Shown piece by piece: positions 1 through 64,000 of a stretch of 64,000 bases of DNA. The stretch is from an uncultured Enterorhabdus sp. Its GTDB lineage: Bacteria > Actinomycetota > Coriobacteriia > Coriobacteriales > Eggerthellaceae. The stretch spans positions 62,001 through 126,000 of the forward strand of contig CANSQM010000001.1 in NCBI GenBank assembly GCA_947649205.1, written 5' to 3'. The notes under the pieces were generated by a model that worked only from the letters and a program-made list of their open reading frames with translations, was not told the DNA's origin and did no database searches. Position 1 is the first letter of the stretch, and each line of letters starts with the position of its first letter. The translations under genes were made by a program, and so were the position numbers.

Positions 1-13
1 AGTAGCCTCGCGC

Positions 14-64
14 GGGGAACGGGCGACGGTTCCCTCGGTCTTGCCGTGGGGAACGGGCGACGGT
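14..64. repeat. 17-nt direct repeat
   Basis: The 17-mer GGGGAACGGGCGACGGT occurs at 14-30 and again at 48-64, 34 bases apart, in the intergenic stretch before the first gene. No function is apparent. Confidence 0.6.
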
Positions 65-71
65 ACAGGAA

Positions 72-93
72 AGGGAGCCCCGCAGGGCTCCCT
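72..93 (-). terminator. Intrinsic terminator of the baeRF-like gene
   Basis: A nine-base-pair stem (AGGGAGCCC / GGGCTCCCT) with a CGCA loop lies 30 bases past the stop codon of the minus-strand gene. On that strand it is followed by TTCC, a weak U-tract. Confidence 0.55.
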
Positions 94-122
94 CCATGGG
101 TAGTGCTTGGGGTTCTTGCGGG

Positions 123-1373
123 CTACTCGGCGTAGCGGAACAGGGCGGCCACCGGAGAGGCGGTGGGCATCTGGTCCTGGTCCACGATGTAGATGTGGGC
201 GTCCTGGGCCAGAGCCGCCTGGGCGAAGGCGTCGGTGATGTCCGGGGCGGCCGGGTCGATGTAGCCGTCGTCGACCGGGTTCGGATTGCCGTCGAAGGTG
301 ACGGTGCCGGTGTTGATGTCGAAGCCGCCGGGCAGGATCTTCCCCTTCACCATGAACAGCGCGCCCACGCGGCGCTCGGCCAGGGCCATGCCGATGGCGT
401 CGAAGTCGTCAGAGGCCTTGCCGTGGGCCGCATCGCCGCCGAACTGCTCGGCGGCCTGCTTGAGGTTCGCGTCGCGGATGCCGTCCATCACGGTGAGGGC
501 TGCATCCAGCAGCGCCTTGCCGTCCAGGCCGGCCGGATCCTTCTTGATGCCCTCGGGCAGCAGGTGGCGCAGGGTGCAGATCTTGCGGAAGGCGTGCTCG
601 TACTCCTCGTCGCAGCACAGGATGATGGGCGTGGCATCGTCGCGCACCAGATAGTCGTTCACGGCTTTGTTCACGTAGCGGAACCAGGGCAGGGCGTCGT
701 CTTTCTTCACCTCGTTGCGGGACTGGTGGTCGTGGTACTGGCCCATGTGGCCTTCCAGGGTGATGTAGTCCAGCGCGCCCAGCTCGCCCTTCTTCATGTC
801 GGCGGCGGTGTCGTCGCTGTTGGCGAACAGCTCGCTGAAATAGTCGTGTACTTCCTGGGGCAGCTGCTGGCGCGCCACATGGGTGCGGTCGCCCTTCACC
901 CAGCTGAAGCGGTCGTTGCCCAGCTCCAGGATGTAGTACTCGGTGCCGTACTGGAAGTTGCGCAGCAGCGGCTTCACGAAGTAGGTGTCGCCGGCGGCCA
1001 CCATGGGATCGGGGGCGAAGAACAGGTTGTACACGTACACGTCGGTGTTGCTCATGAGGAAGCCGAGGCCCTCGCCGGCGTGCAGCCACAGCGGCATATC
1101 AGGATGGGCCAGCAGGTAGTCGGCCTTCTCCAGGATGCCCTTATAGGCGTCCTTGTCGTAGGTCTCGGCCAGGGTGCGCTCGGCGTCCTTCATCAGGTCC
1201 TTGAACATGTCGCCGTCCCACCGGTCGCGGCGCTCCTCGCGCTCGCTGTGGTGTACCGGAATGTAGAGCGACACGACCGGCGCGGTCACGTTGGCGAGGA
1301 TGGCGGGATCGAAGCTCTCCATCACGTGAATGCTGTCATCGGTCTTGCGCAGGGTCTCCTTCTCGTCTTTCAT
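123..1373 (-). CDS. Bacterial archaeo-eukaryotic release factor-like protein (baeRF, family 3-like)
   Basis: The 416-residue acidic soluble protein has the pattern of the baeRF families, bacterial relatives of the eRF1/Pelota fold. It has an N-terminal SLYIPVHHSEREERRD segment (about 35-50), a helical region of the kind seen before the release-factor core, then a PLLRNFQYGTEYYILELG strand segment (about 135-152). Family members are thought to act on or near ribosomes, but none is well characterised and the substrate here is unknown. The ATG at 1373 has a GGAGG ribosome-binding site six bases upstream. The gene stands alone, between two hairpin terminators. The family match is from memory of sequence patterns. 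Confidence 0.65.
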   Translation of the reverse strand: MKDEKETLRKTDDSIHVMESFDPAILANVTAPVVSLYIPVHHSEREERRDRWDGDMFKDLMKDAERTLAETYDKDAYKGILEKADYLLAHPDMPLWLHAGEGLGFLMSNTDVYVYNLFFAPDPMVAAGDTYFVKPLLRNFQYGTEYYILELGNDRFSWVKGDRTHVARQQLPQEVHDYFSELFANSDDTAADMKKGELGALDYITLEGHMGQYHDHQSRNEVKKDDALPWFRYVNKAVNDYLVRDDATPIILCCDEEYEHAFRKICTLRHLLPEGIKKDPAGLDGKALLDAALTVMDGIRDANLKQAAEQFGGDAAHGKASDDFDAIGMALAERRVGALFMVKGKILPGGFDINTGTVTFDGNPNPVDDGYIDPAAPDITDAFAQAALAQDAHIYIVDQDQMPTASPVAALFRYAE

Positions 1374-1489
1374 GACGAACCTCCATAATAGTCGGGAACT
1401 GCTGGGTCGCGCAGCCTTGGGGGCCAGCGTCCCGGAGCGATCCTGCGGGATCGCGCGGAGCGGATGGGAAGGCGTCGCGCAGTGAAAAG

Positions 1490-1522
1490 CATAGCCCCCG
1501 ACCGGAGAAATCGGGGGCTATG
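1490..1522 (-). terminator. Intrinsic terminator of the metal-resistance operon
   Basis: A perfect 12-bp stem (CATAGCCCCCGA / TCGGGGGCTATG) with a 9-base loop lies 38 bases after the P-type ATPase stop codon. On the minus strand it is followed by CTTTTC. Confidence 0.8.
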
Positions 1523-1559
1523 GGCGGGTCTGTGAACTTCTGGTTGCCGAAATGCTGAT

Positions 1560-3545
1560 TTAGTTTCTCACGTTCATGGCGCGCATGGCGTTCAGGATGG
1601 CGATGACGGCCACGCCCACGTCGGCGAAGACGGCCATCCACATGTTGGCGATGCCGAAGGCGGCCAGCACGAGCACGGCGAACTTGATGCCGAGGGCGAA
1701 CACGATGTTCTGCCACACGATGCGCATGGTGCGGCGGGCCAGGTCGATGGCGCGGGCGATGTCGTCGGGGTTGTCGTTCATGAGCACCACGTCGGCGGCC
1801 TCGATGGCGGCGTCCGATCCCATGGCCCCCATGGCGATGCCGATATCGGCGCGGGTGAGTACCGGCGCGTCGTTGATGCCGTCGCCGACGAAGGCGAGCT
1901 TGCCCTTGCCGTGGCTTGTGCGCTCGGTCTCGGCCAGTAGGGCCTCCACCTCGGCCACCTTGTCCTGGGGCAGCAGCTCGCTGTGCACCTCGTCGATGCC
2001 GAGCCGGGCGGCCACGGAGGCGGCCACATCGGCGCGGTCGCCGGTGAGCATGACGGTCTTCTTCACGCCGGCCGCTCGCAAGTCGGCGATGGCCTGGGCC
2101 GCCGTGGGCTTGATGGTGTCGGCGATGACGATGGTGCCGAGGAAGGCGCCGTCGGCGGCCACGTACAGCACCGTGCCGGCGGCATCGGTCGCTTGGAAGG
2201 GTACGGCGTGGGCAGCCATGAGCTTGCCGTTGCCCACGAGCACCGCGCGGCCGTCCACGGTGGCCTCCACGCCCTGGCCGCTCACCTCGCGCACATCGCG
2301 AACGCGATCGGCCAGCGGGGCGGCGTCGGTGGCGGGCCGTCCCCCGTTCGTTGCGGGGGCGCCACCCGGCCGCTCCCCGTTCGCCATGGCTTCGCCGTAG
2401 GCTCGCACCGACTGGGCGATGGGGTGGGTGGAGAAGGCCTCGGCCGCGGCGGCGGTGGCCACGAGCTCGGCCTCGGTCACGCCGGGAGCGCACATCAGCT
2501 CGGTCACGGCGAAGGTGCCGTCGGTCAGGGTGCCGGTCTTGTCGAACACGACGGTTTCCGTGGAGCCCAGGGCCTCCAGGTAGTTCGACCCCTTCACCAG
2601 AATGCCCAGGCGTGATGCGCCGCCGATGCCGCCGAAGAACGACAGGGGTACCGAGATCACCAGCGCGCAGGGGCACGACACCACGAGGAAGGTGAGGCCG
2701 CGCAGGACCCAGTCGGCCCAATCCTGGCCGAACAGCAGCGGGGGCACGATGGCGAGTACGGCCGCCACGCCCACAACGATGGGGGTGTACACCCGGGCGA
2801 AGCGGGTGATGAAGTTCTCGGTGCGGGCCTTCTTCTCGGCGGCGTTCTCCACCAGTTCCAGGATGCGGCTCACCGTGGAATCTTCGAAGGGCTTCGTGGC
2901 GCGCACCACGAGCTTGCCCGTGAGGTTCACGCAGCCGGATATAACTTCGTCGCCGGGCTGCGCCGTGCGGGGCACCGATTCGCCGGTGAGCGCGGCGGTG
3001 TCGATCTGGCTCTCGCCGGTGAGGATGACGCCATCCAGCGGGATACGCTCGCCGGGCATGACGATGAACTCGTCGTCGGGGGCCAGCTCGAAGGGGTCCA
3101 CCTGCTTGAGCTTCCCCTCTTCCATCACGTTGGCGAATTCCGGGGCGATGTCCATCATATCGGCGATGGATTTTCGCGACTTGTCCACCGCGTAGCTTTG
3201 GAACAACTCGCCCACCTGGAAGAACAGCATGACGGCGGCGCCCTCGGCCATATGCGGTTCGGTGTGGGGGAAGGCCACGAGCGAGAACGCGCCGAAGGTG
3301 GCCACGGTCATGAGGAAGTCCTCGTCCAGGGCGTGGCCGCGCACGAGGCCGCGGAAGGCGCCAGCGATGACGTCGTAGCCGGCGATGAGGTAGGGGATGA
3401 GGAAAAGCGCGAACTCGGCGTACACGTCGCCGGGGCTGCCGAAGGTAGCGCGCAGCACGCCGGTCTCTTCCAGCGCGATGACGGCGAAGAAGATGACGAG
3501 GGCAACGACGATGCGGGTGAGGAGGCGTTTTTGCTTGGGGCTCAT
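1560..3545 (-). CDS. Heavy-metal-translocating P1B-type ATPase (Zn/Cd/Pb efflux type)
   Basis: This 661-residue membrane pump would export a divalent heavy metal at the expense of ATP. Visible landmarks are the actuator motif LTGES (about residue 185), the metal-gating CPC motif in a membrane helix (about 289-291), the phosphorylation motif DKTGTLTDG (Asp about 335) and the hinge GDGINDAP (about 555). CPC-type pumps with these features are ZntA/CadA or CopA type; the CadC-like repressor in the operon favours Zn/Cd/Pb. There is no N-terminal HMA domain; that domain is a separate gene upstream (3753-3980). An insertion of about 25 residues rich in Gly, Ala and Pro lies in the nucleotide-binding region. 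The ATG at 3545 has an AAGGA site. Confidence 0.92.
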   Translation of the reverse strand: MSPKQKRLLTRIVVALVIFFAVIALEETGVLRATFGSPGDVYAEFALFLIPYLIAGYDVIAGAFRGLVRGHALDEDFLMTVATFGAFSLVAFPHTEPHMAEGAAVMLFFQVGELFQSYAVDKSRKSIADMMDIAPEFANVMEEGKLKQVDPFELAPDDEFIVMPGERIPLDGVILTGESQIDTAALTGESVPRTAQPGDEVISGCVNLTGKLVVRATKPFEDSTVSRILELVENAAEKKARTENFITRFARVYTPIVVGVAAVLAIVPPLLFGQDWADWVLRGLTFLVVSCPCALVISVPLSFFGGIGGASRLGILVKGSNYLEALGSTETVVFDKTGTLTDGTFAVTELMCAPGVTEAELVATAAAAEAFSTHPIAQSVRAYGEAMANGERPGGAPATNGGRPATDAAPLADRVRDVREVSGQGVEATVDGRAVLVGNGKLMAAHAVPFQATDAAGTVLYVAADGAFLGTIVIADTIKPTAAQAIADLRAAGVKKTVMLTGDRADVAASVAARLGIDEVHSELLPQDKVAEVEALLAETERTSHGKGKLAFVGDGINDAPVLTRADIGIAMGAMGSDAAIEAADVVLMNDNPDDIARAIDLARRTMRIVWQNIVFALGIKFAVLVLAAFGIANMWMAVFADVGVAVIAILNAMRAMNVRN

Positions 3546-3565
3546 GGTGGGGTCCTTCTGGTCCG

Positions 3566-3681
3566 CCTCTGGCCAGGGGGCAATACTCGATGCTCAGACA
3601 GTCCTCGCTCGGCGGAAATGTCCACTGGACATTTCCGTTCGCTGCGGAACTGCGCGTCGAGCATCGCCCCCTGGCCAGAGG
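3566..3681. repeat. 116-bp imperfect palindrome between pump and metallochaperone genes
   Basis: The outer arms form a perfect 16-bp inverted repeat (CCTCTGGCCAGGGGGC at 3566-3581 and its complement at 3666-3681). Inside are a second 8-bp paired segment (CGATGCTC / GAGCATCG) and a central palindrome, GGAAATGTCCA-C-TGGACATTTCC. The transcript of the arsR-HMA-ATPase operon would fold here into one long hairpin. It could be a MITE-like element or an expression-tuning structure; no coding capacity is evident. Confidence 0.75.
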
Positions 3682-3752
3682 CTGCTCTTACAGGTTGGGC
3701 GGTCGGGCGTTCGTCGTAGGGCAAGGGCCGCGCCCTTGCCGCCCGGGGGCGG

Positions 3753-3980
3753 TTACCGCTTGATGATGCAGTCTTTCTCGTAGCTGGCGCATACCTGCTG
3801 GGCGGCGTCGACGATGGCGGCGAAGGCCTCGGCATCGTCGGTGTCGGCGTCGATCATGAGCTTGCTCGTCATGAAGGAGATGGTGGCTTTGCTCACACCG
3901 GGCAATTCGCTGATGCCGGCTTCCATTTTGGCGGCGCAGTTGGCGCAGTCGAGGTTCTCGAGCTTGAAGGACTTGCGCAT
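3753..3980 (-). CDS. HMA-domain metallochaperone
   Basis: This 75-residue protein is a single ferredoxin-like HMA domain. The metal-binding motif DCANC gives Cys12 and Cys15. It would bind a soft metal ion in the cytoplasm and probably deliver it to the P-type ATPase encoded next in the operon, which lacks its own HMA domain. The ATG has an AAAGGAG site seven bases upstream. The split of pump and HMA domain into two genes is seen directly; the delivery role is inferred. Confidence 0.85.
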   Translation of the reverse strand: MRKSFKLENLDCANCAAKMEAGISELPGVSKATISFMTSKLMIDADTDDAEAFAAIVDAAQQVCASYEKDCIIKR

Positions 3981-4050
3981 GGGGGCTCCTTTCGAGAGGG
4001 GTTGGCAGGCGGTTGATTGGTGGTCGGTCGATGGGTCGATGGTGCGGTGG

Positions 4051-4455
4051 TTACTCGCAGATGTGGGTGATGCCCTGGGCGAGGATGGTGTAGACGTGAT
4101 CGTCGGACAGGGCGTAGATGATGTTCTTGCCGTCGCGGGTGGCGCGCACGAGCCGCGCCTGCTTCAAGTTCCGCAGCTGGTGGCTCACGGCGCTTTGGGT
4201 GCAGCCCACGGCTTCGGTGATCTCGGTGACGGACAGGTCGCCGCCCATGAGCGCGAACAGGATCTTGATGCGCGTGGTGTCCGAGAAGGCCTTGAACAGG
4301 TCGGCCACATCGAAGAGCAGCTCCTCGTCGGGCATTTCCTCGAAGAGGCAGGCCGTATCGGCTCGGTTGCAGCCACACGAGCAGGGGGCCGTGGTCTCGC
4401 GCCCGTCGGCCAGGACCATTACGCCGTACTCGGTTGTTTTCTTGCCCTCTTCCAT
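4051..4455 (-). CDS. ArsR/SmtB-family metal-sensing repressor (CadC-like)
   Basis: This is a 134-residue winged-helix repressor, first gene of the operon arsR-HMA-ATPase. The core helix-turn-helix is seen in SVTEITEAVGCTQSAVSHQL, followed by a beta-wing (RDGKNIIYAL). The N-terminal extension carries CSCGC plus a further Cys (Cys25, 27, 29, 36), reminiscent of the CadC N-terminal metal site. The helix-3 CxC motif of CadC is absent: the equivalent stretch reads GGDLSVTEI. Derepression by Cd, Pb or Zn is inferred from the family and the pump. The operator-like palindrome at 4641-4656 suggests autoregulation. Confidence 0.88.
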   Translation of the reverse strand: MEEGKKTTEYGVMVLADGRETTAPCSCGCNRADTACLFEEMPDEELLFDVADLFKAFSDTTRIKILFALMGGDLSVTEITEAVGCTQSAVSHQLRNLKQARLVRATRDGKNIIYALSDDHVYTILAQGITHICE

Positions 4456-4640
4456 GGGCGGCTCCTCGCATGCTCGTTCGGACGGTTCTCTCTGCGTTGC
4501 TCGTACATTGCGCTTCGTTGCTTGCGCATTGCGCTTTCGTGCTCTGTGCCCTGTGTTCCTACGATTCCCGCCTTCTTCCGTTGCCCTCGCTTCGGCGGCC
4601 TAACTCGTAGGTGCATATTCTCGTATTCACATAACAACAC

Positions 4641-4685
4641 ATGAACAACTATTCATAAGTATAGCCGCCGTCGCCCATCTGTCAA
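4641..4685 (-). promoter_or_regulatory. Promoter and ArsR-type operator of the metal-resistance operon
   Basis: On the minus strand there is TTGACA (4680-4685), a 16-base spacer and TATACT (4658-4663), a near-consensus sigma-70 promoter. Directly downstream, over the expected transcription start, lies the palindrome ATGAA-CAACTA-TTCAT (4641-4656). It closely resembles known SmtB/CzrA/CadC operators, which have the pattern TGAA-N6-TTCA. Repressor bound here would block transcription initiation. The leader to the arsR start is about 185 bases and contains no other gene. Confidence 0.8.
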
Positions 4686-4961
4686 GGGGTGGTTGGGGAG
4701 CGTGCTTCTTCTCGCCCAATGGCAAACAAAGTGTAACGGGGTCGTTGTTGGTCTTCCGGCGGCGCGCGCTACCATAAAAGGCAAGGCGCAGAGGGGCGAA
4801 CGGCCTTCTGCGGGAGTATTTTCCCAATGAAGGCCATCGATGACCAAACTCGTGACCTGTGGAAAATCCGCAGGTCAGCGGGATGGCATTGATGGTGATA
4901 GCCGTTTCGCCCATTCAATATCGGAGCGCCCGGAAGGTGCGGTTAAGCGAAAGGTGATGCT

Positions 4962-5339
4962 ATGAGAGCTTACGAGGTTGTCGATGCCGATTACGTGAAG
5001 CGCGAGATTGGACGCATTCCGCTGGTAGACGTGCGGCCGCCGTTGCTTTACGATGCGGGCCACATTCCCACGGCGCTGAACGTGCGCCTCGATGTGGCGG
5101 CGGCGTCGGATGACCCGGCCGGCACGCTGGCCGAGATGTTTCAGGCCCAGGGGATATTTCCCGATGACAGCGTCATCGTGTACTGCCAGTCGGGCATCCA
5201 TGCGAAGATTGCCTGCGACTATCTGGCGAGCGTGGGCTATACCGGGCTGCGGCTGTACGCTGGCAGCATGAATGACTGGACGAGCGATCCGGCGCGCCCG
5301 GTGGAGCGTACCGAGGTACCGTTCGCGCGCGCCTCGTAA
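4962..5339 (+). CDS. Single-domain rhodanese
   Basis: This 125-residue protein is one rhodanese domain: the N-terminal LVDVRPPLLYDAGHIPTALN segment (about 21-40) and the active-site loop CQSGIH with catalytic Cys75. Rhodaneses carry sulfane sulfur as a cysteine persulfide; the donor and acceptor here are unknown. It is cytoplasmic, with no signal peptide. It is followed after 18 bases by a symporter gene on the same strand, so the two are probably cotranscribed. Confidence 0.85.
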   Translation: MRAYEVVDADYVKREIGRIPLVDVRPPLLYDAGHIPTALNVRLDVAAASDDPAGTLAEMFQAQGIFPDDSVIVYCQSGIHAKIACDYLASVGYTGLRLYAGSMNDWTSDPARPVERTEVPFARAS

Positions 5340-5357
5340 CGGGATAAGGAGAGAGCG

Positions 5358-6704
5358 ATGGAGACGACGAAGCGCGGTGGCGCGGCCATTCTCAAGCAGG
5401 TGGTCACGAGCCTGCCGTTCATATTGCTGGTGGCCGTGGCGGCCGGTCTGGGGATCGGCTCGGTGGCTTCCGAGGGCGTTATCGCCGTGGTGGCCACCAT
5501 CGGCGACGTGCTGCGGCAGGTCATCGTGTTCTGCGTGCCGCTCATCATCGTCGGCTTCATCGCTCCCTCCATCGCCAAGCTGGGCGAGAACGTGTCGCGC
5601 ATTCTGGGTGTGGCGTTGCTCGTGGCCTATCTGTCCACCCTGGGAGCGGCCCTTCTGTCCATGGGAGCCGGGTTCGGAATCATTCCGCACCTCACCCTGG
5701 CCGATGGCGCCGAGGCCCTGCGCGAGATTCCCAGCCTGGAGTTCCCCTTGGAGATTCCCGCGCTCATGCCCGTGACGAGCGCCCTGGCTCTGGCGCTCAT
5801 GGTGGGCCTGGCGGCGGTGTGGGCGAAGGCATCGCGGTTCACGGCCCTGTTGGTGGAGTTCCAGCGCATGGTGCTGACCATCGTGGTGAAGATCGTCATC
5901 CCCATCCTGCCGTTCTTCATCGTGTGCACCTTCGCCGGCCTGGCCTGGGAAGGGGCGCTCACGAGCCAGCTGCCAGTGTTCCTTGTGGTCATCGCCATCG
6001 TGCTCGTGGGGCACTTCGTGTGGCTCGGCGTGCTCTACGGCGCGGCCGGGGCCTATTCGCGCACGAATCCCTGGGAAGTGCTGCGCCATTACGGCTCGGC
6101 CTACCTGACGGCCGTGGGCACCATGTCGTCGGCGGCCACCCTGGGCGTGGCGCTGGAATGCGCCGGCCAGGCGAAGACCCTGCGGCGCGACATGGTGAGC
6201 TTCGGTATTCCGCTGTTCGCCAACATCCACCTGTGCGGCTCGGTGCTCACCGAGGTGTTCTTCTGCATGGTGGTGTCCCAGATTCTCTACGGGGCGCTGC
6301 CGAGCCTGCCGACCATGCTTTTGTTCTGCGTGCTGCTGGGCGTGTTCGCCATCGGGGCGCCCGGGGTGCCGGGCGGCACGGTCATGGCCTCGCTCGGCCT
6401 GGTCACGGGCCTGCTCGGCTTCGACGGAGCCGGCACGGCCCTCGTGCTCACGGTGTTCGCGTTGCAGGATAGCTTCGGCACCGCCTGCAACGTGACCGGC
6501 GACGGCGCGCTCACCCTGATACTGTCCGGCTACGCGAATCGCCACGAGGTGGCCGACGCCATGGCCCCCGCCGACGAGGCCTTCTTCAACGGGGAAGTGG
6601 CCGAAGCCGCCGGCGCGGGTCGGGGCAAGCCTGCCGCCGAGGGCGCAACGAGCTTGACGGGCGCCGAGTCTGTTGCGGAAACCATGGAAGGGAAGCGTCT
6701 CTAG
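5358..6704 (+). CDS. Sodium:dicarboxylate (DAACS-family) symporter
   Basis: This 448-residue integral membrane protein resembles cation-coupled dicarboxylate/amino-acid symporters of the GltP/SstT/DctA family. It has about eight to ten hydrophobic segments, the early IVFCVPLIIVGFIAPSIAKLG segment, the serine-rich GTMSSAATLG stretch (about 252-261, matching the family's substrate-binding hairpin), and the late GAPGVPGGTVMA and QDSFGTACNVTGDG segments. A hydrophilic tail of about 60 residues after the last membrane segment is longer than usual. Likely substrates are aspartate, glutamate, serine/threonine or C4-dicarboxylates; the sequence alone does not decide. Confidence 0.88.
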   Translation: METTKRGGAAILKQVVTSLPFILLVAVAAGLGIGSVASEGVIAVVATIGDVLRQVIVFCVPLIIVGFIAPSIAKLGENVSRILGVALLVAYLSTLGAALLSMGAGFGIIPHLTLADGAEALREIPSLEFPLEIPALMPVTSALALALMVGLAAVWAKASRFTALLVEFQRMVLTIVVKIVIPILPFFIVCTFAGLAWEGALTSQLPVFLVVIAIVLVGHFVWLGVLYGAAGAYSRTNPWEVLRHYGSAYLTAVGTMSSAATLGVALECAGQAKTLRRDMVSFGIPLFANIHLCGSVLTEVFFCMVVSQILYGALPSLPTMLLFCVLLGVFAIGAPGVPGGTVMASLGLVTGLLGFDGAGTALVLTVFALQDSFGTACNVTGDGALTLILSGYANRHEVADAMAPADEAFFNGEVAEAAGAGRGKPAAEGATSLTGAESVAETMEGKRL

Positions 6705-6826
6705 GGGCGCCTGTCTCTCTTCCGCCCTACGAACCCGTGACAGGTGCGGGATGCCTGCCGCGCTCGGGGCTGCGGTCGCCTACCATGGGGGCAACAATCC
6801 CCGCAATGGCGAGAGGCGGTTTCCCC

Positions 6827-7669
6827 ATGGCCAGCACCCTGACGATACCTGAGGCAATCCCCGCGTTTCCCGATTTCGGTCACATTCCCTTTGAGGGACT
6901 GCACAATACGCGCGACCTGGGCGGCCTGCCCGCGGCCGATGGGCGCACGGTGAAGCCGGCGCTGCTGCTGCGCTCCGGGGCGCTCCATAAGGCGACCGAG
7001 AACGACATCGTGCGACTGCTGGACGACTATCATCTGGAAAGCGTCGTGGATTTCCGCACCGAGGTGGAGCGCGACAAGGAGCCCGATCCCCAGGCGCTGC
7101 TGGAAGGGGTCGTGTTCTATGAGTTCCCGGCCCTTAGCGGCGAGACTCTGGGCATTACCCATGGCGGCGGTCTGGCGGCCGACGTGAAGCTCTTGGAGGG
7201 CCTGACGGCGAAGGCCCACGAGATGGTGCGGGCTATGTACCCGAAGATCCTGCTGGGCGACGCCGGGGTGGCGGCCTATCGCGGCTTCCTCAACGTGCTG
7301 CTGGAATCCGACGGCGGCGCGGTGCTGTGGCATTGCACCGAGGGCAAGGACCGCGCGGGCCTGGCGGCGGTCATCGTGGAGCGGGCCCTCGGTGTGTCTG
7401 AGGCCGACACGCGGGCCGATTACCTGGCTACGAACCTGTTCGCCCGCACCCGCGCCGAGGGGCTGCTGGACGCCTTGGCTGAGAAGCTGCCCATGCTGCG
7501 TGGGATCGACGCCGATATCGATTCGTTCTTCTACGCCTATCCCGACTACTACGATGCCGCCATGGCCGCCGTGGACAAGCGCTACGGTTCCTTCGACGGC
7601 TACCTGACCAAAGCCCTCGATTTCGGCCCCGAGAAGCAAGCGGCCCTGCGCGAGAAGTACCTGCACTGA
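6827..7669 (+). CDS. Tyrosine/serine-type protein phosphatase
   Basis: This 280-residue protein belongs to the bacterial tyrosine phosphatase family (Y_phosphatase3 type). The catalytic P-loop is HCTEGKDRAG (Cys-x5-Arg), and the N-terminal NTRDLGGLPAADGRTVKPALLLRSG segment is typical of the family; it also contains the SGALHKATENDIVRLLD helix. The substrate may be phosphotyrosine, phosphoserine or phosphoinositide. An upstream in-frame start exists at 6737, but the ATG at 6827 has a GAGAGG site seven bases upstream and begins where family similarity starts. It precedes guaA by about 110 bases on the same strand. Confidence 0.85.
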   Translation: MASTLTIPEAIPAFPDFGHIPFEGLHNTRDLGGLPAADGRTVKPALLLRSGALHKATENDIVRLLDDYHLESVVDFRTEVERDKEPDPQALLEGVVFYEFPALSGETLGITHGGGLAADVKLLEGLTAKAHEMVRAMYPKILLGDAGVAAYRGFLNVLLESDGGAVLWHCTEGKDRAGLAAVIVERALGVSEADTRADYLATNLFARTRAEGLLDALAEKLPMLRGIDADIDSFFYAYPDYYDAAMAAVDKRYGSFDGYLTKALDFGPEKQAALREKYLH

Positions 7670-7779
7670 TCTTCCCCGCCCCCATTCCGCAGTTTGTTGA
7701 TATTTCCCCTACTGGAAATAGAGGGGCGGGCGGCGAGGTGTAAAATCGCCCTCGAACATTTTGCGACCAAGGAGGCACC

Positions 7780-9384
7780 GTGGCTGAGACCGCAACCCCG
7801 AACCAGTTGGTTATCGTCGTCGATTTCGGCGCCCAGTACGGGCAGCTCATCGCCCGCCGGGTGCGCGATCTGCATGTGTATTCCGAGATCGTGCCCTGCG
7901 ACATCACGGCCGACGAGGTGCGCGCCCTGGCGCCGGCGGCCATCATTCTGTCCGGCGGTCCCGCGTCGGTGTACGCGGAAGATGCCCCCTCCATCGACCC
8001 CGAGATTCTGGCCCTTGGCATTCCCGTGCTCGGCTTCTGCTACGGTCAGCAGGCCATGGCTGTGGCTTTGGGCGGCGAAGTGGGCCACACCGAGAAGGGC
8101 GAGTACGGGCCGGCGCTCATCACGCGGGCGAGCGAGTCGGCGCTGTTCGAGGGCACGCCCGGCGAGCAGACCGTGTGGATGAGCCACCGCGACGCCGTGA
8201 GCCGCGTGCCCGAGGGCTTCACCGTCACGTCGCGCACCGAGGTGTGCCCCGTGGCGTCCATGGAGTACCCCGAGCGCAGCCTGTACGCCACGCAGTTCCA
8301 CCCGGAGGTGCGCCACACCGAGTTCGGCCAGACCATGTTGCGGAACTTCCTGTTCGGCGTATGCGCGCTTGAGCCGGATTGGACCATGGACTCCATCATC
8401 GAGGACTCCGTGGAGGCCATCCGTGCCGAGGTAGGGGAGGACCGCGTGATCCTGGGCCTTTCGGGCGGCGTGGACTCGTCGGTGGTGGCGGCCCTGTGCG
8501 CTCGCGCCATCGGCAAGCAGCTGACCTGCGTGTTCGTGAACCACGGGCTGCTGCGCAAGGGCGAGCCCGAGGAAGTGGAAGAGGTGTTCACGAAGCAGTT
8601 CGACGTGGACTTCATCCACGTGCACGCCGAGGAGCGCTACCTGGAGCTGCTGGCCGGCGTGACCGATCCGGAGGAGAAGCGCCGCATCATCGGCACCCAG
8701 TTCTGGAAGGAGTTCTTCGCTGTGGCGGAGGACCTGGCCCAGGACGGGCGTCCGGTGAAGTACCTGGCCCAGGGCACCATTTACCCGGATATCATCGAGA
8801 GCGGCGCCCGCAAGACCGGCGGGAAGGCGAGCACCATCAAGAGCCACCACAACCTTATCCCGTTCCCCGAGGGCGTGCATTTCGACCTGATCGAGCCCTT
8901 GGACCACTTCTTCAAGGACGAGGTGCGCGCGCTCGGCACGGCGCTGGGCCTGCCCGATTACATCGTGCATCGCCAGCCCTTCCCGGGCCCGGGCCTGGCC
9001 ATCCGTATCATCGGCGATGTGGATGCGGAGAAGCTGACGATTTTGAAGAACGCCGATGCCATCGTGCGCGAGGAGCTGGACGCTTACAACGAGCGCCTGT
9101 ACGCCGAGACGGGCGAGCGTAACAGCGAGCACGCCGTGTGGCAGTACTTCGCCGTGCTGCCCGACATCAAGAGCGTCGGCGTCATGGGCGACGAACGCAC
9201 CTACGCAAGACCGGTGATTCTGCGAGCCGTAGAGAGCAGCGATGCCATGACCGCCGACTGGGCGCGCCTCCCCTACGACGTCCTGGCCCGCATTTCGGGT
9301 CGCATCGTAGCCGAGGTTCCCGGCGTGAACCGAGTGGTCTACGATATCACCAGCAAGCCCCCCGCGACTATCGAGTGGGAATAG
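7780..9384 (+). CDS. guaA: GMP synthase (glutamine-hydrolysing)
   Basis: The 534-residue enzyme converts XMP to GMP with glutamine and ATP. The N-terminal class I glutamine amidotransferase domain has the nucleophile elbow GFCYGQQ (Cys87) and FHPEV; the ATP-pyrophosphatase domain has the PP-loop SGGVDSS (228-234); the C-terminal dimerisation domain ends in TIEWE. Length matches the family. The start is GTG at 7780 with AAGGAGG eight bases upstream. The conserved 3' end of guaA is a well-known integration site for genomic islands, and composition changes sharply right after this gene. Confidence 0.98.
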   Translation: MAETATPNQLVIVVDFGAQYGQLIARRVRDLHVYSEIVPCDITADEVRALAPAAIILSGGPASVYAEDAPSIDPEILALGIPVLGFCYGQQAMAVALGGEVGHTEKGEYGPALITRASESALFEGTPGEQTVWMSHRDAVSRVPEGFTVTSRTEVCPVASMEYPERSLYATQFHPEVRHTEFGQTMLRNFLFGVCALEPDWTMDSIIEDSVEAIRAEVGEDRVILGLSGGVDSSVVAALCARAIGKQLTCVFVNHGLLRKGEPEEVEEVFTKQFDVDFIHVHAEERYLELLAGVTDPEEKRRIIGTQFWKEFFAVAEDLAQDGRPVKYLAQGTIYPDIIESGARKTGGKASTIKSHHNLIPFPEGVHFDLIEPLDHFFKDEVRALGTALGLPDYIVHRQPFPGPGLAIRIIGDVDAEKLTILKNADAIVREELDAYNERLYAETGERNSEHAVWQYFAVLPDIKSVGVMGDERTYARPVILRAVESSDAMTADWARLPYDVLARISGRIVAEVPGVNRVVYDITSKPPATIEWE

Positions 9385-9437
9385 GCCTGGACGTATCGTT
9401 GTGAGAACGAGGGGTCAAGAAAGAAGATAATCAGTCT

Positions 9438-10871
9438 GTGGACGGGACTTTTCAAGATTTGCAACCCTATATTGAAAAGGTTGTAGATGTCGTTTTGCCA
9501 TTGTTGGGCGACGCTTGCAATGGGTTGGCATGGTTTTTCCAAACAGTGTTGTCGCAGGTGACCAATCGTGAGATCGCGACAGTAATTCTGCTCCTGGGCA
9601 TTCTATTGTTTGCGACCGTTAAGATAGGTGCTGTTAAAACTACAAGAGGTTTGTGGGATGTTATTGTTGCAGCGCTGTCGCCCAAGATACTTATTCCAGG
9701 TTTGCTGCTGGTTCTGTATTCGGTGATGATCTTCCTAGGTGCATATCGCATCGGAATTTGGTCATCAAAGATTTTATTAGACACCATATTGGAAATATCT
9801 TTCATTGGGCTGCCGTCTTTGGCGATAGCGGTGAAGGCGAATTCGGTTGTATCGATATATCGGCAGTTTGTCATACCCGAAATTGGATTTGGCGCAATTG
9901 TCGCTTTTTATATAGGGATAGAGAGTTTCTCTCTTCCTGTTGAAGTTGGGTTGCAATTTGTCATCTGCGCTTTCACCGTTCTCCAAGTTGTCGGCAAGTA
10001 CGAACCCGCAGGGGAGAATGTTGCAAAGTTCTCTAGCTGCCTTCTTACCGTTATCGGACTGGGAATTATAGTGGCGGCTTCATGGGGGATAGCGCATACT
10101 TGGAACGCGATAGACTGGGGTGTCGAAATCGAGGCTCTCGGCATGGCACTCTATTATCCGATCCTCATGGTGCCGGCGATCGTCGCGTTAGGATATTATG
10201 CTGTTTACGAAACATTGGGTATTCGCATAAAGATATGCTCAAAAGGAATGAGGTTTCTTACTAGGGCGTATCTTTACGGCCTACTGTTTCCCTCCCTTGT
10301 GGCCGTAAAACACTTCAATGGATCTGAGATAACGAATTACACAAAGTGCGGTAGCTGGAAAGAGCGGAACCAATATATAAAAAACTACAAAAGGATTCTC
10401 GCCGAAACTGCAGCGAAAGAGAATGCGAAGCTGAAGCGCATGGAGTCCGGTTTGGGCAAAAGGGGTTTTGATGAGGATGGAATTTGGCTCGACTGGGAGA
10501 ATCTTGAAGAGATAAAAACCAGTCTTCGAAGTGTTGCGAGTATTCAGGATCGAAGATGGAGGGAAGACCACGCCTACGCCGCAAATATGCAGGGGGCATT
10601 TGTGGACGTTTTTACTCCCAGAGGCTGCATTAGTGGATCTTACGTTTCAAGCGATGGGAGAGCGTATATTTGTTGGATGAGCAATGGGACGGGATTTACT
10701 TTTGGTGTAGGAGCTTGCGAAGGGTCTTCTCCGTCTCAAAGGTATGAGGGGCTAACGCCACCTGCGACTGACTCTGAGAGTGCATTGTTAGCGCAATTTG
10801 TCGACGAGGAGGACCAGATAGCACTTCCTCATTGGTTTATGGATTTTCGCGTCGATGATACTTACAAGTGA
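9438..10871 (+). CDS. Unknown polytopic membrane protein with cytoplasmic C-terminal domain
   Basis: I do not recognise this 477-residue protein. About seven hydrophobic segments lie between residues 45 and 285 (for example VILLLGILLFATVKIGAV and ILMVPAIVALGYYAVY). A soluble C-terminal half of about 190 residues begins with a charged, possibly coiled-coil stretch (KENAKLKRMES) and then a mixed region with GCISGSYVSSDGRAY and WMSNGTGFTFGVG. The start is GTG. It begins 53 bases after guaA, is far more AT-rich than guaA, and was probably acquired horizontally. A membrane effector in a defence island is possible but unsupported. Confidence 0.6.
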   Translation: MDGTFQDLQPYIEKVVDVVLPLLGDACNGLAWFFQTVLSQVTNREIATVILLLGILLFATVKIGAVKTTRGLWDVIVAALSPKILIPGLLLVLYSVMIFLGAYRIGIWSSKILLDTILEISFIGLPSLAIAVKANSVVSIYRQFVIPEIGFGAIVAFYIGIESFSLPVEVGLQFVICAFTVLQVVGKYEPAGENVAKFSSCLLTVIGLGIIVAASWGIAHTWNAIDWGVEIEALGMALYYPILMVPAIVALGYYAVYETLGIRIKICSKGMRFLTRAYLYGLLFPSLVAVKHFNGSEITNYTKCGSWKERNQYIKNYKRILAETAAKENAKLKRMESGLGKRGFDEDGIWLDWENLEEIKTSLRSVASIQDRRWREDHAYAANMQGAFVDVFTPRGCISGSYVSSDGRAYICWMSNGTGFTFGVGACEGSSPSQRYEGLTPPATDSESALLAQFVDEEDQIALPHWFMDFRVDDTYK

Positions 10872-11002
10872 TGAATAGGCATCGCACATTGCTCTCGCCT
10901 TTCATGCTGTAACGCTCAAAATCGTATATTTTTCCTCATGAGGTGAATGGCGAAAAGTTAGCGTGAGCAGCTGAGGGTTTGCCGTGTTTCAGTTTCTCGG
11001 GG

Positions 11003-11590
11003 TCATGTCAAATACTCTTTAGGGGTGAGCATTCTTGCTCGTGCCTCGGGCAGCCTCACCCCACACTCATCTGCGTATTGCAGGAGAGCCATACGAACGG
11101 TTCCGGCGATTGTTGCTTTATTGGGAGTGTACTGACCCCAGTGGGTGGTGGACCTTGATATGGCGGCTTTGAGAATTTCCTGAAACCTGTCCAGGTCTTG
11201 CAGGGGGCTCTGCTCTGCGATGTGGCTAAGCTCTTCGTCAACCGAGCGCTTATAAATGAATTCATATTCGCGCCAGCCCTCTTCTATAAAATACGTTTTA
11301 TAGAAAGTCGCCTTGTGCGCGATAAGCCAGTCCCACATAATGCGTGGATCGTCAACGTTAGGGGCTTCTTCATGGCATTTTCGGCATAGCAGGACGTAAT
11401 TGCTGGGAATATCTTGGCCTCCAAGAGAGCGAGCGACAATGTGGCATCGCGTCAGATCCTTAGGGGTCCCGCAGTTCCAGCAGTACTCCTCGGCTTCTGA
11501 CCAGTCGACGCTAAGATCGCACTCGTCAATTCGTGGAGCCCAATAGTCGACGATCTGGCTGATTGGAGTCTTGTTTTGATTCGATGACAT
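11003..11590 (-). CDS. HNH endonuclease-like protein (short paralogue)
   Basis: The 195-residue protein has a zinc-ribbon HNH core: CWNCG, TRCHIVARSLGG and LLCRKCHEEAPN (about residues 37-80). This gives two CxxC pairs around a His-containing HNH strand. The C-terminal part is not a standard HNH feature but is shared with the protein at 12679-14031, including the signature HWGQYTPNKATIAGTVRMAL (about 147-166). It would cut or nick DNA; the target is unknown. It lies 13 bases downstream of the 335-residue gene on the same strand, so the two form an operon. AT-rich. Confidence 0.75.
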   Translation of the reverse strand: MSSNQNKTPISQIVDYWAPRIDECDLSVDWSEAEEYCWNCGTPKDLTRCHIVARSLGGQDIPSNYVLLCRKCHEEAPNVDDPRIMWDWLIAHKATFYKTYFIEEGWREYEFIYKRSVDEELSHIAEQSPLQDLDRFQEILKAAISRSTTHWGQYTPNKATIAGTVRMALLQYADECGVRLPEARARMLTPKEYLT

Positions 11591-11603
11591 GATAGAAAGC
11601 CCC

Positions 11604-12611
11604 TTAGTTTGTGTGCAAACAGCTATCTGCGTATTTGACTATAGATTCATTGATAAATAGTAAGAAATTATTTTTCAAAGACAATTTCTCGAGAGTTTCA
11701 ATGAAAAGATTTTCTCCGCAATTGTCTCGCGCTATTGTTTTTAGAACACTCTTTGTTTCTTCCGGAAGATCCAGCTCAGCAACAAAATTTAAGATATCCT
11801 CTTCTTTAACGATGAGAAATGGGTTTTGATCGAAGCCTGGAATCACCTTTTCATCGATGACTTCAACGAATGTGTTTTCGAAAAGAACATCTTGAGAGCG
11901 AATCAGGGCATCCTCCAAGGTGTTTAACTCTTCGCTGCTTATCTGCCCATGTTCGATAAGTCGGCCATTTGAGTCAAAAGACATGAAGTCGAGCAGACCG
12001 TCCTGCCTTTCATCTTGAAAAGCAGTAAAGGTTTGCGTGCCTTCGCGTAGAGAAGAGACCGAGCTCAAATCTCCGTTTTCTCCAATGAAGAAATAGCTAC
12101 CGCTTTGAGACTCTTCGGAAGGGAATCCCTGAGTTTCCATAACATGCCAGCCGGATGGTCTTTTCTCGGCGCACTTGATCTTTCGATGCTTTATCCAGTT
12201 GATAGCTACCTTGGTGTCAATTGAAAACCGTTGAGCGAATTCTTCTATTGAAAGAAGGCGTGCGTTTATACATATAATTGGCTCATATGTTGACGACTCC
12301 GCTGATTCGATCTCGTCGCTTTCATCAAGGGAGATCTTTGTATACTCTACGGAGTTGAGATTGATATCAATATTCGTAATAACTATTTCGTAGGATGCAA
12401 AAGGTTTTTCCAAATATGCCAAGTCGCAGTTGCAGACTTTCTTCGTGAAGTGGTTGATCAGCTCGATTAGCGCTGGTCTATAGAAAATAGCATCCGAAGA
12501 GTGCTCTTCGTCATGCATGAGGCGAAGTGAGTAATCACTCAGTGCCTCTAGAACTTCTCTTTTTGATTTAATTGCCTTTCTTTGAAAGAGCTTTAATGTG
12601 TGTGCATCCAT
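11604..12611 (-). CDS. Unknown protein with excisionase/MerR-like helix-turn-helix
   Basis: I do not recognise this 335-residue protein as a family. A helix-turn-helix like those of excisionases is visible in the middle (SIEEFAQRFSIDTKVAINWI, followed by KHRKIKCAEKRPSGWHV, about 116-155). Acidic regions flank it: an N-terminal half of mixed strands, and a C-terminal half with a DEKVIPGFDQNPFLIVKEED segment. The ATG has AGAGG five bases upstream. It is the first gene of an operon with the short HNH protein and is divergent from the long HNH protein. It may be the DNA-recognition or control subunit of that locus; this is inference. Confidence 0.55.
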   Translation of the reverse strand: MDAHTLKLFQRKAIKSKREVLEALSDYSLRLMHDEEHSSDAIFYRPALIELINHFTKKVCNCDLAYLEKPFASYEIVITNIDINLNSVEYTKISLDESDEIESAESSTYEPIICINARLLSIEEFAQRFSIDTKVAINWIKHRKIKCAEKRPSGWHVMETQGFPSEESQSGSYFFIGENGDLSSVSSLREGTQTFTAFQDERQDGLLDFMSFDSNGRLIEHGQISSEELNTLEDALIRSQDVLFENTFVEVIDEKVIPGFDQNPFLIVKEEDILNFVAELDLPEETKSVLKTIARDNCGENLFIETLEKLSLKNNFLLFINESIVKYADSCLHTN

Positions 12612-12624
12612 TTAAACCTCTGTG

Positions 12625-12652
12625 TTGAGTAGTTGGTAAGTCAATATATCAT
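12625..12652 (+). promoter_or_regulatory. Candidate promoter in the 67-bp divergent HNH intergenic region
   Basis: TTGAGT (12625-12630), a 16-base spacer and TATCAT (12647-12652) form a plausible promoter for the rightward HNH gene. The whole divergent region is only 67 bases, so both transcripts must start within it or overlap. Confidence 0.35.
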
Positions 12653-12678
12653 GGCTTAATGAACGTGCAAATTAGTGG

Positions 12679-14031
12679 ATGGATTCGCCTCCATATGATA
12701 AATCGAGTAGAGAGGGGTACGATGTGAGCATGGTGCTGAATGGTCGAAGACTGATTTGCGGAATTAATCCTAAGCTTGCAAAAAAGATCTGCGAGATGTG
12801 TCGTGATTATCCACGATCTACGGAAGAAATAGCACGCATGCTATCAATTAGCGAGATTACTGCGGAAAGTTGGCTTGTTTCTCTTGCTGAGGCAGACTAC
12901 TTGAATGTAGAGATAGAAAGCGAAAGAATCTTTTGGCTGTGCACCCCAAAAGGATATACCTCGCTTGTAGCCGCTCGGTTCGGTAAGCCGTTGTCAGGAG
13001 AAGAGTTTGCTAATCTACTTTTTTCGATTATGCAGCGAGCGAGGGAATACAACGCAAATGAAACCTTTCCGCTTCGTATAGACAAGATCTATGCATTTGG
13101 TTCCGTATTCACTCAGCCGTGGCAAATCGAGGATCCCAATTTAGCTATAACTGTTAGCGAAAGACCTTGGGCTAGTAGGGATTCCAATTGGAGGTTGGAT
13201 TATTATGCTCAGCGATCTGCCAGTCAGCATCTGTCAATTGTCGAGCAGTTGTATTTTGCTGAGGAGGAGCTGGGCCGTTTTCTTAAAAGGAAAAAGGAGC
13301 ATTTTTCGATCTACCATCAGGATGCTTCGGAAGTATCTGATGAGAAAAGATTGCTATTTATCGGTGAACACATAGATCCTTCCGGTATCGATGGCGTTCT
13401 GATGACGATTTCAGAGATACGAGATTTGGGAGAAAAGATCACAAGACATAGAAGTGCGATTCCTAAAAGCAGACGGTCTAAAATAGCACGAGTTCGGAAT
13501 GAGGATATTGTAAATTACTGGAGAAATTCAGCCTGGTTTATTGAGTTGAACATTTTGCCTGAACATGCAGCGAACTGTTGCTGGCGATGTGGAAGCAGGC
13601 AAGATATTCAGCGCTGTCATATCGTTCCCGATGCTCTTGGCGGCGGATTTGAGGAGTCAAATCTTGTATTGCTGTGCGCACGTTGCCATGCGGAGGGCCC
13701 GAACCTGCAGGACAAGAACATCATGCTTGATTGGATTAAGTCGTATAGAAAAAAGTGGCCGGATGACTTCTGGATCAATGCGGCAATGAATGAATACGAA
13801 CGCATTTACAATAAAGATATTCGAGCTGAAGTCGAGGAAATACTTTGCAGAGAAGGGGCTTCACTAGAGCTCGATGCGGCGATTGCCGAGTTGGAGCTTC
13901 TTGCTAACGAGGCGGCGACTGCTGCAACATTTCACTTTGGCCAAACATGGCTAAACAATGCAAGTTTGGCAGGCTGCTTTCGAATAGCTCTTGAGGAGCT
14001 GCCAAATCAGCTTCGCAGATTGTGCGTATAG
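12679..14031 (+). CDS. HNH endonuclease with N-terminal winged-helix and degenerate nucleotidyltransferase-like region (long paralogue)
   Basis: The 450-residue protein appears to have three parts. Residues about 30-95 look like a winged helix (STEEIARMLSISEITAESWL). Residues about 125-160 resemble a minimal nucleotidyltransferase motif (KIYAFGSVF, then DPNLAI where active enzymes have two acidic residues), so it may be catalytically dead. Residues about 270-445 are an HNH domain (CCWRCG, QRCHIV, LLCARCH) with the C-terminal signature HFGQTWLNNASLAGCFRIAL. The HNH half is paralogous to 11003-11590. The first ATG lacks a ribosome-binding site; an in-frame GTG at 12724 has GAGAGGGG six bases upstream and may be the true start. 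AT-rich. Confidence 0.7.
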   Translation: MDSPPYDKSSREGYDVSMVLNGRRLICGINPKLAKKICEMCRDYPRSTEEIARMLSISEITAESWLVSLAEADYLNVEIESERIFWLCTPKGYTSLVAARFGKPLSGEEFANLLFSIMQRAREYNANETFPLRIDKIYAFGSVFTQPWQIEDPNLAITVSERPWASRDSNWRLDYYAQRSASQHLSIVEQLYFAEEELGRFLKRKKEHFSIYHQDASEVSDEKRLLFIGEHIDPSGIDGVLMTISEIRDLGEKITRHRSAIPKSRRSKIARVRNEDIVNYWRNSAWFIELNILPEHAANCCWRCGSRQDIQRCHIVPDALGGGFEESNLVLLCARCHAEGPNLQDKNIMLDWIKSYRKKWPDDFWINAAMNEYERIYNKDIRAEVEEILCREGASLELDAAIAELELLANEAATAATFHFGQTWLNNASLAGCFRIALEELPNQLRRLCV

Positions 14032-14467
14032 CAAAGGCGATTAAAGTGTTTCTGAAAATGTTGAAGAGATCAGGGCTTCTTAGAGGCTGACATTCACCCG
14101 TATTCCCAAATGTCGGTTTAGCTATTGGCAAATACGCAAGTGAACCCAACAGCCAAAGAGCCGCATGACCCAGTGGATCTTCAAATTGTCGCGCGACATC
14201 GTTCTGCGGGCTCCGCGCTTCTGCGGTCAACTCGTGAAAGGCTGTTCGCGTATAGGAAGATGTAGCCATGGGCTGCGCGTGTTGTTATCAACGAATGCTG
14301 GGACACGATGTGTTCGGAAGTCGCGGAAGGTCTGAACGTACCACGGTCGGCGTCCGATATGTCGCCCAACGGGCTAATTGGATCATCGATGAAATGTTGG
14401 CATACAATTAAATCAAAGACTAGCGCGTCCATGTCGTGCATGCCGCAACAATTTGATGAAATGAGAT
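14032..14467. other. Intergenic stretch without a recognisable gene
   Basis: Short open frames exist on both strands but none has a ribosome-binding site with recognisable protein similarity. A motif TACGCAAGTGAACCC near 14133 resembles the 18-nt repeat found at 52276 and 58217. This marks the boundary between the AT-rich HNH locus and the GC-rich MsrA-like module. Confidence 0.5.
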
Positions 14468-14938
14468 CTAATCCACTTCCAGGAGGTACTTAGTCATGAG
14501 CGCCCTGGGGATGTGGCAGTAGTCGTTGGGGAACTTGTCCAGGTGGTCTGGGTGCTTCTCGGCACTCGGGATGTAGCGGACAAGCCGCAGCACCTTGACG
14601 CGGATCCTGTTGCGGTTGGGCATCGCCCGGATGTAGGCCTCCGCCTCTCGCAGGCGGGGGGGGGGATTCTCGCTGTAGACGCCAGTGCGATACTTCTCGC
14701 CAGTGTCAGCGCCCTGTCTGTTTACGCTTTCGGGGTCGGTGATCTCGAAGAAGTAGCCCATCAGCTCGGTCACGGTCACGCGGCGCTCGTCGAACGTCGT
14801 CTTGACGCACTTGGCGTCCTCGAGGTTCTCGCCGGCCTCGCTCACTCGTCCGGCTTCGGTGGTGATGAGACCGAGCATCATCTTGACGAACGCTTGCGCG
14901 TCCCACGGGCACCTGCCGGCAAAGTAAATCGTCTGCAT
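14468..14938 (-). CDS. MsrA-like protein with altered active-site loop
   Basis: This 156-residue protein is homologous to peptide-methionine (S)-S-oxide reductase MsrA, which repairs oxidised methionine. Matching segments are TIYFAGRCPWDAQAF (family AGGCFWGVEAF), YFFEITDPESVNRQG, TGEKYRTGVY and DYCHIP. The catalytic Cys is retained (Cys9), but the GCFWG loop reads RCPWD. The region between the Arg-rich middle and YCHIP is also unusual, so it may act on another substrate or be inactive. The start at 14938 is set by AGGAGG seven bases upstream. A decayed paralogue lies at 17040-17355. Confidence 0.75.
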   Translation of the reverse strand: MQTIYFAGRCPWDAQAFVKMMLGLITTEAGRVSEAGENLEDAKCVKTTFDERRVTVTELMGYFFEITDPESVNRQGADTGEKYRTGVYSENPPPRLREAEAYIRAMPNRNRIRVKVLRLVRYIPSAEKHPDHLDKFPNDYCHIPRALMTKYLLEVD

Positions 14939-15050
14939 GTGCTGTCCTCCTGAAATGCACGAGCGCATCAGCTTGCTAACGACAGGAATGCGTCGTTAGC
15001 TCCACCGCTCGCTCTCTAACGACTAGCTATCGCCGTAAAGTATCGTTAGA
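14939..15050 (-). promoter_or_regulatory. Paired inverted repeats upstream of the MsrA-like gene
   Basis: Two related inverted repeats stand in the upstream region: GCTAACGAC-N8-GTCGTTAGC (14975-15000, 9-bp arms) and TCTAACGA-N20-TCGTTAGA (15015-15050, 8-bp arms). They share the core CTAACGA. They look like operators for a dimeric regulator; the TetR protein encoded at 16393 is the nearest candidate, though its own upstream palindromes differ. The rest of 14939-15246 holds no gene. Confidence 0.55.
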
Positions 15051-15165
15051 CCGTCGGTGAAGCTTGCGACGACGGTAAAGTGTCCTGCTTCTCCTGCTGA
15101 CCGATAGCCGTTTTCCAGGATTGCCCTACGTGGTGCCTGGAACGCATCTTCCAGAGAGAATTGCG

Positions 15166-15211
15166 AAGGGCACGACCCGACACCATGCGAGATGGCGTGG
15201 GTCGTGCCCTT
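15166..15211 (-). terminator. Long hairpin terminator of the DUF5692 gene
   Basis: AAGGGCACGACCC (15166-15178) pairs perfectly with GGGTCGTGCCCTT (15199-15211), and an inner CCAT/ATGG pair extends the stem. It lies 36 bases past the minus-strand stop codon. There is no strong U-tract. Confidence 0.6.
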
Positions 15212-15246
15212 GGGGAACGCGACGGCTTGAGTGCCTCCGCCTCCTC

Positions 15247-16209
15247 CTACCGGTTCTCTTCCACGATGCGCTGGTAGGTCTTCGTGTCGGCGTAGATCTG
15301 GTCCTTCAGCGGGTTGAGCTTCAGCTTGCGGATGCGATAGAACTGGTAGGCCGCCAGCGCCACGTTCGATGCCAGGGCGAGCAGGCTCACCACGAAGAAC
15401 GCCGTGGGGTTGTGTGTGGTCGGGATGGGGGCTAGCACGTCTGCGAACTGGGGCACCGTCATCACGAACATGATCCAGAGCGCCAGCGTCTGGGCACGGT
15501 GCTGCAGCCATGCGCCGCGCTTGATGAAGAACGTCGGGATGGTGCATGCCAAAAGCAGTGCCAGGCCGCAATAGGCGGAGTGGTCCGAGATGCAGTTGTA
15601 GGTGTAGGCGAAGTTCCAAAGATCGTAGGCGATGACCCAGGCCCAGATCATATCCGGCCAGATCATGTCCTTCGACGGGTCCTTCGAGATGAAGATGCCG
15701 AACCAGCCGCAGATCGTGAGGATGTTCAGGATGCCCGCGATGCCGTTCATGATGTTCCACGGGCCCGAAATGGTCCAGAGGTTTTCGACGACGCCGCCCT
15801 CCCACAGCGCGAAGCCGAACACTTGGAAGTCGCGGATGACCGCCTCGGCGATGTTGATTGCCAGGATGAGCGGCGGGAAGCACAGCGCCCACCGCTTCTC
15901 GTACAAGTAGTGGATCCTGCCGTCCGCGCCGCGCCATTTCACGAAGCGCAGGGCGATGAACCCGAGGCATCCGGCCAGCGCGGAATAGGTCTTCACCCAG
16001 TTGAACCAGGTGCCCGTGCCGTACTCGTTGCCGGGCGCGGCGGTTTCGGGCCACACGAACAAAGTGAGCGCAATCGGCACGAGGGCGAACAGGACCAGCC
16101 CGCACCACAGCTTGACGCGGCCCAGTTCGTTGAAGGCCATCAAGGCGAAGAGGACGAAGAGCCAGATGACCCAGTAGATGGGGTCGGCTGCCTGGTAGAG
16201 GATGCCCAC
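15247..16209 (-). CDS. DUF5692-family polytopic membrane protein
   Basis: The 320-residue protein has about nine to ten membrane segments and the conserved-looking motifs FNWVKTYSALAGCLGFIALR, WEGGVVENLWTISGPWNIMN and DLWNFAYTYNCISDHSAYCG. I recognise it as the DUF5692 type, common in Coriobacteriia; its function is not established. The start is GTG at 16209, because AAAGGAG lies just upstream and the first membrane helix follows at once. An in-frame ATG nine codons earlier (MPSKGDP) lies before that site. It is divergent from the TetR gene and is a likely target of it. Confidence 0.75.
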   Translation of the reverse strand: MGILYQAADPIYWVIWLFVLFALMAFNELGRVKLWCGLVLFALVPIALTLFVWPETAAPGNEYGTGTWFNWVKTYSALAGCLGFIALRFVKWRGADGRIHYLYEKRWALCFPPLILAINIAEAVIRDFQVFGFALWEGGVVENLWTISGPWNIMNGIAGILNILTICGWFGIFISKDPSKDMIWPDMIWAWVIAYDLWNFAYTYNCISDHSAYCGLALLLACTIPTFFIKRGAWLQHRAQTLALWIMFVMTVPQFADVLAPIPTTHNPTAFFVVSLLALASNVALAAYQFYRIRKLKLNPLKDQIYADTKTYQRIVEENR

Positions 16210-16323
16210 GGGGTCTCCTTTCGACGGCATGAACCCGCTTTTTGCGAGCGGGAATGCAGCTTGCGGCGCGCCTTTGCGCTGACTGATTTGTTTGCAGTCT
16301 AGCAAATGCTCGTATCGCAATAT

Positions 16324-16380
16324 TTCACAAAAGGCTATGATTTGTGAAGGACATTTTGCAGGGGAGGATGGAACGTTCCA
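16324..16380. promoter_or_regulatory. Candidate TetR operators in divergent promoter region
   Basis: TTCACAAA-N9-TTTGTGAA (16324-16348) is a 25-base palindrome between the divergent DUF5692 and TetR genes. A second perfect 12-bp palindrome, TGGAACGTTCCA, lies at 16369-16380, just before the TetR start, and a smaller repeat TTTGC-N6-GCAAA lies at 16291-16306. The position suggests autoregulation by the TetR protein and control of DUF5692. Confidence 0.5.
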
Positions 16381-16392
16381 GGGGGTGCGAGG

Positions 16393-17097
16393 ATGCGCGA
16401 TTATGGGAAGATGACGCCGCTGCAGGCGGCCAGCTGCGTGCGGAAGGGCCGTCGCGATCTGAGGGAATCGCGGCGCCTGACTGACACGCCGGGCGTGATT
16501 GTGGCCACGGCGCGCAAGCTCTTCGAGACGCGAGGGGTGCGGGCGACCTCCATTGCGGCCATCGCGCGGGAGGCGAACGTCACTCGCGAGCTCGTCTACT
16601 ACCACTTCGCGAATCGCAACGGCCTCATTGAGGCGGTCATCGACGACTACGTGGAAGACCTCGTGGAAAGTGTGATCGTGTGGAACGAGGCGCGGATTTT
16701 CGGCGACACGCCCGGGTCGCTGAGAAAGTGCATCCAGACGTTCCGATACTCGCTCTACGACGGAGCGGGCCGTCCGCGCCCGATGATAGTCGTGTTGGAG
16801 GAGCTGGGCGTGCGGGATGCCTTCGACGTGCGCGCCACACGCGAGACAGCGGACTGCTTGGCGAATCACATCGCGAAGGAGTACGCGGCCTACCACCGAA
16901 TCGAGATCGAGCTGGTGCACGAGATGTTCTGCGTTGCGATATTCGGCCTAGTAGGTCTCGTGAAGATGAACCCTCAGATAGAAGACAACGTACTCATGAA
17001 GGTGATCGAGCAGACCCTGCGCCTCGACATGGCTCCGATTGAGACGGGAAGGGGTGAGCTACCGCTTCTGGAAGGTGCTTTCTCGCGGGCTTGCTGA
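16393..17097 (+). CDS. TetR/AcrR-family transcriptional regulator
   Basis: This 234-residue protein has an N-terminal TetR DNA-binding domain (ARKLFETRGVRATSIAAIAR then ELVYYHFANRNGLIEAVID, about 38-85) and an all-alpha C-terminal ligand-binding domain. A 35-residue basic extension precedes the helix-turn-helix. It is divergent from the DUF5692 gene, and palindromes lie between them. The ligand is unknown. The last 15-20 codons overlap the antisense remnant of an MsrA-like gene, so the natural C-terminus may have been altered. Confidence 0.9.
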   Translation: MRDYGKMTPLQAASCVRKGRRDLRESRRLTDTPGVIVATARKLFETRGVRATSIAAIAREANVTRELVYYHFANRNGLIEAVIDDYVEDLVESVIVWNEARIFGDTPGSLRKCIQTFRYSLYDGAGRPRPMIVVLEELGVRDAFDVRATRETADCLANHIAKEYAAYHRIEIELVHEMFCVAIFGLVGLVKMNPQIEDNVLMKVIEQTLRLDMAPIETGRGELPLLEGAFSRAC

Positions 17098-17355
17098 GAA
17101 TGTGGGAGTAGTTACCCTGGTCTGCACACGCTGCAGGTCCGATGATCTTGAAGAAGTAGCTTATAAGCTCGGTCCGGAGTTCACGGCTCTCGTTGAACTT
17201 TGTCTTCGTGCGCTCGGTATATTCGTCGCGTTGCTCCTCGAGGCTGAGGGTGGCCCCATTCGCTCCTCCCGTCTCGGTAGCGATGATGCCGACCAGCGTC
17301 TTGCGAACTCCTGCACGCCCCGCAGGTACCCGCCGGCAAAGTAAATTGCCTGCAT
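17040..17355 (-). pseudogene. Decayed MsrA-like gene
   Basis: A second MsrA-like gene starts at the ATG at 17355 with a CCTCCT-complement ribosome-binding site, like its paralogue at 14468. It reads MQAIYFAGGYLRGVQEF, then continues one base out of frame with LVGIIATETGG and ELISYFFKIIGP. The catalytic Cys of AGGCFWG is Tyr here and the Trp is Arg, so it is dead even apart from the frameshift near 17300. It overlaps the end of the TetR gene in antisense. Confidence 0.65.
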
Positions 17356-18210
17356 GCGTCGTCCTCCTGAAGCGATCAAGTGAGTCGGTTGTCCACTCGG
17401 TTTTGTTGTATGCGCTGCGCACAGCTCAGAAGGTTTTACTATCGGCAAATGGCAGGTTGCGGGATGCGGCCCTGTCGCACCATTTGCATTGGTCGAACGG
17501 CCACCTCTCTGTACCCCTTCAGTTCGTGAAGAAGAAGGCAGCAAGTTCAGGTCTTATGGCGAGACAATATCGAAAATGGTATCGTTCCGTTACGGCCTTG
17601 AACTCGGACGAGCGGGCGCGGGTCATCGGCGCTGGCAACAGGCTGCGCGTGAGTCGCGGAGCGCTCGCAGCGGAATGGCATCGAGTGGCGGTAGCGACGC
17701 TTGTTACACATGTGCGTCAGCTGCGGAGGCTGGTGCAGCCGTCCCCGGGTGCCGGGTCGACCTCGCCCCTCCCCCGGACGCCCGCATGTGGGTGTGGCTG
17801 TACTTGACCTCGTCGGCAACACTGAACTGGCGTCTTCCCATGGCCCGGCTCTTATCGAGCTCCCGTCGGGCCCCTGTCTTCTCTCAGGCGTCGGAGTCTC
17901 CTTCCGCTCGCGCGACGCCCCAATCGGCGTCTCTGCCAGGAGAAACGCTTCGAACTCAGTCGCACGTGTAAAGCCGGGTCTTAAGAAAAGCAAATGTACG
18001 GATCGGCTTGCGAATCAACTTCTACGCTCTGATACATGATAGAGGCAAATTTAGTTGGTGAAAGGCTTGATTGGGCATAACCACTACGTTATTCTGATAT
18101 TTAAATGATGATGTAGTATTGAATACTTTTCCGATGAATTGTTTGAACCAAGCTGCTTGGCTTCATGGTTTAGCATGCAAGATGATAGAGCGGGACTTGA
18201 TTGAGGAATC
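17356..18210. other. 855-base stretch without a confident gene
   Basis: The left part (to about 17,990) is GC-rich. It has open frames on both strands of up to about 200 codons but none with recognisable similarity or a convincing start, so I read it as decayed or non-coding sequence. The right part is AT-rich and forms the upstream region of the McrB-like gene. It holds a possible promoter (TTGATT 18067-18072, 17 bases, TATTCT 18090-18095) and a palindrome AGTATT-G-AATACT (18115-18127) that could be an operator. Confidence 0.4.
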
Positions 18211-19745
18211 ATGATGAAAGCTACGTTAAGCGTTCCCACCGTCGAAGTTGCTATAAAGAGGCTTCAGGAATCAAAAGCGCATGAACAATCGGTGTTTTAT
18301 CTATCGCTTCTTAAGCTGTCGACTGAGCACGACGATTTAAGTGAGTGTTTGGCCTCAGCGTATCAACAAATTATATCGAAATGGCTCGATGTTCCGGGCG
18401 GTTCTTCGCCTTACTATCGTCCGTTTGCGTCGAGAGGCGAGAACTATTGGATGAACCCCAATTTAGCTGGCAGTTTTGCACCCAGCTCTTTGCGTGACGA
18501 AAAAAGGTGCTGTTTTACACATCTGAAGGGAAGCTGCGTTTGCCGTCAGTCACCGAGATTTCTTCTAAGTTGATTGGCGGCCACCTTATCCCAGCATGGG
18601 CTTTGGCTGCTTTTCTTTTTCGTAATTGCTTGCTTGTTTCTCCGTCGGAGTATATTACAGATAGGGAATTAGTAGAATTACTCAGTCGCTATTTCGCGCT
18701 TGACGACTTGGAGTTTTACTCGAGTATTTTTGACTTCTCGACTCCTGGAGAAAAATGGCCACTTGATCGCGTGGACGATCTTGATGAGGGCAGTACTGAT
18801 CAGGTCGAAGTTCTAGATGTCGTGTCTTACGACTACCGACGGCTAACTGCGGTGCAGTTAGGCTTAGAGAGAATCGAGGGTGGCTTAGGCGTTCCGTCAG
18901 ACAGTTCCGAAGCCATTTTGCCAGAAGCTACCAAGAATGCAGATCTTGACGAAAACATCAAGGAGATACTGCAAGTATTAGAAGATTACTTAGGCGTTAT
19001 TTTGTCTGGTGCCCCCGGAACGTCGAAATCCTACTATGCTCGATTGGTGGCCGAATTTATTGCCGATGGCGATGATGGCCGAATGGCATTTGTGCAGTTC
19101 CACGCTTCATACCAATTCGAAGATTTCATGGAGGGGTACAGGCCTGACACGACGACGGGTGGCTTCGCGAAGGCGGACGGAATATTTCTTCAGCTATGCA
19201 AGAAGGCGCTGTCTGACAAAGCACATTCATATTGCATTGTCATAGATGAGCTTAGTCGAGGAGACTCTCAGCGCATATTTGGTGAGGCCCTTACGTATAT
19301 AGAGAGAAGTAAGAGGGGGCTACCCTTTTTACTTCCAAGTGGCGAAGAGGTTGTTATACCTGAAAACGTCTATATTGTTGCTACGATGAATCCCGTGGAT
19401 AGAGGTGCAGATGAAGTTGATTTAGCGTTTGGGCGCCGATTCGGCATCATTGAAATGAATCCTCGTGCAGAGCTTCTCAGAGGGCGTTTAATTGCATCCG
19501 GGATGGATGATGCTGTGGCTGGGAAAATTGTGGAGTGGTTCAATCGTTGCAATGCGGCATGTTCTAGTAGATCTCTTCCCGAGTTGGGCCACGCATTCTT
19601 TTGGTCAGTGAAAGATTATTCGACATTGAGCAGAGTGTGGCTGTACCAGGTGAGGCCGCATTTAAAGAAGGTTTTTCGCTTCGATGCGATTGAATGCGAT
19701 AAACTTATGAAGAATTTTGAAGAGCTGCTGGATTCCCTTCAATAA
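18211..19745 (+). CDS. McrB-like AAA+ NTPase subunit of a restriction system, with internal frameshift
   Basis: The gene reads in one frame from 18211 to about 18500 and in the minus-one frame from there to 19745; one extra A in the A6 run at about 18498-18503 would fuse them into about 511 residues. The C-terminal AAA+ domain has Walker A GAPGTSKS (about 19008-19031), Walker B with IVIDELSRGDSQRIFGEAL, and ATMNPVDRGADEVDLAFGRR, all McrB-like. The N-terminal part, probably for target recognition, is unrecognised. It would power DNA translocation for the McrC nuclease encoded 7 bases downstream. The frameshift may be a real mutation, slippage at A6, or a sequencing error. AT-rich. Confidence 0.82.
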
Positions 19746-19752
19746 ATCAATT

Positions 19753-21093
19753 ATGCCATTGTTTAACGTTTCAGAATATGACCAAATATCTATACAAGAA
19801 ATAGAAGACTATCTGTCGGAAGAAAAAGGTTATCCGTATCGACTTTCGATCTATCCAGATGTAATTGCAAGCGGTCTCATTCAGATTCAATGTCGTCCCA
19901 AAAAAGATAGTCAGGATGGTCTTGTCAATTTTCTGCGGCCATCAAAGCACATCGGTCTTGTTCCTCTTGCTCCGGAAGTGTCTTTATGGGTGAACCCGAA
20001 AGTACCGATTGCTAACATAGATCAAATGGCCAAGCGCTACGGAGGCATTGTTTCTAAAGATATTAATGAGCTACGCAGCTATGTCTCGACCGACGATACC
20101 GCCATGGAGCTGAGGAAACAGTTTGCTTTGTCGCTTGTCCGTTTGGCTGACTCGATAGTCGGAGTTGGGTTACTCCATGAGTACGTTAGAGAAGAAAGTA
20201 GCAATGGTTCTATTGCAGGGAACATTGATTTTTCTCAAACGATGAAGCGCTATATTTCGAGAGGAATTGGCTATCAAGTAGTAAGTAATTCATTTAAAAA
20301 GAGTATAGATATTAATATAAATAGACTGATTAGGACTGCACTTTTTCAAATTGCGGAAAATAGTCGCTATGAGTCTGGACTTCGCGCAAAAGCAGATCGG
20401 ATCTCTCGTTGCATGTCTGATGTCGCTGTTATTAGTTCTGTCCACCAACTTGCTATTGCGATGCGGGAGATTCCGCTTCCGTCGAGTCGAGATGATTATG
20501 CGCAGGCTATTCCTCTCTCTAAGGTGTTGCTGGTTGATGACGGCATTGATCTGCTGTCAAGAGATGGGGCCTTGCTGATGGAGCCACTATTTGTAGATAT
20601 GAGCGAAGTATTTGAGAGATATATTTTGCGAATTCTGCAAGATTCCCTTGTGGGGTTTCGCGTTGTATCGGGAAATGATGCAGTAAATTCTGTCCCGTTG
20701 TTTGAGGATAGATACAACGGTCTTCTTGAAAATGGCTATGAGGTCGCCCGCAATGCTTTTGGTACCAATAAAAAGCACTCTGCGTGTCCTGACATTCTGA
20801 TTTTTCGAAATGCGACGCTTAAGTTGGTCGCGGATGTAAAATATAAGCCTTTGCAAAATTCAATAGCCGCCAAGAGAGAAGATGTCGAGCAAGTTGTTAC
20901 CTATGCCGAGCGTTTCGGCAAGAAGATCGCCCTTTCGATACATCCTTGCTTAACAAGCCAAGAAGCTGGCTTGTATTATTCTGGAAATGTTGGCGAAATA
21001 TCAGTTTTATGCTACCAGATCAACTTAGGATCAGAAAACTTATCTATCGAAGAAGAAAAGATTGCTAGCGCCATTCGCTCACTGATTATATAG
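19753..21093 (+). CDS. McrC-like nuclease subunit
   Basis: This 446-residue protein (from the ATG at 19753) matches the McrC family. It has an N-terminal region that would contact the McrB-like hexamer, followed by a PD-(D/E)xK nuclease domain with PDILIF and LVADVKYKP, giving the acidic residues and catalytic Lys, then a QVVTYAERFG helix. It would cleave DNA once loaded by the McrB-like motor. It overlaps the convergent methyltransferase gene by 15 bases at its end, which ties the three genes into one locus. Confidence 0.85.
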   Translation: MPLFNVSEYDQISIQEIEDYLSEEKGYPYRLSIYPDVIASGLIQIQCRPKKDSQDGLVNFLRPSKHIGLVPLAPEVSLWVNPKVPIANIDQMAKRYGGIVSKDINELRSYVSTDDTAMELRKQFALSLVRLADSIVGVGLLHEYVREESSNGSIAGNIDFSQTMKRYISRGIGYQVVSNSFKKSIDININRLIRTALFQIAENSRYESGLRAKADRISRCMSDVAVISSVHQLAIAMREIPLPSSRDDYAQAIPLSKVLLVDDGIDLLSRDGALLMEPLFVDMSEVFERYILRILQDSLVGFRVVSGNDAVNSVPLFEDRYNGLLENGYEVARNAFGTNKKHSACPDILIFRNATLKLVADVKYKPLQNSIAAKREDVEQVVTYAERFGKKIALSIHPCLTSQEAGLYYSGNVGEISVLCYQINLGSENLSIEEEKIASAIRSLII

Positions 21094-22158
21094 GGTTACT
21101 CTTTGCCTGAGGCTATCGTTGAGAATCGGCTTTAGGTCGGTACCGATGGCATTTCGACCCATTTCCAGCGCAACACTTAAAGTAGTTCCGGTTCCCGCAA
21201 ACGGATCTAGTACGACCCCTCGGGTCATGCTTTCGTGCTCACACCCCTGCCAGCCCACTGTTGTGCGTTTAGCGAAGGTAAACTCACGGAAGTACCCGCC
21301 TAATGCCTCTTTTGCTTCTAGGGCTAGTTTCGTTACATGGTCAGAGTTTCTTCCTGTGCCATTTTGGAATCGAGTTGCCTTGCCGACGTCGGAAATGCCG
21401 AAGGATTGGATGGCTTCAATATGGGCCTGGGTGAGCCCCTTTTCTTTCGCCAATGCGAGGGCGCGTTTTGCTTGCGGGCGCTCGAGGTTTAACTGTGCCG
21501 TACGTTTTTCGACACGAGTAACGGGAGTGCCGCACTTTGAGCATATGGCGTAGGGGCAAGCGAGAAGAATGGCTCGTTTAACAAGCTCTTTTGGAAATGG
21601 TGCAAGATGCGAAGACATTGAACGATCAGGCGCAAATGTCCAGACATCGCCGGGAGTTGCATCTACGCCTAAATAGTCACAATACCCACGCGTGTCATAA
21701 TAATAATTACTGGACTGTGGCGTGAGATGAATAATATATTCGTATCTGTTCGCCAATCGGTCTTTGGCTGGTTCGGGCATTCCGGTTGGCTTGGACCAAA
21801 TGATGCGATTTCTGCAAGTCCAGCCCTCGTTTTTGGCGGCGTTTTCAAACATGCCGGGTATGTTAAGTAGGGTTTTTTTATAGTAACTATCGCCAATGTT
21901 TATGAAGAGCGATCCTGCTGGTTTTAAGACTCGACGCCATTCGCGAAGACACTTTAACATTGCTTCGATGTACAACTCGGGTGTTGCCTCGTTTCCTATC
22001 TGTCCTGCGACACCGTAATCCCGTTTATTCCAATAGGGCGGCGATGTAACAATAAGGTCGACTGAGTTGTTGCTTGCAGGTATGCTATCAGCTGAAGCGA
22101 TATAGAGATCGGCTTTTGCTCCATGGTCAAAAACCACATCATTCAGTGACTTGAACAT
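21079..22158 (-). CDS. DNA methyltransferase (beta class, N4-cytosine/N6-adenine type)
   Basis: The 359-residue enzyme has the catalytic motif IV as TSPPYW (about 38-43) before the AdoMet motif I as DPFAGTGTT (about 318-326), the order of beta-class amino-methyltransferases. SPPY favours N4-cytosine, but adenine is possible. Between them lies a CxxC-containing insert (CPYAICSKCG) with a later Cys and His, perhaps a zinc-binding target-recognition region. It is convergent with mcrC and overlaps it, so it probably protects host DNA from the McrB/McrC-like nuclease. The ATG has GAGAGGA upstream. Confidence 0.88.
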   Translation of the reverse strand: MFKSLNDVVFDHGAKADLYIASADSIPASNNSVDLIVTSPPYWNKRDYGVAGQIGNEATPELYIEAMLKCLREWRRVLKPAGSLFINIGDSYYKKTLLNIPGMFENAAKNEGWTCRNRIIWSKPTGMPEPAKDRLANRYEYIIHLTPQSSNYYYDTRGYCDYLGVDATPGDVWTFAPDRSMSSHLAPFPKELVKRAILLACPYAICSKCGTPVTRVEKRTAQLNLERPQAKRALALAKEKGLTQAHIEAIQSFGISDVGKATRFQNGTGRNSDHVTKLALEAKEALGGYFREFTFAKRTTVGWQGCEHESMTRGVVLDPFAGTGTTLSVALEMGRNAIGTDLKPILNDSLRQRVTLYNQ

Positions 22159-22346
22159 TTGGTTCCTCTCAGGTTCGAAAGTTCATTATACGTGCTTTCA
22201 TTCAGATCGTCGAGATGTATTTGGGTGGGTTCCGCGGTTGGTGCGTTAATCCGTTTGGGGTTGATGGGGTAGCGTGCGATGGTGTCGAGTTGTCATGAGC
22301 TGTAAAATGAGCTGTTGCTAGCCTGATTCATCTAACAAGGAGCCTC

Positions 22347-25262
22347 ATGCGTCTATCTGATGATTCTCGATTCGAATACAGTGTCGTTGCCTTTGAAGAT
22401 ACGCTGCGGGCTAGCTTTATCGGGTCCGAGAAGCCCTCTGATGATCGGTACGCCCCCAAAATCGTTATGAACGACAAAGAGAGTGCGACTGATGTGCTCT
22501 CGATAATTAAGAACGAGCTCGCGGATTGCACATCGTTTGATTTCTCGGTTGCTTTTGTAACCGCCGGTGGTATTCAGGTTCTTGTTGAGGCCTTGAAACT
22601 TCTGGAAAAGCGAGGGGCGACGGGGCGCATTCTGACTTCCACCTACCTGAACTTCAATGATCCGGAAGCGCTGTCGAAACTGTTGGAGTTCCCGGCTATA
22701 GATGTTCGCGTCTACCAAGGGGACTTGCACGCGAAAGGATATTTCTTCAATCGCGAAACGCTCTCGACGTTCATTATCGGAAGTTCGAATCTGACGCAGA
22801 CAGCTCTCACCTGCAACAAGGAGTGGAACGTTCTCTTTCGGTCGTTCGAAGGCGGGGAAATGCTCGCTTCTGCGAGGGCCGAGTTCGAGCGCCTTTGGAA
22901 AGACGAGAAGTCGATCGAGCTTAACCAGGAGTGGATTCGGGGCTACAAGCGCTATCTCGAAGAGGGTTCTTCCGATGCGGCAAAGCACGCAAAGCGGCTT
23001 AAGGCCTTCGCCGCAAAGACGAATAAGCCGGGTGCCGCTTCCTGTGCGCCGTACGAAATCGTGCCGAACGCCATGCAGGAGAGAGCTCTTGAGGCCTTGA
23101 AGGTTCAGCATAAATTGGGCGAGCCTCGCGCGCTGCTCGTATCTGCAACAGGTACGGGAAAGACTTACCTTTCCGCACTCGATGTTCGCCAGACCAAGCC
23201 TGCCAAGGTTCTCTTTGTGGCGCACCGTAAGCGGATCTTGAAGGCCTCCGCCGAGAGCTATCGGCGTGTTCTGGGGGATAGTTTCACGTATGGCATTTAC
23301 GGGGAAGATCCGGCTTTCCGGTCCAAAACGTGCGGGTTCGCAATGGTTGGGGCTCTTTCTAAGTATCGGCAAGAATTTGATCCTCGCGAGTACGATTACA
23401 TTGTGATCGATGAGGCCCACCGAACGGGAGCGCGCAGCTATCGCGACATTCTTGAGTACTTTCAGCCCAGATTCTTCTTGGGTATGACGGCGACTCCGAC
23501 GCGTACCGACGGATACGATGTCTATCGCCTGTTCAATCACGTCATTGCCTATCGAATCACCCTCCAAGATGCTCTGAAGGAAAACATGCTTGTGCCGTTC
23601 CACTATTTCGGTATCGCCGACCTGGCCATAGATGATGAGGAGACGGACGACTTCGTCTTGTTCGGCCAGCTGACGTCGGAGGAACGCGTCCGGCATGTCA
23701 CTGAAAAGATCGAGGAATATTCCGTCAACAAAGAGGATCGAAGGGGGCTTGTCTTCTGCTCCCGGAACGACGAGGCGCGGACGTTGTCGCATCTTTTCAA
23801 CGAACGGGGTTATCGCACGGTTGCGATTTCGGGCGAAACGCCTGACTGGGAGCGCGACAAGGCAATCGAGCGTCTTGAGCGTGGGGAGCTGCAATACATT
23901 TTCTCGGTAGACATCTTGAACGAAGGAATCGATATTCCTTCTCTGAACCAGATTATTATGCTGCGGCGCACGGAATCGACCGTGGTGTTCATGCAACAGT
24001 TGGGGCGCGGTCTGCGTAAATACGACTCGAAGGAATTTACCCTCGTTCTTGACTTCATCGGTAACTACCAGCAGAACTTTCTCATTCCCATGGCGCTCTC
24101 TGGAGACCGAACCTACAACAAGGACAATCTTCGCCGCGTGGTGAAGGAGGGGAGCGCCGCTATTCCGGGTTGCTCCACCATTTCTTTCGACAGCATTTCC
24201 GAGAAACGAATCTTTCGTGCTTTGGAAGAAGGCAGGTTTGCGGAGGCAAAGCTCATTCGGAGCGAGTTCGAGCATTTGAAACAGGTGTTGGGAAGGACGC
24301 CAAGGCTTGTTGATTTCGATGCGAACGAGGCCATGGACCCATTGCTGATTATTCGGAAATATGGCTCATATCCTGCATTCCTACAGCAATACGACAAGGA
24401 CTGCACGACTCATTTCGGCGAAAAAGAGCTCGCTATGCTAAAGGCGATTTCCACGAAGCTGGGCAACGGAAAGCGTGCGGTGGACCTCGAGATCATTCGA
24501 AGCTTTGCCGAGGGCGACATAACGATCGAGAAAGAAGGTCTTTACGCTCGTGGCGTAAAGGAGGAGGCACTTCGCTCGGCTTCTCGTGTTTTAACGGGCG
24601 AGTATTCAAAGGATGGTCCGGCTGTTGCGGTAGATGAGGGAGGGAGGTTTGTGGCCTCTTCTGAGTTTGTGGCCTTGCTGATGGACGATCGGTTCCGCGA
24701 TGCGGTTTTGGATTTGGTGGAGTTTGCGCTTGCGAGGAACACGCGGGATTATGCCAACACTTACAAGGACACCGATCTTGTGCTCAACCGAAAGTACACG
24801 CGCGAAGAAGTGTGCCGACTGCTGAGATGGAAGAAACAGCCAAACTTCCAGAATGTCGGCGGATATTTCCACGACAAGGACACCAACACCTTCCCGGTCT
24901 TCATCAACTATGAGAAGGATCCCGACATTAGCATCACCACCCAATATGAAGATCGCTTCCTCTCGGATAATCGAATCATTGCTATTTCCAAGAGCAAGCG
25001 CTCTCTTACGTCTCCGGAAATTCAAATGCTGGGGAATGCACGCCTTAACGGAGTTCGCTGCTATCTGTTTGTGCGCAAGAACCTCAAAGACAAGGACGAC
25101 GGCACGGAATTCTACTTCCTGGGTGAGGTTCATCCTACGGGCGAGTTCAAAGAAATAACCATGGCTGATGGAGTTACCAGTGCGGTGGAGATTGCCTATG
25201 AATTGGAAAACCCTGTCAAGGGAGATATATACGAGTTCTTGACCAGTCGGCTTGACGATTAA
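22347..25262 (+). CDS. PLD-domain superfamily 2 helicase with DUF3427
   Basis: The 971-residue protein has an N-terminal phospholipase-D-like domain (about 60-190; LHAKGYFF and later GSSNLTQTA, one HxK motif), a DEAD/DEAH helicase core (Walker A SATGTGKT, DEAH in VIDEAHRTG, motif III GMTATPTRTDG, and the C-terminal QQLGRGLRKYDSKEF), and a C-terminal DUF3427-like region after about 620 with ITTQYEDRFLS and YLFVRKN. A PLD domain fused to an SF2 helicase suggests DNA cleavage coupled to unwinding. Such proteins occur widely in accessory and defence loci and are often next to Nudix genes, as here. AAGGAG precedes the ATG. Confidence 0.88.
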   Translation: MRLSDDSRFEYSVVAFEDTLRASFIGSEKPSDDRYAPKIVMNDKESATDVLSIIKNELADCTSFDFSVAFVTAGGIQVLVEALKLLEKRGATGRILTSTYLNFNDPEALSKLLEFPAIDVRVYQGDLHAKGYFFNRETLSTFIIGSSNLTQTALTCNKEWNVLFRSFEGGEMLASARAEFERLWKDEKSIELNQEWIRGYKRYLEEGSSDAAKHAKRLKAFAAKTNKPGAASCAPYEIVPNAMQERALEALKVQHKLGEPRALLVSATGTGKTYLSALDVRQTKPAKVLFVAHRKRILKASAESYRRVLGDSFTYGIYGEDPAFRSKTCGFAMVGALSKYRQEFDPREYDYIVIDEAHRTGARSYRDILEYFQPRFFLGMTATPTRTDGYDVYRLFNHVIAYRITLQDALKENMLVPFHYFGIADLAIDDEETDDFVLFGQLTSEERVRHVTEKIEEYSVNKEDRRGLVFCSRNDEARTLSHLFNERGYRTVAISGETPDWERDKAIERLERGELQYIFSVDILNEGIDIPSLNQIIMLRRTESTVVFMQQLGRGLRKYDSKEFTLVLDFIGNYQQNFLIPMALSGDRTYNKDNLRRVVKEGSAAIPGCSTISFDSISEKRIFRALEEGRFAEAKLIRSEFEHLKQVLGRTPRLVDFDANEAMDPLLIIRKYGSYPAFLQQYDKDCTTHFGEKELAMLKAISTKLGNGKRAVDLEIIRSFAEGDITIEKEGLYARGVKEEALRSASRVLTGEYSKDGPAVAVDEGGRFVASSEFVALLMDDRFRDAVLDLVEFALARNTRDYANTYKDTDLVLNRKYTREEVCRLLRWKKQPNFQNVGGYFHDKDTNTFPVFINYEKDPDISITTQYEDRFLSDNRIIAISKSKRSLTSPEIQMLGNARLNGVRCYLFVRKNLKDKDDGTEFYFLGEVHPTGEFKEITMADGVTSAVEIAYELENPVKGDIYEFLTSRLDD

Positions 25263-25277
25263 CGGCAGCCTCAACGG

Positions 25278-25667
25278 CTAGAGCACTTCCTCCTTCAGGG
25301 CATCCACCACGGAGATATCTGCCGGAAGCCAGGCAACGGAATCGATGGTCTCGCGATCGAGCCATCGGGCCTGGGCGTGCTCGAGGAGATCGATGTGGTC
25401 CTCCGCAAGGGCGCAAAGATAGCAGCCCATGTGAAGACGGAATGCCTCGTAGTCGTAATCCACTGTGCAAAGGTGTCGGTTTACGATGATTTCGGCGTTA
25501 AGCTCTTCGTGGATTTCCCGGATAAGCGCTTGCTCCTCCGTTTCGCCCGGTTCGACCTTGCCGCCGGGAAACTCCCAGCCACCTTCGAACTCGCCGTAGC
25601 CTCGCTGCGTCGCCAGAACGCGTCCTTCTCGTTCGATGATGGCTGCTACTACGTGAATGGTTTTCAT
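25278..25667 (-). CDS. Nudix hydrolase, MutT/8-oxo-dGTP diphosphatase-like
   Basis: The 129-residue protein carries a complete Nudix box, from GGKVEPGET to REIHEELNAEI (about 35-57), with all the metal-binding glutamates. The N-terminal MKTIHVVAAII and GGWEFPGG are typical of MutT and related (deoxy)nucleoside triphosphate pyrophosphohydrolases. It hydrolyses a nucleoside triphosphate or similar compound. It converges on the helicase gene with 15 bases between the stop codons. A joint role with the helicase is possible because the pairing recurs in other bacteria (from memory). Confidence 0.9.
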   Translation of the reverse strand: MKTIHVVAAIIEREGRVLATQRGYGEFEGGWEFPGGKVEPGETEEQALIREIHEELNAEIIVNRHLCTVDYDYEAFRLHMGCYLCALAEDHIDLLEHAQARWLDRETIDSVAWLPADISVVDALKEEVL

Positions 25668-25843
25668 GGTGTGACTTCCTAGGGTTTGTTTCGTTTGATG
25701 TCAACTTATCATATCGAGGCAAATCGTTTTGGAGCGCGAGAAATTTGCTCGAAAAGTGAGCATTGCTGGACTTCGGTTTTCAGGACGGGCAAGGCTCAAG
25801 TGATCCTTCCTGCATCTGCCTTTGCTGATTGCTGGTAAAAGCG

Positions 25844-27856
25844 TCAATGCCTGCTCTCGTCTGCTAGCTCCTTAGCAAGATGGAAGACGCTTTCGTCGTA
25901 GAAGGGCCAATCGACGAGATTTTCCAATCCGCCCTTCTTTGTTGCGATCATAAGCTCCTCATTAATTTTGAGGGTAATACAGATGAGCAAGCTCAGCATG
26001 CGATAGTAGTCGGTTCTGATTTCCTCTGCGTTGGGGTCAGTGATTGCGGCGTGCGCATGATCGTATCGGTTTCTGAGGGCTAGAGAGTTTGGGAAGGAGG
26101 CGTCGTTGAACATGTAGTCAAGATACGCGGCCTCTGTTGGCGTGAATAAGGTGTCGCAATATGCGAGAATATCGCGATCCACCAGTTCTTGCACAAGTTT
26201 TAGCTCGGCATTTTCCAAAAATCGTAAAACCAAGGCGTCGTTATCCCAGACGCATTTAAGGCAAACGGCGGCCAAGGATGGTTTGAACCCTTCTGCTTCT
26301 TTGGCAATAAAGCCATTGTCTTCCAGTTGGCCAATGCTAGAGTGGAGATATTCAGGGTAATCGTTTTGGGTGATGTTGTGTCGCAGCATGGCATCGTAAA
26401 AGCAGGACTCGCTCTCGTTTGAATCGGCTAGGTACGACAGCATGCATTGGTCTGAAAAGAGGGTAAAGCCCCACTGTTCAAAACCGGATCCGGCAATGAC
26501 GTATTTAGGCTTTATTAGTGCTGGTATCGATGAAAAAGTCTTCATGCTCTCGAACGGAAAATAGTCGTTGTCGATTTCTCCGCGCTTGGCGTAAATAGAG
26601 TAAGCCTTTACCGCTCGCTCGACCTCAGGACCAATAGCTTTGCATTTGTCTAGCCAGGTTGTTTCCTTTGTAGGCAGTGCAAGAGAAAAACCTTTGATGT
26701 CGAACTCATCTGCGAAATATTCGTTGTAAACCCATTCTAGCGCGGTTTCTAATCGGGCATCATTGCTCTCTAGGAATTCCGAGTAAGCCGCCGTTTCGAT
26801 TAAAGCGAGACTATCGCGTATATGAGAATCCATAAACGAACGGTATTCTCCGATTGCGTGCAGGCCAAGAAGTCCCATGATGCCGCGTGCTTCATGCTTG
26901 CGTGCTGGCATAGTCATTAGGCCGCTTGGATCTAAGTAATCGAAGATGTAAATTAGATTATTCATAATCGTTGCGGGATCCGTGAACTTCTTTAGCCAAG
27001 GTCCGCTGAAAGAGTGGATGACCACGAGATCTTCGCGGGCCATTCCCTTGCAGGCGATTTGCGACATGTTGATGTTAACTCCTGCGCCATAGCGTAATCC
27101 TGTCCCATTTTTAAACATAGCTTGAACGGACTCTTCGTGTTTACGCTTTGCTCCAACACGAATTTCTGCTGAGGGCGTATATCTGTTTACCATTCCGGAT
27201 GGCCAGTTGCGTAGCACCCATAGATAGTTTGGATTGGCTTTCTCGTCGTTGATATAGCTCAACATTATTGAGTTGATATCCTCATTATGAAGTTGTGAGG
27301 GTAGAAATAATTTCGTGTTGTGGGTTGAGTCGGATGCAAGACGGTTGATTATCGTTTCTGCGGAAAGAATCGGATTTCTTCGCATTGCGTCGGCGATCTC
27401 GCTGTCAAATTGATTTACGAACTTCTTTCTTTCCAGAGCGGAAACAATGCATTCGGGATGAGTCTCCAGCAGTTCCGCGAAATCGGCCGAGCTAATCATT
27501 TTGTGAGCACCGCACACGCCCATTAGTTGCCAAAATGGTTCGTGGTACTGAAGTTCGATCTGCTCGTACATGGACGCAATGCTGTCATATGAAAGAGCTT
27601 TGCTGACATATGCGCATGCATGTGCGAAGAACTGTCGGGAGGCTTGGCTTGTGTTGATGGAATCCTCTTCTTCGAAAATCTCTGGGATCCCCTCAACAGT
27701 AAGCCTGCATTGATGCGCCTCTATGGCATCGTTGATCGACTCGATCTGCCTCTTCTCGCTGTCTCGTAAAAGTTCCAGGCACCTATCTCGATAGTGGCCT
27801 GCAGCCAAATCGTTGCGCCCAAAATATCGTACTCGGTTCTCGTCGTAATCTCTCAT
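25844..27856 (-). CDS. Unknown 670-residue protein with C-terminal HEPN-like RNase motif
   Basis: I do not recognise this large, mostly alpha-helical soluble protein. Near the C-terminus (about residues 590-603) it reads NSLALRNRYDHAHAA. This contains R-x4-H and the LRNxxxH context found in HEPN ribonucleases and DUF4209-like domains. Helices with conserved-looking acidic residues flank it. No nucleotide-binding motif is seen. HEPN proteins often act in abortive infection or toxin systems by cutting RNA; a stand-alone sensor-effector for phage defence is a reasonable guess given the neighbours. The ATG at 27856 has no strong ribosome-binding site. AT-rich compared with flanks. Confidence 0.6.
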   Translation of the reverse strand: MRDYDENRVRYFGRNDLAAGHYRDRCLELLRDSEKRQIESINDAIEAHQCRLTVEGIPEIFEEEDSINTSQASRQFFAHACAYVSKALSYDSIASMYEQIELQYHEPFWQLMGVCGAHKMISSADFAELLETHPECIVSALERKKFVNQFDSEIADAMRRNPILSAETIINRLASDSTHNTKLFLPSQLHNEDINSIMLSYINDEKANPNYLWVLRNWPSGMVNRYTPSAEIRVGAKRKHEESVQAMFKNGTGLRYGAGVNINMSQIACKGMAREDLVVIHSFSGPWLKKFTDPATIMNNLIYIFDYLDPSGLMTMPARKHEARGIMGLLGLHAIGEYRSFMDSHIRDSLALIETAAYSEFLESNDARLETALEWVYNEYFADEFDIKGFSLALPTKETTWLDKCKAIGPEVERAVKAYSIYAKRGEIDNDYFPFESMKTFSSIPALIKPKYVIAGSGFEQWGFTLFSDQCMLSYLADSNESESCFYDAMLRHNITQNDYPEYLHSSIGQLEDNGFIAKEAEGFKPSLAAVCLKCVWDNDALVLRFLENAELKLVQELVDRDILAYCDTLFTPTEAAYLDYMFNDASFPNSLALRNRYDHAHAAITDPNAEEIRTDYYRMLSLLICITLKINEELMIATKKGGLENLVDWPFYDESVFHLAKELADESRH

Positions 27857-28150
27857 CTCAGCCCATCTAATTGCGGGTACGCGTTCTTTTTATCAGAATT
27901 ACACAAAGAATGAAATACGTTAACCCCATTCAAGGTAACTGGACTTCGAATGCAACGACTGCTCTCTTCTTTCGGAATGTGGCCTTTGCGCGGAGTCTGC
28001 GGCGTGTATTGTGCTGAGATGGGCTAGGGGTGTGATAGCGGAGCAAAAAGTATCAATCTCAAATCGGACTAGTGGGACTGTTGAATGCGGCTGCTGTCGC
28101 CTGGTATGGTGGAGGCCATCGAATGGTCGGCGCGTGGAAGAGGTGGTTGC

Positions 28151-28657
28151 GTGGAATTCACATCGGCTAGTGCTAACAAGTACCTGCGGAGGCTGCAGGA
28201 CGAGAAGGATCGGCTCCTGCGGAGCGAGCAGGAGGTGAGTACCTATGTGCTCGCCGAGGGGGAGGCGGCCGAGCCTCCTGCTTACGACTACGGGGCCGTG
28301 CGTGAGAAGGTCGCGCAGATCGACGGGCAGGCGCGGGCCATTCGCCATGCCCTGCACCGGTTTAACATGCAGACGGTTCTGCCCGAGCGGGGCATCACCA
28401 TCGACGAGGCGCTTATCCTGCTCGCGCAGCTGTCGGGGCGCAAGGATCGCCTGAACTCGCTCGCTTCGCGCCAGCCCCAGGAGCGGCTGGGCAATCGGTA
28501 CTTCGGCAGCGGCAACGGGCCCATCGAGTACCGCTACGCGAACTACGACGTTGCCCGGGCGGAGGCGGACTACCGCGCCGTCGCGGATGAGATCGCCGCG
28601 CTGCAGCTTGAGTTGGACCTGGTCAACCAGACGGAGGTCTTCTCGGTCGAGCTGTAA
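28151..28657 (+). CDS. Conserved hypothetical coiled-coil protein
   Basis: The 168-residue protein starts MEFTSASANKYLRRLQDEK and ends ALQLELDLVNQTEVFSVEL. It is mostly long amphipathic helices with heptad-like spacing, interrupted by a RLGNRYFGSGNGPIEYRYAN loop. I recall similar proteins, unannotated, in Firmicutes and Coriobacteria (tool-of-memory match only). The GTG at 28151 has GAGGTGG upstream; earlier starts have none. It has high GC, unlike the AT-rich gene to its left. No catalytic motif is visible. Confidence 0.6.
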   Translation: MEFTSASANKYLRRLQDEKDRLLRSEQEVSTYVLAEGEAAEPPAYDYGAVREKVAQIDGQARAIRHALHRFNMQTVLPERGITIDEALILLAQLSGRKDRLNSLASRQPQERLGNRYFGSGNGPIEYRYANYDVARAEADYRAVADEIAALQLELDLVNQTEVFSVEL

Positions 28658-29041
28658 GGGCTCGCCTGTTTTCCGGATCTGTGGCTTTCCCCGCAAAGGA
28701 TACTTTGGAACGTTGCGGTTTCGCGTTGGAGTTGTCGGGTAGTTCGTTGTCGGCAGTGCCGTGCGGTTTGAGCGTTGGCGCCTTGCCGGAAGATCTGGCT
28801 TCCACCCATTTCCGCCGCAGATCGAAAGCTTCGGGCGCCTCCCCGCGAGGTCGCCCGCGATGCCGAAGCGCGGTCATAGGCATCACCCTCCTTGACGCAC
28901 CATTTTGCCGCTGCGATTGCGTCGGTGCGACCAACTGGCGAGGTCTTAGCCAAATTCGGTGCAATGATCTGCGAGAGCGCTTGTTGTCCACCAATCTTTG
29001 TTCTATTGCTGGTCTCGCCTGCGCTCAAATCGCGCAAGGAC
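28658..29041. other. Intergenic stretch without a recognisable gene
   Basis: I see no gene in the 384 bases before the tandem repeats; open frames on both strands lack start signals and similarity. A degenerate copy of the downstream repeat unit (GCTCAAATCGCGCAAGGAC) lies at about 29023-29041. Confidence 0.5.
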
Positions 29042-29098
29042 GCTAAAACAAATCAAGGACGCTAAAAGAAATCAAGATTGCTAAAAGAAATCAAGGAT
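29042..29098. repeat. Three 19-nt tandem repeats upstream of the ATPase gene
   Basis: Three head-to-tail copies of GCTAAAAGAAATCAAGGAT (with one to three differences) occupy 29042-29060, 29061-29079 and 29080-29098, with a degenerate copy before them. They end 45 bases before the ATPase start and overlap its candidate promoter. They resemble iteron-like binding sites. Confidence 0.85.
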
Positions 29099-29106
29099 GC
29101 TACGAT
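29078..29106 (+). promoter_or_regulatory. Candidate promoter of the ATPase gene
   Basis: TTGCTA (29078-29083), a 17-base spacer and TACGAT (29101-29106) fit a sigma-70 promoter. The -35 box and spacer lie inside the third tandem repeat, so a protein bound to the repeats would control it. Confidence 0.5.
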
Positions 29107-29142
29107 CTCCCTGTTGCAGCGGTCGAATGGCGGGAGATTGTC

Positions 29143-30258
29143 GTGGCAGATAAAACCGAGGGCATCCAGCGGGGGACGTTCAACCCGTTTACCCCTGAAT
29201 TTGGAAAAGTGCCTGCCTATTTCGCCGGTCGAGAGCAGGTGCTCTCGGATGTCCTGAGCGCCTTCGAAGAGCAAGCGACAAACCTCTGCGCCCTGTTCGT
29301 CGGTCCGCGCGGCTGCGGTAAAACGGCTCTTCTCACATATCTCGGCAACGAAGCGTCTCGGCTTGGGTGGGTGATAGCCAATGTTTCGGCAACACCGGGC
29401 ATGCTTGAGGATATCGTCCAGCGCACCGAGGAGTCGGCCTCTCATCTCATTGAGACCTTGCCCGAAAAGTGTCTTACGGGTGTGAACATCGCGGGCCTTG
29501 GAGGGGCGACGTGGAACCCGAGAGGCGAATCGGAAGCGAATTGGCGCACGCGCATGAATGGCCTTTTAGACCGTTTAGGTGAAGCGGGCGTCGGCTTGCT
29601 GATTACCGTTGACGAGGTGGATGTGTCTCTCGACGAGATGAGCCACCTGGTTTCGACATACCAGCATTTCGTGCGCGAGAACCGCAAGGTCGCCCTCGTG
29701 ATGGCGGGGTTACCGTTCCATATAAGCTCGCTTCTCAGCGGTAAGAACACGTCGTTTCTTCGCCGAGCCCAGCGCTTCGATCTGAGTTCCTTGGCACCTT
29801 ACGAGGTGGAAGAGGCCTTTCGCCTGACGGTTGAAGAAGGCGGCAGGCTTATCAACGAAGGGGCATTGACCGAAGCGGTTGAGGCTATCAACGGATTTCC
29901 TTTCATGCTTCAGCTTCTGGGCTATCGAGCATGGCGCATGCATTCCGACGATGCTTTCCTGAGTATCGAAGACATTCGCGCCGGTGCGCAGAGGGCTCAG
30001 CGTGAACTGGAAGATCGCATCTTCGACGTCACCTATGCAGAGCTCTCCAAGGCAGATAGGGCGTTTCTCGCGGCCATGGTGCAAGACGAGAAGGTCACCA
30101 GTCGCGCTGATCTGATGGGGCGACTGGGAAAACCTTCGGGGCATATTTCCACGTACAAGAAACGACTTGTGCAGAGCGGCGTTATTGGTGAAACCCTCAA
30201 CGGCGATTTTTATTTTGCGCTGCCCGGTTTCAGGGAGTACATCGCGGGCCGGGAGTAG
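29143..30258 (+). CDS. AAA/STAND-type ATP-binding protein with C-terminal winged helix
   Basis: The 371-residue protein starts with a short segment, FNPFTPEFGKVPAYFAGREQ, seen in Orc1/Cdc6-like and STAND ATPases. Walker A is GPRGCGKT (54-61) and Walker B is LLITVDEVD (about 150-158). A sensor region follows (FLRRAQRFDLSSLAPYEVEEAF), and the last 60 residues look like a winged helix (SRADLMGRLGKPSGHISTYKKRLVQSGVI). It probably binds DNA in an ATP-dependent manner; similar proteins are annotated only as ATP-binding. The start is GTG. The repeats just upstream may be its own binding sites. No adjacent effector is encoded on the same strand. Confidence 0.8.
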   Translation: MADKTEGIQRGTFNPFTPEFGKVPAYFAGREQVLSDVLSAFEEQATNLCALFVGPRGCGKTALLTYLGNEASRLGWVIANVSATPGMLEDIVQRTEESASHLIETLPEKCLTGVNIAGLGGATWNPRGESEANWRTRMNGLLDRLGEAGVGLLITVDEVDVSLDEMSHLVSTYQHFVRENRKVALVMAGLPFHISSLLSGKNTSFLRRAQRFDLSSLAPYEVEEAFRLTVEEGGRLINEGALTEAVEAINGFPFMLQLLGYRAWRMHSDDAFLSIEDIRAGAQRAQRELEDRIFDVTYAELSKADRAFLAAMVQDEKVTSRADLMGRLGKPSGHISTYKKRLVQSGVIGETLNGDFYFALPGFREYIAGRE

Positions 30259-30387
30259 CGTCTCGGTCGCCTTGGGCGCGAAAAGGGCGCAATACCCGCA
30301 GTGCCTTTCGCGGCCCCACAATGAAAATGAGCGGGCAGCCAGTGCTCCCGTAGGCGGCGTGCTGTTCTTGTGGTACCCTTTTCGATT

Positions 30388-30945
30388 ATGGGATCGGTCA
30401 TCAATGGGTACATAGCTACTTTCAGCGAAAGCTTCAATGTGGCCGTTCTGGTGTGGCCGTTGCTGTCGCTGCTGCTCAGCGTGCCGGTGCTGGTGGGGTT
30501 GTACCGGCGCGACGGATGGCTGCCGCTTACGACCGTGTTCGCTGTGTACGCGAGTATCCTCTATGCTGCCGGTCTTGTGTGCTTCACGTTGTACCCGCTG
30601 CCTACGGGCGATTCAGGACCGGGCATCACCTACGGCATCCCGCCCATTCTCGACCCGCTCAACTTCGTTCACGATATCGCCGAAGGCGGCGCTCGCGCAG
30701 TGCTGCAACTCTTGTTCAACATCGTGCTCTTCGTGCCGCTCGGCTTCATTGCGCGGACGCTCCTGAAGCTGAGGCTCCCGCTTGCCTTGGCGCTGTCCTT
30801 CGCCGCCACCTGCCTTATCGAAACGGCGCAGCTCACGGGGCTATTCGGGGTGTATCCCTTCTCATACCGCACCTTCGACGTGGACGACATTCTGTGCAAC
30901 ACGCTCGGCGGTGTGATCGGCTGGGGCTGGGGCATCTGGCTGTGA
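30388..30945 (+). CDS. VanZ-like family membrane protein
   Basis: This protein of about 185 residues has four to five membrane segments and the VanZ pattern: ILDPLNFVHDIA, LLFNIVLFVPLGFIARTL, CLIETAQLTG and RTFDVDDILCNTLGGVIGW. The conserved acidic DVDDILCNT loop is diagnostic. VanZ proteins are linked to teicoplanin resistance in some bacteria, but most chromosomal members have unknown roles. The next gene's GTG overlaps its stop codon, so the two are translationally coupled. Confidence 0.88.
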   Translation: MGSVINGYIATFSESFNVAVLVWPLLSLLLSVPVLVGLYRRDGWLPLTTVFAVYASILYAAGLVCFTLYPLPTGDSGPGITYGIPPILDPLNFVHDIAEGGARAVLQLLFNIVLFVPLGFIARTLLKLRLPLALALSFAATCLIETAQLTGLFGVYPFSYRTFDVDDILCNTLGGVIGWGWGIWL

Positions 30946-31547
30946 AGCTGACTCAGCGCGAAGCGGAGGTGCTGCCGCCCGTTACCCATCGTCCTGGCTT
31001 CGTCCGGCGCGCGGTGGCGCTGTGGACCGACGCTATGATCATCGACGTATGCTCGGTGGTGCCGCGCCTGATGGTCGTGATCGGCCTGAAGATGCTGATG
31101 GGCGATGCTTTCGACGAGGCCATGCTGAACCGGGCCAACGTCGTCGTCTGGGTGATCTGCTATGGGCTCGCCTTCGCGGTGGTGGAAGTGGTCGTGCCCT
31201 GGAGGCGCGACGGCGGCACGCCGGCGGGCCTGTTCTACCGCATGTCGTGCGAGACGCAGCAGCGCGCCGGCGCCATGCGCGTCGCCTTCTACGCGGCGCG
31301 GGCAATCGTGTTGCTGCTTGTGCTCGTGTACCCGCAGAACACGGCGCTCCCGCTTGCCGTGTTCTACCTGGTAGCCCGCAGGATGCCCTACGATTTCATT
31401 TCCGGAAGGGTTGCGGAGGGCGCCCGTGGAAATGCCATGCCGACGGCGCGAGGAGCGTCGGCCGCGTTGCTCGTGCGAGGCGCGGAAGGTTCGGAAGGCG
31501 CAGGGGCCGTAGAGGGCGTGGAAGATCGTGAGCCCTGCCTCTCCTAA
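30942..31547 (+). CDS. RDD-like family membrane protein
   Basis: The 201-residue protein begins with a short cytoplasmic segment and then GFVRRAVALWTDAMIIDVCSV, matching the RDD pattern of Arg followed by Asp in the first membrane helix. Three or four hydrophobic segments follow. The C-terminal 60 residues are Ala/Gly-rich and polar. The GTG start overlaps the VanZ stop codon as GTGA. Function is unknown; some RDD proteins act in ion or stress tolerance. Its end overlaps the convergent radical SAM gene by 4 bases. Confidence 0.7.
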   Translation: MKLTQREAEVLPPVTHRPGFVRRAVALWTDAMIIDVCSVVPRLMVVIGLKMLMGDAFDEAMLNRANVVVWVICYGLAFAVVEVVVPWRRDGGTPAGLFYRMSCETQQRAGAMRVAFYAARAIVLLLVLVYPQNTALPLAVFYLVARRMPYDFISGRVAEGARGNAMPTARGASAALLVRGAEGSEGAGAVEGVEDREPCLS

Positions 31548-32413
31548 CAGCTCCCCACGTAGACGTGTTTCAGGTGGCGGCGGGCTACGGCGGCCAGCTG
31601 GTGCACGGTGGCGGGTGGTGTGGCGGGGCGGTCTTGCAGGCGGTGGCAGGGGAAGAAGCGCGTTATGTGGTAGGGAATGCCCGGATCAAGCGATGCGAGC
31701 CATGCAGCCGCGGCGTCAATCTCGTCTTCGCTATCATTCAGGCCGGGAATGATGAGCGTTGTCACCTCCAGGTGGCAACCGGGTTCGGCGGCCAGCGCTT
31801 CTATGGTGTGCTTCACGGTGTCCAGGTCGCCGCCGACGAAATCGTAGAAGCTCTGGGTGAAGCCTTTCAGGTCGATGTTCGCTGCATCGATGAGTGCGGC
31901 CACTTCGCGCAGCGGGCCGTCGTTCACGGAGCCGTTCGAGACGAGCACGTTGGCCAGGCCGCGCTCGCGCGATAGGCGGGCAGTATCGCGCACGAACTCG
32001 AACCCCACAAGCGGCTCGTTGTAAGTGAAGGCGATGCCGATGTTGCCCTCGGGCATGAGCGAGGCAGCCAGCTCGACCAGCTCCGCCAGCGCTATCTCGC
32101 GCCAGGGTACGTCGCGCTCGCAGGCGCAGGCGATGGAGGCGTTCTGGCAGAACGGGCAGCGCAGGTTGCAGCCGTAGGAGCCCACCGACAGCACCTTCGC
32201 GCCAGGCCGGAACCGCGCGAGCGGCTTCTTCTCGATGGGATCCAGTGCCAGCGACGTAATACGTCCGTAGTTGGCATCCGCCACGCGGCCGTCCCGGGCA
32301 ACGCGCCCGTGGCAGAGGCCCGTCTGCCCCTCGGCCAGCCGGCATCCGTGCGGGCAGATGGTGCACGTGACACGTTGTCCGTGCAGGCCGGTTTTCGCAG
32401 CGGCATTGTCCAT
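31544..32413 (-). CDS. amrS: AmmeMemoRadiSam-system radical SAM enzyme
   Basis: The 289-residue enzyme has the radical SAM motif CNLRCPFCQN (CxxxCxxC) at about residue 79 and an N-terminal Cys-rich segment CTICPHGCRLAEGQTGLCHGR, both typical of the AmmeMemoRadiSam radical SAM protein. FTYNEPLVGFEF and SNGSVND also match. It makes a 5'-deoxyadenosyl radical; the substrate is not established. The usual partners, AMMECR1 and Memo, are not in the window. AAAGGAG precedes the ATG. Confidence 0.88.
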   Translation of the reverse strand: MDNAAAKTGLHGQRVTCTICPHGCRLAEGQTGLCHGRVARDGRVADANYGRITSLALDPIEKKPLARFRPGAKVLSVGSYGCNLRCPFCQNASIACACERDVPWREIALAELVELAASLMPEGNIGIAFTYNEPLVGFEFVRDTARLSRERGLANVLVSNGSVNDGPLREVAALIDAANIDLKGFTQSFYDFVGGDLDTVKHTIEALAAEPGCHLEVTTLIIPGLNDSEDEIDAAAAWLASLDPGIPYHITRFFPCHRLQDRPATPPATVHQLAAVARRHLKHVYVGSC

Positions 32414-32639
32414 CGTTTTCGCTCCTTTTGCTTCAAGTGGTGCGGCCGTAAGACCGTTCGACTCAGTACGCTCTTTGGCGGCTTGCTTGCAGATGTGGTT
32501 TCCTTGGCTTGAAGAAATGCTGCTTCTTGCAAGTCTGTTGACGCTCTTCAGCCCAAGGCCAAGGGCGCGTCGGGTATTATATTCATGCGACCGTTTAAGG
32601 GCCGTAGTTTCGATTTCACCACCTACCAGAGGAGTGTCA

Positions 32640-32903
32640 ATGCCCGAGCTTTCCCGCTTTGCTGGTATCGTGATTTACATGCTTTTCAAGGATACCAAGC
32701 ATCACAACAAACCACACGTGCATGTTTATTACGGCGAATTCGAGGCCTCAGTGGGTGTCGATGGCGAGCTGCTGGCGGGTTCGTTGCCGCGTAAGCAGAT
32801 GAAGATCGTTGTTGGCTGGCTCGCCCTTCACGAAGAGGAAGTATACGCTGCGTGGAACCGTGCGGTTCAGGGCGAGCACTTTGACAAAGTGGACCCCATG
32901 TAG
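32640..32903 (+). CDS. DUF4160 domain protein
   Basis: This 87-residue protein matches the DUF4160 pattern: PELSRFAGIVIYMLFKD then HHNKPHVHVYYGEFEASVGVDG and the final ALHEEEVYAAWNRA. It is almost always encoded before a DUF2442 protein, as here, in a toxin-antitoxin-like arrangement. The biochemical function is unknown. Start ATG at 32640 has GAGG six bases upstream. Confidence 0.85.
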   Translation: MPELSRFAGIVIYMLFKDTKHHNKPHVHVYYGEFEASVGVDGELLAGSLPRKQMKIVVGWLALHEEEVYAAWNRAVQGEHFDKVDPM

Positions 32904-32914
32904 GAGGGCGTGTG

Positions 32915-33223
32915 ATGTACATAGTTGATGACATTTGCTACGCTGGCACTCCTTGCGATGAGGTGCGGGTGGTGCAAGCCACGCCCCTCAAGGGAGGGAT
33001 GCTGCTGATCCTCTTTTCGTCTGGCGAAAAGAAACTGTTCGATGCTCTTTCGGTCGAGGGTTCTGCTTTTGAGCCTTTGAAAGATGAGTCGGTTTTTGCC
33101 TCGATTTCTGTTCAACATGGTTTTGTCTCGTGGGCTGACGGGACTATAGATTTGGCGCCAGAATACATATACGAAAACAGCGTGCCCTATAACGAATGCG
33201 ACGATCTGCTCGAGTGCGCGTGA
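32915..33223 (+). CDS. DUF2442 domain protein
   Basis: The 102-residue protein matches DUF2442, with the DGTIDLAPEYIYENSVPY segment near the end that is characteristic of the family (DGxxDLxPExLYxxS). It follows DUF4160 after 11 bases with AGGAGG before the ATG at 32915. The partner role in a DUF4160/DUF2442 toxin-antitoxin-like pair is inferred from repeated pairing. Confidence 0.85.
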   Translation: MYIVDDICYAGTPCDEVRVVQATPLKGGMLLILFSSGEKKLFDALSVEGSAFEPLKDESVFASISVQHGFVSWADGTIDLAPEYIYENSVPYNECDDLLECA

Positions 33224-33387
33224 GGAGCGAAAAGAAGCTGATCGGGCGATAGAAAGACGGCATGATCCTTGGATCGGCTGCATCAAGCAATGGGATCCAT
33301 CAACCTCAAATCGGACGTTTATAACGGTTCGATATGAGCGCCTCTCCTGCCTCTCCGGCGCCCCTCGTCCAGGCCGCCCATAACGGC

Positions 33388-34347
33388 CTAGCCCTTCTGC
33401 GCGGGGCGGCGCAGTGAGCTGGCGACGGCGCGGCCCTTGGTGCGGGCGGCGCCCATCACAGCGGTGGCGCCGCCGAAGTCGATCCCGGTGATGATCTTCA
33501 CAAGCTGCAGGAACAGCATGAGCACGAGCAGGGGAATCAGGCAGCTCGTCACGATCATGACCGCCAGTGTGTCCACCATGGTGTTCAGTTGCTGCCCCAG
33601 GCTGTCCAGTGCCTGCTGGGCGCCTTGGGTCAGGTTGCTCCATCCGTCCTGCACGGCGCTGGCGATGCCGCCCAGCAGCCCCTGGTCTTCCTGGGGCTCG
33701 GTCGGGGTATTCTCCTCCAGCTGCTGGGTGGCCTCTTGGGCCGCGGCGTTGGAGGCGGCGAGCGTCTCATCGAAGGTGGCGTCCACATTGTCGGTGAGCC
33801 ATACGCTCACGGGCACCACGAGCGCCAGCGCCAGGCCAAAGGCCGCGAGCTTCGCTCCCAGTCGCTGCAGGTTCGCCCGTGAAAGCGTTCCCTGCTGCAA
33901 GAACACCGCGAAGGCGAACAACGCGCAGGCGATGGGGATGAGAATGCCGAAACCGAGGAACCCCAATGTGGTCAGCAGAAACTTTTCCAGGTAGATAACG
34001 GCCAGGATGACCATGAAGTACGAGCTGAAGTCCACGAGCTTCTCTGCGATGGGCGTGCCCATGTCGTTGGGCAGCGCCGTGATGGCGGCCGAGGCAGCGG
34101 TCGTGGTGGTGGCGAGCATCATGACGTTGGCCTTTTTCTCGTCGAGAGTGTCGGTGATGCCGACATAGGTGGCGGGATTCGAGGCGATATTCGCCACCAC
34201 CAGCAGCGACACGAGGGCGAGGGCGGCCAGAATACCTGCGATGATGGCTTTCTCCCTCATCGGGCGCTCCGGCGCGGGCTCGGGCTCTACCATGACCAGC
34301 TCGCGGGTCTCAACAGCGGTTTCGGTGCTCAGCGGCAGGGGGTTCAC
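33388..34347 (-). CDS. Unknown membrane protein with four to six membrane segments
   Basis: The 319-residue protein (from GTG at 34347) has a Pro/Glu-rich cytoplasmic start (EPEPAPERP), a membrane helix IIAGILAALALVSLLVVANI, a Thr/Ala-rich external region, more hydrophobic helices, and a polar helix (QQLEENTPTEPQEDQGLL) before a final membrane segment and basic tail. I do not recognise the family. The open frame extends upstream to 34551, but AAGGAG just before 34347 sets the start. It is divergent from the SulP transporter. Confidence 0.6.
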   Translation of the reverse strand: MNPLPLSTETAVETRELVMVEPEPAPERPMREKAIIAGILAALALVSLLVVANIASNPATYVGITDTLDEKKANVMMLATTTTAASAAITALPNDMGTPIAEKLVDFSSYFMVILAVIYLEKFLLTTLGFLGFGILIPIACALFAFAVFLQQGTLSRANLQRLGAKLAAFGLALALVVPVSVWLTDNVDATFDETLAASNAAAQEATQQLEENTPTEPQEDQGLLGGIASAVQDGWSNLTQGAQQALDSLGQQLNTMVDTLAVMIVTSCLIPLLVLMLFLQLVKIITGIDFGGATAVMGAARTKGRAVASSLRRPAQKG

Positions 34348-34692
34348 GGCGGCTCCTTCCCTCGGGGTCTTTCCGGTGAAAGTATAGCTGGCTTTTGGGG
34401 ACGCCCCCTCGGGCTCGCGATTTGATTGCGTTTTGAAACCAGGCACCGCCGCTTCTGCAGCCAACCGCTCCTCCGACTGACGTGGGGTTCTGCCTTGCTC
34501 ACCTTGGTGGAGAAGAGTAGAATGCGGCCTCGCGTTTTCTTGCTGACCCAACGACTTATATTCGCGTGAACCGCCCGGTATCTCGGGGCGGCTCGCGTCG
34601 TTGGCTCGGGAGGGGACGCCCCGGCGCTTCCGAGCCGCCGGTCAACCCGCAGCCCAACCCGCCTTCGACCCAAGGAACCGAGCCTTACACCC

Positions 34693-36393
34693 ATGCAGCA
34701 GCGCGACAAGATCAAGCCGATTCTCTTCAGCATCATCAAGCATTCCAGCCCTCAGGAGCTTAAGGAGCAGATTCCCCGCGACATTGTGGCCGGCATCGTG
34801 GTGGCCATTGTGGCGCTGCCGCTGTCCATCGCATTGGGCATCGCCTCGGGGGTGTCGCCGGAGCAGGGCCTGTACACGGCCATCGTGGCGGGCTTCCTCA
34901 TCGCGTTTCTCGGCGGCAGCCGCGTGCAGATCTCGGGCCCCACGGCGGCCTTCGCCACCATTGTGGCGGGCATCGTGGCCACCGACGGCATGGACGGCCT
35001 CATCGCGGCCACCATCATCGCCGGCATCCTGCTCATCCTCATGGGCCTGTTCAAGCTGGGCGCCGTCATCCGCTTCGTACCCTTCACCATCACCACGGGC
35101 TTCACGGCGGGCATTGCCGTGACGCTTGCCATCGGTCAGCTGAAGGACTTCCTCGGCCTGACCTATCCCGCCGGCACTGCGACGGTGGAGACCGTGGACA
35201 AGGTGGCGGCGCTGGCCGGCAACATTGCCACGGTAAACGCCCAGGCCTGCATCGTGGGCCTTGTCTGCCTGGCCGTGCTGTTCCTGTGGCCGCGTCTGGT
35301 CCCTCGCGTTCCCAGCTCGCTTATGGCGCTGTTCGCGGGCGTTGCGCTCGTGAGCGGTCTCGGCCTGGACGTGCTCACCATCGGTGACCTGTACGCCATC
35401 AACAGCGGTCTGCCCGAGTTCCACCTGCCCCAGCTCAGCTTCGCGCTGTTCCGCGACCAGCTGGCCAACGGCGCCACCATCGCCATCCTGGCCGCCATCG
35501 AGTCGCTGCTATCCTGTGTGGTGGCCGATTCCATGATCAGCTCCCATCACCGCGCCAACACCGAGCTGGTGGCCCAGGGCATCGGCAACATCGCGTCGGT
35601 GCTCTTCGGCGGCATTCCCGCCACCGGCGCCATCGCCCGCACGGCGGCGAACGTGAAGGCCGGCGGCCGCACGCCCATCGCCGGCATGGTGCACGCGCTC
35701 GTGCTCGTGGCCGTGCTCGCCTTCCTCATGCCCTACGCGGCGCTCATTCCCATGCCCGCCATCGCGGCCATCCTGCTGCATGTGGCCTACAACATGTGCG
35801 GCTGGCGCAACTTCGCGCACCTGTGCCAGACGGCGTCGAAGGGGGCCGTGGCCACGCTGTTGCTCACCTTCGCGCTGACCATCGTCTTCGATCTGGTGAT
35901 CGCCATTGCCGCGGGCATGCTCATCACCATGGTGCTGTTCATGAAGATGGTGAGCGAGGAGACCGAGGTGAAAGGCTGGAAGTACTACGTCGACGAGAAC
36001 TCCGAGGTCACCCACTTGCGCGAGCTGCCGAAGAGCGTGCGCGTGTACGAGATCAACGGGCCGATGTTCTTCGGCATGACCGAGCGCATCGCCGACATCT
36101 CGGTGAAGGACTTCACCCGCTACCTGATCATCCGCATGCGCGGCGTGCCCTCGCTGGACGCCACGGGCATGAACGCCCTGGAGAACCTCTACGAGTACTG
36201 CAGTGCCCACGGCGTGAGCCTCATCTTCTCCCATGTGAACGAGCAGCCCATGAAGACCATGCGCCGCGCCGGCTTCGTCGACCTGGTGGGGGAGGAGCAC
36301 TTCCGCACCTGCATCGACGACGCCATCGCCCACGCCCGCGACCTGCTGGAGCGGGACGGCGAGAGCAACAAGCCGGCTTCTCCGTCGGCTTGA
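34693..36393 (+). CDS. SulP-family anion transporter with STAS domain
   Basis: The 566-residue protein has the SulP signature early (DIVAGIVVAIVALPLSIALGIASGVSPEQGLYTAIVAG, about 29-65), QISGPTAAF, about 10-12 membrane segments, and a C-terminal STAS domain (about 445-550; YLIIRMRGVPSLDATGMNAL). Family substrates are sulfate, bicarbonate or dicarboxylates; the sequence does not decide. Length is typical. Confidence 0.92.
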   Translation: MQQRDKIKPILFSIIKHSSPQELKEQIPRDIVAGIVVAIVALPLSIALGIASGVSPEQGLYTAIVAGFLIAFLGGSRVQISGPTAAFATIVAGIVATDGMDGLIAATIIAGILLILMGLFKLGAVIRFVPFTITTGFTAGIAVTLAIGQLKDFLGLTYPAGTATVETVDKVAALAGNIATVNAQACIVGLVCLAVLFLWPRLVPRVPSSLMALFAGVALVSGLGLDVLTIGDLYAINSGLPEFHLPQLSFALFRDQLANGATIAILAAIESLLSCVVADSMISSHHRANTELVAQGIGNIASVLFGGIPATGAIARTAANVKAGGRTPIAGMVHALVLVAVLAFLMPYAALIPMPAIAAILLHVAYNMCGWRNFAHLCQTASKGAVATLLLTFALTIVFDLVIAIAAGMLITMVLFMKMVSEETEVKGWKYYVDENSEVTHLRELPKSVRVYEINGPMFFGMTERIADISVKDFTRYLIIRMRGVPSLDATGMNALENLYEYCSAHGVSLIFSHVNEQPMKTMRRAGFVDLVGEEHFRTCIDDAIAHARDLLERDGESNKPASPSA

Positions 36394-36454
36394 GGTTCTG
36401 GTTGAGACGGTCGATCATCCAAGCGAGGCGGCTGGCGCGGCTGTCCTGGTTGTT

Positions 36455-37072
36455 TCAGCCCTCCAACGGACTTACGGTTTCTTGAAGAAGACCGATCAAG
36501 TCGTTCAAATCGGTCATTGAGGCAATATAGGCATCGCACAGCCTTTCGGGGCTGACCGTTTTGAAGTTGAGCTCCCAGCCCGCTTGCCGAGCCAGCTGGT
36601 TCGCGAATATGCGCTGTGTTCTGCCATTACCTTCGCGGAAGGGGTGGAGGGCGTTGATTTCCGCTATATAGAACGCCATCCGCTCGATAAAGTCGTCGCG
36701 TTCAAGATCGCGCAGGTAGTTCTCCGCCTTAAGAGCTCTGAAAAGGCTTTGGGAATAGGGGAGGATAAATTCTGCGCCGCAGAATAGGGAGTTTCCCTTC
36801 GAGATGAAGCCTTTCTTCCGAATCTCCCCGGCCCATGCATAGATTTCGCCGAAAAGAGCCCGATGAACTGCCTGGAGATGAGTAAGGTCGAAGAGGCCTT
36901 CGATCGGATGCGCTTCGAGCTCGGCCGCCGCAACACCGGTAATGGCGCGTTCCGCATTCCACAGTTCGTCAAAATCGACGAGGCCGAACTTGTTGACGAG
37001 AACCTTGGTGCCTGCATAGACGTAGGGGTCGTCGGCATCGTATTGGTAGTTATATGATCGACGGTCAGCCAT
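36455..37072 (-). CDS. Fic-domain AMP-transferase toxin
   Basis: The 205-residue protein has the full Fic motif HPFREGNGRTQR with catalytic His143, and a family lead-in ITGVAAAELEAHPIEGLFDL. Fic enzymes transfer AMP from ATP to target proteins; targets are often DNA gyrase and topoisomerase IV for VbhT-type toxins. The antitoxin gene overlaps it upstream by 8 bases. The ATG at 37072 is chosen because the overlap couples the genes; an earlier start adds only ten odd residues. Confidence 0.9.
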   Translation of the reverse strand: MADRRSYNYQYDADDPYVYAGTKVLVNKFGLVDFDELWNAERAITGVAAAELEAHPIEGLFDLTHLQAVHRALFGEIYAWAGEIRKKGFISKGNSLFCGAEFILPYSQSLFRALKAENYLRDLERDDFIERMAFYIAEINALHPFREGNGRTQRIFANQLARQAGWELNFKTVSPERLCDAYIASMTDLNDLIGLLQETVSPLEG

Positions 37073-37250
37073 GGGAGGCCGCCAGCCGCTTCGCGTCGGC
37101 AACGTATTGGGCGATCAGGTCGCGATAGGTCATCTCGCCGCGGCCGACTTTGCGCAAGTTGTCCTTTTCGGTTTCCGTCATGGTCATGTGCTCAACCGCC
37201 AGGCTGTGCTCAACTTCTTCGATTATGTGTTCCATTTCCAAGGATGTCAT
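37065..37250 (-). CDS. VbhA-like antitoxin of the Fic protein
   Basis: The 61-residue helical protein fits the VbhA-type antitoxin. The inhibitory helix motif is (S/T)xxxE(G/N); here it is S16-LAV-E20-H21, with His in the last position. The second half KDNLRKVGRGEMTYRDLIAQY is the usual C-terminal helix. It would occlude ATP binding by Fic via Glu20. It is the first gene of the two-gene operon. Confidence 0.8.
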   Translation of the reverse strand: MTSLEMEHIIEEVEHSLAVEHMTMTETEKDNLRKVGRGEMTYRDLIAQYVADAKRLAASHG

Positions 37251-37463
37251 CGTCGCCCTTTCTGTTTCAAGGCCATTGTACTATCAGCGGCTTGGATCGG
37301 GGGTAATTGCTTGGATTGAACATCCGGCGAAGCGCGTCCCCAATGAAACGGTAACGGATGGCGGGCGGCATCGGTGCTGCTGTGGGCCCTTCTTATAATG
37401 GGCGTCATTGGGCCGCTCGCCCGTGTGGGCGGTGCGGGCAACCAGTTGAGAAGGAGCGGGGCC

Positions 37464-38153
37464 ATGGAGCTTTCTCTTAAGGCGGCGGAAACGGAGGAGA
37501 CCCTTCGCCACTGCCACCATGTTCAGCAGCGGGAGGCTTTGGCGCCCGCAGATTGGGTAACGCCTCCCGCCGGTTCCTACAACGTGTTTCTCCTGTTCAA
37601 CTTGGAAGCAGCCTGGGACGAGGGCCACTGCATCCTGGCCCTGGGGCCTGTGGGCGGCCCGCTGCAGACCTATTCCTACTACCGCCACAGCAGCAAAGTG
37701 GAGGCGCCGGGCATCATGGCCTGCCTGCGCGACCCCATGACCTTCGCCGACCTGGAGAAGCACTCGGGCTGGATCGTGCACGGCCAGCCGGGGAACTGGT
37801 GGAACGAGCACGTGAACTGCGCCATCGCCCTGTGGTGCGACGCGGTGTCCTTCCGGGCCGTGCGGGCCTGCGCCGAGGACCGCCGCGCCCACACGGGCAC
37901 CTACAACCTCGTCACCTACAACTGCCTCACGTTCTGCGACGAGGCCTTGGCGGCCGGCGGCATCCACCTGCTCACCCGCGACGGCCGCGAGCTGCACACC
38001 ATCGTCCCCAAGGACGCCTTCAAGGCCGTTGTGCGCGTGGAAGGCGCCCATCCCTTCGAAGCCTGGAAGTACTGGTTCCCCCTCGGCGAGCCTCCCGAAA
38101 ACGGTCTGCGCACTATTCGGGATGTCCCCGGTACGGACAAGCCGCTGGAATAG
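37464..38153 (+). CDS. Hypothetical protein, possible permuted papain-like (LRAT/NlpC-P60-like) fold
   Basis: The 229-residue soluble protein has GHCILALGP (His55) early and YNLVTYNCLTFCDEAL (Cys154) later. This His-before-Cys order with an NCxxF context resembles circularly permuted NlpC/P60 and LRAT-like enzymes. NWWNEHVNCAIALW lies between. No signal peptide is seen. The start at 37464 has AAGGAG upstream; an upstream in-frame extension is hydrophobic but lacks a ribosome-binding site. Catalysis is inferred. Confidence 0.55.
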   Translation: MELSLKAAETEETLRHCHHVQQREALAPADWVTPPAGSYNVFLLFNLEAAWDEGHCILALGPVGGPLQTYSYYRHSSKVEAPGIMACLRDPMTFADLEKHSGWIVHGQPGNWWNEHVNCAIALWCDAVSFRAVRACAEDRRAHTGTYNLVTYNCLTFCDEALAAGGIHLLTRDGRELHTIVPKDAFKAVVRVEGAHPFEAWKYWFPLGEPPENGLRTIRDVPGTDKPLE

Positions 38154-38199
38154 GGGCGCCCCAATAAGCTCGCGAGGGGGCGCCGCCATAGGCTCGCAA
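38153..38199. repeat. 23-nt imperfect direct repeat
   Basis: Two adjacent copies, at 38153-38175 and 38177-38199, agree at 19 of 23 positions and begin GGGGCGCC. They lie between convergent genes. Confidence 0.5.
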
Positions 38200-38212
38200 C
38201 AGGCCGCCTCTT

Positions 38213-39145
38213 CTACAGGTGCCGTAAGTTAGTGCGGTAGGCGCGGAGGCGTTCTTCGCCGATGTCGGTGATGATGGTGTTCAGGGCATCGATGAGCTGT
38301 TCGCGCTGGTCGGGAAGCTGTCCCTGGAGCATCACGGGGTTCGAAGCGCCCAACATGGCGAAGGTGACGGGGATGGAAAGGCCGGCGACAAGCTCGCGAA
38401 TCTCCTCGTACTTCTCCACTTCCGTCTCCTCCGTCCAGCGGCCGGCGCGTATCTCGCGGTACAGGGCCGAGGTGGGGTATACGGTGAGCATGTTCGCGCC
38501 GATCAGCCAGGGGTTTGTCTGGTTGCAGATGGCGGCCGTGGCCTGGGCGGCCGCCCGGCCGCGGCCCTTGCCCGAAATGCCCGCGAGGTAGAAGAACCCG
38601 TAGCGGATGCCCGCGTCGTCGAGCCGCCGGCATTGGGTCACGATGTCTTGGGCGCTATAGCCCTTGTCCATGAAAGCCAGCGCCTCGTCATCACCGGTCT
38701 CAATGCCCAGGGTGAGCCCGTCGAATCCCGCTGCGCTCAGGACGCGCAGCTCCTCGTCGCTCTTCGTCGTCACGTCGGTCACGCGGGCGAAGCAGCCCAG
38801 GCTTTCGCAGCCGGGAAAGTACTGATGCACGAGCTTCGCGATGCTCAGCAGATGCTTCGCCTTCAGCCCGAAGGGGTTCGCTCCGGCCAGAAATATGCGG
38901 TCGACCCGCGCGGGTTCTTGCTCGAAGAGGCGCTCCTCGGTCTTGCGCAACGGGTCGTGGTACCAGGTCTGCGCCTCCAGCAAGTCGGCCTCAATATCTT
39001 CTAAGGGCGAGGGGCGAAACGTGAAGGGAAGATCCTCGTACAGGGTGCAGAACTTGCAACGGTGGTGGGTGCAGCCCGCCGTGGCTTCGATGATGAGCGA
39101 GCCAGCCTCGTAGGGCGGCCGCCAGATGGTTCCCGTGTAGTGCAT
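38213..39145 (-). CDS. Radical SAM protein
   Basis: The 310-residue protein has a cluster motif CTHHRCKFC (Cx4Cx2C) at about residue 25, GFDGLTLGIETGDDEAL in the core and GANMLTVYPTSALYREI. It resembles the Elp3/HemN-like radical SAM group whose members are common and mostly uncharacterised. The Cx4Cx2C spacing, rather than Cx3Cx2C, is typical of this particular group as I recall it. The ATG at 39145 has AAAGGAG upstream. It is divergent from the HxlR gene. Confidence 0.82.
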   Translation of the reverse strand: MHYTGTIWRPPYEAGSLIIEATAGCTHHRCKFCTLYEDLPFTFRPSPLEDIEADLLEAQTWYHDPLRKTEERLFEQEPARVDRIFLAGANPFGLKAKHLLSIAKLVHQYFPGCESLGCFARVTDVTTKSDEELRVLSAAGFDGLTLGIETGDDEALAFMDKGYSAQDIVTQCRRLDDAGIRYGFFYLAGISGKGRGRAAAQATAAICNQTNPWLIGANMLTVYPTSALYREIRAGRWTEETEVEKYEEIRELVAGLSIPVTFAMLGASNPVMLQGQLPDQREQLIDALNTIITDIGEERLRAYRTNLRHL

Positions 39146-39266
39146 GGGGCTCCTTTCGCCGTAGTTTTCGCTCCTTAGGATGCCCGTGCGGTGCTTGGAT
39201 TACTAGTACTGATGTTTTATGGGAGTAGTATCATTATCTGCACTATTGGGAATGACAAGGGAAGCC

Positions 39267-39704
39267 ATGGCCGACAACAAGTTCACCGATGGGGCCGCTC
39301 TCGCGCGCTGCGAGTCCATGAGCCGCATGCAGGCCGTGCTCGGCGGCAAGTGGAAGATTCTCATCCTGTGGTACATCGCCACCTACGAGGTGCAGCGCTT
39401 CGGCGCGCTGATGCGCCGCATCGAGGGCATTTCGCAATCCACGCTGACCAAGCAGCTGCGCGAGCTGGAAGCCGATGGCCTCGTGCATCGCGAAATCTAC
39501 CGCGAGATTCCGCCCCGCGTGGAATATTCGCTGACCGACGTGGGTGCGAGTTTCGTGCCCATTCTGAACGCCATGGTCCTTTGGAGCCAGCGCTGGCTGT
39601 GCGAAGGCGAACTGTGCGCCCGCGGTGGCGAAGCGCAGGGGGCAGCTCGGGAGGGATCCGCGCCCGCGGGCGATGCCGACGGGGAAGGAGGCGGCAGGCC
39701 GTGA
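39267..39704 (+). CDS. HxlR-family transcriptional regulator
   Basis: The 145-residue protein has the winged-helix pattern of HxlR: CESMSRMQAVLGGKWKILIL, RFGALMRRIEGISQSTLTKQL, RELEADGLVHREIYREIPPRVEYSLTDVG. The C-terminal 35 residues are disordered, rich in Gly and Ala. Two upstream ATG codons exist in frame; 39267 has AAGGGAAG before it. It overlaps the DUF1294 gene by one base. HxlR proteins often respond to aldehyde or oxidative stress; the signal here is unknown. Confidence 0.9.
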   Translation: MADNKFTDGAALARCESMSRMQAVLGGKWKILILWYIATYEVQRFGALMRRIEGISQSTLTKQLRELEADGLVHREIYREIPPRVEYSLTDVGASFVPILNAMVLWSQRWLCEGELCARGGEAQGAAREGSAPAGDADGEGGGRP

Positions 39705-40003
39705 TGGGGAACCTGGTCGGGCAAGGTGGGCTGCTGGCGGTGGCGGTGTACCTGGCTGCTGTCAACGTCGTGACGTTCGTTGGCTTCTGCATAGACAAGC
39801 GCCGCGCCGTCCGAGGGGCCTATCGCATTCCCGAGAGAACCCTGATCGCGCTGTCCTTTGCCGGTGGCGCCCTCGGCGGCCTGGTGGCCATGCGCCTCGT
39901 TCGCCACAAAACCCGAAAATGGTACTTCGTCTGGGGTCTGCCCCTCTTCCTCCTCCTGCAAATAGCAGGCCTCGTCGGCCTCGGGGTTGCGGGCGTTATC
40001 TAG
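39704..40003 (+). CDS. DUF1294 membrane protein
   Basis: The 99-residue protein has two or three membrane segments with the family motif FCIDKRRAVRGAYRIPERTL and MRLVRHKTRKWYFVWG. It belongs to DUF1294, whose function is not known. The start codon overlaps the stop codon of the HxlR gene (TGATG), so translation is coupled. Confidence 0.88.
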   Translation: MGNLVGQGGLLAVAVYLAAVNVVTFVGFCIDKRRAVRGAYRIPERTLIALSFAGGALGGLVAMRLVRHKTRKWYFVWGLPLFLLLQIAGLVGLGVAGVI

Positions 40004-40225
40004 GTCGCTTGCTGCCCCCGTTGGCACTGCGGCGGTGCCCGAGTGGCCGCCTCGGTCACTGTTGCGGTGGCAACTCGGCAGATGATTGCGGGTGCTCCTA
40101 TCGCGCCGCAGCGAGCTTTTCGAGGGATGATGGCACGCCGCGCGTCAAGGATGGGGCACTCTACGATGCGTAGGTTGTGGGGCCGCCCCGTCGCGCCTAT
40201 CGTAGAAAGGGCGAAAGGAGTGCAT

Positions 40226-40435
40226 ATGAACGTAACCGTATTCAATGGAAGCCCGGCAGGGAAGGTGAGCGCCAACCCGCAGGCCGTGGCCCTCGTGAAG
40301 CCCTGGCTGGAAACGGTGGAGCGGGCCGGCCGGGAGCTCGTGGCCGAGGGCGCCGTTGCCGACGACACGGCGGAAGCCTTAGAGGCCCCGCTCATGGACA
40401 CCGCCGACTACGTGGCCTTCTTAGGGATGGGGTAG
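40226..40435 (+). pseudogene. Flavodoxin/NADPH-FMN-reductase-like gene with internal deletion
   Basis: The 69-codon frame begins like a flavodoxin-fold reductase (MNVTVFNGSPAGK, phosphate-binding start) and then jumps to a C-terminal-like helix and tail (KPWLETVERAGRELV, then ALEAPLMDTADYVAFLGM). About 150 residues expected in between are missing, so the FMN-binding protein cannot fold. AAAGGAG precedes the ATG. The reading frame is intact across the join. Confidence 0.5.
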
Positions 40436-40732
40436 AAGGGACGTCCCCGAAGCTCGCGCAGCTTCCTCGCTGCTTGGGCTGGTTTGGTTCCCCTGTATTC
40501 CGGGAGAGCAATCGGCCCTGGGCGCTCACCCCTGCAAGGCGGCTTTCTGTCGTGTATGATGGGGGCGTCTTGCATCGTGGGCATTGTCTGGAATTCCATG
40601 ATTCGGGACGACTGTTTCGATAGAGTTAATCTGTCGTAGCGCAAGGTCGCGGCCGTTTACGACGGTGCTTTCTGGTCAAGCGGTTCGTCGGCACCTGTCT
40701 CGGGTGAGGGCTATGCATTATAAGGAGGGGTC
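40436..40732. other. Upstream region of the LuxR gene
   Basis: This 297-base region holds no gene. It has an AAGGAGGGG ribosome-binding site just before the LuxR start and a possible -10 (TATAAG or TATGCA) near 40714, but no convincing -35. Confidence 0.4.
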
Positions 40733-42205
40733 ATGGTTGATGGCAGTTCGGGCCTGTCAGCTTCCTATAAATTGGGAAACGGCTGGGATATCCTGCATTG
40801 GTGCGCCAACCTGACCATCATCCTCATGGGCTTTACCTTTATTCCCGCCCGCATTAACGCGCAACCTGACGGGCACATTTTTGTCGCATGGGCGGTTATT
40901 CAAGTTGCTGTACTCATTATTCTGGGCTTGGCCTCGCAGATTCGAATCATGCGCCCCTTCGCCATGGCCAACTGGGCTTCCCCTCTTCGCATGTGCGCCA
41001 CCTTCCTGATCGGGGTGGCATGGTATTTCGCGGCCCATGCCGCCGTTGCTGCTTTGGGCGGATTGTGGCTCATCGAAATCGCTCCTTCCGCCGTGCTCCT
41101 GTCCGTGGCGTCGGCCATGGGATTTTTGTATGCAGTTGATTATTGTCGGGCTACGCCGGAGAACGATTTTTGGAAGCATGCGGTGCCCGGTTCTCTTATC
41201 GCGGCTTTTGTGGTGTTCTTTCCCATCGAACGGTTTCCCCTTGCCAGTTCAGCCCTCTGCTGCATTGTCGCCATTGTATGGTACGTTGCGCGTCGTCGTC
41301 TCTCGGAATCTCTGACGGAATACGAAACCGCACTGCCCCCGGCGGCTCAAGAGAGGCGGCGGCTTCCCATGGCGTTGGGGTCTACGGCAGCACTTCTATT
41401 TGCGGGAGGAATGATCTGTCCCATCGTGATGAACCCCACGAGCCTGGCGAGTGCGGGTTACACGACACTCTACGTGCTCTCGCTCGGTTCACTGACAATT
41501 ATTTTGACGATTCTTCCAGCCCTTGGATGGCTGCGGGGAATTTACCCCTATGCAAAGATCTGCGCCGTGCTGTCGGCGCTGGCCTACGGTTTTCTGGCCT
41601 GTACGGGGAATGCGTTCGTGGGCATAGGCGCGGCTGTTCTGCTGGGAACATTTACCGTCAATGTGAGCATGCTGCTCTACGGGCTCAGTCAGTGCCTTGG
41701 CGACCCTCGTACGAGGTCGCTGCGCTTTTGGGGCGCCGCAACACTCGTCTTTCTGGCGTTCTTCACGGGCATGGCCCTTGCCTCCGTGGCCATTCATGCA
41801 TCGGGAGATCGAGATGTCGATAGGTTCATAATACTCTCGTTGTGCTCGTACCTGTTTTTCGTGGTTCTCTTCCGCGAGCCGTGGCTCCTTCAAAAGCCGC
41901 AGGCGCTCGATGTGAAGCGTGTTGCCGTAACGCCGTTGCTGGCGAACTCCCTTGAAGAGGAACTCCATGGGCGTTGTCGGGCGATTGCCGATGCCCATCA
42001 GCTGACAGAGCGAGAGGCCGAGGTTCTTACCTGTTTGAGCGAGGGTTGGAGCATTCCTGCGGCCGCGCGTCGTCTCATGGTCTCGCAGGATACCGTGCGC
42101 ACCCATGTGAAGCATATTTACGCCAAACTTGGCATTCACTCTCGAGATGATTTGGTTGAAGTGATTAAAATGCCTGATGAGAGCCTTCTACCCAAATCTG
42201 GGTGA
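40733..42205 (+). CDS. LuxR-family regulator with polytopic membrane sensor
   Basis: The 490-residue protein has about ten to twelve hydrophobic segments over the first 400 residues and a C-terminal LuxR helix-turn-helix (LTEREAEVLTCLSEGWSIPA, then VSQDTVRTHVKHIYAKLGI). This architecture is abundant in Eggerthellaceae, usually next to an FAD-dependent oxidoreductase, which is also the case here (127 bases downstream). The membrane part probably senses a small molecule and the DNA-binding part activates the flavoprotein gene. Confidence 0.9.
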   Translation: MVDGSSGLSASYKLGNGWDILHWCANLTIILMGFTFIPARINAQPDGHIFVAWAVIQVAVLIILGLASQIRIMRPFAMANWASPLRMCATFLIGVAWYFAAHAAVAALGGLWLIEIAPSAVLLSVASAMGFLYAVDYCRATPENDFWKHAVPGSLIAAFVVFFPIERFPLASSALCCIVAIVWYVARRRLSESLTEYETALPPAAQERRRLPMALGSTAALLFAGGMICPIVMNPTSLASAGYTTLYVLSLGSLTIILTILPALGWLRGIYPYAKICAVLSALAYGFLACTGNAFVGIGAAVLLGTFTVNVSMLLYGLSQCLGDPRTRSLRFWGAATLVFLAFFTGMALASVAIHASGDRDVDRFIILSLCSYLFFVVLFREPWLLQKPQALDVKRVAVTPLLANSLEEELHGRCRAIADAHQLTEREAEVLTCLSEGWSIPAAARRLMVSQDTVRTHVKHIYAKLGIHSRDDLVEVIKMPDESLLPKSG

Positions 42206-42332
42206 GGCGTAGATTTCCCCTAGCGCAAGCGATGACGCACCAGATTCTCCCGCCTATGCTTCCGTCAGCCCGTTGAATCGGGAATGATCGAGCTGCCTGT
42301 GAGGGCGGACGAGAAGGAGCGGAGGAATCACC

Positions 42333-44042
42333 ATGAGCGAAATACGTGCGAGCCATGTCGATCCGACGAATATGGAGCGACGGACGTTTCTGAAGGGGTC
42401 CATGACGGCTTGTGCCCTTTTGGGCGCGGCGGGCATGCTCGGTTGCGCGCCGAACGCGGCTAAGCAGGAGGAGGCCGGGGCGGTGGATATGCCCGATACG
42501 GGTAACGCCGATCCCGCCGCTGAGTACGAGTGCTGGCTTCCGCCCCAAGGAGAGGCGGCATTCGAGTCGGAGCCGGTAACTGATATCGCGCAGACGGAAG
42601 AGTGGGATGTGGTCATCATCGGCATGGGGGCAGCTGGCTCGGCTGCCGCCGCCTACGCATCCGCCCAGGGGCTTAAGACGTTGGTCGTGGAGAAAATGGG
42701 CGTCCCTGCGGCCAATCCCGGCGACATTTTTGTCATCAACTCGAAAGTGCAGGAGCAGTATCAGTTTCCATGCCCGACGTTCAAGGACTTTATGGAGGCC
42801 CTTATGACGTCGAGCGCCTATCGGGCCAATGCCTCAAAACTCGCGGCTCTCTATCATCATAGTGGAGAGGCGTTCGACTGGCTTTATGATCATGCCATTT
42901 TGCCGGCCGGCATTGAGGCTGAGCCGACGTTCCCTGCCTTCCCTGGCATCATGATGGAAGGATGGACGCGCTGCGTTAACGCCAATATTACATGGGTCGG
43001 AGGGCGCAATCAGAATCAGGCGGGCGTTCACCAGTCCATTGTCGACTTTGCAGTGGCCAATGGCGCTGAGGTGCGTTATGAAACGCCTGCCGTACAGTTG
43101 GTGCAAGGTGAAGACGGTGCGGTGACCGGTGTTGTCGTCAAGAACGCAGATGGGACGTACGCGCAGATCAACGCTGCTAAGGGGGTGATGCTTGCGACGG
43201 GCGGTTATGCGGCGAACATGGAGCGCATGAAGAAGTACATGCGTCCGCGCGATTACGCCACGATCGCAGCGGTTCAGTTTGCCGGCGTTGGGGTAACCGG
43301 CGACGGCCATGAGATGGGGCTTGCCGTGGGGGCGGCGGAGGACGACGCACCGCATTCGGCGCTGTTGAACAGCTATGGCATCGTCGATGCGCATATGATG
43401 GGCATCCCGGCCCTCTTTATTCCCTGGATTCGCGTGAACGAGCAGGGTCGTCGCTTCGTAAACGAGGAAGTGCCCGTCAGCATGCTGGGTGGAGCCATTA
43501 TCAACCAAACCCATGGACGTTGCTGGACAGTTTTCGATGCTAAGTATCCCGAAGCGGCAGCGCAGCTCAAAACGGCTTATTTGTCCAACGATCCCACCAT
43601 CGCCGATGGTTCGGTAGCGGTGATCGGGCAAATGATCGAGGAAGGCGCCGTGATTCAGGCCGACACCATTGAGGAGCTCGCGGAGAAGATGGGTGTTGAC
43701 GCCGTTGCCCTCAAGGAGACTTTTGAGCGCACCACGCGCGATGCTAAAGCTGGTGCGGACACGTTGTTTGAGAAGGAGTTCCTGTATCCCCTCGATACGG
43801 CGCCGTTCTATGCTATCCATGAGGGCCCAACGCTGCTCAGCACATGCAGCGGGCTGCATACCGACGATATCGCACGGGTTGTTACCGCCGAGGGAAGCGT
43901 CATACCCGGTCTCTATGCGGCCGGCGAATGCGCTGGCGGCTTGTGGGCGGGTGGTATGTACACGCATCACGTCTATGGTGGCGATTGGGCTGCTGCCATT
44001 ACCTTCGCTTATTTGGCTGTGCAGGACATGCTGAACGCCTAA
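42333..44042 (+). CDS. Tat-exported FAD-dependent oxidoreductase (fumarate reductase/flavocytochrome c-like)
   Basis: The 569-residue protein has a twin-arginine signal (ERRTFLKG, Arg16-17) followed by a hydrophobic stretch ending in a lipobox-like MLGC (Cys38), so it is probably a lipoprotein outside the membrane. The FAD-binding GxGxxG is in VVIIGMGAAGSAAAAYA (about 92-108); GVMLATGGYAAN, FAGVGVTGDGHEMG and ECAGGLWAGGMYTHHVYGGD fit the FAD-binding-2 family. Such enzymes reduce fumarate-like or other unsaturated electron acceptors and are often substrate-specific. No heme-binding CxxCH is present, so an electron donor is encoded elsewhere. Confidence 0.9.
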   Translation: MSEIRASHVDPTNMERRTFLKGSMTACALLGAAGMLGCAPNAAKQEEAGAVDMPDTGNADPAAEYECWLPPQGEAAFESEPVTDIAQTEEWDVVIIGMGAAGSAAAAYASAQGLKTLVVEKMGVPAANPGDIFVINSKVQEQYQFPCPTFKDFMEALMTSSAYRANASKLAALYHHSGEAFDWLYDHAILPAGIEAEPTFPAFPGIMMEGWTRCVNANITWVGGRNQNQAGVHQSIVDFAVANGAEVRYETPAVQLVQGEDGAVTGVVVKNADGTYAQINAAKGVMLATGGYAANMERMKKYMRPRDYATIAAVQFAGVGVTGDGHEMGLAVGAAEDDAPHSALLNSYGIVDAHMMGIPALFIPWIRVNEQGRRFVNEEVPVSMLGGAIINQTHGRCWTVFDAKYPEAAAQLKTAYLSNDPTIADGSVAVIGQMIEEGAVIQADTIEELAEKMGVDAVALKETFERTTRDAKAGADTLFEKEFLYPLDTAPFYAIHEGPTLLSTCSGLHTDDIARVVTAEGSVIPGLYAAGECAGGLWAGGMYTHHVYGGDWAAAITFAYLAVQDMLNA

Positions 44043-44067
44043 CCTTCTCGGCTCCATACCCTCCCCT

Positions 44068-44095
44068 CTGTGGCGCGGCTTTTGCTGCGCCACAG
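44068..44095 (+). terminator. Intrinsic terminator of the FAD oxidoreductase gene
   Basis: CTGTGGCGC (44068-44076) pairs with GCGCCACAG (44087-44095), followed by TTGTTCTT. It lies 26 bases after the stop codon. Confidence 0.75.
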
Positions 44096-44175
44096 TTGTT
44101 CTTGGGGGGCAGAACGAGGGCAATGTCGCGAGTGGGTCGCTGATGTGGGCCGGAACGCGCGATCCGCTTCGGGGC

Positions 44176-45261
44176 CTACTCGCCTATGGCTTCGCTGCGC
44201 CAGCGCTTGAGGTGGGGGAGGACGGCGCCGAGCAGGGACACGGCCTCATCAAGAGTGGCAAACGAGCCGGACTCCACCATGTAGGGAGCGCAGCGCTCGA
44301 TCATGTCCTCCATGGTCTCGCTCGGATTTACGATCTCGCCGTCTTCCTTGGTCGTCCGATCCGCCTGGTCGAATGAAGAAAGGGCAGGCCCCTCGTCAGG
44401 GATGGGGCTCCGCGACGGGTGGATCCTTTCGTTCGGGGAAAGCGCGGAGAGACGGCCCAGGTGAAGGGTTGCCTCGACCCTGTCAGGATTGTAGCTCTCC
44501 GTTATTACCGGGGGTAGCGCGTCTGCCATTGCAGCGGCGTTTTTCATCACATCGAATCCGCTGCCTGCTCGTTCGCAGGCGCTGATGAGGCCGAACATTC
44601 TCATCAGGGTGGGGTTTCGCGCGTCGGATACCCCGCCGGCCCGTACCACATCGAGCGCTACGCGGGAGCTTCCGGGGTTGGATACCTCGATGCGATCGGC
44701 GTGGCGCAGGACGACGATTCCCCTTCTGCCGTAGTAGTCTGCATGGACGAGGGCATTTACGAAGGCCTCGCGCAACGCCGCGTGCATATCGGTGTCTTCG
44801 ATGCGTTGGAGATTGGCTCCCAACGCGAAGGGTCTCTTCAAGACCGCTGTCAGTCGTGGGAGCACCTCGCTCCAGAAGTCGAATACGTTGCCCGTCCACG
44901 TCCCGTCTTGTGAGGTAATGCGATCCGCCCAACGTGAGCCTTCGTCCATCTCGCGGTAATCGAGAAAATAATGGGCATACTCCTGCAAAATTTCGTTCTC
45001 AAAGCCGAACATGAGCAAGCCGGCCCGCGTCGGTCGCCAGGGGCCTTCGCCATCTACGCGCTTAATGGCATTGAGTTTTACGAGGAAGTCTTCGTTTTCC
45101 AGGTTGAGCCAGGGGTGATTGGGTCTGACTGATGTTACCGCCATTCGGTATCGGTCTACGGTGTCCCGGGAGAGCGCATCGAGCGTGAATTCTTTAAGAG
45201 GAGCGTCATCGAAAGGCTCGTTGCTTGCATCGCGCAGCATGGCGATGCTCCTTGTCGGCAT
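44176..45261 (-). CDS. ATP-binding schlafen/RecG-C-terminal-like protein lacking the AlbA_2 domain
   Basis: The 361-residue protein matches the part of AlbA_2/schlafen-type regulators after the N-terminal domain: AGLLMFG, ALREAFVNALVHADYYGRRG and IEVSNPGS with GSGFDVMK, the HATPase-like region annotated as RecG C-terminal. The usual N-terminal AlbA_2 domain of about 120 residues is absent; the start at 45261 (AAGGAG site) falls near where that domain would end. It may be a truncated gene or a short natural variant. It would act as a nucleotide-dependent regulator. Confidence 0.75.
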   Translation of the reverse strand: MPTRSIAMLRDASNEPFDDAPLKEFTLDALSRDTVDRYRMAVTSVRPNHPWLNLENEDFLVKLNAIKRVDGEGPWRPTRAGLLMFGFENEILQEYAHYFLDYREMDEGSRWADRITSQDGTWTGNVFDFWSEVLPRLTAVLKRPFALGANLQRIEDTDMHAALREAFVNALVHADYYGRRGIVVLRHADRIEVSNPGSSRVALDVVRAGGVSDARNPTLMRMFGLISACERAGSGFDVMKNAAAMADALPPVITESYNPDRVEATLHLGRLSALSPNERIHPSRSPIPDEGPALSSFDQADRTTKEDGEIVNPSETMEDMIERCAPYMVESGSFATLDEAVSLLGAVLPHLKRWRSEAIGE

Positions 45262-45575
45262 GGCTCTCCTTGAACGAGACGGTATGATGCGAACATTATC
45301 GGTCGTTATCGGTCGTAAATCCTGAACCACACCGTCCCGCTCTCCGCAAAGCAATGGCCTATTGCGTTAGATGCGACGTGGCGGCGGGCGCGTTGGGTGG
45401 GGAGAGGAGAGCAGTCGACCCGGTAAGGGGACGCCCAAGTCGCCCCAAGTCGCCCCTTGCGGGTGCGTCATCGGCGGGTTCTTCTCGAATGGACAACGGT
45501 CCGGCGGTGCGGATCCGCGTATGCGGCAAGCTTCGTACAATGGGTTCTATCGAAGGCGGTGAAAGGGGATGTCCC
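45262..45575. other. Intergenic region between divergent genes
   Basis: This stretch of 314 bases between the schlafen-like gene and the MFS gene carries no gene I can support. Repeated CGCCCCAAGT/AAGTCGCCCC units around 45431-45460 are the only visible feature. Confidence 0.4.
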
Positions 45576-46994
45576 ATGGGCGCAGCAAAGGTGGTGGTTG
45601 GGTCGCAGCTCACGGCGCGGGAGCGGCGGGCTATCATCGGGCTTGTCGTGGTCACCATGATGTTCAACGGGTTCACCGTTACGCTCATGTCGGTGGCGCT
45701 GCCTACTGTGGCGCGCACCTGCCACGTGACAGTAGCCCAGGCGAACTGGATCGTCCTCGCCTTCGCCATCGTGGCCGCCACGGTCATCACCATGGGGGCG
45801 CGGTTCCTGCGCCGCTGGGGGCTCAAGCGGCTGATGGTTGTGGCCTGCGGATGCATGGCCGCCGGCGGCTTGGTGGGGTTTCTGGCGGCGAATTACATCA
45901 GCATCATGGTGGCGCGCCTGCTGCACGCCGTGGCGGCCGGCCTGCTGTACCCGACGGCCAGCACCGTCATCATGAAGGTGGCGTCGGCTGATCGGCGCAC
46001 CTTCGCGCTCTCTCTGAAGACGGCCGCTGGTGGCATCGGCTTTGCGGCCAGCCCCTTCCTCTCGGGCCTCGCGCTCACCCACTTCGGCCTGGGCGCCATG
46101 TTCCTGCCCACGGCGGTCATGGGCGCGGCCTGCCTGGTGGGCACGGTGCTGTGGGTGCGCCCCATCGGCGAGCGCGAGGCCTCGCCGCGTCCCATCGACC
46201 TGCCGAGCGCCGGGCTCGCCTTCATCGGCCTCGGCTGCCTCATGTTCGGCATCTCGGAGATAAACCACGGGCTGCCCGTGGCGGCGGGGCTCATGGCCGT
46301 GGGCGCGGCGGCGCTCGGGCTGTTCGCGTGGCGGCAGCGGGGGCTGGCCGTGCCGCTGCTGAATCTGCGGCCCCTGGCCAGCCGTCCGTTTCTCGTAGGC
46401 GTGCTGCTCGTGATGTTCAGCTCATTCGCGGAGCACGCCCTGCGCCTCACGGTGCCGTTGTACTTGGAAGGGGCCGCGGGGTTCACCGCTTCGGCGGCGG
46501 GTCTGTTCATGCTGGCCCCGCAGCTGGCCTATGCGGGCAGCGCCCTCGTGACTGGCAAGATCGTGGACAAGCGCGGCATTTGGCCCGTGGTGCCCGTGGG
46601 GTTCGCCATCATCGTCGGGGGCCTCGGGGCGCTGTGGGCCCTGGCGGCGGGGAAGATGGTGCTGGCATTGCTGGCGGTGGTGCTCGTCATTCTGGCCGGC
46701 GTGGGCACCGAGACGGCGCCGAACCGCGAAGTGGCCCTGGCAAGCTTGGACGACGACCTGCTGGCCGCCGGCTCATCGCTGTCGTCGGTGTGCGTGCAGC
46801 TGGCTTCCGCGCTCTCGTCGGCCCTGCTCGTGGGCTTCTTCACCAACGAGGTGGCCGCCCAAACCCGCGTCGGCGTGGCCGAGGCGGTCGCCTACGAAAG
46901 TGGATTCGAGGCCACCATGCTCATGGCCCTGGCCATCGAGGCGGTCATGCTCGTAGTGGCCATCCTCTACGCCCGCAAGCACCGTCGCCGATAG
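45576..46994 (+). CDS. MFS transporter (DHA2-like drug:H+ antiporter)
   Basis: The 472-residue protein has about 13-14 hydrophobic segments and the MFS patterns MSVALPTVARTC, GARFLRRWGLKRL, ARLLHAVAAGLLYPT and TAAGGIGFAASPFLSG. The similar gene at 52435 is its paralogue. The ATG at 45576 has AAAGGGG upstream; an earlier ATG (45540) is possible. Substrate unknown. Confidence 0.9.
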   Translation: MGAAKVVVGSQLTARERRAIIGLVVVTMMFNGFTVTLMSVALPTVARTCHVTVAQANWIVLAFAIVAATVITMGARFLRRWGLKRLMVVACGCMAAGGLVGFLAANYISIMVARLLHAVAAGLLYPTASTVIMKVASADRRTFALSLKTAAGGIGFAASPFLSGLALTHFGLGAMFLPTAVMGAACLVGTVLWVRPIGEREASPRPIDLPSAGLAFIGLGCLMFGISEINHGLPVAAGLMAVGAAALGLFAWRQRGLAVPLLNLRPLASRPFLVGVLLVMFSSFAEHALRLTVPLYLEGAAGFTASAAGLFMLAPQLAYAGSALVTGKIVDKRGIWPVVPVGFAIIVGGLGALWALAAGKMVLALLAVVLVILAGVGTETAPNREVALASLDDDLLAAGSSLSSVCVQLASALSSALLVGFFTNEVAAQTRVGVAEAVAYESGFEATMLMALAIEAVMLVVAILYARKHRRR

Positions 46995-47037
46995 GATATT
47001 CTTCCATAACGTGCGAGATCGCGGAAAGGAGCGTTCC

Positions 47038-47160
47038 ATGAACCCCAAGACCTACGAGTTCACGGCAGTCGGCGAACCGCGCGGGAGCAGCGCGCCATCC
47101 TTCCAGCCGCCCACTTTGTGGGATAATGGGGCGAACGTTTCGCGCTGCATATCGCCGTGA
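47038..47160 (+). pseudogene. Short remnant resembling the start of a DUF1905 protein
   Basis: AAAGGAG precedes an ATG at 47038 opening a 40-codon frame starting MNPKTYEFTAV, like the start of DUF1905 proteins, then unrelated residues and a stop. It looks like a decayed gene start; the match is short and uncertain. Confidence 0.3.
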
Positions 47161-47182
47161 CGCATGGCTGGAAGGGGCTTTC

Positions 47183-47857
47183 ATGGCGTTCGACTTCAAA
47201 AAGGAATACAAGGAGTTCTACCTGCCGAAGGGCAAGCCCGAGCTGGTCACGGTGCCGCCGATGACTTACGTGGCGGTGCGCGGGCAGGGCGATCCGAACG
47301 AGGAGGGCGGTGCCTACAAGGAAGCCATCGGCGTGCTGTACGCCATCGCCTACACCATCAAGATGTCGAAGATGGGCGATCATGCCATCGACGGCTACTT
47401 CGATTTCGTCGTGCCGCCCCTGGAAGGTTTCTGGTGGCAGCCCGGTGTGGCGGGGGTGGATTACGCCGACAAGGTGGCCTTCCAGTGGATATCCGCCATT
47501 CGCCTGCCCGATTTCGTGACGCCCGAGGAATTCGCCTGGGCCCAGGTGGAGGCGGCGCGGAAGAAGGGGCTCGATACGTCGGCGGCCGAACTGCTCACCA
47601 TCGACGAAGGGCTCTGCGTGCAGATCATGCATCACGGTCCCTACGACGACGAGCCGGCCACGGTGGCCCTCATGGACGCCTTCATCGCCGAGGAGGGCTA
47701 CGAGAACGATATGTCAGACACGGTGGCGGGGCGCCACCATCACGAGATCTACCTGTCCGATGCCCGGCGCGTGGCTCCCGAGAAGTGGAAGACGGTCATT
47801 CGCCATCCCGTGAGACCGCGTAGCGGTACAGCTCGCGCTGGCGAGGGAGAGAACTAA
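47183..47857 (+). CDS. GyrI-like small-molecule-binding domain protein
   Basis: The 224-residue protein matches the GyrI-like (SOUL/SbmC-like) fold: LVTVPPMTYVAVRGQGDPNE, AIGVLYAIAYTIKM, GYFDFVVPPLEGFWW and LCVQIMHHGPYDDEPAT. It may bind small ligands or act on multidrug compounds; the role is unknown. The ATG at 47183 has GGAAGGGG upstream. It is followed by the rhodanese gene on the same strand after 19 bases. Confidence 0.85.
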   Translation: MAFDFKKEYKEFYLPKGKPELVTVPPMTYVAVRGQGDPNEEGGAYKEAIGVLYAIAYTIKMSKMGDHAIDGYFDFVVPPLEGFWWQPGVAGVDYADKVAFQWISAIRLPDFVTPEEFAWAQVEAARKKGLDTSAAELLTIDEGLCVQIMHHGPYDDEPATVALMDAFIAEEGYENDMSDTVAGRHHHEIYLSDARRVAPEKWKTVIRHPVRPRSGTARAGEGEN

Positions 47858-47876
47858 GGAATCTGAGGAGGAAACG

Positions 47877-48197
47877 ATGGGTTTGTTTGGTTTTGGCGGG
47901 TCGGCCGATATCAACCAGGGGGTCGAGGCGTTCCGCGCAACGCCCGGCGCGGTGCTTGTGGACGTGCGCACTCCCGATGAGTTCGCCGGGGGTCACATCC
48001 CCGGGGCGGTGAACGTGCCGCTGCAGCAGATCAGTGCGGCGGAGACGGCCGTGCCCCAGAAGACGACGCCGCTGTTCGTGTACTGCCTGAGCGGTGCTCG
48101 CAGCGCCCAGGCCACGGCGGCCTTGAAGCGCATGGGCTACGACGACGTGCGCAATATCGGGGGCATCGGTCGTTGGCGCGGGGAGGTGGAGCGATAG
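47877..48197 (+). CDS. Single-domain rhodanese
   Basis: The 106-residue protein has VLVDVRTPDEFAGGHIPGAV and the active-site loop CLSGARS with Cys70. It is encoded directly before a CoA-disulfide reductase with a fused rhodanese, and there is no base between the stop and next ATG, so they form an operon for sulfane sulfur or thiol-redox handling. Confidence 0.9.
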   Translation: MGLFGFGGSADINQGVEAFRATPGAVLVDVRTPDEFAGGHIPGAVNVPLQQISAAETAVPQKTTPLFVYCLSGARSAQATAALKRMGYDDVRNIGGIGRWRGEVER

Positions 48198-49886
48198 ATG
48201 AAGGTTGTCATTATCGGAGGCGTCGCCGGTGGCGCCAGCGCGGCGGCCCGTCTGCGCCGGTTGGACGAAGGGGCCGAGATCGTCATGCTGGAGCGCACGG
48301 GCTATGTGTCCTACGCGAATTGCGGGCTGCCCTACTACGTGGGCGGCGTCATCGCCGAGCGCAGCGCCCTGGCCCTGCAAACGCCCGAGAGCTTCCGCCG
48401 CCGCTTCAACATCGACGTGCGCGTGAACAGCGAGGTGACCGCCATCAACCGGGAGGCGAAGACGGTCACGGTGTGCGAAGTGGAAACGGGCCGCATCTAC
48501 GAGGAGTCCTACGATCGGCTTATCCTGTCGCCCGGCGCCCAGCCCGTGGTGCCCGCGGGCGTATCCCTCGGCTCGCCGCGGGTGTTCACCCTGCGCACGG
48601 TGGAGGACGCCCTGGCCCTGCGCGCCTTCGTGGAAGAGCGCGCGCCGCGCCGGGCCTTGGTGGTGGGCGGTGGCTTCATAGGCATCGAGGCCGCCGAGAA
48701 CCTGGTGGAGATGGGCGTGGAAACCACCCTGGTGCAGCGCCCCGCCCAGCTGCTGAAGCCCCTCGACCCCGACATGGCCGCCTTCGTGCACGCCGAGATG
48801 CGCTCCCACGGGGTGCGCCTCGTGCTGGGCGGTTCCCTGGAAGAAGTGACCGAAGAACCCCAGGGCCTGGCCGTGCGGCTGCGCGACGGCGAGGTGCTTA
48901 AGGCCGATTTGCTAGTACTCGCCATCGGCGTGGCGCCCGAAGTGTCCTTGGCCGCCGAGGCGGGGCTCGCCCTCGGCTCGCGCGGCGGCATTGCCACCGA
49001 TGAGGCCATGCGCACCTCCGATCCGGACGTCTTCGCCGCGGGCGATGCGGTTGAGGTAACCCATGGCGTGACCGGCGGGAAGGCCCTCGTCGCCCTGGCC
49101 GGCCCCGCCAACAAGCAGGGGCGCATCGTTGCCGATGTCATCAGCGGTCGCGAGAGCCGCTACGGGGCCTCGTGGGGCTCGTCGGTCATCAAGGTGTTCG
49201 ATCTCACCGTGGCGTCCACGGGCCTCAACGAGACGGCGGCTCGGGCCCAGGGCATCGACTGCGACACAGTCATCCTCTCGCCCGGCTCCCACGCCGGCTA
49301 CTACCCCGGCGCGCGTCCCCTCACCATGAAGGTGGTGTTCGAGCGGGGCACGCTGCGGTTGCTCGGTGCCCAGATCGTCGGTGCGGAGGGCGTGGACAAG
49401 CGCATCGACGTGCTGGCCTGTGCCATGCAGCTGGGAGCCGACGGAGTGCGCTTGAAGGATCTGGACCTGGCCTATGCGCCGCCCTATTCTTCGGCCAAGG
49501 ATCCCGTGAACATGGCCGGGTTCATGATCGAGAACGTGGCGACGGGCCTGCTGAAGCAGGCGAGTTACGACGAGATACCGGCCCTGCGCGCCGCCGGCGC
49601 CACGCTGCTCGACGTGCGCACCCCGGCCGAATGGGAGCGGGGCCATATCGACGGGTTCGTACACATTCCCGTGGACGAACTGCGCGACCGCTTGGGCGAG
49701 CTGCCGGCCGGGGCGTCGGTGTACGTGACGTGCCAGTCGGGCCTGCGCAGCTACGTGGCCTGCCGCATGCTGGCCCAGCACGGCTTCGATGCCTACAACT
49801 TCCGCGGCGGCTACGGCTTCTACCGCGTGGTGGCCGCCGACGGGGAACCGGTGCGCAGCGCCCACCCCTGCGGCGCCGAGCGCTAG
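48198..49886 (+). CDS. CoA-disulfide reductase-rhodanese fusion (CoADR-RHD)
   Basis: The 562-residue flavoprotein has FAD-binding GGVAGGASAAARLRR at the N-terminus, the redox Cys in SYANCGLPYY (Cys42), an NAD(P)H-binding GGGFIGIEAAENL (about 155-167), and the dimerisation domain. The C-terminal rhodanese domain (from about 465) has TCQSGLRS with Cys512. Such fusions reduce CoA persulfides, polysulfides or CoA disulfide. It is followed by a strong hairpin at 49894. Confidence 0.93.
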   Translation: MKVVIIGGVAGGASAAARLRRLDEGAEIVMLERTGYVSYANCGLPYYVGGVIAERSALALQTPESFRRRFNIDVRVNSEVTAINREAKTVTVCEVETGRIYEESYDRLILSPGAQPVVPAGVSLGSPRVFTLRTVEDALALRAFVEERAPRRALVVGGGFIGIEAAENLVEMGVETTLVQRPAQLLKPLDPDMAAFVHAEMRSHGVRLVLGGSLEEVTEEPQGLAVRLRDGEVLKADLLVLAIGVAPEVSLAAEAGLALGSRGGIATDEAMRTSDPDVFAAGDAVEVTHGVTGGKALVALAGPANKQGRIVADVISGRESRYGASWGSSVIKVFDLTVASTGLNETAARAQGIDCDTVILSPGSHAGYYPGARPLTMKVVFERGTLRLLGAQIVGAEGVDKRIDVLACAMQLGADGVRLKDLDLAYAPPYSSAKDPVNMAGFMIENVATGLLKQASYDEIPALRAAGATLLDVRTPAEWERGHIDGFVHIPVDELRDRLGELPAGASVYVTCQSGLRSYVACRMLAQHGFDAYNFRGGYGFYRVVAADGEPVRSAHPCGAER

Positions 49887-49893
49887 GGCGACC

Positions 49894-49929
49894 GGCCTCC
49901 CGGCATCCGAGTTCGGATGCCGGGAGGCC
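49894..49929 (+). terminator. Perfect 17-bp hairpin after the CoADR-RHD operon
   Basis: GGCCTCCCGGCATCCGA (49894-49910) and its exact complement (49913-49929) enclose GT. It lies 7 bases past the stop codon. The U-tract is poor (GTCTTC), so it may terminate bidirectionally or with help. Confidence 0.75.
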
Positions 49930-50024
49930 GTCTTCGTGCGGTCCTTCCGCCCATCGCTCGCACCGGGCGGGTGCCGGGGTGAGGGCCGCCGCATCGTTCC
50001 GATACGACCCTTAAGGAGGCCCCT

Positions 50025-50465
50025 ATGGCATTCACCATGAAGCGTTTCGACGAGTTGACCCTGAACGAGTACCACGAGCTGTTGAAACTGCGCTGTGCGG
50101 TGTTCGTAGTGGAGCAGCAGAGTCCCTACCAGGAGGTGGACGACGCCGACAAGGAGGCGCTGCACCTGTGGCTGCGCGACGATGCAGGGGCGCTGTCCGC
50201 CTATGCCCGGGTGCTGCCGGCGGGCGTCACCCATGAGACCGCTTCCATCGGTCGCGTCATCGCCGTCCAACGCGGCACGGGGGCGGGGCGCCGCATCATG
50301 GAGGAGGCCCTGCGCGTGGCCCAGGACGCGCTGGGCGCCGACGTCGTCACCATCGAGGCCCAGGTGCAGGCCCGGGGCTTCTACGAGAAGCTCGGGTTCG
50401 TGCAGACTTCCGACGAGTTCGACGACGGCGGCATCCCCCACATCGAGATGCGCTGGCGCTCCTAG
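50025..50465 (+). CDS. GNAT-family N-acetyltransferase, ElaA-like
   Basis: The 146-residue protein matches ElaA: LTLNEYHELLKLRCAVFVVEQ, SIGRVIAVQRGTGAGRRIMEE (acetyl-CoA-binding) and IEAQVQARGFYEKLGFVQTS. It transfers an acetyl group from acetyl-CoA; the substrate is unknown. AAGGAGG precedes the ATG. Its stop codon overlaps that of the convergent aspartate decarboxylase gene. Confidence 0.9.
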   Translation: MAFTMKRFDELTLNEYHELLKLRCAVFVVEQQSPYQEVDDADKEALHLWLRDDAGALSAYARVLPAGVTHETASIGRVIAVQRGTGAGRRIMEEALRVAQDALGADVVTIEAQVQARGFYEKLGFVQTSDEFDDGGIPHIEMRWRS

Positions 50466-52204
50466 GCTCTGGCGGCTTCCGTCTCCGCCTTCCAGGCGTC
50501 GGCGTACTCGGCGAGCATGGCGGCGATGCGCTGGCCGATGACGGCGTAGTCGGCGGTGTCCAGGTTCGCCAGCGACACGCGCACCGACCAATCGGGGGCG
50601 TCGAAGCCGTGGCCGTCCATGAGCACCACGCCCGTGTCGCGGGCCAGGCGCACCACGATGTCGAGGGAGTTGTAGCGCGCTTTCAGCCAGGCGAAGAAGT
50701 CGGCCCCGTAAAGGCGTGTGGCCCACAGCCCCAAGTCGATCACCGAGTAGTAGCCGGCCCGCAGCGGGTCGGGCTCTAAGGTCCAGCCGAGGTTCTTCCA
50801 CAGCAGGGCCAGGCGGCTCTGCACCAGTTCCTGCATCTTCGCGCGGTAGGTGTTCTCGGTGTCCAGAAGGTCGTAGAGGGAGAACAGCGCCATCATCACC
50901 TGCTGGGGCGTGCCGAGGCCGGCGGTGCCGTTGAGGGCCACCAGGCGCGAATCGGCCACCATGCGGTCGGTGAACTTCACCTTCTCGATGGCATCGGTCA
51001 GACAGGCGTAGCGCGCGGCCAGGGCCTGCTTCTTATGGGCGGGCAGGGCGGCAATGCGGTCGTCGAAGACGTTTTGCTGGGCCGTGGCGATGACGGCGAG
51101 GCGCCAGCCCGTGGCCCCGAAGTACTTCGAGAACGAGTACACGCAGGCGGTGTTGTAGGGCAGGTCCACCAGAAGCGAGCGGTAGTGAGGCACGAAGGTG
51201 CCGTAGACGTCGTCGCTGATAATGATGAGGTTCGGGTTGTCGTGGCGCACGATGTCGATGAGCTTCGCCCGGGAGGCGTCGTCCATGGCCACCGACGGCG
51301 GGTTCGACGGGTTCACGAGGCACAAGAGCTTGATGGAGGGGTCGCGCAGCTTATCGAGCTCGCTGTCGGGGTACTGCCAGGTGTGCAGGCCGTCGCCACC
51401 GGTGGTGCTGGCCTGGATGTAGGTGACGTCCAGGTCGTAGTCGTTCAGCTCCGGGATGTTCAGGTAAGGCGTGAAGATGGGGGTCATGAGCGCGATGCGG
51501 TCGCCGGGGTTCACGAGGTAGTTGCACTTCAGGCAGTAGAACAGGTAGCACATGGCCGCCGTACCGCCCTCGGTGGCGAACAGGTCGTAGGGGGCCGCCG
51601 GTGCCTGGCCGTCCCCGACGGCTTTGGTCAGGTAGCGGTTCACGATTTCCTGCGTGTAAGGCAGGATGCGGTCGGGGTAGGGGTACAAATCTCCCGAGAT
51701 GCCGCTCGTCCACTCGTGGACGAAGTCGTCGGCCGGAAGGCCCGCGTCCACGAGGTAGTCGTGGCAGCGGCGCAGGAAGGCGGCGGCCTTGTCGCCCGGG
51801 TGGGCGGCGAGGAAGGCGAGGAAGCGCTCGGCGCAACCCTCCTGGGCCGGCATGCCCGCCAGGTCGAAGGCGGCCAGCGACGAGGTGCGCTTGGCCTCCT
51901 CCATGGCGAACTGGCCCAGCAGGAAGAATCCCTCGCGGGGCAGCGTGTTGATCCAGTTGGGGTTGCCGCGCCCGGCGTTCAGCAGGGTGCGCGTGGTGCC
52001 CTCATCGCCCTCGCGGGCGAGCTTCACCAGGAGGTTCTTCACCTCGAAGGGTGACATGCTGCCCAGGGCCTCTTCCAGGCCGCGCTCGTCGTTGGCCAGG
52101 ATGGCCCGCTCGGCGGGGGTGAGGGCGGCGTCGTTGTCGGCTGCGGCAGGGGAGGGGCCGGCAACGACTGCGGCGGTGTCGGCGGGGGGCTTCTCCTTGG
52201 TCAT
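50462..52204 (-). CDS. aspD: Bifunctional aspartate transaminase/aspartate 4-decarboxylase
   Basis: The 580-residue PLP enzyme matches AspD: an N-terminal FEVKNLLVKLA segment, GRGNPNWINTLPREGFF, the PLP Lys in SFSKYFGATGWRL (about residue 360), and VNPSNPPS. It converts aspartate to alanine and CO2, which with an aspartate-alanine antiporter can generate a proton-motive force; the antiporter is not next to it here. The ATG at 52204 has AAAGGA upstream. Confidence 0.93.
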   Translation of the reverse strand: MTKEKPPADTAAVVAGPSPAAADNDAALTPAERAILANDERGLEEALGSMSPFEVKNLLVKLAREGDEGTTRTLLNAGRGNPNWINTLPREGFFLLGQFAMEEAKRTSSLAAFDLAGMPAQEGCAERFLAFLAAHPGDKAAAFLRRCHDYLVDAGLPADDFVHEWTSGISGDLYPYPDRILPYTQEIVNRYLTKAVGDGQAPAAPYDLFATEGGTAAMCYLFYCLKCNYLVNPGDRIALMTPIFTPYLNIPELNDYDLDVTYIQASTTGGDGLHTWQYPDSELDKLRDPSIKLLCLVNPSNPPSVAMDDASRAKLIDIVRHDNPNLIIISDDVYGTFVPHYRSLLVDLPYNTACVYSFSKYFGATGWRLAVIATAQQNVFDDRIAALPAHKKQALAARYACLTDAIEKVKFTDRMVADSRLVALNGTAGLGTPQQVMMALFSLYDLLDTENTYRAKMQELVQSRLALLWKNLGWTLEPDPLRAGYYSVIDLGLWATRLYGADFFAWLKARYNSLDIVVRLARDTGVVLMDGHGFDAPDWSVRVSLANLDTADYAVIGQRIAAMLAEYADAWKAETEAARA

Positions 52205-52275
52205 GGGGTATCCTTTCTCGGGTTCCCCTTCATTGTCGGGCGGCGCTCCCCGAGGTTTCGTCGGTGTGGCCAGAT

Positions 52276-52293
52276 GTAACGCAAGTGAGAACC
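52276..52293. repeat. 18-nt intergenic motif, copy 1
   Basis: GTAACGCAAGTGAGAACC lies 72 bases before the aspD start and occurs identically at 58217-58234. Its function is unknown. Confidence 0.7.
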
Positions 52294-52434
52294 ATTTGGA
52301 GCCGAGCCGAAGGGCGCGTGGGGTCCTGGCACCAACTTGAATACAGTGCGGCCAGAGTGCCTCCATCGTGGGCGCGGGGGTGCTAGGCTCGCGGCTTGGT
52401 ACGATGTATGGTGGCGGAAAAGGAACGGTGGCCC

Positions 52435-53979
52435 ATGAATAGGAAGCAGGCCTGTGCGACGGAGAGCGGCCCGATGGCGCAGGTGGCGCTCCCGCCGAGG
52501 AAAGAGGCGCCCTCGGCGCGCGGTGCCGCAACTGGGGCTTCCCCCTCGGTGCCGGCAGAGGCTTCTCCGGCGCTTTCGGGCAGTCCGCGGGCGCGACGTC
52601 TCATGATTGCGGTGCTGTTCGCCGGCAATGTGCTGGCCTCGCTCATGCAGTCCATCATGAACGTGGCCCTCGACTACGTGTGCGACGAGTTTCACGTAGG
52701 GCTCTCCGAGGCCAACCTGCTTGTGCTGTGCTACGCGGTGGTGGCCGGCACCGTCATCACCATGGCCGCCTCGCTGCTCCGCCGTTTCGGTCTGCGGCGC
52801 ATTATCGGGTTCGGTCTGGTCATGGCCCTCGCAGGCTCGCTTTTGGGAGCCTTCGCGTGGAACTACCCGTCGCTTCTGGCGGCCCGGCTCGTGCAGGCCG
52901 TCACCACGGGCCTGTTCTTCCCAGTCATCAACGAGGCGCTGCTCGTGCTCTCGCCCAAAGGACGCGCCGGCGTGCTGCTGGCGCTGAACAGCGGCATCAT
53001 CGGCGTGGGCCTGGCGCTGGCGCCGGTGGTGTCGGGCCTGGTCATCACCTATTGGGGCCTGCGGGTGCTGTTCCTCATTCCCGCCGTGCTGGCCGCGATG
53101 CTGCTCGTGGCGGCTGCGCGCATCTTGCGTGACGTCATGCCGCGCGAGCGCCGGCCCATCGACATGGCGAGCGTGGCGCTCAGCTTCATGGGGCTTGCCG
53201 CCTTCATGGTGGGCCTGAACGAGCTGACGCACTTCGGTGCGCCCATGGTGATCCTCATGCTCGGCGGTGTGGCCGTGTGCACCCTGTTCGTGTGGCGCCA
53301 GGGTCGCATTGTGCATCCGCTGCTGGATATGAGCCCCTTCCGCAATCCATTGTTCGCCTTGGGCGAATCGCTCGTGGTGCTCAGCTACATTGCGTCCATG
53401 TACCTCAACCTGCTCATTCCCCTGTATCTGGAGGGCGTGGCCGGCTACACGCCATTCGTCGCTGGCTGCCTGCTGGCCCCGGCTATTCTCTGCTACGCGG
53501 GCTTCTGCTTTATGAGCGGCCGCATTCTGGGGAGACGGGGGGTGTGGCCGCTTGTGCCGGCTGGCTTTATCGTTACCCTGGGGGCGTTCGGCGCCATGGC
53601 CGTGGCGGCCCGATTCGATGCGGCGCTCGCCATGGTGGCCTGCGTGGCCGTGGCCTACGGGAGCATCGGCATCGCGTACCCGGCCATCAAGAGCGTCGAT
53701 TTGGAATCACTCACGCCCGAGCAGTCTTCCAGCGGATCATCCATCCACTCCACGCTGGTACAGATATCGGGCTCGGTCTCGTCAGCCCTGTTCGTGGGCC
53801 TTATGTCGGGCCGGGTGAGTGCGGCGCGGGCCGCAGGGGCCGCGAAGGGCGCGGCCTATGGCGACGGCATCGGCTTCACGCTGTGGATCGCCCTGGCCCT
53901 GCTGGCTGCCGCGAGTGTGCTGGCCGTGGTGTACGCCCGCACGGTGTTCTCCGAAACGAACAGCTTGCGAGCGATGTAG
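52435..53979 (+). CDS. MFS transporter (DHA2-like), paralogue of 45576-46994
   Basis: The 514-residue protein has a long Ala/Ser/Pro-rich cytoplasmic start and then about 13-14 membrane segments; MNVALDYVCDEFHVGLSEAN, SLLRRFGLRRIIGFG and ARLVQAVTTGLFFPV align with the first MFS gene. Its last 14 codons (RTVFSETNSLRAM) are the antisense of the LuxR helix-turn-helix coding sequence, so the natural 3' end was probably lost in a deletion at about 53,940. The start is uncertain among 52396, 52408 and 52435. Confidence 0.88.
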   Translation: MNRKQACATESGPMAQVALPPRKEAPSARGAATGASPSVPAEASPALSGSPRARRLMIAVLFAGNVLASLMQSIMNVALDYVCDEFHVGLSEANLLVLCYAVVAGTVITMAASLLRRFGLRRIIGFGLVMALAGSLLGAFAWNYPSLLAARLVQAVTTGLFFPVINEALLVLSPKGRAGVLLALNSGIIGVGLALAPVVSGLVITYWGLRVLFLIPAVLAAMLLVAAARILRDVMPRERRPIDMASVALSFMGLAAFMVGLNELTHFGAPMVILMLGGVAVCTLFVWRQGRIVHPLLDMSPFRNPLFALGESLVVLSYIASMYLNLLIPLYLEGVAGYTPFVAGCLLAPAILCYAGFCFMSGRILGRRGVWPLVPAGFIVTLGAFGAMAVAARFDAALAMVACVAVAYGSIGIAYPAIKSVDLESLTPEQSSSGSSIHSTLVQISGSVSSALFVGLMSGRVSAARAAGAAKGAAYGDGIGFTLWIALALLAAASVLAVVYARTVFSETNSLRAM

Positions 53980-55351
53980 GTGTGATTGTACCCGCGGCCC
54001 AGATAGTACAGCACCTCCGTTTCCCGTGGGGAGATGCTGTGGGCAGCGGCAAGCTCATCACAGCGTCGGCGGATAAACGTTTCGGGTCGCAGCTCGTCGG
54101 AGGTGCGACCCTGCCGTTCGGTGCGCGTCTCCTGGGCAAGGAAAATGTTAAAGAGTACGAGGTAGGCCGTCAGCAGCACAAGGCACAGGTCGCGGCCCCC
54201 GGTGCCCACCACGTGAATAAGGGTGAGGCCTGCGCCATAGGAGGGGCAGGCAACTGCCAGTCCGCAGAACAGGATAGGTGCGTCGCAGGCGGGGGCGGTC
54301 TGACGGGTGAGCAAAAGCGATTGCCAGGTGAACAGGATGACCAGAGCGAAGCAGGCTTGGGGCACCCACCCTAGCAGATCGCTGGCGAGGCTGCCTGCGG
54401 GGACAACGGCAGGGTAGAGCAGCAGGATGCCCATGACAACGGGGAATCCCAAAATGGCGATACGCTTGCCTTGGGATTCCGTGACGGCGATTCGCAGGGC
54501 GACGATAACGGCGACGGCGGCGACGAGGCAGCCCAGGGGTAGCTCGATCCTTTGGAGATCGAGAGGTCCTGAGACGGCCGTCTGAGATACCACGGGATTC
54601 CAGACAAGGCGTGAATGAACCCCACGATACACGCGGCCGCCAAAGGAAGCCACAGCACGGGCGCGGCATCCTGGGCGGCCTGTCGCCATCCGGCCGGGTT
54701 TCCGGCACTCTCCGGCTCGGCGGCTTCTTCGGCCGGGAGAGAGGGGGTGATGCACCCGTAGGACCCCAAGCAACACGCGGCGAACACCAGCAGGATTGTT
54801 ACCGCGTCGTGGCCAGCCATGATGAAGCGCACGATGCCCGCTGCGGCGATAGCGAGCCCGCCATGGGCCAGGGCGCTTCCCGCCCCGAGCCTCGCGTAGA
54901 CGCGGAACCAGAGTAGTGCGCAGACAGCGATGCCGACGGCGAAGGCGGCCCCTGTCACGGCCATGCTACCCAATGACAAGGGCGCATCGAGGAGGGGCGC
55001 GCCCGTCACGTAGCATCCGGCGAGCAGCACTACAGTCGTGGCCGCAAGCCCTGTGGTCGCTCGGGAGGCCGTAGCTTCCCGAACCATGTGGGCGAGGCGA
55101 ACGATGGGGCCGCCCTGGGATACGTCCGTTTTCCCGGATACGCCGACGGCCCATAGGGCAACCCATGCGATTGAGAGAATGGAGAGCGTTGCGGCCGTCC
55201 ACTGGTTGAATGTCAGCGCAAGCGCGCCGTCCTCCTGGGCCCAGTTGATGCCAGGGGCCCGTAGCACTTCTAGGATCGCCCCCAGAAGCAAGCCCGCGCC
55301 TGCGAGGCGCGGTTGCAGGCGCACGGGCTGACCGCCGCACAAGATGTCCAT
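53930..55351 (-). pseudogene. LuxR-family membrane regulator, frameshifted and C-terminally truncated
   Basis: This gene has the same architecture as the LuxR at 40733. From the ATG at 55351 (GGGAGG site) the membrane part reads to about 54,590 in one frame, then continues (LDLQRIELPLGCLVAAVAVIV) in the minus-one frame to the helix-turn-helix (SISPRETEVLYYLGRGYNHT, RKLFVSENTVRA). At TVRA the recognition helix breaks off and the frame runs into the antisense of the MFS gene, so about 20-25 residues are lost. It cannot make a working regulator unless both features are artefacts. Confidence 0.8.
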
Positions 55352-55731
55352 GCATCTCCCTCCCTGAAGATGTTCGCTCGAGCCCATCTTACTGCAAAGG
55401 AGAGGGTTTCGGTGCGGCCCCGCCGAAAGAAGCTGCTCCTCCTTGTCATTTCTGATCAGGCAAAATGGTGAAATCACCAATTTCAGTGATACGTAGTGTC
55501 CCCATTGAGGACAAAACTCACCGCTCTCAGCGATACCGCCTTGGGGCCGGTTGCCCTAGGGTGATCCTGCGGCATGGCAGATCGGCGATGCCGCTCAGGG
55601 TTTGCCCCGGCAAAGACCTTCGGGACAACGGCTCGGCCGCCTGGCTCGCGACTCCCTCCCACGTGCGTCGCCGGCCGAACCGTGTTCGCGAGGGCGAGCG
55701 GGGGAGGGAATGCAATCGAAAGGAAGAAGCA
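55352..55731. promoter_or_regulatory. Divergent region between LuxR remnant and truncated flavoprotein
   Basis: The 380 bases hold no gene. A palindrome TGGTGA-AA-TCACCA (55466-55479) and a shorter repeat GTCC-N8-GGAC just after are candidate operators of the regulator. The flavoprotein ATG at 55732 has GAAAGGAAG upstream. Confidence 0.35.
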
Positions 55732-57177
55732 ATGACTGAAGATATGTCCCGTCGTAACTTTCTGAAGGGGGCCGCCGCCGGCACCATGGGCGTGGCCGCG
55801 CTCGGTGCACTGGCCGCTTGCTCGCCGGCAGCTCCTGCTGCCGATGCCGCTGCAGCTGGCGCAGCCCCTATGGCTGAGACCGGCGAAAGTTACGATGTGA
55901 TGGCGCAGATGAGCGCGCTCAATCGCAATATGACCGAGGGGGCGGTGGCCGCCACCTCGCCGGAGGACTTCATCGTGAAGGCCGGCGACGGCGCACTGAA
56001 GTTCGCCCCCGGTGGCGACCCGCTGGGCATCACCCCGGCCGATTTCATGACCAACGTGCCCGCGTGGCTCGGCGAGGCGCCTGTCTTCGAGAACGTGACC
56101 GCCGCCGACAGCTGCGACGTGCTTGTCATTGGTGCGGGCAACGCCGGCTCCGTGGCCGCCCTGCGCGCCCAGGAGATGGGGGCGAGCGTCATCCTCGCCG
56201 AGTCCCAGACCTACGATGAGTACGAGGAATATGCCTGCGACATGGCCTGCTACAACTCGAAGCTGTTCCTGGAGAACGGGTCGGATCCAGTGGATCCCAT
56301 CGAGGTCATGAACGAGTACATCCGCCTGGCGCTGGGCCACTGCAACAACAAGATTGTGCGCGATTACGCCTTCCGTTCCGGCGAGATGCTCGACTGGATG
56401 GTGGACAACTACATTCCCGCCGACATTACCGCGAAGCACGCTAAGAACCACAACGTGAAGGGCAATGCCAACTTCTCCGGCGAATGCGCGGGCAAAAAGT
56501 CGTTCCGTGGTATGACCCAGTGGCGTGATGAGGCCTCCAATGTGAACATGTGGCCCTATGTCATTCGCGAGTTGCACAAGGGTCTTGAAGGCAAGGGCGG
56601 CAAGATGGCGTGGGGCTACCAGGCGGTCTCGCTCGTGCAGGGCGCTGATGGCACCGTGACCGGCGCCATCTTCAAGGATATCGACGGCAACTACCAGCAG
56701 ATCGACGCGAGGGCTGTCATCGTGTGCGCCGGTGGTTACGGCGGCAATCCCGACATGCGCCTCGATCTGAGCGACAGTATGCGGAACCTAGCGTGGGCCT
56801 ATGGGGCCGACCGCACCGATGCCACGGCCATCGGCGGCATGGGCCGCGACGGATCAGGCATTCGCATGATCATGTGGGCCGGGGGCACTATGGAGGCGGG
56901 TCCGCGCGCCGGCATGTCCATCGGCAAGAACGGCGCCCCCGGCTTCGCCTTCGGCGGCGTGTGGCCGCTGTTCGGGCCCGAGGGCAAGCGCCTGTGCAAC
57001 GAGTCCATGTACAAGTTCGGCACCAACGGGCACTTGGATACGCTGCCCGACGATCAGCTGCTGGTGAACGTCACCGATGCCAACTGGGAGGAATACCTGT
57101 CCTACCAGGGCTACGGCCATGAGACCATGGACCGCTCCGCAGGCGAACAGGGATGTGCTGCGCGTCCTGCCCAATAG
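55732..57177 (+). pseudogene. Tat-signal FAD-dependent oxidoreductase, C-terminally truncated
   Basis: The 481-codon frame has a twin-arginine signal (SRRNFLKG, Arg7-8) with lipobox LAAC (Cys31), an N-terminal extra domain, the FAD-binding VIGAGNAGSVAALRA (about 132-146) and GGYGGNPDMRLD. It stops after GYGHETMDRSAGEQG, about 100-120 residues before the usual end (typical length 560-600), so the C-terminal half of the FAD fold with the ATP-like capping and catalytic residues is missing. It lies just upstream of a HemN-like remnant; the loss may be one deletion. Confidence 0.7.
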
Positions 57178-57241
57178 GGAGCGGTGTCGTCTTGCGATGG
57201 CCCGCTCCCCTCGATGCTGACAACCCCGAGGGAGGATTATC

Positions 57242-58164
57242 ATGCAAGATGTGGTGATGCAGCTGAATGTGCCGCTGTGCCTGCGTCGCGAGAAATGGGA
57301 TGGCCGACCACTCGTAGAGGGCTGGAACAGCGCGCGGGCCCACGAGTACCTGGTTGCCCTTCAGCGGGAGCTGACGGCTAATGCCGAGGAATTCTCCGAC
57401 TGCCGCATCGTCGCTGTGCGCTGGGGTGGCGGTTTGGCTTCCATGGCGAATGCGCAGGATGTTTCCGATACCATGCATCTTGTGCGCGAGCGATATACGA
57501 CGGCCGATGATGTACCAGTTACCTTGGAGGCATCCACCAGCAATATCTCCGGAGCTTCGATGCCTTTTTCAAGCGGGCCGGCATCACTCGGTTCGACTTC
57601 GAGATGATGCAGCCGACTCCCATGGCGTTTTCCCGCGTGAACCGCACCGATCATTTGGGTGATCTGAACTTGGTGGCGGATTACTTCCTCAAGGCCTACG
57701 CCACCGACTTGCTCGGTATGGTGCTGCTCTATGGGTATGGGGCTGCCGATAGGCGCGCCTTCCGCCAGTCGATCACGGCTTTTCTTTGTGGCAATGCTTC
57801 CCATCTGCGCTTGGTTCGGGCCGCAGGCCCCGACGCCCTGGGTGAGAGAGGGGCGGCTACTCAGCTTGCTGCAGCGGTGGAGCGGTTGGAAGATGCGGGT
57901 TTTCACCAGTATGTGCCGCTTCACTTTGCTCGCTTAGACAAGGAGGATCGCTTCGCTCTTCTCACGGGAGGACGTTATAGCGACGGTGGCTTGATCGGGG
58001 CCGGGGAAGGAGGCTCCAAACTTCCAGTGCCCGTACTTGCCTTCGGACTGCGCGCCGAGACCGTCATAGATGGCGTAGTGGCACGCAATACAGGCGACTT
58101 TGGCCGCTACTGCGCCTGTGCGGGTGATTTCGCCGCCATCACCGAATCGGTAACGCAGATCTAG
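57242..58164 (+). pseudogene. HemN-like (coproporphyrinogen III oxidase-like) gene, frameshifted, with incomplete radical SAM cluster motif
   Basis: The first frame (57242-57607) has VRWGGGLASMANAQDV and VTLEASTSNISG, like HemN GGGTPS and VTxEANP; after the T5 run at 57565-57569 the sequence continues in the minus-one frame (FFKRAGITRFDFEMMQ, then YFLKAYATDLLGMVLLYGYG) to 58164. At the radical SAM site only the first Cys is kept (Cys13); the second and third positions are Glu17 and Asp20. It cannot hold a normal 4Fe-4S cluster, so it was non-standard before the frameshift. GGGAGGA precedes the ATG. Confidence 0.65.
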
Positions 58165-58216
58165 CGGCACCATACAGCCGCTTTCCGCGCCGCCTGCGGG
58201 CGGTGCCAGCCTACCG

Positions 58217-58234
58217 GTAACGCAAGTGAGAACC
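58217..58234. repeat. 18-nt intergenic motif, copy 2
   Basis: Identical to 52276-52293 (GTAACGCAAGTGAGAACC), in the gap between the HemN-like remnant and the HipA-like gene. Confidence 0.7.
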
Positions 58235-58355
58235 GGGTTGCCGCAACTCGCAACCTGCCCGAGCGGGGTCTCCGAGGTCGCGTCATCGTAAGGGGATATC
58301 CGAAGCCCGAGGCGGGAACCGCCGGCTGAAGGGCGGCTGTGGTAGAATCGCTTCC

Positions 58356-59555
58356 ATGAGAGAACGGCGGACATACCACATCAAGCTGTACGATCGGCCT
58401 TTGGCTCAGTTCCAGTTCGCCCCCACGCTCACGGGCTTTCGCGCCGAATGCCTGGAAGTTGATTCCAGCGCTCTGTCTCTGCTTCCGCTCAATCTGGCTC
58501 AAGTTCAGAATGATATAGAGCTGGTCCGATTCCTGGAGAGCCGTCGCATTCCCAAGGGGCGAGCGTATTTGGAAGAGGTGCTGCGCCCCTACGGCCTGGC
58601 CCCCTCGGACACGAAGGGCATCATCGACCTATCCCGGGGCGTGTCGGTCAACGATGCCTATTCTGTGGTGCCTGCCGACGATGATATTCCCTACAGTCAG
58701 TATAACTTGTTCGACAATGCATTCGACGAGGTGTTGCAGGTCATTGCTTATACGGGCGTCATCCCGCGGGGTGTGGTGGGGGCGGGGCGTCCCTCTGACC
58801 TCACGCCATCGGGGGCCTTTCCCAAAACCTGGCGGCAAATCGACGGCTCGCTGGTGCTCTACAAGGCCGGCGCGGCCTCCGCCGCGCCTAACTACGGGCG
58901 CGAACCCTATGCCGAGCAGCTGGCCTGGCAGGTGGCGCGAGCGGGCGGTTTCAATGCCGTGGCCTATGAGCTTGCGGAATGGCAGGGCAAGGTTTGCTCT
59001 ACCTGTGCATTGTTCAACAGTCCAGATGTGGCCTATGTTCCCTTCGAGCTGTGCCTGCCCTCCGACCTCATTCAGCTTTGCGATTTCGAGATGGCCCTGG
59101 CCTACTTTGCCGATCTAGGGGAGACGGCCGCGGAGAGCTTCCGATCCATGGCGGTGTTCGATTCGCTTGTGGCCAACACCGATCGCCATAGCGGCAATTT
59201 CGGCGTGCTGCGCGACAACCATACTGGAGAAGTGCTGGCCATGGCGCCCCTGTTCGACCACAATGTGTCGCTGTTCTCCCGTGACTTCGACGAGCAGCTC
59301 GTTGTGGCCGATCTGCTGGCGCGACTGGAGGAAAGCCCCGGCATCATGGACGCAACGCTGGCCTGGCAGGGGGCGGCCATGATGGGGGACGCTCAGCGCG
59401 CCCAGGTGGAGCGACTGGTCGATTTCGCCTTCGACGGCACCGACTTCATTGAGGCCTACCGTGCTAACCATCCCGAGGGAAAGACGGTCAGCGAGCGGCG
59501 GTTGGCCGCTTTGGGCGGCTTTGTGCGCGCTCGCGCCCTTCAGCTGCTGGGATAG
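58356..59555 (+). CDS. HipA-like kinase-domain protein
   Basis: The 399-residue protein has a HipA/CtkA-like kinase core: FDSLVANTDRHSGNFGVL (catalytic Asp and Asn, about 269-286) and PLFDHNVSLF (metal-binding Asp). The N-terminal 150 residues are not recognisable as the HipA N-domain. It may phosphorylate a tRNA synthetase-like target or another protein. No HipB-type antitoxin gene precedes it. The ribosome-binding site before the ATG is weak. Confidence 0.75.
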   Translation: MRERRTYHIKLYDRPLAQFQFAPTLTGFRAECLEVDSSALSLLPLNLAQVQNDIELVRFLESRRIPKGRAYLEEVLRPYGLAPSDTKGIIDLSRGVSVNDAYSVVPADDDIPYSQYNLFDNAFDEVLQVIAYTGVIPRGVVGAGRPSDLTPSGAFPKTWRQIDGSLVLYKAGAASAAPNYGREPYAEQLAWQVARAGGFNAVAYELAEWQGKVCSTCALFNSPDVAYVPFELCLPSDLIQLCDFEMALAYFADLGETAAESFRSMAVFDSLVANTDRHSGNFGVLRDNHTGEVLAMAPLFDHNVSLFSRDFDEQLVVADLLARLEESPGIMDATLAWQGAAMMGDAQRAQVERLVDFAFDGTDFIEAYRANHPEGKTVSERRLAALGGFVRARALQLLG

Positions 59556-59581
59556 GCGCGGCCCGTCTTCCCCGGCCTCCC

Positions 59582-61123
59582 TTAGCCCAAGAACAGCAGG
59601 TTCAGAGCCACGTTCAGGATGAACAGGCCGACGATGATGAGGGCGAACAGCCCGATGCGCCGGGTGTCTCCCACAGCCAGGCCCGTGCGCCGGTCAGTGG
59701 GGTAGCGCTCGGGGTTCTCCTTCGCCAGGCCGCCGTAGATCTTCTTGAAGACGATGTAGGCCGCCACGCCCGAGGCGAGGAACGCCACGGTGGCGAAGAA
59801 GTTCGCCACGGGGTTCAGGCACAGGGTGAAGGTGGCGATGCCGAAGGCCAAAGCCGAGTACAGGCGCACGCCCACCTTCCCGCCGCCGATGACGTACATG
59901 TCGGCCGGGCGCTTCTCCACCGGGTACATCTTGCGCAGGCGCAGCACGATGAAACCGAGGAACATGTAGCGGGCCAGGATGAAGATGATGTTCATCTCGA
60001 TGATGGTGGTGAAGTCGAACTGCGAGAAGACGAGCGACGAGGCGGCGATGGTGAGCACGCCCACGTAGGGGCTGCGGCCGGCCTTGTCCACCTTGCGGAT
60101 GAATTTGGGGAACAGGTTGTCCTCCGACAGCACCCAGAAGCTGCGTGAGCCGCTGGCCAGGTAGGTGTTGTAGATGGTGCACTGGCTCATGATGGCGATG
60201 ACGAGGAACAGCACCACGCCCGAGTGGCCGAGCACCGTGGAGAAGATGGTGCCGTAGCCGAGCACGTCGGCCGAGAAGCCGCCGTCGATGCCCCATTCGG
60301 TCCAGGAGCCGGCCGGGTAGGCGGCCAGGCAGGCCAGGGTGGGCAGGATATAGGACAGGGCGATGAGCGGCAGGGCGATGCGGAACCCCTTGGCCACGTT
60401 GCGGGAGTCCTCGTATTCCCCGGACATAGCGGCGATGCACTCGTAGCCGCAGTACATCCAGATGCCGATGCTGAGGGATTCCACCAAACACCCCATGGGG
60501 GCCTCGGGGGTGGCGAAGATGGGGTCGAAGGGGTTGGTCTGCCAGTTGATGAGGCCGAAGACCACGGCCATGCCGAACACGATGAGGATGAGCACCGAGA
60601 AGAAGGCGCTGATGCGCTCCACCTCGATGAGGCCCACGAGGTTGACCACGGTGAAGCAGCCCACCACGAGCAGCTTCACCACGAAGGTGCCCTCGTCGTT
60701 GAGGGAGAGCAACTGGGAGGTGTAGCCGCCTACCATGGCGATGTAGGCACCCGAGGAGATGTAGGTGTCCATGGAGGTCCACCAGCCGGCCTGGAAGCCC
60801 CAGAACTCCCCGAAGGTCTCCTTAGCCCAGGCGTAGATGCCGCCCTCCCGGGGCAGGATGGCGTTGGCCTCGGCCACCAGCCGGCTGATGGGCCGTGCCC
60901 ACACGAAGGGCAGCACCATGAGGATGATGAGGGTGAGGCCCGGGCCGGCGGCGGGGATGATCTCCTCGATGCCGAAGGCGCCGGCCGACACGAGGCAGAA
61001 CAGCATGAAGGCGATGCCGATGGCGCTGATATTGGTCTTACGCAGATTGCCGATGGACCCGGCAGGCGGGGTCGGCGGGAAGAGATCCTGTTCTCCGGCA
61101 GGAAGCGAGTTGTTGGCGGCCAA
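59582..61123 (-). CDS. Amino acid permease (APC superfamily)
   Basis: The 513-residue protein has twelve or so membrane segments with the APC pattern: NISAIGIAFMLFCLVSAGAFGIEEI, ANAILPREGGIYAWAKETFG, FGFMAVVF-like segment and SGEYEDSRNVAKGFRIALP. It would import an amino acid, perhaps glutamate or a polyamine-like compound. The best start is a TTG at 61123 with AAGGGGG upstream; an ATG at 61240 would add 39 unlikely residues. Confidence 0.85.
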   Translation of the reverse strand: MAANNSLPAGEQDLFPPTPPAGSIGNLRKTNISAIGIAFMLFCLVSAGAFGIEEIIPAAGPGLTLIILMVLPFVWARPISRLVAEANAILPREGGIYAWAKETFGEFWGFQAGWWTSMDTYISSGAYIAMVGGYTSQLLSLNDEGTFVVKLLVVGCFTVVNLVGLIEVERISAFFSVLILIVFGMAVVFGLINWQTNPFDPIFATPEAPMGCLVESLSIGIWMYCGYECIAAMSGEYEDSRNVAKGFRIALPLIALSYILPTLACLAAYPAGSWTEWGIDGGFSADVLGYGTIFSTVLGHSGVVLFLVIAIMSQCTIYNTYLASGSRSFWVLSEDNLFPKFIRKVDKAGRSPYVGVLTIAASSLVFSQFDFTTIIEMNIIFILARYMFLGFIVLRLRKMYPVEKRPADMYVIGGGKVGVRLYSALAFGIATFTLCLNPVANFFATVAFLASGVAAYIVFKKIYGGLAKENPERYPTDRRTGLAVGDTRRIGLFALIIVGLFILNVALNLLFLG

Positions 61124-61300
61124 GCGCGAACCACCCCCTTGAAGGCTCGGCAATAGATGCGGATTGCAGTGTAGTTCATTCCCCGCGGGCCCGTGGGCGC
61201 AGGGCCGCGGGGGCGGCAAGCGGATAAAGGGGGGCGGCATGCGCCGCCGTGGGGCGGTTCCCGTTGGGTGGTGATGACGGGAACGAGGACGGATTCTTCC

Positions 61301-61876
61301 CTAGGGAATGGTGACGAACATGGTGTCGTTGATGATGCAGGCGTCGCCGTCGGCGAGCTTCTCACGCTTGAGGGGCAGCCCGTCGTTGCCGAGGAAGCCC
61401 TCGTAGAAGAGCTCTTCGCCGGCGAAGAGATAGTCCACATCGATGTCCTCGATGCGGCGGCCGAGCAGGATGCTGCGGAAGTCCAGGGCGAGGAAGGCCC
61501 CGATGAGACCCTCGGCCTCGGCCAGCGCTTCGGGGGCAAAAGCGCCGAAGGGGAAGGGATCGCCGCCGGGTTGGCCGGCCCGCAGCAGGTACAGATCGTC
61601 GGCGGTGCAGGCGTAGTCGAGGCGCAGGGTGCTGTCGGTGGGGAAGCCGAGGGCCCGGCGCACGGCCACTTCGGCGGCGGAGGGGCTGTCCGGGTGCATG
61701 ACGAGGGTGCCGAAGTAGACGGCGAGGCTGAAGCTGAGCTCGCCGGTGGCGGGGTCCTCGCCGGTCCATGCGGCCGCGGACACGCGATTGCCCACGCGGT
61801 CGAACAGGAGCTGCACCTGGGCGCACTCCGGCGGTACGACGAAGTAGGGGCGATTGAAGATATCGTTGTAGCTCAT
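61301..61876 (-). CDS. Hypothetical acidic protein
   Basis: I do not recognise this 191-residue acidic soluble protein (start MSYNDIFNRPYFVVPP, containing GEELFYEGFLGNDGLPLK). A GGGAGGA site precedes the ATG. It lies after fbp on the same strand and before the permease; no known domain, signal peptide or catalytic motif is visible. Confidence 0.65.
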   Translation of the reverse strand: MSYNDIFNRPYFVVPPECAQVQLLFDRVGNRVSAAAWTGEDPATGELSFSLAVYFGTLVMHPDSPSAAEVAVRRALGFPTDSTLRLDYACTADDLYLLRAGQPGGDPFPFGAFAPEALAEAEGLIGAFLALDFRSILLGRRIEDIDVDYLFAGEELFYEGFLGNDGLPLKREKLADGDACIINDTMFVTIP

Positions 61877-62191
61877 GGTGTCCTCCCGGGGGCGAGGGCT
61901 CGCGACCGCAGGGCGACGGCGCCCGACGGACGGGCGGGGTGCTCGGCGTGTTTCTCTGATGCTTCTACCATAGCGCAGCGCGGCGACGAAAGAAATAGTC
62001 GCAATAGTCCCATTTTCGGAATTTCGGACTGATTCAGGAAAAAGAGCGGCCCCGTCGGCATCGACGGGGCCGCAAGGGGCCGGGGATGGTGCGGGGCCGC
62101 GACACCGGATCGCCGGGGCCGAGCGACGCTGCGGGCGGCCTTGGCGCGGGCCCGCGATCGGGCGTCGCCGGGCTGCGCCGCTGGCTCCCGC
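61877..62191. other. Intergenic region between fbp and the hypothetical gene
   Basis: These 315 bases contain the fbp terminator at 62046-62073 and otherwise no gene. GC-rich flanks carry further short hairpins. Confidence 0.5.
62046..62073 (-). terminator. Intrinsic terminator of fbp
   Basis: GCGGCCCCGTCG and its exact complement form a 12-bp stem with a 4-base loop. On the minus strand TCTTTTTCC follows, a good U-tract. Confidence 0.85.
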
Positions 62192-64000
62192 CTACTCGTC
62201 CTCGGGGATGAGGCCGGCCTCGTAGGCTGCCTGGAGGCGGCGCAAATCGCCGATGCGCTGGCGGATAGCGGCGCCCTCGTCGGTGTCGGCCACGGTGCGC
62301 GGGGCGTCGTAGCGCTCGAGCACGCGGCGCGCGCCCACGATGTCGGCGTTCTCCTCGATGGCCGCGTTCCGCGAGGCCAGCGGCTCGTTCGCATCCAGGA
62401 ACAGGCCCTCGGCGTTCGACACCAGGGTGTAGCCGGCCAGGCCCGTGGTCTTCTGATAGGCGCTCGAGAAGCCGCCGTCGATGGTGAGCACACGGCCCGC
62501 GGCCTTCACCGGGTCCTCGCCGTCCTTCGCCTTCACCGGCACGTGGCCGCAGATGATGCGCGAGGTGGTCGGGTCCATGCCGAAGTCGCGGAAGATGCCG
62601 TCCACCACGGCAGGGTCGTCCAACAGTGTGTAGAAGGGGTTCTTCACTTCCTTGCGGGCGGCCTTGTCGGCGATGAGGTACAGCTCGAAGGTGGCCATCT
62701 TGCTCTTGGCGAACAGGGGCGAGCCGGGGCCGAGCCACAGGTACCACAGCATGGCCAGGCCGCGCTCGCGCTCCTCCTCGTCGGTGGCGCGGAAGGCCGC
62801 GCGCACCGACGCGTCCACCATGTCGTAAAGGGCGCGACCGCGGTAGGTCTCGCCGAACAGGGTGACTTCCAGCAGCGACCCGTCGGGAGCCAGGGGCACG
62901 CAGGCGTGCAGCAGCAAGTTGCCGTTCTCGATCTTGTACAGGCTGCCGTGGTCGAGGAAGAAGGTCATATGGCGCTGGAGACGCTCGCAACGGGTGAAGG
63001 CGGCGCAGAGCTGCTCGATGACCGCTGCCTCGCCCTCGGTCAGGCGGTAGGGGTCGTCCCAGTCCACCGTGGGAAAGGCGGTGTCCAGCAGCTCGTATTC
63101 CACGCCGTCCACCACCACGGTGCCGCGCTCGCGGTCAATGCGGTGCAGCAGGTTGCGGTCGCCCAGGCCGAAGGAGGGGTTCGCGGCGATGAGGGCCGCC
63201 TCCACCTTAAACTGGATGACGGCCATGGCCTTCTGGATCTTCTCGGTCAGGGCGGTCTCGGCGGCCGAGAGGCCCGGGTTGCCCTTGGGGGCGAAGGCGG
63301 TGCAGGGGTCGTCGGCGTAGGCCTCGGCGGCGAAGCTGGCCAGGGGGCGCAGGTTGATGCCGTAGGCGTCCTCCAGGATGGACAGGTTGCCGTAGCGGGC
63401 GCAGATGCGCACCACGTTGGCCACGCTGCCGGGGCTGCCGGCGGCCGCGCCCATCCACAGGATGTCGTGGTTGCCCCATTGTACGTCCACGGCGGGGTAA
63501 TTCAGCAGCTCGTCCATGATGAGGTGGGGGGCCGGGCCGCGGTCGTACACGTCGCCGATGAGGTGCAGCTGGTCAACCACGAGGTGCTGGGTCAGCTCGG
63601 CCAGGGTGATGGCCAGGTTGATGCCGTAGCCGCCCTCGATGGCGGCCTCGATGAGGGCCGTGGCGGCGCCGGCCTTGGCGGGTACGCCCTGGGCGGCCAG
63701 GAGCGCGGCGGCCGCGGCGCCGAAGTCGGCGGGAATGAGGGCGTCCACCTCGGCCAGGCCGTGGCGCCCGGCGGCGGCGTGGGCCAGGGCCGCCAGGCGG
63801 CTCAGGGTGGTGGCGAGCCAGGCGTCGGCGGCCTCGTCGCTGGCGGCGCGATCGAGGGCCCAGAGGGCCTTCTCTTCCGGATAGGCCACTACGGCGGCCA
63901 CCTCGGCGGTCTCCCCGGCGGTCAGCGTGTCGCCGAAGGTGTCGGCGATGAGGGCGCGCACGGCGCCCGAGCCGTTGCGCAGCAGGTGGGAGAAGGCGTT
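62192..64000 (-). CDS. fbp: Fructose-1,6-bisphosphatase class III (3' part, runs off window)
   Basis: The frame is open from the right edge to 62192 (about 602 codons in the window; the full enzyme is about 640-670), so the N-terminus lies outside. It has the metallophosphatase motifs GDVYDRGPAPHLIMDEL and WGNHDILWMGAAAGS and, near the end, GHVPVKAKDGEDP and DGGFSSAYQKTTGLAGYTLV. It dephosphorylates fructose 1,6-bisphosphate in gluconeogenesis. An internal ATG at 63961 is not the real start. Confidence 0.93.
   Translation of the reverse strand, partial: NAFSHLLRNGSGAVRALIADTFGDTLTAGETAEVAAVVAYPEEKALWALDRAASDEAADAWLATTLSRLAALAHAAAGRHGLAEVDALIPADFGAAAAALLAAQGVPAKAGAATALIEAAIEGGYGINLAITLAELTQHLVVDQLHLIGDVYDRGPAPHLIMDELLNYPAVDVQWGNHDILWMGAAAGSPGSVANVVRICARYGNLSILEDAYGINLRPLASFAAEAYADDPCTAFAPKGNPGLSAAETALTEKIQKAMAVIQFKVEAALIAANPSFGLGDRNLLHRIDRERGTVVVDGVEYELLDTAFPTVDWDDPYRLTEGEAAVIEQLCAAFTRCERLQRHMTFFLDHGSLYKIENGNLLLHACVPLAPDGSLLEVTLFGETYRGRALYDMVDASVRAAFRATDEEERERGLAMLWYLWLGPGSPLFAKSKMATFELYLIADKAARKEVKNPFYTLLDDPAVVDGIFRDFGMDPTTSRIICGHVPVKAKDGEDPVKAAGRVLTIDGGFSSAYQKTTGLAGYTLVSNAEGLFLDANEPLASRNAAIEENADIVGARRVLERYDAPRTVADTDEGAAIRQRIGDLRRLQAAYEAGLIPEDE

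Follow-up and report, generated by a model that had tools for sequence, protein, structure and literature searches.

Fusions of a winged helix to an HNH nuclease domain that read 6mA are known (PMC11037411). Helix-turn-helix (HTH) regulators can control adjacent defence genes, as described in two reports (PMC9122601, PMC9122588), and further precedent for HTH regulators of defence operons is available (PMC13373217, PMC12255303). The 3' end of guaA is a known attachment site with the core GAGTGGGA (PMC7775301). In the window analysed here, which is the whole stretch of 64,000 nucleotides from an uncultured Enterorhabdus sp. (contig CANSQM010000001.1, positions 62,001 to 126,000), two genes called long and mid look like an undescribed defence module. 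The preferred reading is that they form a mobile defence-type module in which the expression of an HNH nuclease is held by a divergently encoded regulator, mid; this reading is regarded as evenly poised between right and wrong. At the level of sequence, the divergent two-gene module is supported by its recurrence, its co-inheritance, its location at a hot spot or near restriction genes, and its intact HNH residues. If the reading is true, a compact regulated nuclease would be added to the defence repertoire of the little-studied gut Eggerthellaceae.

The original prediction described three genes in this region, and all three open reading frames (ORFs) are present, at 11003–11590, 11604–12611 and 12679–14031. 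They are AT-rich, as claimed: by base composition, the GC content is 41–51% across the segment versus 66% in guaA. The long ORF (plus strand), when read from the ATG at 12679, encodes 450 aa, but the starts conserved among relatives suggest that the gene begins at GTG 12724 and spans 12724–14031. On the minus strand, mid (11604–12611) encodes a 335-aa protein with a central excisionase/BldC-like HTH and is the probable regulator. The predicted divergence of long and mid was observed; the proposed gap of 67 bases is probably too short, since the conserved starts suggest an intergenic region of 112 bp (12612–12723), which presumably serves as a shared promoter region. The third gene, short (11003–11590, minus strand), encodes a 195-aa HNH protein. 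It had been placed in an operon with mid, but the two are merely adjacent (13 bp), and the arrangement is not kept in other genomes.

The C-terminal part of long consists of an HNH core followed by a helical tail. The zinc-ribbon HNH core is indeed common to short and the C-terminal half of long, with 35% identity over 162 residues (E=8e-32). The Pfam HNH profile (PF01844) matches long with 25.3 bits (E=1.7e-5) and short with 30.8 bits, both above the curated cutoff of 21.4. With their His-Asn-His residues kept, both proteins are assigned by profile score to the HNH endonuclease superfamily. The zinc core of long lies at 13579–13689 (plus strand) and reads CxxC...RCHIVP...SNLVLLC...CH, as located by the Pfam match and an alignment of relatives. 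The zinc cysteines and His314, Asn328 and His337 (long numbering) are invariant across 11 relatives, so the conservation of catalytic residues on which the prediction depended was found. The tail signature HxGQ...NxAxxAG...RxAL is common to most of the aligned set, but the phage sequences deviate at single positions. Among solved structures, the nearest to the HNH profile are McrA and IscB, the similarity being that of the general HNH core.

Residues ~30–90 of long match the winged helices of HlyU, CzrA and MarR-type structures with a probability of 1.0 in a fold search, which supports the winged helix expected there, the predicted structure of long being of low confidence (pLDDT 68). Fold searches of the PDB with long and mid returned nothing beyond the winged helix-turn-helix (wHTH) and a BldC-like HTH. 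The region following the winged helix aligns with standalone wHTH-nucleotidyltransferase proteins from Arthrobacter, Curtobacterium and Methylocapsa plasmids and from three of the genomes searched (G392, G567 and G660; genomes are labelled with G numbers, G000 being the source of the window). Its nucleotidyltransferase-like motif, at 13090–13155 (plus strand), reads FGS...DPN (FGS-x10-PN region), with the second Asp changed to Asn in the alignment. All seven standalone relatives keep the hG[GS]...DxD signature intact (DLD, DVD or DID), whereas the HNH-fused proteins read FGS...DPN in G000, FGA...DPN in G037 and DPD in G038 and G128, and the residues following the glycine vary among them. Because the standalone proteins keep GS...DxD and the fused ones carry DPN or DPD, the altered acidic site that had been predicted is real; judged from the alignment, the alteration is greatest in the window's own branch (G000, G037). 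Accepting the same alignment, long lacks the hG[GS]...DxD signature of an active pol-beta-type nucleotidyltransferase. Here, a nucleotidyltransferase fold has apparently lost its active site after fusion with a nuclease.

Since 6mA-reading fusions of this kind exist, long might instead be a stand-alone modification-dependent (type IV-like) restriction enzyme, in which the winged helix or the whole N-terminal half reads modified DNA, the HNH domain cuts nearby, and mid adjusts expression only. This explanation is held to be unlikely. Long does carry a winged helix and an HNH domain in one chain, as the type IV wH-HNH 6mA-dependent enzymes do, and among solved structures, the HNH profile matches Escherichia coli McrA best. 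No methyltransferase conserved beside the long/mid pair was seen, and McrB/McrC-like genes lie near the pair in G000 and G037. However, the wHTH of long resembles MarR/ArsR/HlyU regulators, and the published wH-HNH enzymes, at 224–283 aa, are too short to include a nucleotidyltransferase-like domain. The same wHTH-nucleotidyltransferase unit also occurs on plasmids without a nuclease, so the unit is not a dedicated reader of modified bases.

Family and order searches for mid and long covered 397 Coriobacteriales genomes. Full-length mid was found in four (G000, G037, G038 and G128), and exactly the same four carry the N-terminal domain of long in fusion with an HNH domain. These represent four different genera, and in each of them the two genes stand head to head, 52–112 bp apart when counted from the conserved start. 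The pairs of G000 and G037 share 65% identity in mid and likewise in long; those of G038 and G128 share 54% in mid, with an HNH tree support of 86/68. As the identities of mid and long group the genomes alike, the two genes are co-inherited as a unit. Only four pairs are known, and in one of them (G128) a frameshift disrupts long towards the end of its HNH core. In a fifth genome, G392, which belongs to another family, the wHTH-nucleotidyltransferase half occurs alone, close to a contig end. A wider sample of 396 Actinobacteria genomes yielded the fusion in G000 and G038 only. Synonymous sites were saturated in most pairs, and dN/dS was not used as evidence.

As long and mid come as a pair, they may also represent a toxin-antitoxin system, with long as the toxic nuclease; mid would then be its antitoxin, bind long directly and exert autoregulation at the divergent promoters. 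The full-length proteins occur together in every case found (4/4), one partner has an HTH, the location is mobile, and the nuclease residues are intact. Nucleotidyltransferase-fold proteins are also present in toxin-antitoxin systems, such as AbiE (PMC3985639). Nevertheless, this is a rather improbable explanation: a divergent, non-operonic layout is unusual for toxin-antitoxin systems, and relatives of mid exist without any nuclease partner.

The excisionase-like HTH predicted in mid was confirmed. It is weak when mid is used alone (HTH_17, E=0.058) and solid via a homologue (E=7e-10), and the fold agrees with BldC at a Foldseek probability of 1.0. In the AlphaFold model, which is fair (pLDDT 80), a helical N-terminus and a beta region precede the HTH (~119–151), which is followed by another beta region and a helical extension at the C-terminus. 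Outside the HTH, mid is mostly without a known fold match in the Foldseek structure search, profiles likewise match the HTH only, and no WYL or STAS domain was detected. For this reason, the regulatory role of mid rests on the HTH and the gene layout.

Relatives of mid elsewhere are shorter (255–272 aa), apart from one longer protein, and occur in other gene contexts. In G071, the neighbours are a CBASS cyclase and a SAVED-HNH effector. The relatives in G219 and G295 face a SAVED-HNH gene and a PDC-S26 nuclease candidate, respectively, that of G001 is close to Fic- and AbiEi-like genes, that of G036 lies beside an ATPase, and the one in a member of the Clostridia (G801) is solitary. A screen of 177 genomes from the class to which a Clostridia match belongs yielded one full-domain relative, which stands alone. 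The HTH of one distant relative matches the MADS Mad1 profile. By these comparisons, mid appears as a member of a broader HTH family that is frequent in defence neighbourhoods, and the varied contexts indicate that the family is not specific to HNH nucleases. The distant relatives divergent from or beside CBASS genes and PDC-S26 candidates, together with the MADS Mad1-like HTH, count for the defence reading. The occurrence of solitary mid relatives elsewhere counts against it. Queries with mid found no match in viral contigs, plasmids and phages, and neither did the N-terminus of long in the viral scan. The longer relative (L022, 7299–8930) is a 543-aa protein with ~260 mid-like residues at its start and a long extra C-terminal part, near Fic-/AbiEi-like genes. 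In three other loci (L058, 7873–9179; L059, 1613–2908; L060, 385–1676), a 272-aa relative precedes a ~155-aa protein whose C-terminal part has a hydrophobic stretch, and this two-gene unit recurs beside CBASS and PDC-S26 genes.

The predicted position next to a guaA integration hotspot was borne out. The DNA after guaA differs among the relatives examined, where the cargo includes tyrosine integrases, AbiE (by Pfam name), GmrSD-type restriction and other genes; some related genera have similar integrase elements, and the attachment core GAGTGGGA is present in the guaA of the window. In three of the four genomes, the pair is found immediately downstream of guaA, which is directly upstream of the pair in G000 and G128 and adjoins the far end of mid in G038; the pair of G037 lies beside McrBC-like genes. 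A genome of the same genus (G003) has a different cargo of ~1.5 kb between guaA and msrA, and the cargo segment of the window, from the guaA 3' end to msrA, can therefore be bounded at about 9383–14475. No integrase was found among the ORFs of 9385–14475, and the guaA end did not recur within 9385–30000 at 14 of 16 matches; thus, the segment is not self-mobile as it stands. Judged from these searches, it lacks the integrase and flanking direct repeats of the core that mark a guaA-inserted integrative element. The guaA 3' end appears to be a rich place to seek further defence genes in Eggerthellaceae.

The position at guaA also bears on whether the HNH proteins serve mobile DNA, as homing endonuclease-like proteins or in element maintenance, rather than defence. 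Solitary relatives of the short HNH protein in viral contigs, a plasmid and scattered chromosomes agree with such a role, as does an intact wHTH-nucleotidyltransferase gene that overlaps the end of an integrase-like gene in a distant genome (L099, 3334–5898). The latter has an HTH gene upstream and hints at a mobile-element role for the standalone wHTH-nucleotidyltransferase family. The explanation is very unlikely, given the lack of an integrase or attachment-site repeat in the segment; moreover, no intron or intein context was seen, and no solitary long gene was found, although a homing gene would be expected to stand alone.

Other features of the window were also recorded. A 477-aa AT-rich, membrane-like protein (9438–10871) belongs to no Pfam family; it was rejected as a partner, its sole relative (57% identity, G048) having no pair nearby. 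Two msrA-like stretches are present (14468–14968 and 16994–17422), and since the DNA at 17127–17372 matches the same part of msrA in G003, one of them is probably a duplicated or decayed copy. An AT-rich McrB-like GTPase gene and then a 458-aa gene in the McrC position occupy 18507–21093, followed, up to 25262, by a DNA methyltransferase-like gene and a PLD/helicase-like protein; together they resemble a second defence-like island.

Solitary relatives of short are carried by Gordonibacter, Clostridia and Saccharibacteria, as well as by an Enterococcus hirae plasmid and two viral contigs; the one in Gordonibacter is flanked by two stretches resembling peptide deformylase genes. Mid was absent from all six records tested around such relatives, in a test without a positive control. 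The co-occurrence of three genes had been expected in other genomes; it holds for long and mid, but short was found with neither of them outside the window. Since the fused HNH domains form their own fully supported branch in the tree, apart from the solitary short-type ones, a local duplication of the HNH gene is not favoured. The GC content of short (51%) also differs from that of mid (41%). The three-component system with two HNH partners was therefore rejected, and the idea that one partner nicks DNA under the control of the other subunits found no support. Short is probably a passenger, inserted separately downstream of mid. The long/mid pair, with its intact HNH residues at the guaA hot spot, is consistent with the proposed defence or mobile-element function.

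In this reading of the two-gene module, with short as a passenger beside it, mid would act as a DNA-binding regulator on the shared divergent promoter region and keep long low. Upon infection or DNA disturbance, mid would release and long would accumulate, so that its HNH domain could cut DNA to which the winged helix may guide it. The degenerate nucleotidyltransferase-like domain would then be a ligand- or partner-binding switch rather than an enzyme. The divergent layout points to a dangerous nuclease whose expression would be under control. Motif searches of the long/mid intergenic regions were made at three lengths, of which the 14-mer alone exceeded all shuffles, and an operator search there gave no consistent inverted repeat. 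Overlapping opposing promoter-like sites (12625–12652, plus; 12671–12643, minus) were no more than chance in comparison with shuffles. A more specific immune module is quite doubtful: in it, the dead nucleotidyltransferase would sense a nucleotide or nucleic-acid ligand linked to infection and activate the fused HNH DNase, and the divergent HTH protein, as a sensor of damage, would set expression.

With regard to known systems, PADLOC gave no convincing match of either protein to any named component; mid had none, and the best match of long, DpdF (E=3.7e-4), is confined to the HNH core. AbiE (AbiEi/AbiEii), which a related genome carries at this guaA site, uses a nucleotidyltransferase fold, but it is operonic, has no HNH domain, and shows no profile match to long or mid. 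The standalone wHTH-nucleotidyltransferase proteins of Arthrobacter and other plasmids are homologous to the N-terminal half of long, but they keep GS...DxD and have no HNH domain. McrA (PDB 6ghc) shares the HNH core (E=1.5e-4 against the family profile), but only ~44 profile positions match, and the N-terminal half of long and its HxGQ...NxAxxAG helical part lie outside the match. BrxR/CapW, CapS and RptR are, like mid, HTH proteins encoded beside nuclease-type defence genes in islands; the HTH of mid is of the excisionase/BldC kind, lies mid-protein, and the rest is unmatched. By analogy, they offer a precedent for mid rather than membership. SruGXI and HhiV4I (PMC11037411) likewise combine a winged helix and an HNH domain in one protein and require no neighbouring methyltransferase. 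In contrast to them, long has a MarR/ArsR-like N-terminal wHTH, an intervening nucleotidyltransferase-like domain, and a conserved divergent HTH partner.

What the first reader, a model, noticed from the sequence alone, without database searches (positions are those of the whole stretch)
18211..22158. McrB/McrC-like pair with a convergent DNA methyltransferase: LlaJI-like restriction-modification rather than plain McrBC
Classical McrBC is a type IV system that cuts methylated DNA and needs no partner methylase. Here a beta-class methyltransferase overlaps mcrC by 15 bases. Known LlaJI-type systems pair McrBC-like restriction subunits with methylases, so this locus probably recognises a specific site and protects the host by methylation.
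Basis: partly seen in the sequence, partly recalled or inferred. Interest (0 to 1): 0.5.

Follow-up and report, generated by a model that had tools for sequence, protein, structure and literature searches.

The report
Modular McrBC-type restriction system with methylase
A bacterium carries a three-gene phage-defence cassette in which a DNA methylase probably marks the host's own DNA while a GTP-driven McrB/McrC nuclease would cut unmarked DNA; here the cutting half looks broken, and its likely target-reading part belongs to an unnamed protein family that in other microbes stands beside quite different enzymes.

Summary
In detail: an McrB/McrC pair (18211-21093, +) and a convergent beta-class DNA methyltransferase (21079-22158, -) overlap by 15 nt. 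The pairing is not chance: of 80 methyltransferase loci kept from a capped genome scan, 41 belong to the close family and 23 of these carry mcrB and mcrC beside it, against 0 of the other 39. Best reading: a GTP-dependent restriction-modification system that works like LlaJI but is not LlaJI: its methylase is of the N4/N6 type (no 5mC methylase found in the genome), and its N-terminal domain looks mainly helical. That domain belongs to a ~215-aa family (0 of 36 match Pfam or NCBIfam), a separate gene in 23 of 26 cassettes. It also sits beside an AAA_21+DUF4276 pair, cytidine-deaminase-like proteins or a 304-aa unknown. Its partners, McrB included, share a short peptide near their start (strict match 25 of 33; 0 of 14 N-terminal parts of other McrBs). 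A phage carries the methylase without the domain, 307/337 identical to a cassette copy, as expected if methylation protects. Function, target and methylated base are untested.

The parts
18211..18573 (+). First part of mcrB: start and first ~100 codons of the N-terminal domain (domain match 18220-18507); the tail after ~18507 is out-of-frame read-on
18500..18507 (+). Frame break in mcrB, at or near a run of six A; domain similarity leaves this frame here and resumes in the other
   Evidence: intact homologue in L009
18507..19745 (+). Rest of mcrB: second part of the N-domain (18543-18746), linker, GTPase domain; the first possible start in this frame after an upstream stop is GTG 18507
18837..18863 (+). 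Linker peptide RRLTAVQLG, shared with effectors of related cassettes
19008..19031 (+). P-loop GAPGTSKS of the McrB GTPase domain
19386..19400 (+). NxxD signature region (MNPVD) of McrB
   Evidence: NxxD motif described in PMC11090510 (sections 6 and 7)
19753..21093 (+). mcrC (ATG start; a TTG start at 19717 is possible)
   Evidence: PF10117 85.4 bits for the form from 19717
20788..20847 (+). PD...DxK nuclease motif of McrC (PDIL, DVKYK)
   Evidence: PD and VKYK columns invariant in the 4 aligned McrC
21079..22158 (-). Beta-class N4/N6 DNA methyltransferase, open frame with motifs; N4-cytosine predicted
   Evidence: PF01555 145.2 bits; PADLOC PDLC03316 472.6 bits
21079..21093 (.). 15-nt tail-to-tail overlap of mcrC and the methyltransferase
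   Evidence: of the 11 other convergent cassettes 10 overlap by 4-71 nt and L018 has a 1-nt gap

Best explanation
A GTP-dependent restriction-modification cassette. The methyltransferase marks a specific site on the host's DNA (inferred). [quoted passage not shown] The McrB GTPase ring then drives the McrC nuclease to cut (inferred from characterised McrBC and LlaJI). Shown here: the conserved linkage, the catalytic motifs, the membership of the N-domain in a family that travels with this methyltransferase, and the frame break. In 23 of 26 cassettes the N-domain is its own ~215-aa gene; in the window, L009 and L036 it belongs to McrB. In this strain mcrB is frame-broken, so most likely only the methylase half still works, unless the break is a sequencing error.
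For: Linkage: of 80 methyltransferase loci kept, 41 score >=200 bits to the close family; 23 of 41 have McrB and McrC and 31 of 41 have the N-domain protein; none of the 39 more distant loci shows any of the three at E<=1e-5. The sister locus L009, in a contig with portal, terminase and major-head genes, has the same convergent trio with mcrB in one frame. Protection: the contig L100, taken to be mycobacteriophage Dulcie (equal length 53,970, same identity), has no N-domain protein in its record and no McrB or McrC in the 17 kb fetched; its methyltransferase is 307/337 identical to that of the Gordonia amarae cassette L018 and pairs with it on the tree (SH-aLRT 99). The N-domain sits where characterised McrB proteins carry their DNA reader: DUF3578, YTH, or B3 in LlaJI (PMC7680126, passages). 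LlaJI, McrBC-like with methylases, targets unmethylated DNA in vivo (PMC1459862, passages).
Against: No methylation, binding or cleavage data. The window's mcrB is broken, so restriction may be absent here. Median pI of the 32 aligned N-domain rows is 5.8, which does not favour DNA binding. The predicted fold has no Foldseek match at E<=0.001 in the PDB; the rows of the second look are weak (Z 2.3-3.6). Loci were found through the methyltransferase, so the linkage counts are conditional on it, and related loci are not independent. 10 of the 41 close-family methyltransferases have no N-domain protein found beside them. A general association of McrBC with methyltransferases does not by itself say which DNA is cut.
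Confidence: 0.72

Rival explanations
1. In this strain the cassette is a decayed restriction-modification system and the methyltransferase now works alone, as an orphan mark. It does not contradict the best explanation of what the family is.
For: mcrB is split between frames inside the N-domain while mcrC and the methyltransferase keep open frames and motifs. L022 (Phytohabitans) also has mcrB in two ORFs.
Against: A frame displacement at a homopolymer is also a common sequencing or assembly error; one assembly is at hand.
Confidence: 0.6
2. Plain type IV McrBC that cuts modified DNA, with a methyltransferase gene that happens to lie beside it.
For: McrB and McrC resemble E. coli McrBC (114.9 and 31.4 bits to the NCBIfam models, both below cut-off). 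9 of 10 McrB loci that I chose from the plasmid listing (60 rows shown of 335 records) have no methyltransferase of this family within about 3.5 kb.
Against: Linkage 23 of 41 against 0 of 39; 0 of 36 N-domain family members match any Pfam family, where E. coli McrB has DUF3578; a phage keeps a close copy of the methyltransferase without the N-domain protein.
Confidence: 0.1
3. The N-domain family is not a DNA reader but an adaptor or switch that licenses the effector, for example by sensing the methyltransferase or another infection signal.
For: It lies beside at least four effector types that share a short peptide; median pI 5.8; no clear match to a DNA-binding fold.
Against: It stands in the place of the DNA-binding domain in the McrBs of the window, L009 and L036; the weak structural neighbours are DNA-binding proteins, among them the BpuJI recognition domain.
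Confidence: 0.25
4. The frame change is used: recoding or an internal start makes a short McrB without the N-domain, like the McrB short form of E. coli.
For: A run of six A at the break; E. coli makes a short McrB by internal initiation (PMC12707154, passages).
Against: The break is inside the N-domain, not at its boundary; L009 has only four A at that place and one frame; by eye no spaced ribosome site precedes GTG 18507.
Confidence: 0.06

Closest known systems
LlaJI (Lactococcus lactis pNP40; H. pylori homologue)
   Same: McrB-like subunit with N-terminal reader and GTPase domain, McrC-like PD...D/ExK subunit, dedicated methylation; LlaJI targets unmethylated DNA in vivo (PMC1459862, passages)
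   Different: LlaJI has two 5mC methylases and four similarly oriented genes, and the H. pylori one a B3 reader; here one N4/N6-type methylase was found, convergent, and the N-domain family looks mainly helical
LlaI and BsuMI three-ORF restriction cassettes
   Same: Short McrB-like subunits (337 and 343 aa) in restriction cassettes of three ORFs (PMC1459862, section 5), like the split relatives here (McrB mostly 320-361 aa, ~215-aa protein, McrC)
   Different: Homology of their third protein to the N-domain family was not tested (sequences not fetched); in the window the domain is part of McrB
McrBC clades associated with DNA methyltransferases in the census of Bell et al. 2024 (PMC11090510)
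   Same: NxxD McrB with a nearby predicted DNA methyltransferase; the association is already reported there in general terms
   Different: The passages and the two sections read leave these clades to a later paper and do not describe this N-domain, its free-standing form, the shared peptide or other effectors; the rest and the supplements were not read
E. coli K-12 McrBC (type IV)
   Same: GTPase and nuclease subunits
   Different: No methyltransferase partner; DUF3578 reader of modified cytosine (PMC1459862 and PMC7680126, passages)

Membership tests
McrBC family (GTPase + nuclease core) | AAA+ GTPase with P-loop and NxxD, McrC-like subunit with PD...D/ExK | tested here: met
LlaJI | Two 5mC methyltransferases | tested here: not met
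   0 PF00145 matches in the whole genome (control rings in 10 of 14); the only PF01555 protein found is this one
LlaJI | B3 (beta-barrel) N-terminal recognition domain | tested here: inconclusive
   Model of a free-standing family member (L035, pLDDT 93.9) is mainly helical with few short strands, which speaks against B3; no direct comparison with the B3 structure was made
LlaJI | Recognition site GACGC/GCGTC | not testable with these tools
   -
Type IV McrBC | No cognate methyltransferase | tested here: not met
   Conserved methyltransferase linkage; that it is cognate is inferred
Type IV McrBC | Cuts modified DNA | not testable with these tools
   -
Type II-like restriction-modification system | Methyltransferase genetically linked to the nuclease | tested here: met
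   23 of 41 close-family loci, L009, L099
Type II-like restriction-modification system | Methylation of the site blocks restriction | tested here: inconclusive
   Indirect only: methyltransferase kept by phages without the N-domain protein
Beta-class amino-methyltransferase (N4C/N6A) | Motif IV before motif I, N6_N4_Mtase domain | tested here: met
   N4C rather than N6A rests on SPPY, recalled as typical of N4C
N-domain family described here | Profile match over the domain | tested here: met
   87.2 and 28.0 bits on the two sides of the break; E 6.7e-24 and 4.0e-6 in the genome

The most novel reading that the evidence does not exclude
The methyltransferase and the ~215-aa protein form a portable self/non-self module. 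The protein reads the unmethylated site and recruits interchangeable effectors by a short peptide (V-R-x-L-[TS]-x-x-[DEQ]-L-G) near the effector's start: McrBC in most cassettes found, an AAA_21+DUF4276 pair in L035/L038, a 304-aa unknown in L033, and in haloarchaea a cytidine-deaminase-like protein, sometimes fused to a GyrA C-terminal domain. In the last case restriction could be by deamination of unmarked cytosines, which N4-methylation would block.
Probability: 0.4. Interest if true: 0.82.

Novelty: new variant of a known kind. Interest (0 to 1): 0.6.

Why it matters
McrBC nucleases are filed as type IV, yet branches of them are associated with methyltransferases (PMC11090510). This family gives a concrete, conserved cassette on which to test how an McrB ring is aimed at unmethylated DNA. 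It also names a candidate reader that is a separate gene in 23 of the 26 cassettes found, so it can be purified and swapped. If the same reader recruits nucleases, ATPases and deaminases by one peptide, such restriction-modification would be a modular platform rather than a fixed enzyme pair. Phage copies of the methyltransferase offer a natural test of counter-defence.

Tried and rejected
A viral scan with McrC alone found no relative; with the two-row alignment only L009's contig again, as L097. The N-domain alignment A7 was too variable for a viral scan. The N-domain of the plasmid cassettes L015/L016 is not shown to be the same family: hhalign E 0.082, probability 0.69%, so those loci and L148 were kept apart. 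PDB sequence search with the N-domain profile: 0 matches up to E 10. Foldseek: none at E<=0.001; the absence of B3 from that list is not taken as proof. A model of full-length L009 McrB had a poor N-domain (whole-chain mean pLDDT 72.0, pTM 0.56); residues 210-221, which hold the peptide, are the one part of linker 176-236 outside the listed stretches below pLDDT 50, no more than a hint. PADLOC: one family among 36 members, a PtuA model in 3, best E 6.6e-5; in the 2 that showed it among 10 looked at singly it covers about positions 5-167 of a 627-position model; weak, unfollowed. The peptide pattern was written after seeing the sequences (first form, wider form). Its 8 strict misses among 33 are five near forms (L023 VRTLGADDLG, L030 and L031 VRALTATEVG, L039 VRPMSLEDLG, L046 VRRLSPEDLE), one weak form (L028), one without any (L029) and one with a doubtful ORF start (L020). 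Left out of the 33: the three fused McrBs (window and L009 match, L036 does not), the broken L022 (its piece matches), and the haloarchaeal effectors of L013, L048, L049, L134-L136, L139 and L140, mostly near-copies. Fisher p-values ignore kinship. In the tree the label 'deam' was first given by rule; one search confirmed a deaminase-profile match in each of those 14 loci. Several of the 39 distant loci are short contigs, and L010 is a 10-kb fragment, so absence there is weak. Literature listings showed no paper naming this domain; an unnamed family cannot be searched by name, so this is weak. PMC6066307 (LlaJI B3 structure) is not held. LlaJI, LlaI and BsuMI sequences were not obtained (one accession tried).
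Full report
What is there. The window holds an mcrB-like gene (18211-19745, +), mcrC (19753-21093, +, with an earlier TTG at 19717) and a convergent DNA methyltransferase (21079-22158, -). Pfam gives AAA_5 (59 bits), McrBC PF10117 (85.4 bits) and N6_N4_Mtase (145.2 bits). The methyltransferase has SPPY at residue 39 and DPFAGTG at residue 318, the order of the beta class; McrC has PD...DVK; McrB has GAPGTSKS and MNPVD. The 3' ends overlap by 15 nt. The genes lie in a stretch of about 45% G+C, while the outer parts of the window have 58-71%. McrC has a match in 2 of 199 related genomes, the own genome and one weak hit (24% identity, E 1.8e-4); the methyltransferase in 6 of 199, the other five weak (E 4.4e-5 or worse). 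This fits horizontal acquisition.

The break. mcrB is not one frame. ORF 18211-18573 and ORF 18507-19745 are in different frames, and in the second frame a stop lies just upstream of GTG 18507. A profile of the N-terminal domain family matches 18220-18507 and then 18543-18746 in the other frame (87.2 and 28.0 bits). The sister gene in L009 is a single 506-aa frame. So the domain is interrupted at or near a run of six A (18500-18505). Mutation, sequencing error and recoding cannot be told apart here; an intact homologue exists.

The cassette is conserved. I searched ORFs of these loci with profiles of McrB, McrC and the methyltransferase. Of the 80 loci, 41 score 200 bits or more to the close family. 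Of these 41, 23 carry McrB and McrC; the other 18 are 4 haloarchaeal loci with a deaminase-like neighbour (L046-L049, profile match in each), 2 with AAA_21+DUF4276, 1 with a 304-aa unknown, 1 cut by the contig end inside mcrB, and 10 without the N-domain protein. None of the remaining 39 loci shows McrB, McrC or the N-domain protein at E<=1e-5; several of those contigs are short. With the window, L009 and the viral contig L099 there are 26 McrBC cassettes: 12 convergent like the window (10 Actinomycetota genomes, the window, L009) and 14 with all genes in one direction. Of the 11 other convergent ones, 10 overlap at their 3' ends by 4-71 nt and L018 has a 1-nt gap. On the methyltransferase tree (61 rows) the window and L009 are sisters (SH-aLRT 100).

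The N-domain is a family of its own. In 23 of the 26 cassettes a ~215-aa protein is encoded next to McrB, which is then mostly 320-361 aa; in the window, L009 and L036 the domain is part of McrB. phmmer links these proteins to each other and to the N-termini of the window, L009 and L036 McrBs. Among 36 members, 0 match Pfam, NCBIfam or PHROGs, and 3 weakly match a PADLOC PtuA model. Conserved residues include Y29, N87, G90, S96, R98 and R145 of L035. The model of the L035 protein (32 rows) has mean pLDDT 93.9 and is mainly helical. Foldseek finds no PDB match at E<=0.001. The second look shows five weak rows (Z 2.3-3.6): DR2539, ORC2, two BpuJI recognition-domain entries and DtxR, DNA-binding proteins that I recall as winged-helix. 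Against DNA binding, median pI is 5.8. In characterised McrB proteins this position holds the DNA reader: DUF3578, YTH, or B3 in H. pylori LlaJI (PMC7680126, passages). A profile search found the family in 1 of 396 sampled genomes of the own phylum (the own genome) and in 10 of 242 sampled genomes of the class of L047.

Other partners and a shared peptide. In L035 and L038 the N-domain protein is followed by an AAA_21 ATPase and a DUF4276 protein (the L035 ATPase scores 418.8 bits to PADLOC HEC-01A), in L033 by a 304-aa protein without Pfam match. In 8 of 10 stretches fetched from haloarchaeal genomes (L134-L141) it lies with a methyltransferase of the family and a cytidine-deaminase-like protein; L142 and L143 have McrB and McrC instead, L143 with a methyltransferase of low score (87 bits) and L142 cut at the contig end. 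The deaminase assignment rests on a profile match to cytidine deaminase entries (1ux1, E 1.1e-10); in 3 of the 6 aligned proteins (L137, L138, L141) a GyrA C-terminal domain follows (E 1.9e-79 for the profile). The zinc-motif region reads HxxE, not the usual HxE (recalled), so activity is open. Near the start of these effectors I noticed V-R-x-L-[TS]-x-x-[DEQ]-L-G. A strict pattern, written after the fact, is met by 25 of 33 effectors (24 McrB, 9 others), against 0.05 expected from shuffles. In the N-terminal part of 14 McrBs without the N-domain protein beside them (10 plasmid loci that I chose, L015, L016, L002, the second McrB of L020) it is met by none; one match in L154 lies at residue 397, inside the GTPase-matching part. 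Of 4007 other ORFs, 13 match in their first 120 residues; 10 of these are copies or pieces of the same effectors, 3 are not. In the window McrB the peptide is RRLTAVQLG (18837-18863), shortly after the domain, and in L009 RTLDSDDLG; L036 has no strict match.

Why restriction-modification. Linkage is one argument. A second is phage capture: mycobacteriophages Dulcie and Parliament carry the methyltransferase at 60.9% and 60.5% identity to the window. The copy in L100, taken to be Dulcie by equal length and identity, is 307/337 identical to that of the Gordonia amarae cassette and pairs with it on the tree (SH-aLRT 99). No N-domain protein was found in the records of L100, L098, L010 (a 10-kb fragment) or plasmid L012; it was found in L009 and L099. 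McrB and McrC were absent from the fetched parts of those four, not searched beyond. A phage gains from such a gene if methylation protects; it would lose if the nuclease cut methylated DNA. A third is precedent: LlaJI pairs McrBC-like subunits with methylases and targets unmethylated DNA in vivo (PMC1459862, passages).

Not LlaJI. LlaJI has two 5mC methylases and a GACGC/GCGTC site (PMC1459862, passages). This genome (99.6% complete) has no PF00145 match, and its only PF01555 protein is the one here; other methylase families were not searched. The split relatives resemble in layout the LlaI and BsuMI cassettes, with short McrBs of 337 and 343 aa and three restriction ORFs (PMC1459862, section 5). 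A general association of McrBC with methyltransferases is in print (PMC11090510, sections 6 and 7), which lowers the novelty of the pairing itself. A second plasmid type (L015, L016, L148) places a related methyltransferase before mcrB and mcrC with an N-domain not shown to be related.

Verdict. A real, conserved, modular McrBC-type restriction-modification cassette, probably with N4-cytosine methylation; in this strain the restriction half appears broken. What is new to me is the unnamed N-domain family, its free-standing form, and its sharing among different effectors. The mechanism of recognition is inferred, not shown.

Noticed in passing
window 22347-25262 (+): PLD-helicase-DUF3427 protein beside the methyltransferase; PADLOC mREase_IV PDLC03658 at 642.8 bits. 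Whether it accompanies the cassette elsewhere was not tested.
   Followed up: no
window 25278-25667 (-) and 25844-27856 (-): Nudix protein matching PADLOC PDC-S07 (164.4 bits) and a 670-aa protein matching PDC-S56 (474.8 bits): more candidate defence genes in the same lower-GC stretch.
   Followed up: no
window 12679-14031 (+), 11604-12611 (-), 29143-30258 (+): HNH protein, a 335-aa protein without family match, and an AAA_16 ATPase in or beside the stretch.
   Followed up: no
   Followed up: partly
L035, L038: Methyltransferase + N-domain protein + AAA_21 ATPase + DUF4276 protein.
   Followed up: partly
L043, L050, L052, L053, L054: Close-family methyltransferase followed by a ~1470-1485-aa protein; the L053 one has AAA_11/AAA_12 domains. 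Another partner type.
   Followed up: no
L015, L016, L148 (plasmids): Co-directional methyltransferase-mcrB-mcrC with a different McrB N-terminal region and a recombinase gene nearby.
   Followed up: partly
L022 10354-11393 (-): mcrB of the Phytohabitans cassette is also in two ORFs, a second possibly broken copy.
   Followed up: no
PADLOC model PDLC00270 (PtuA1), L032 and L031: The first ~165 positions of a Septu ATPase model weakly resemble the N-domain family (18.5 and 12.7 bits); perhaps a further fusion partner.
   Followed up: no
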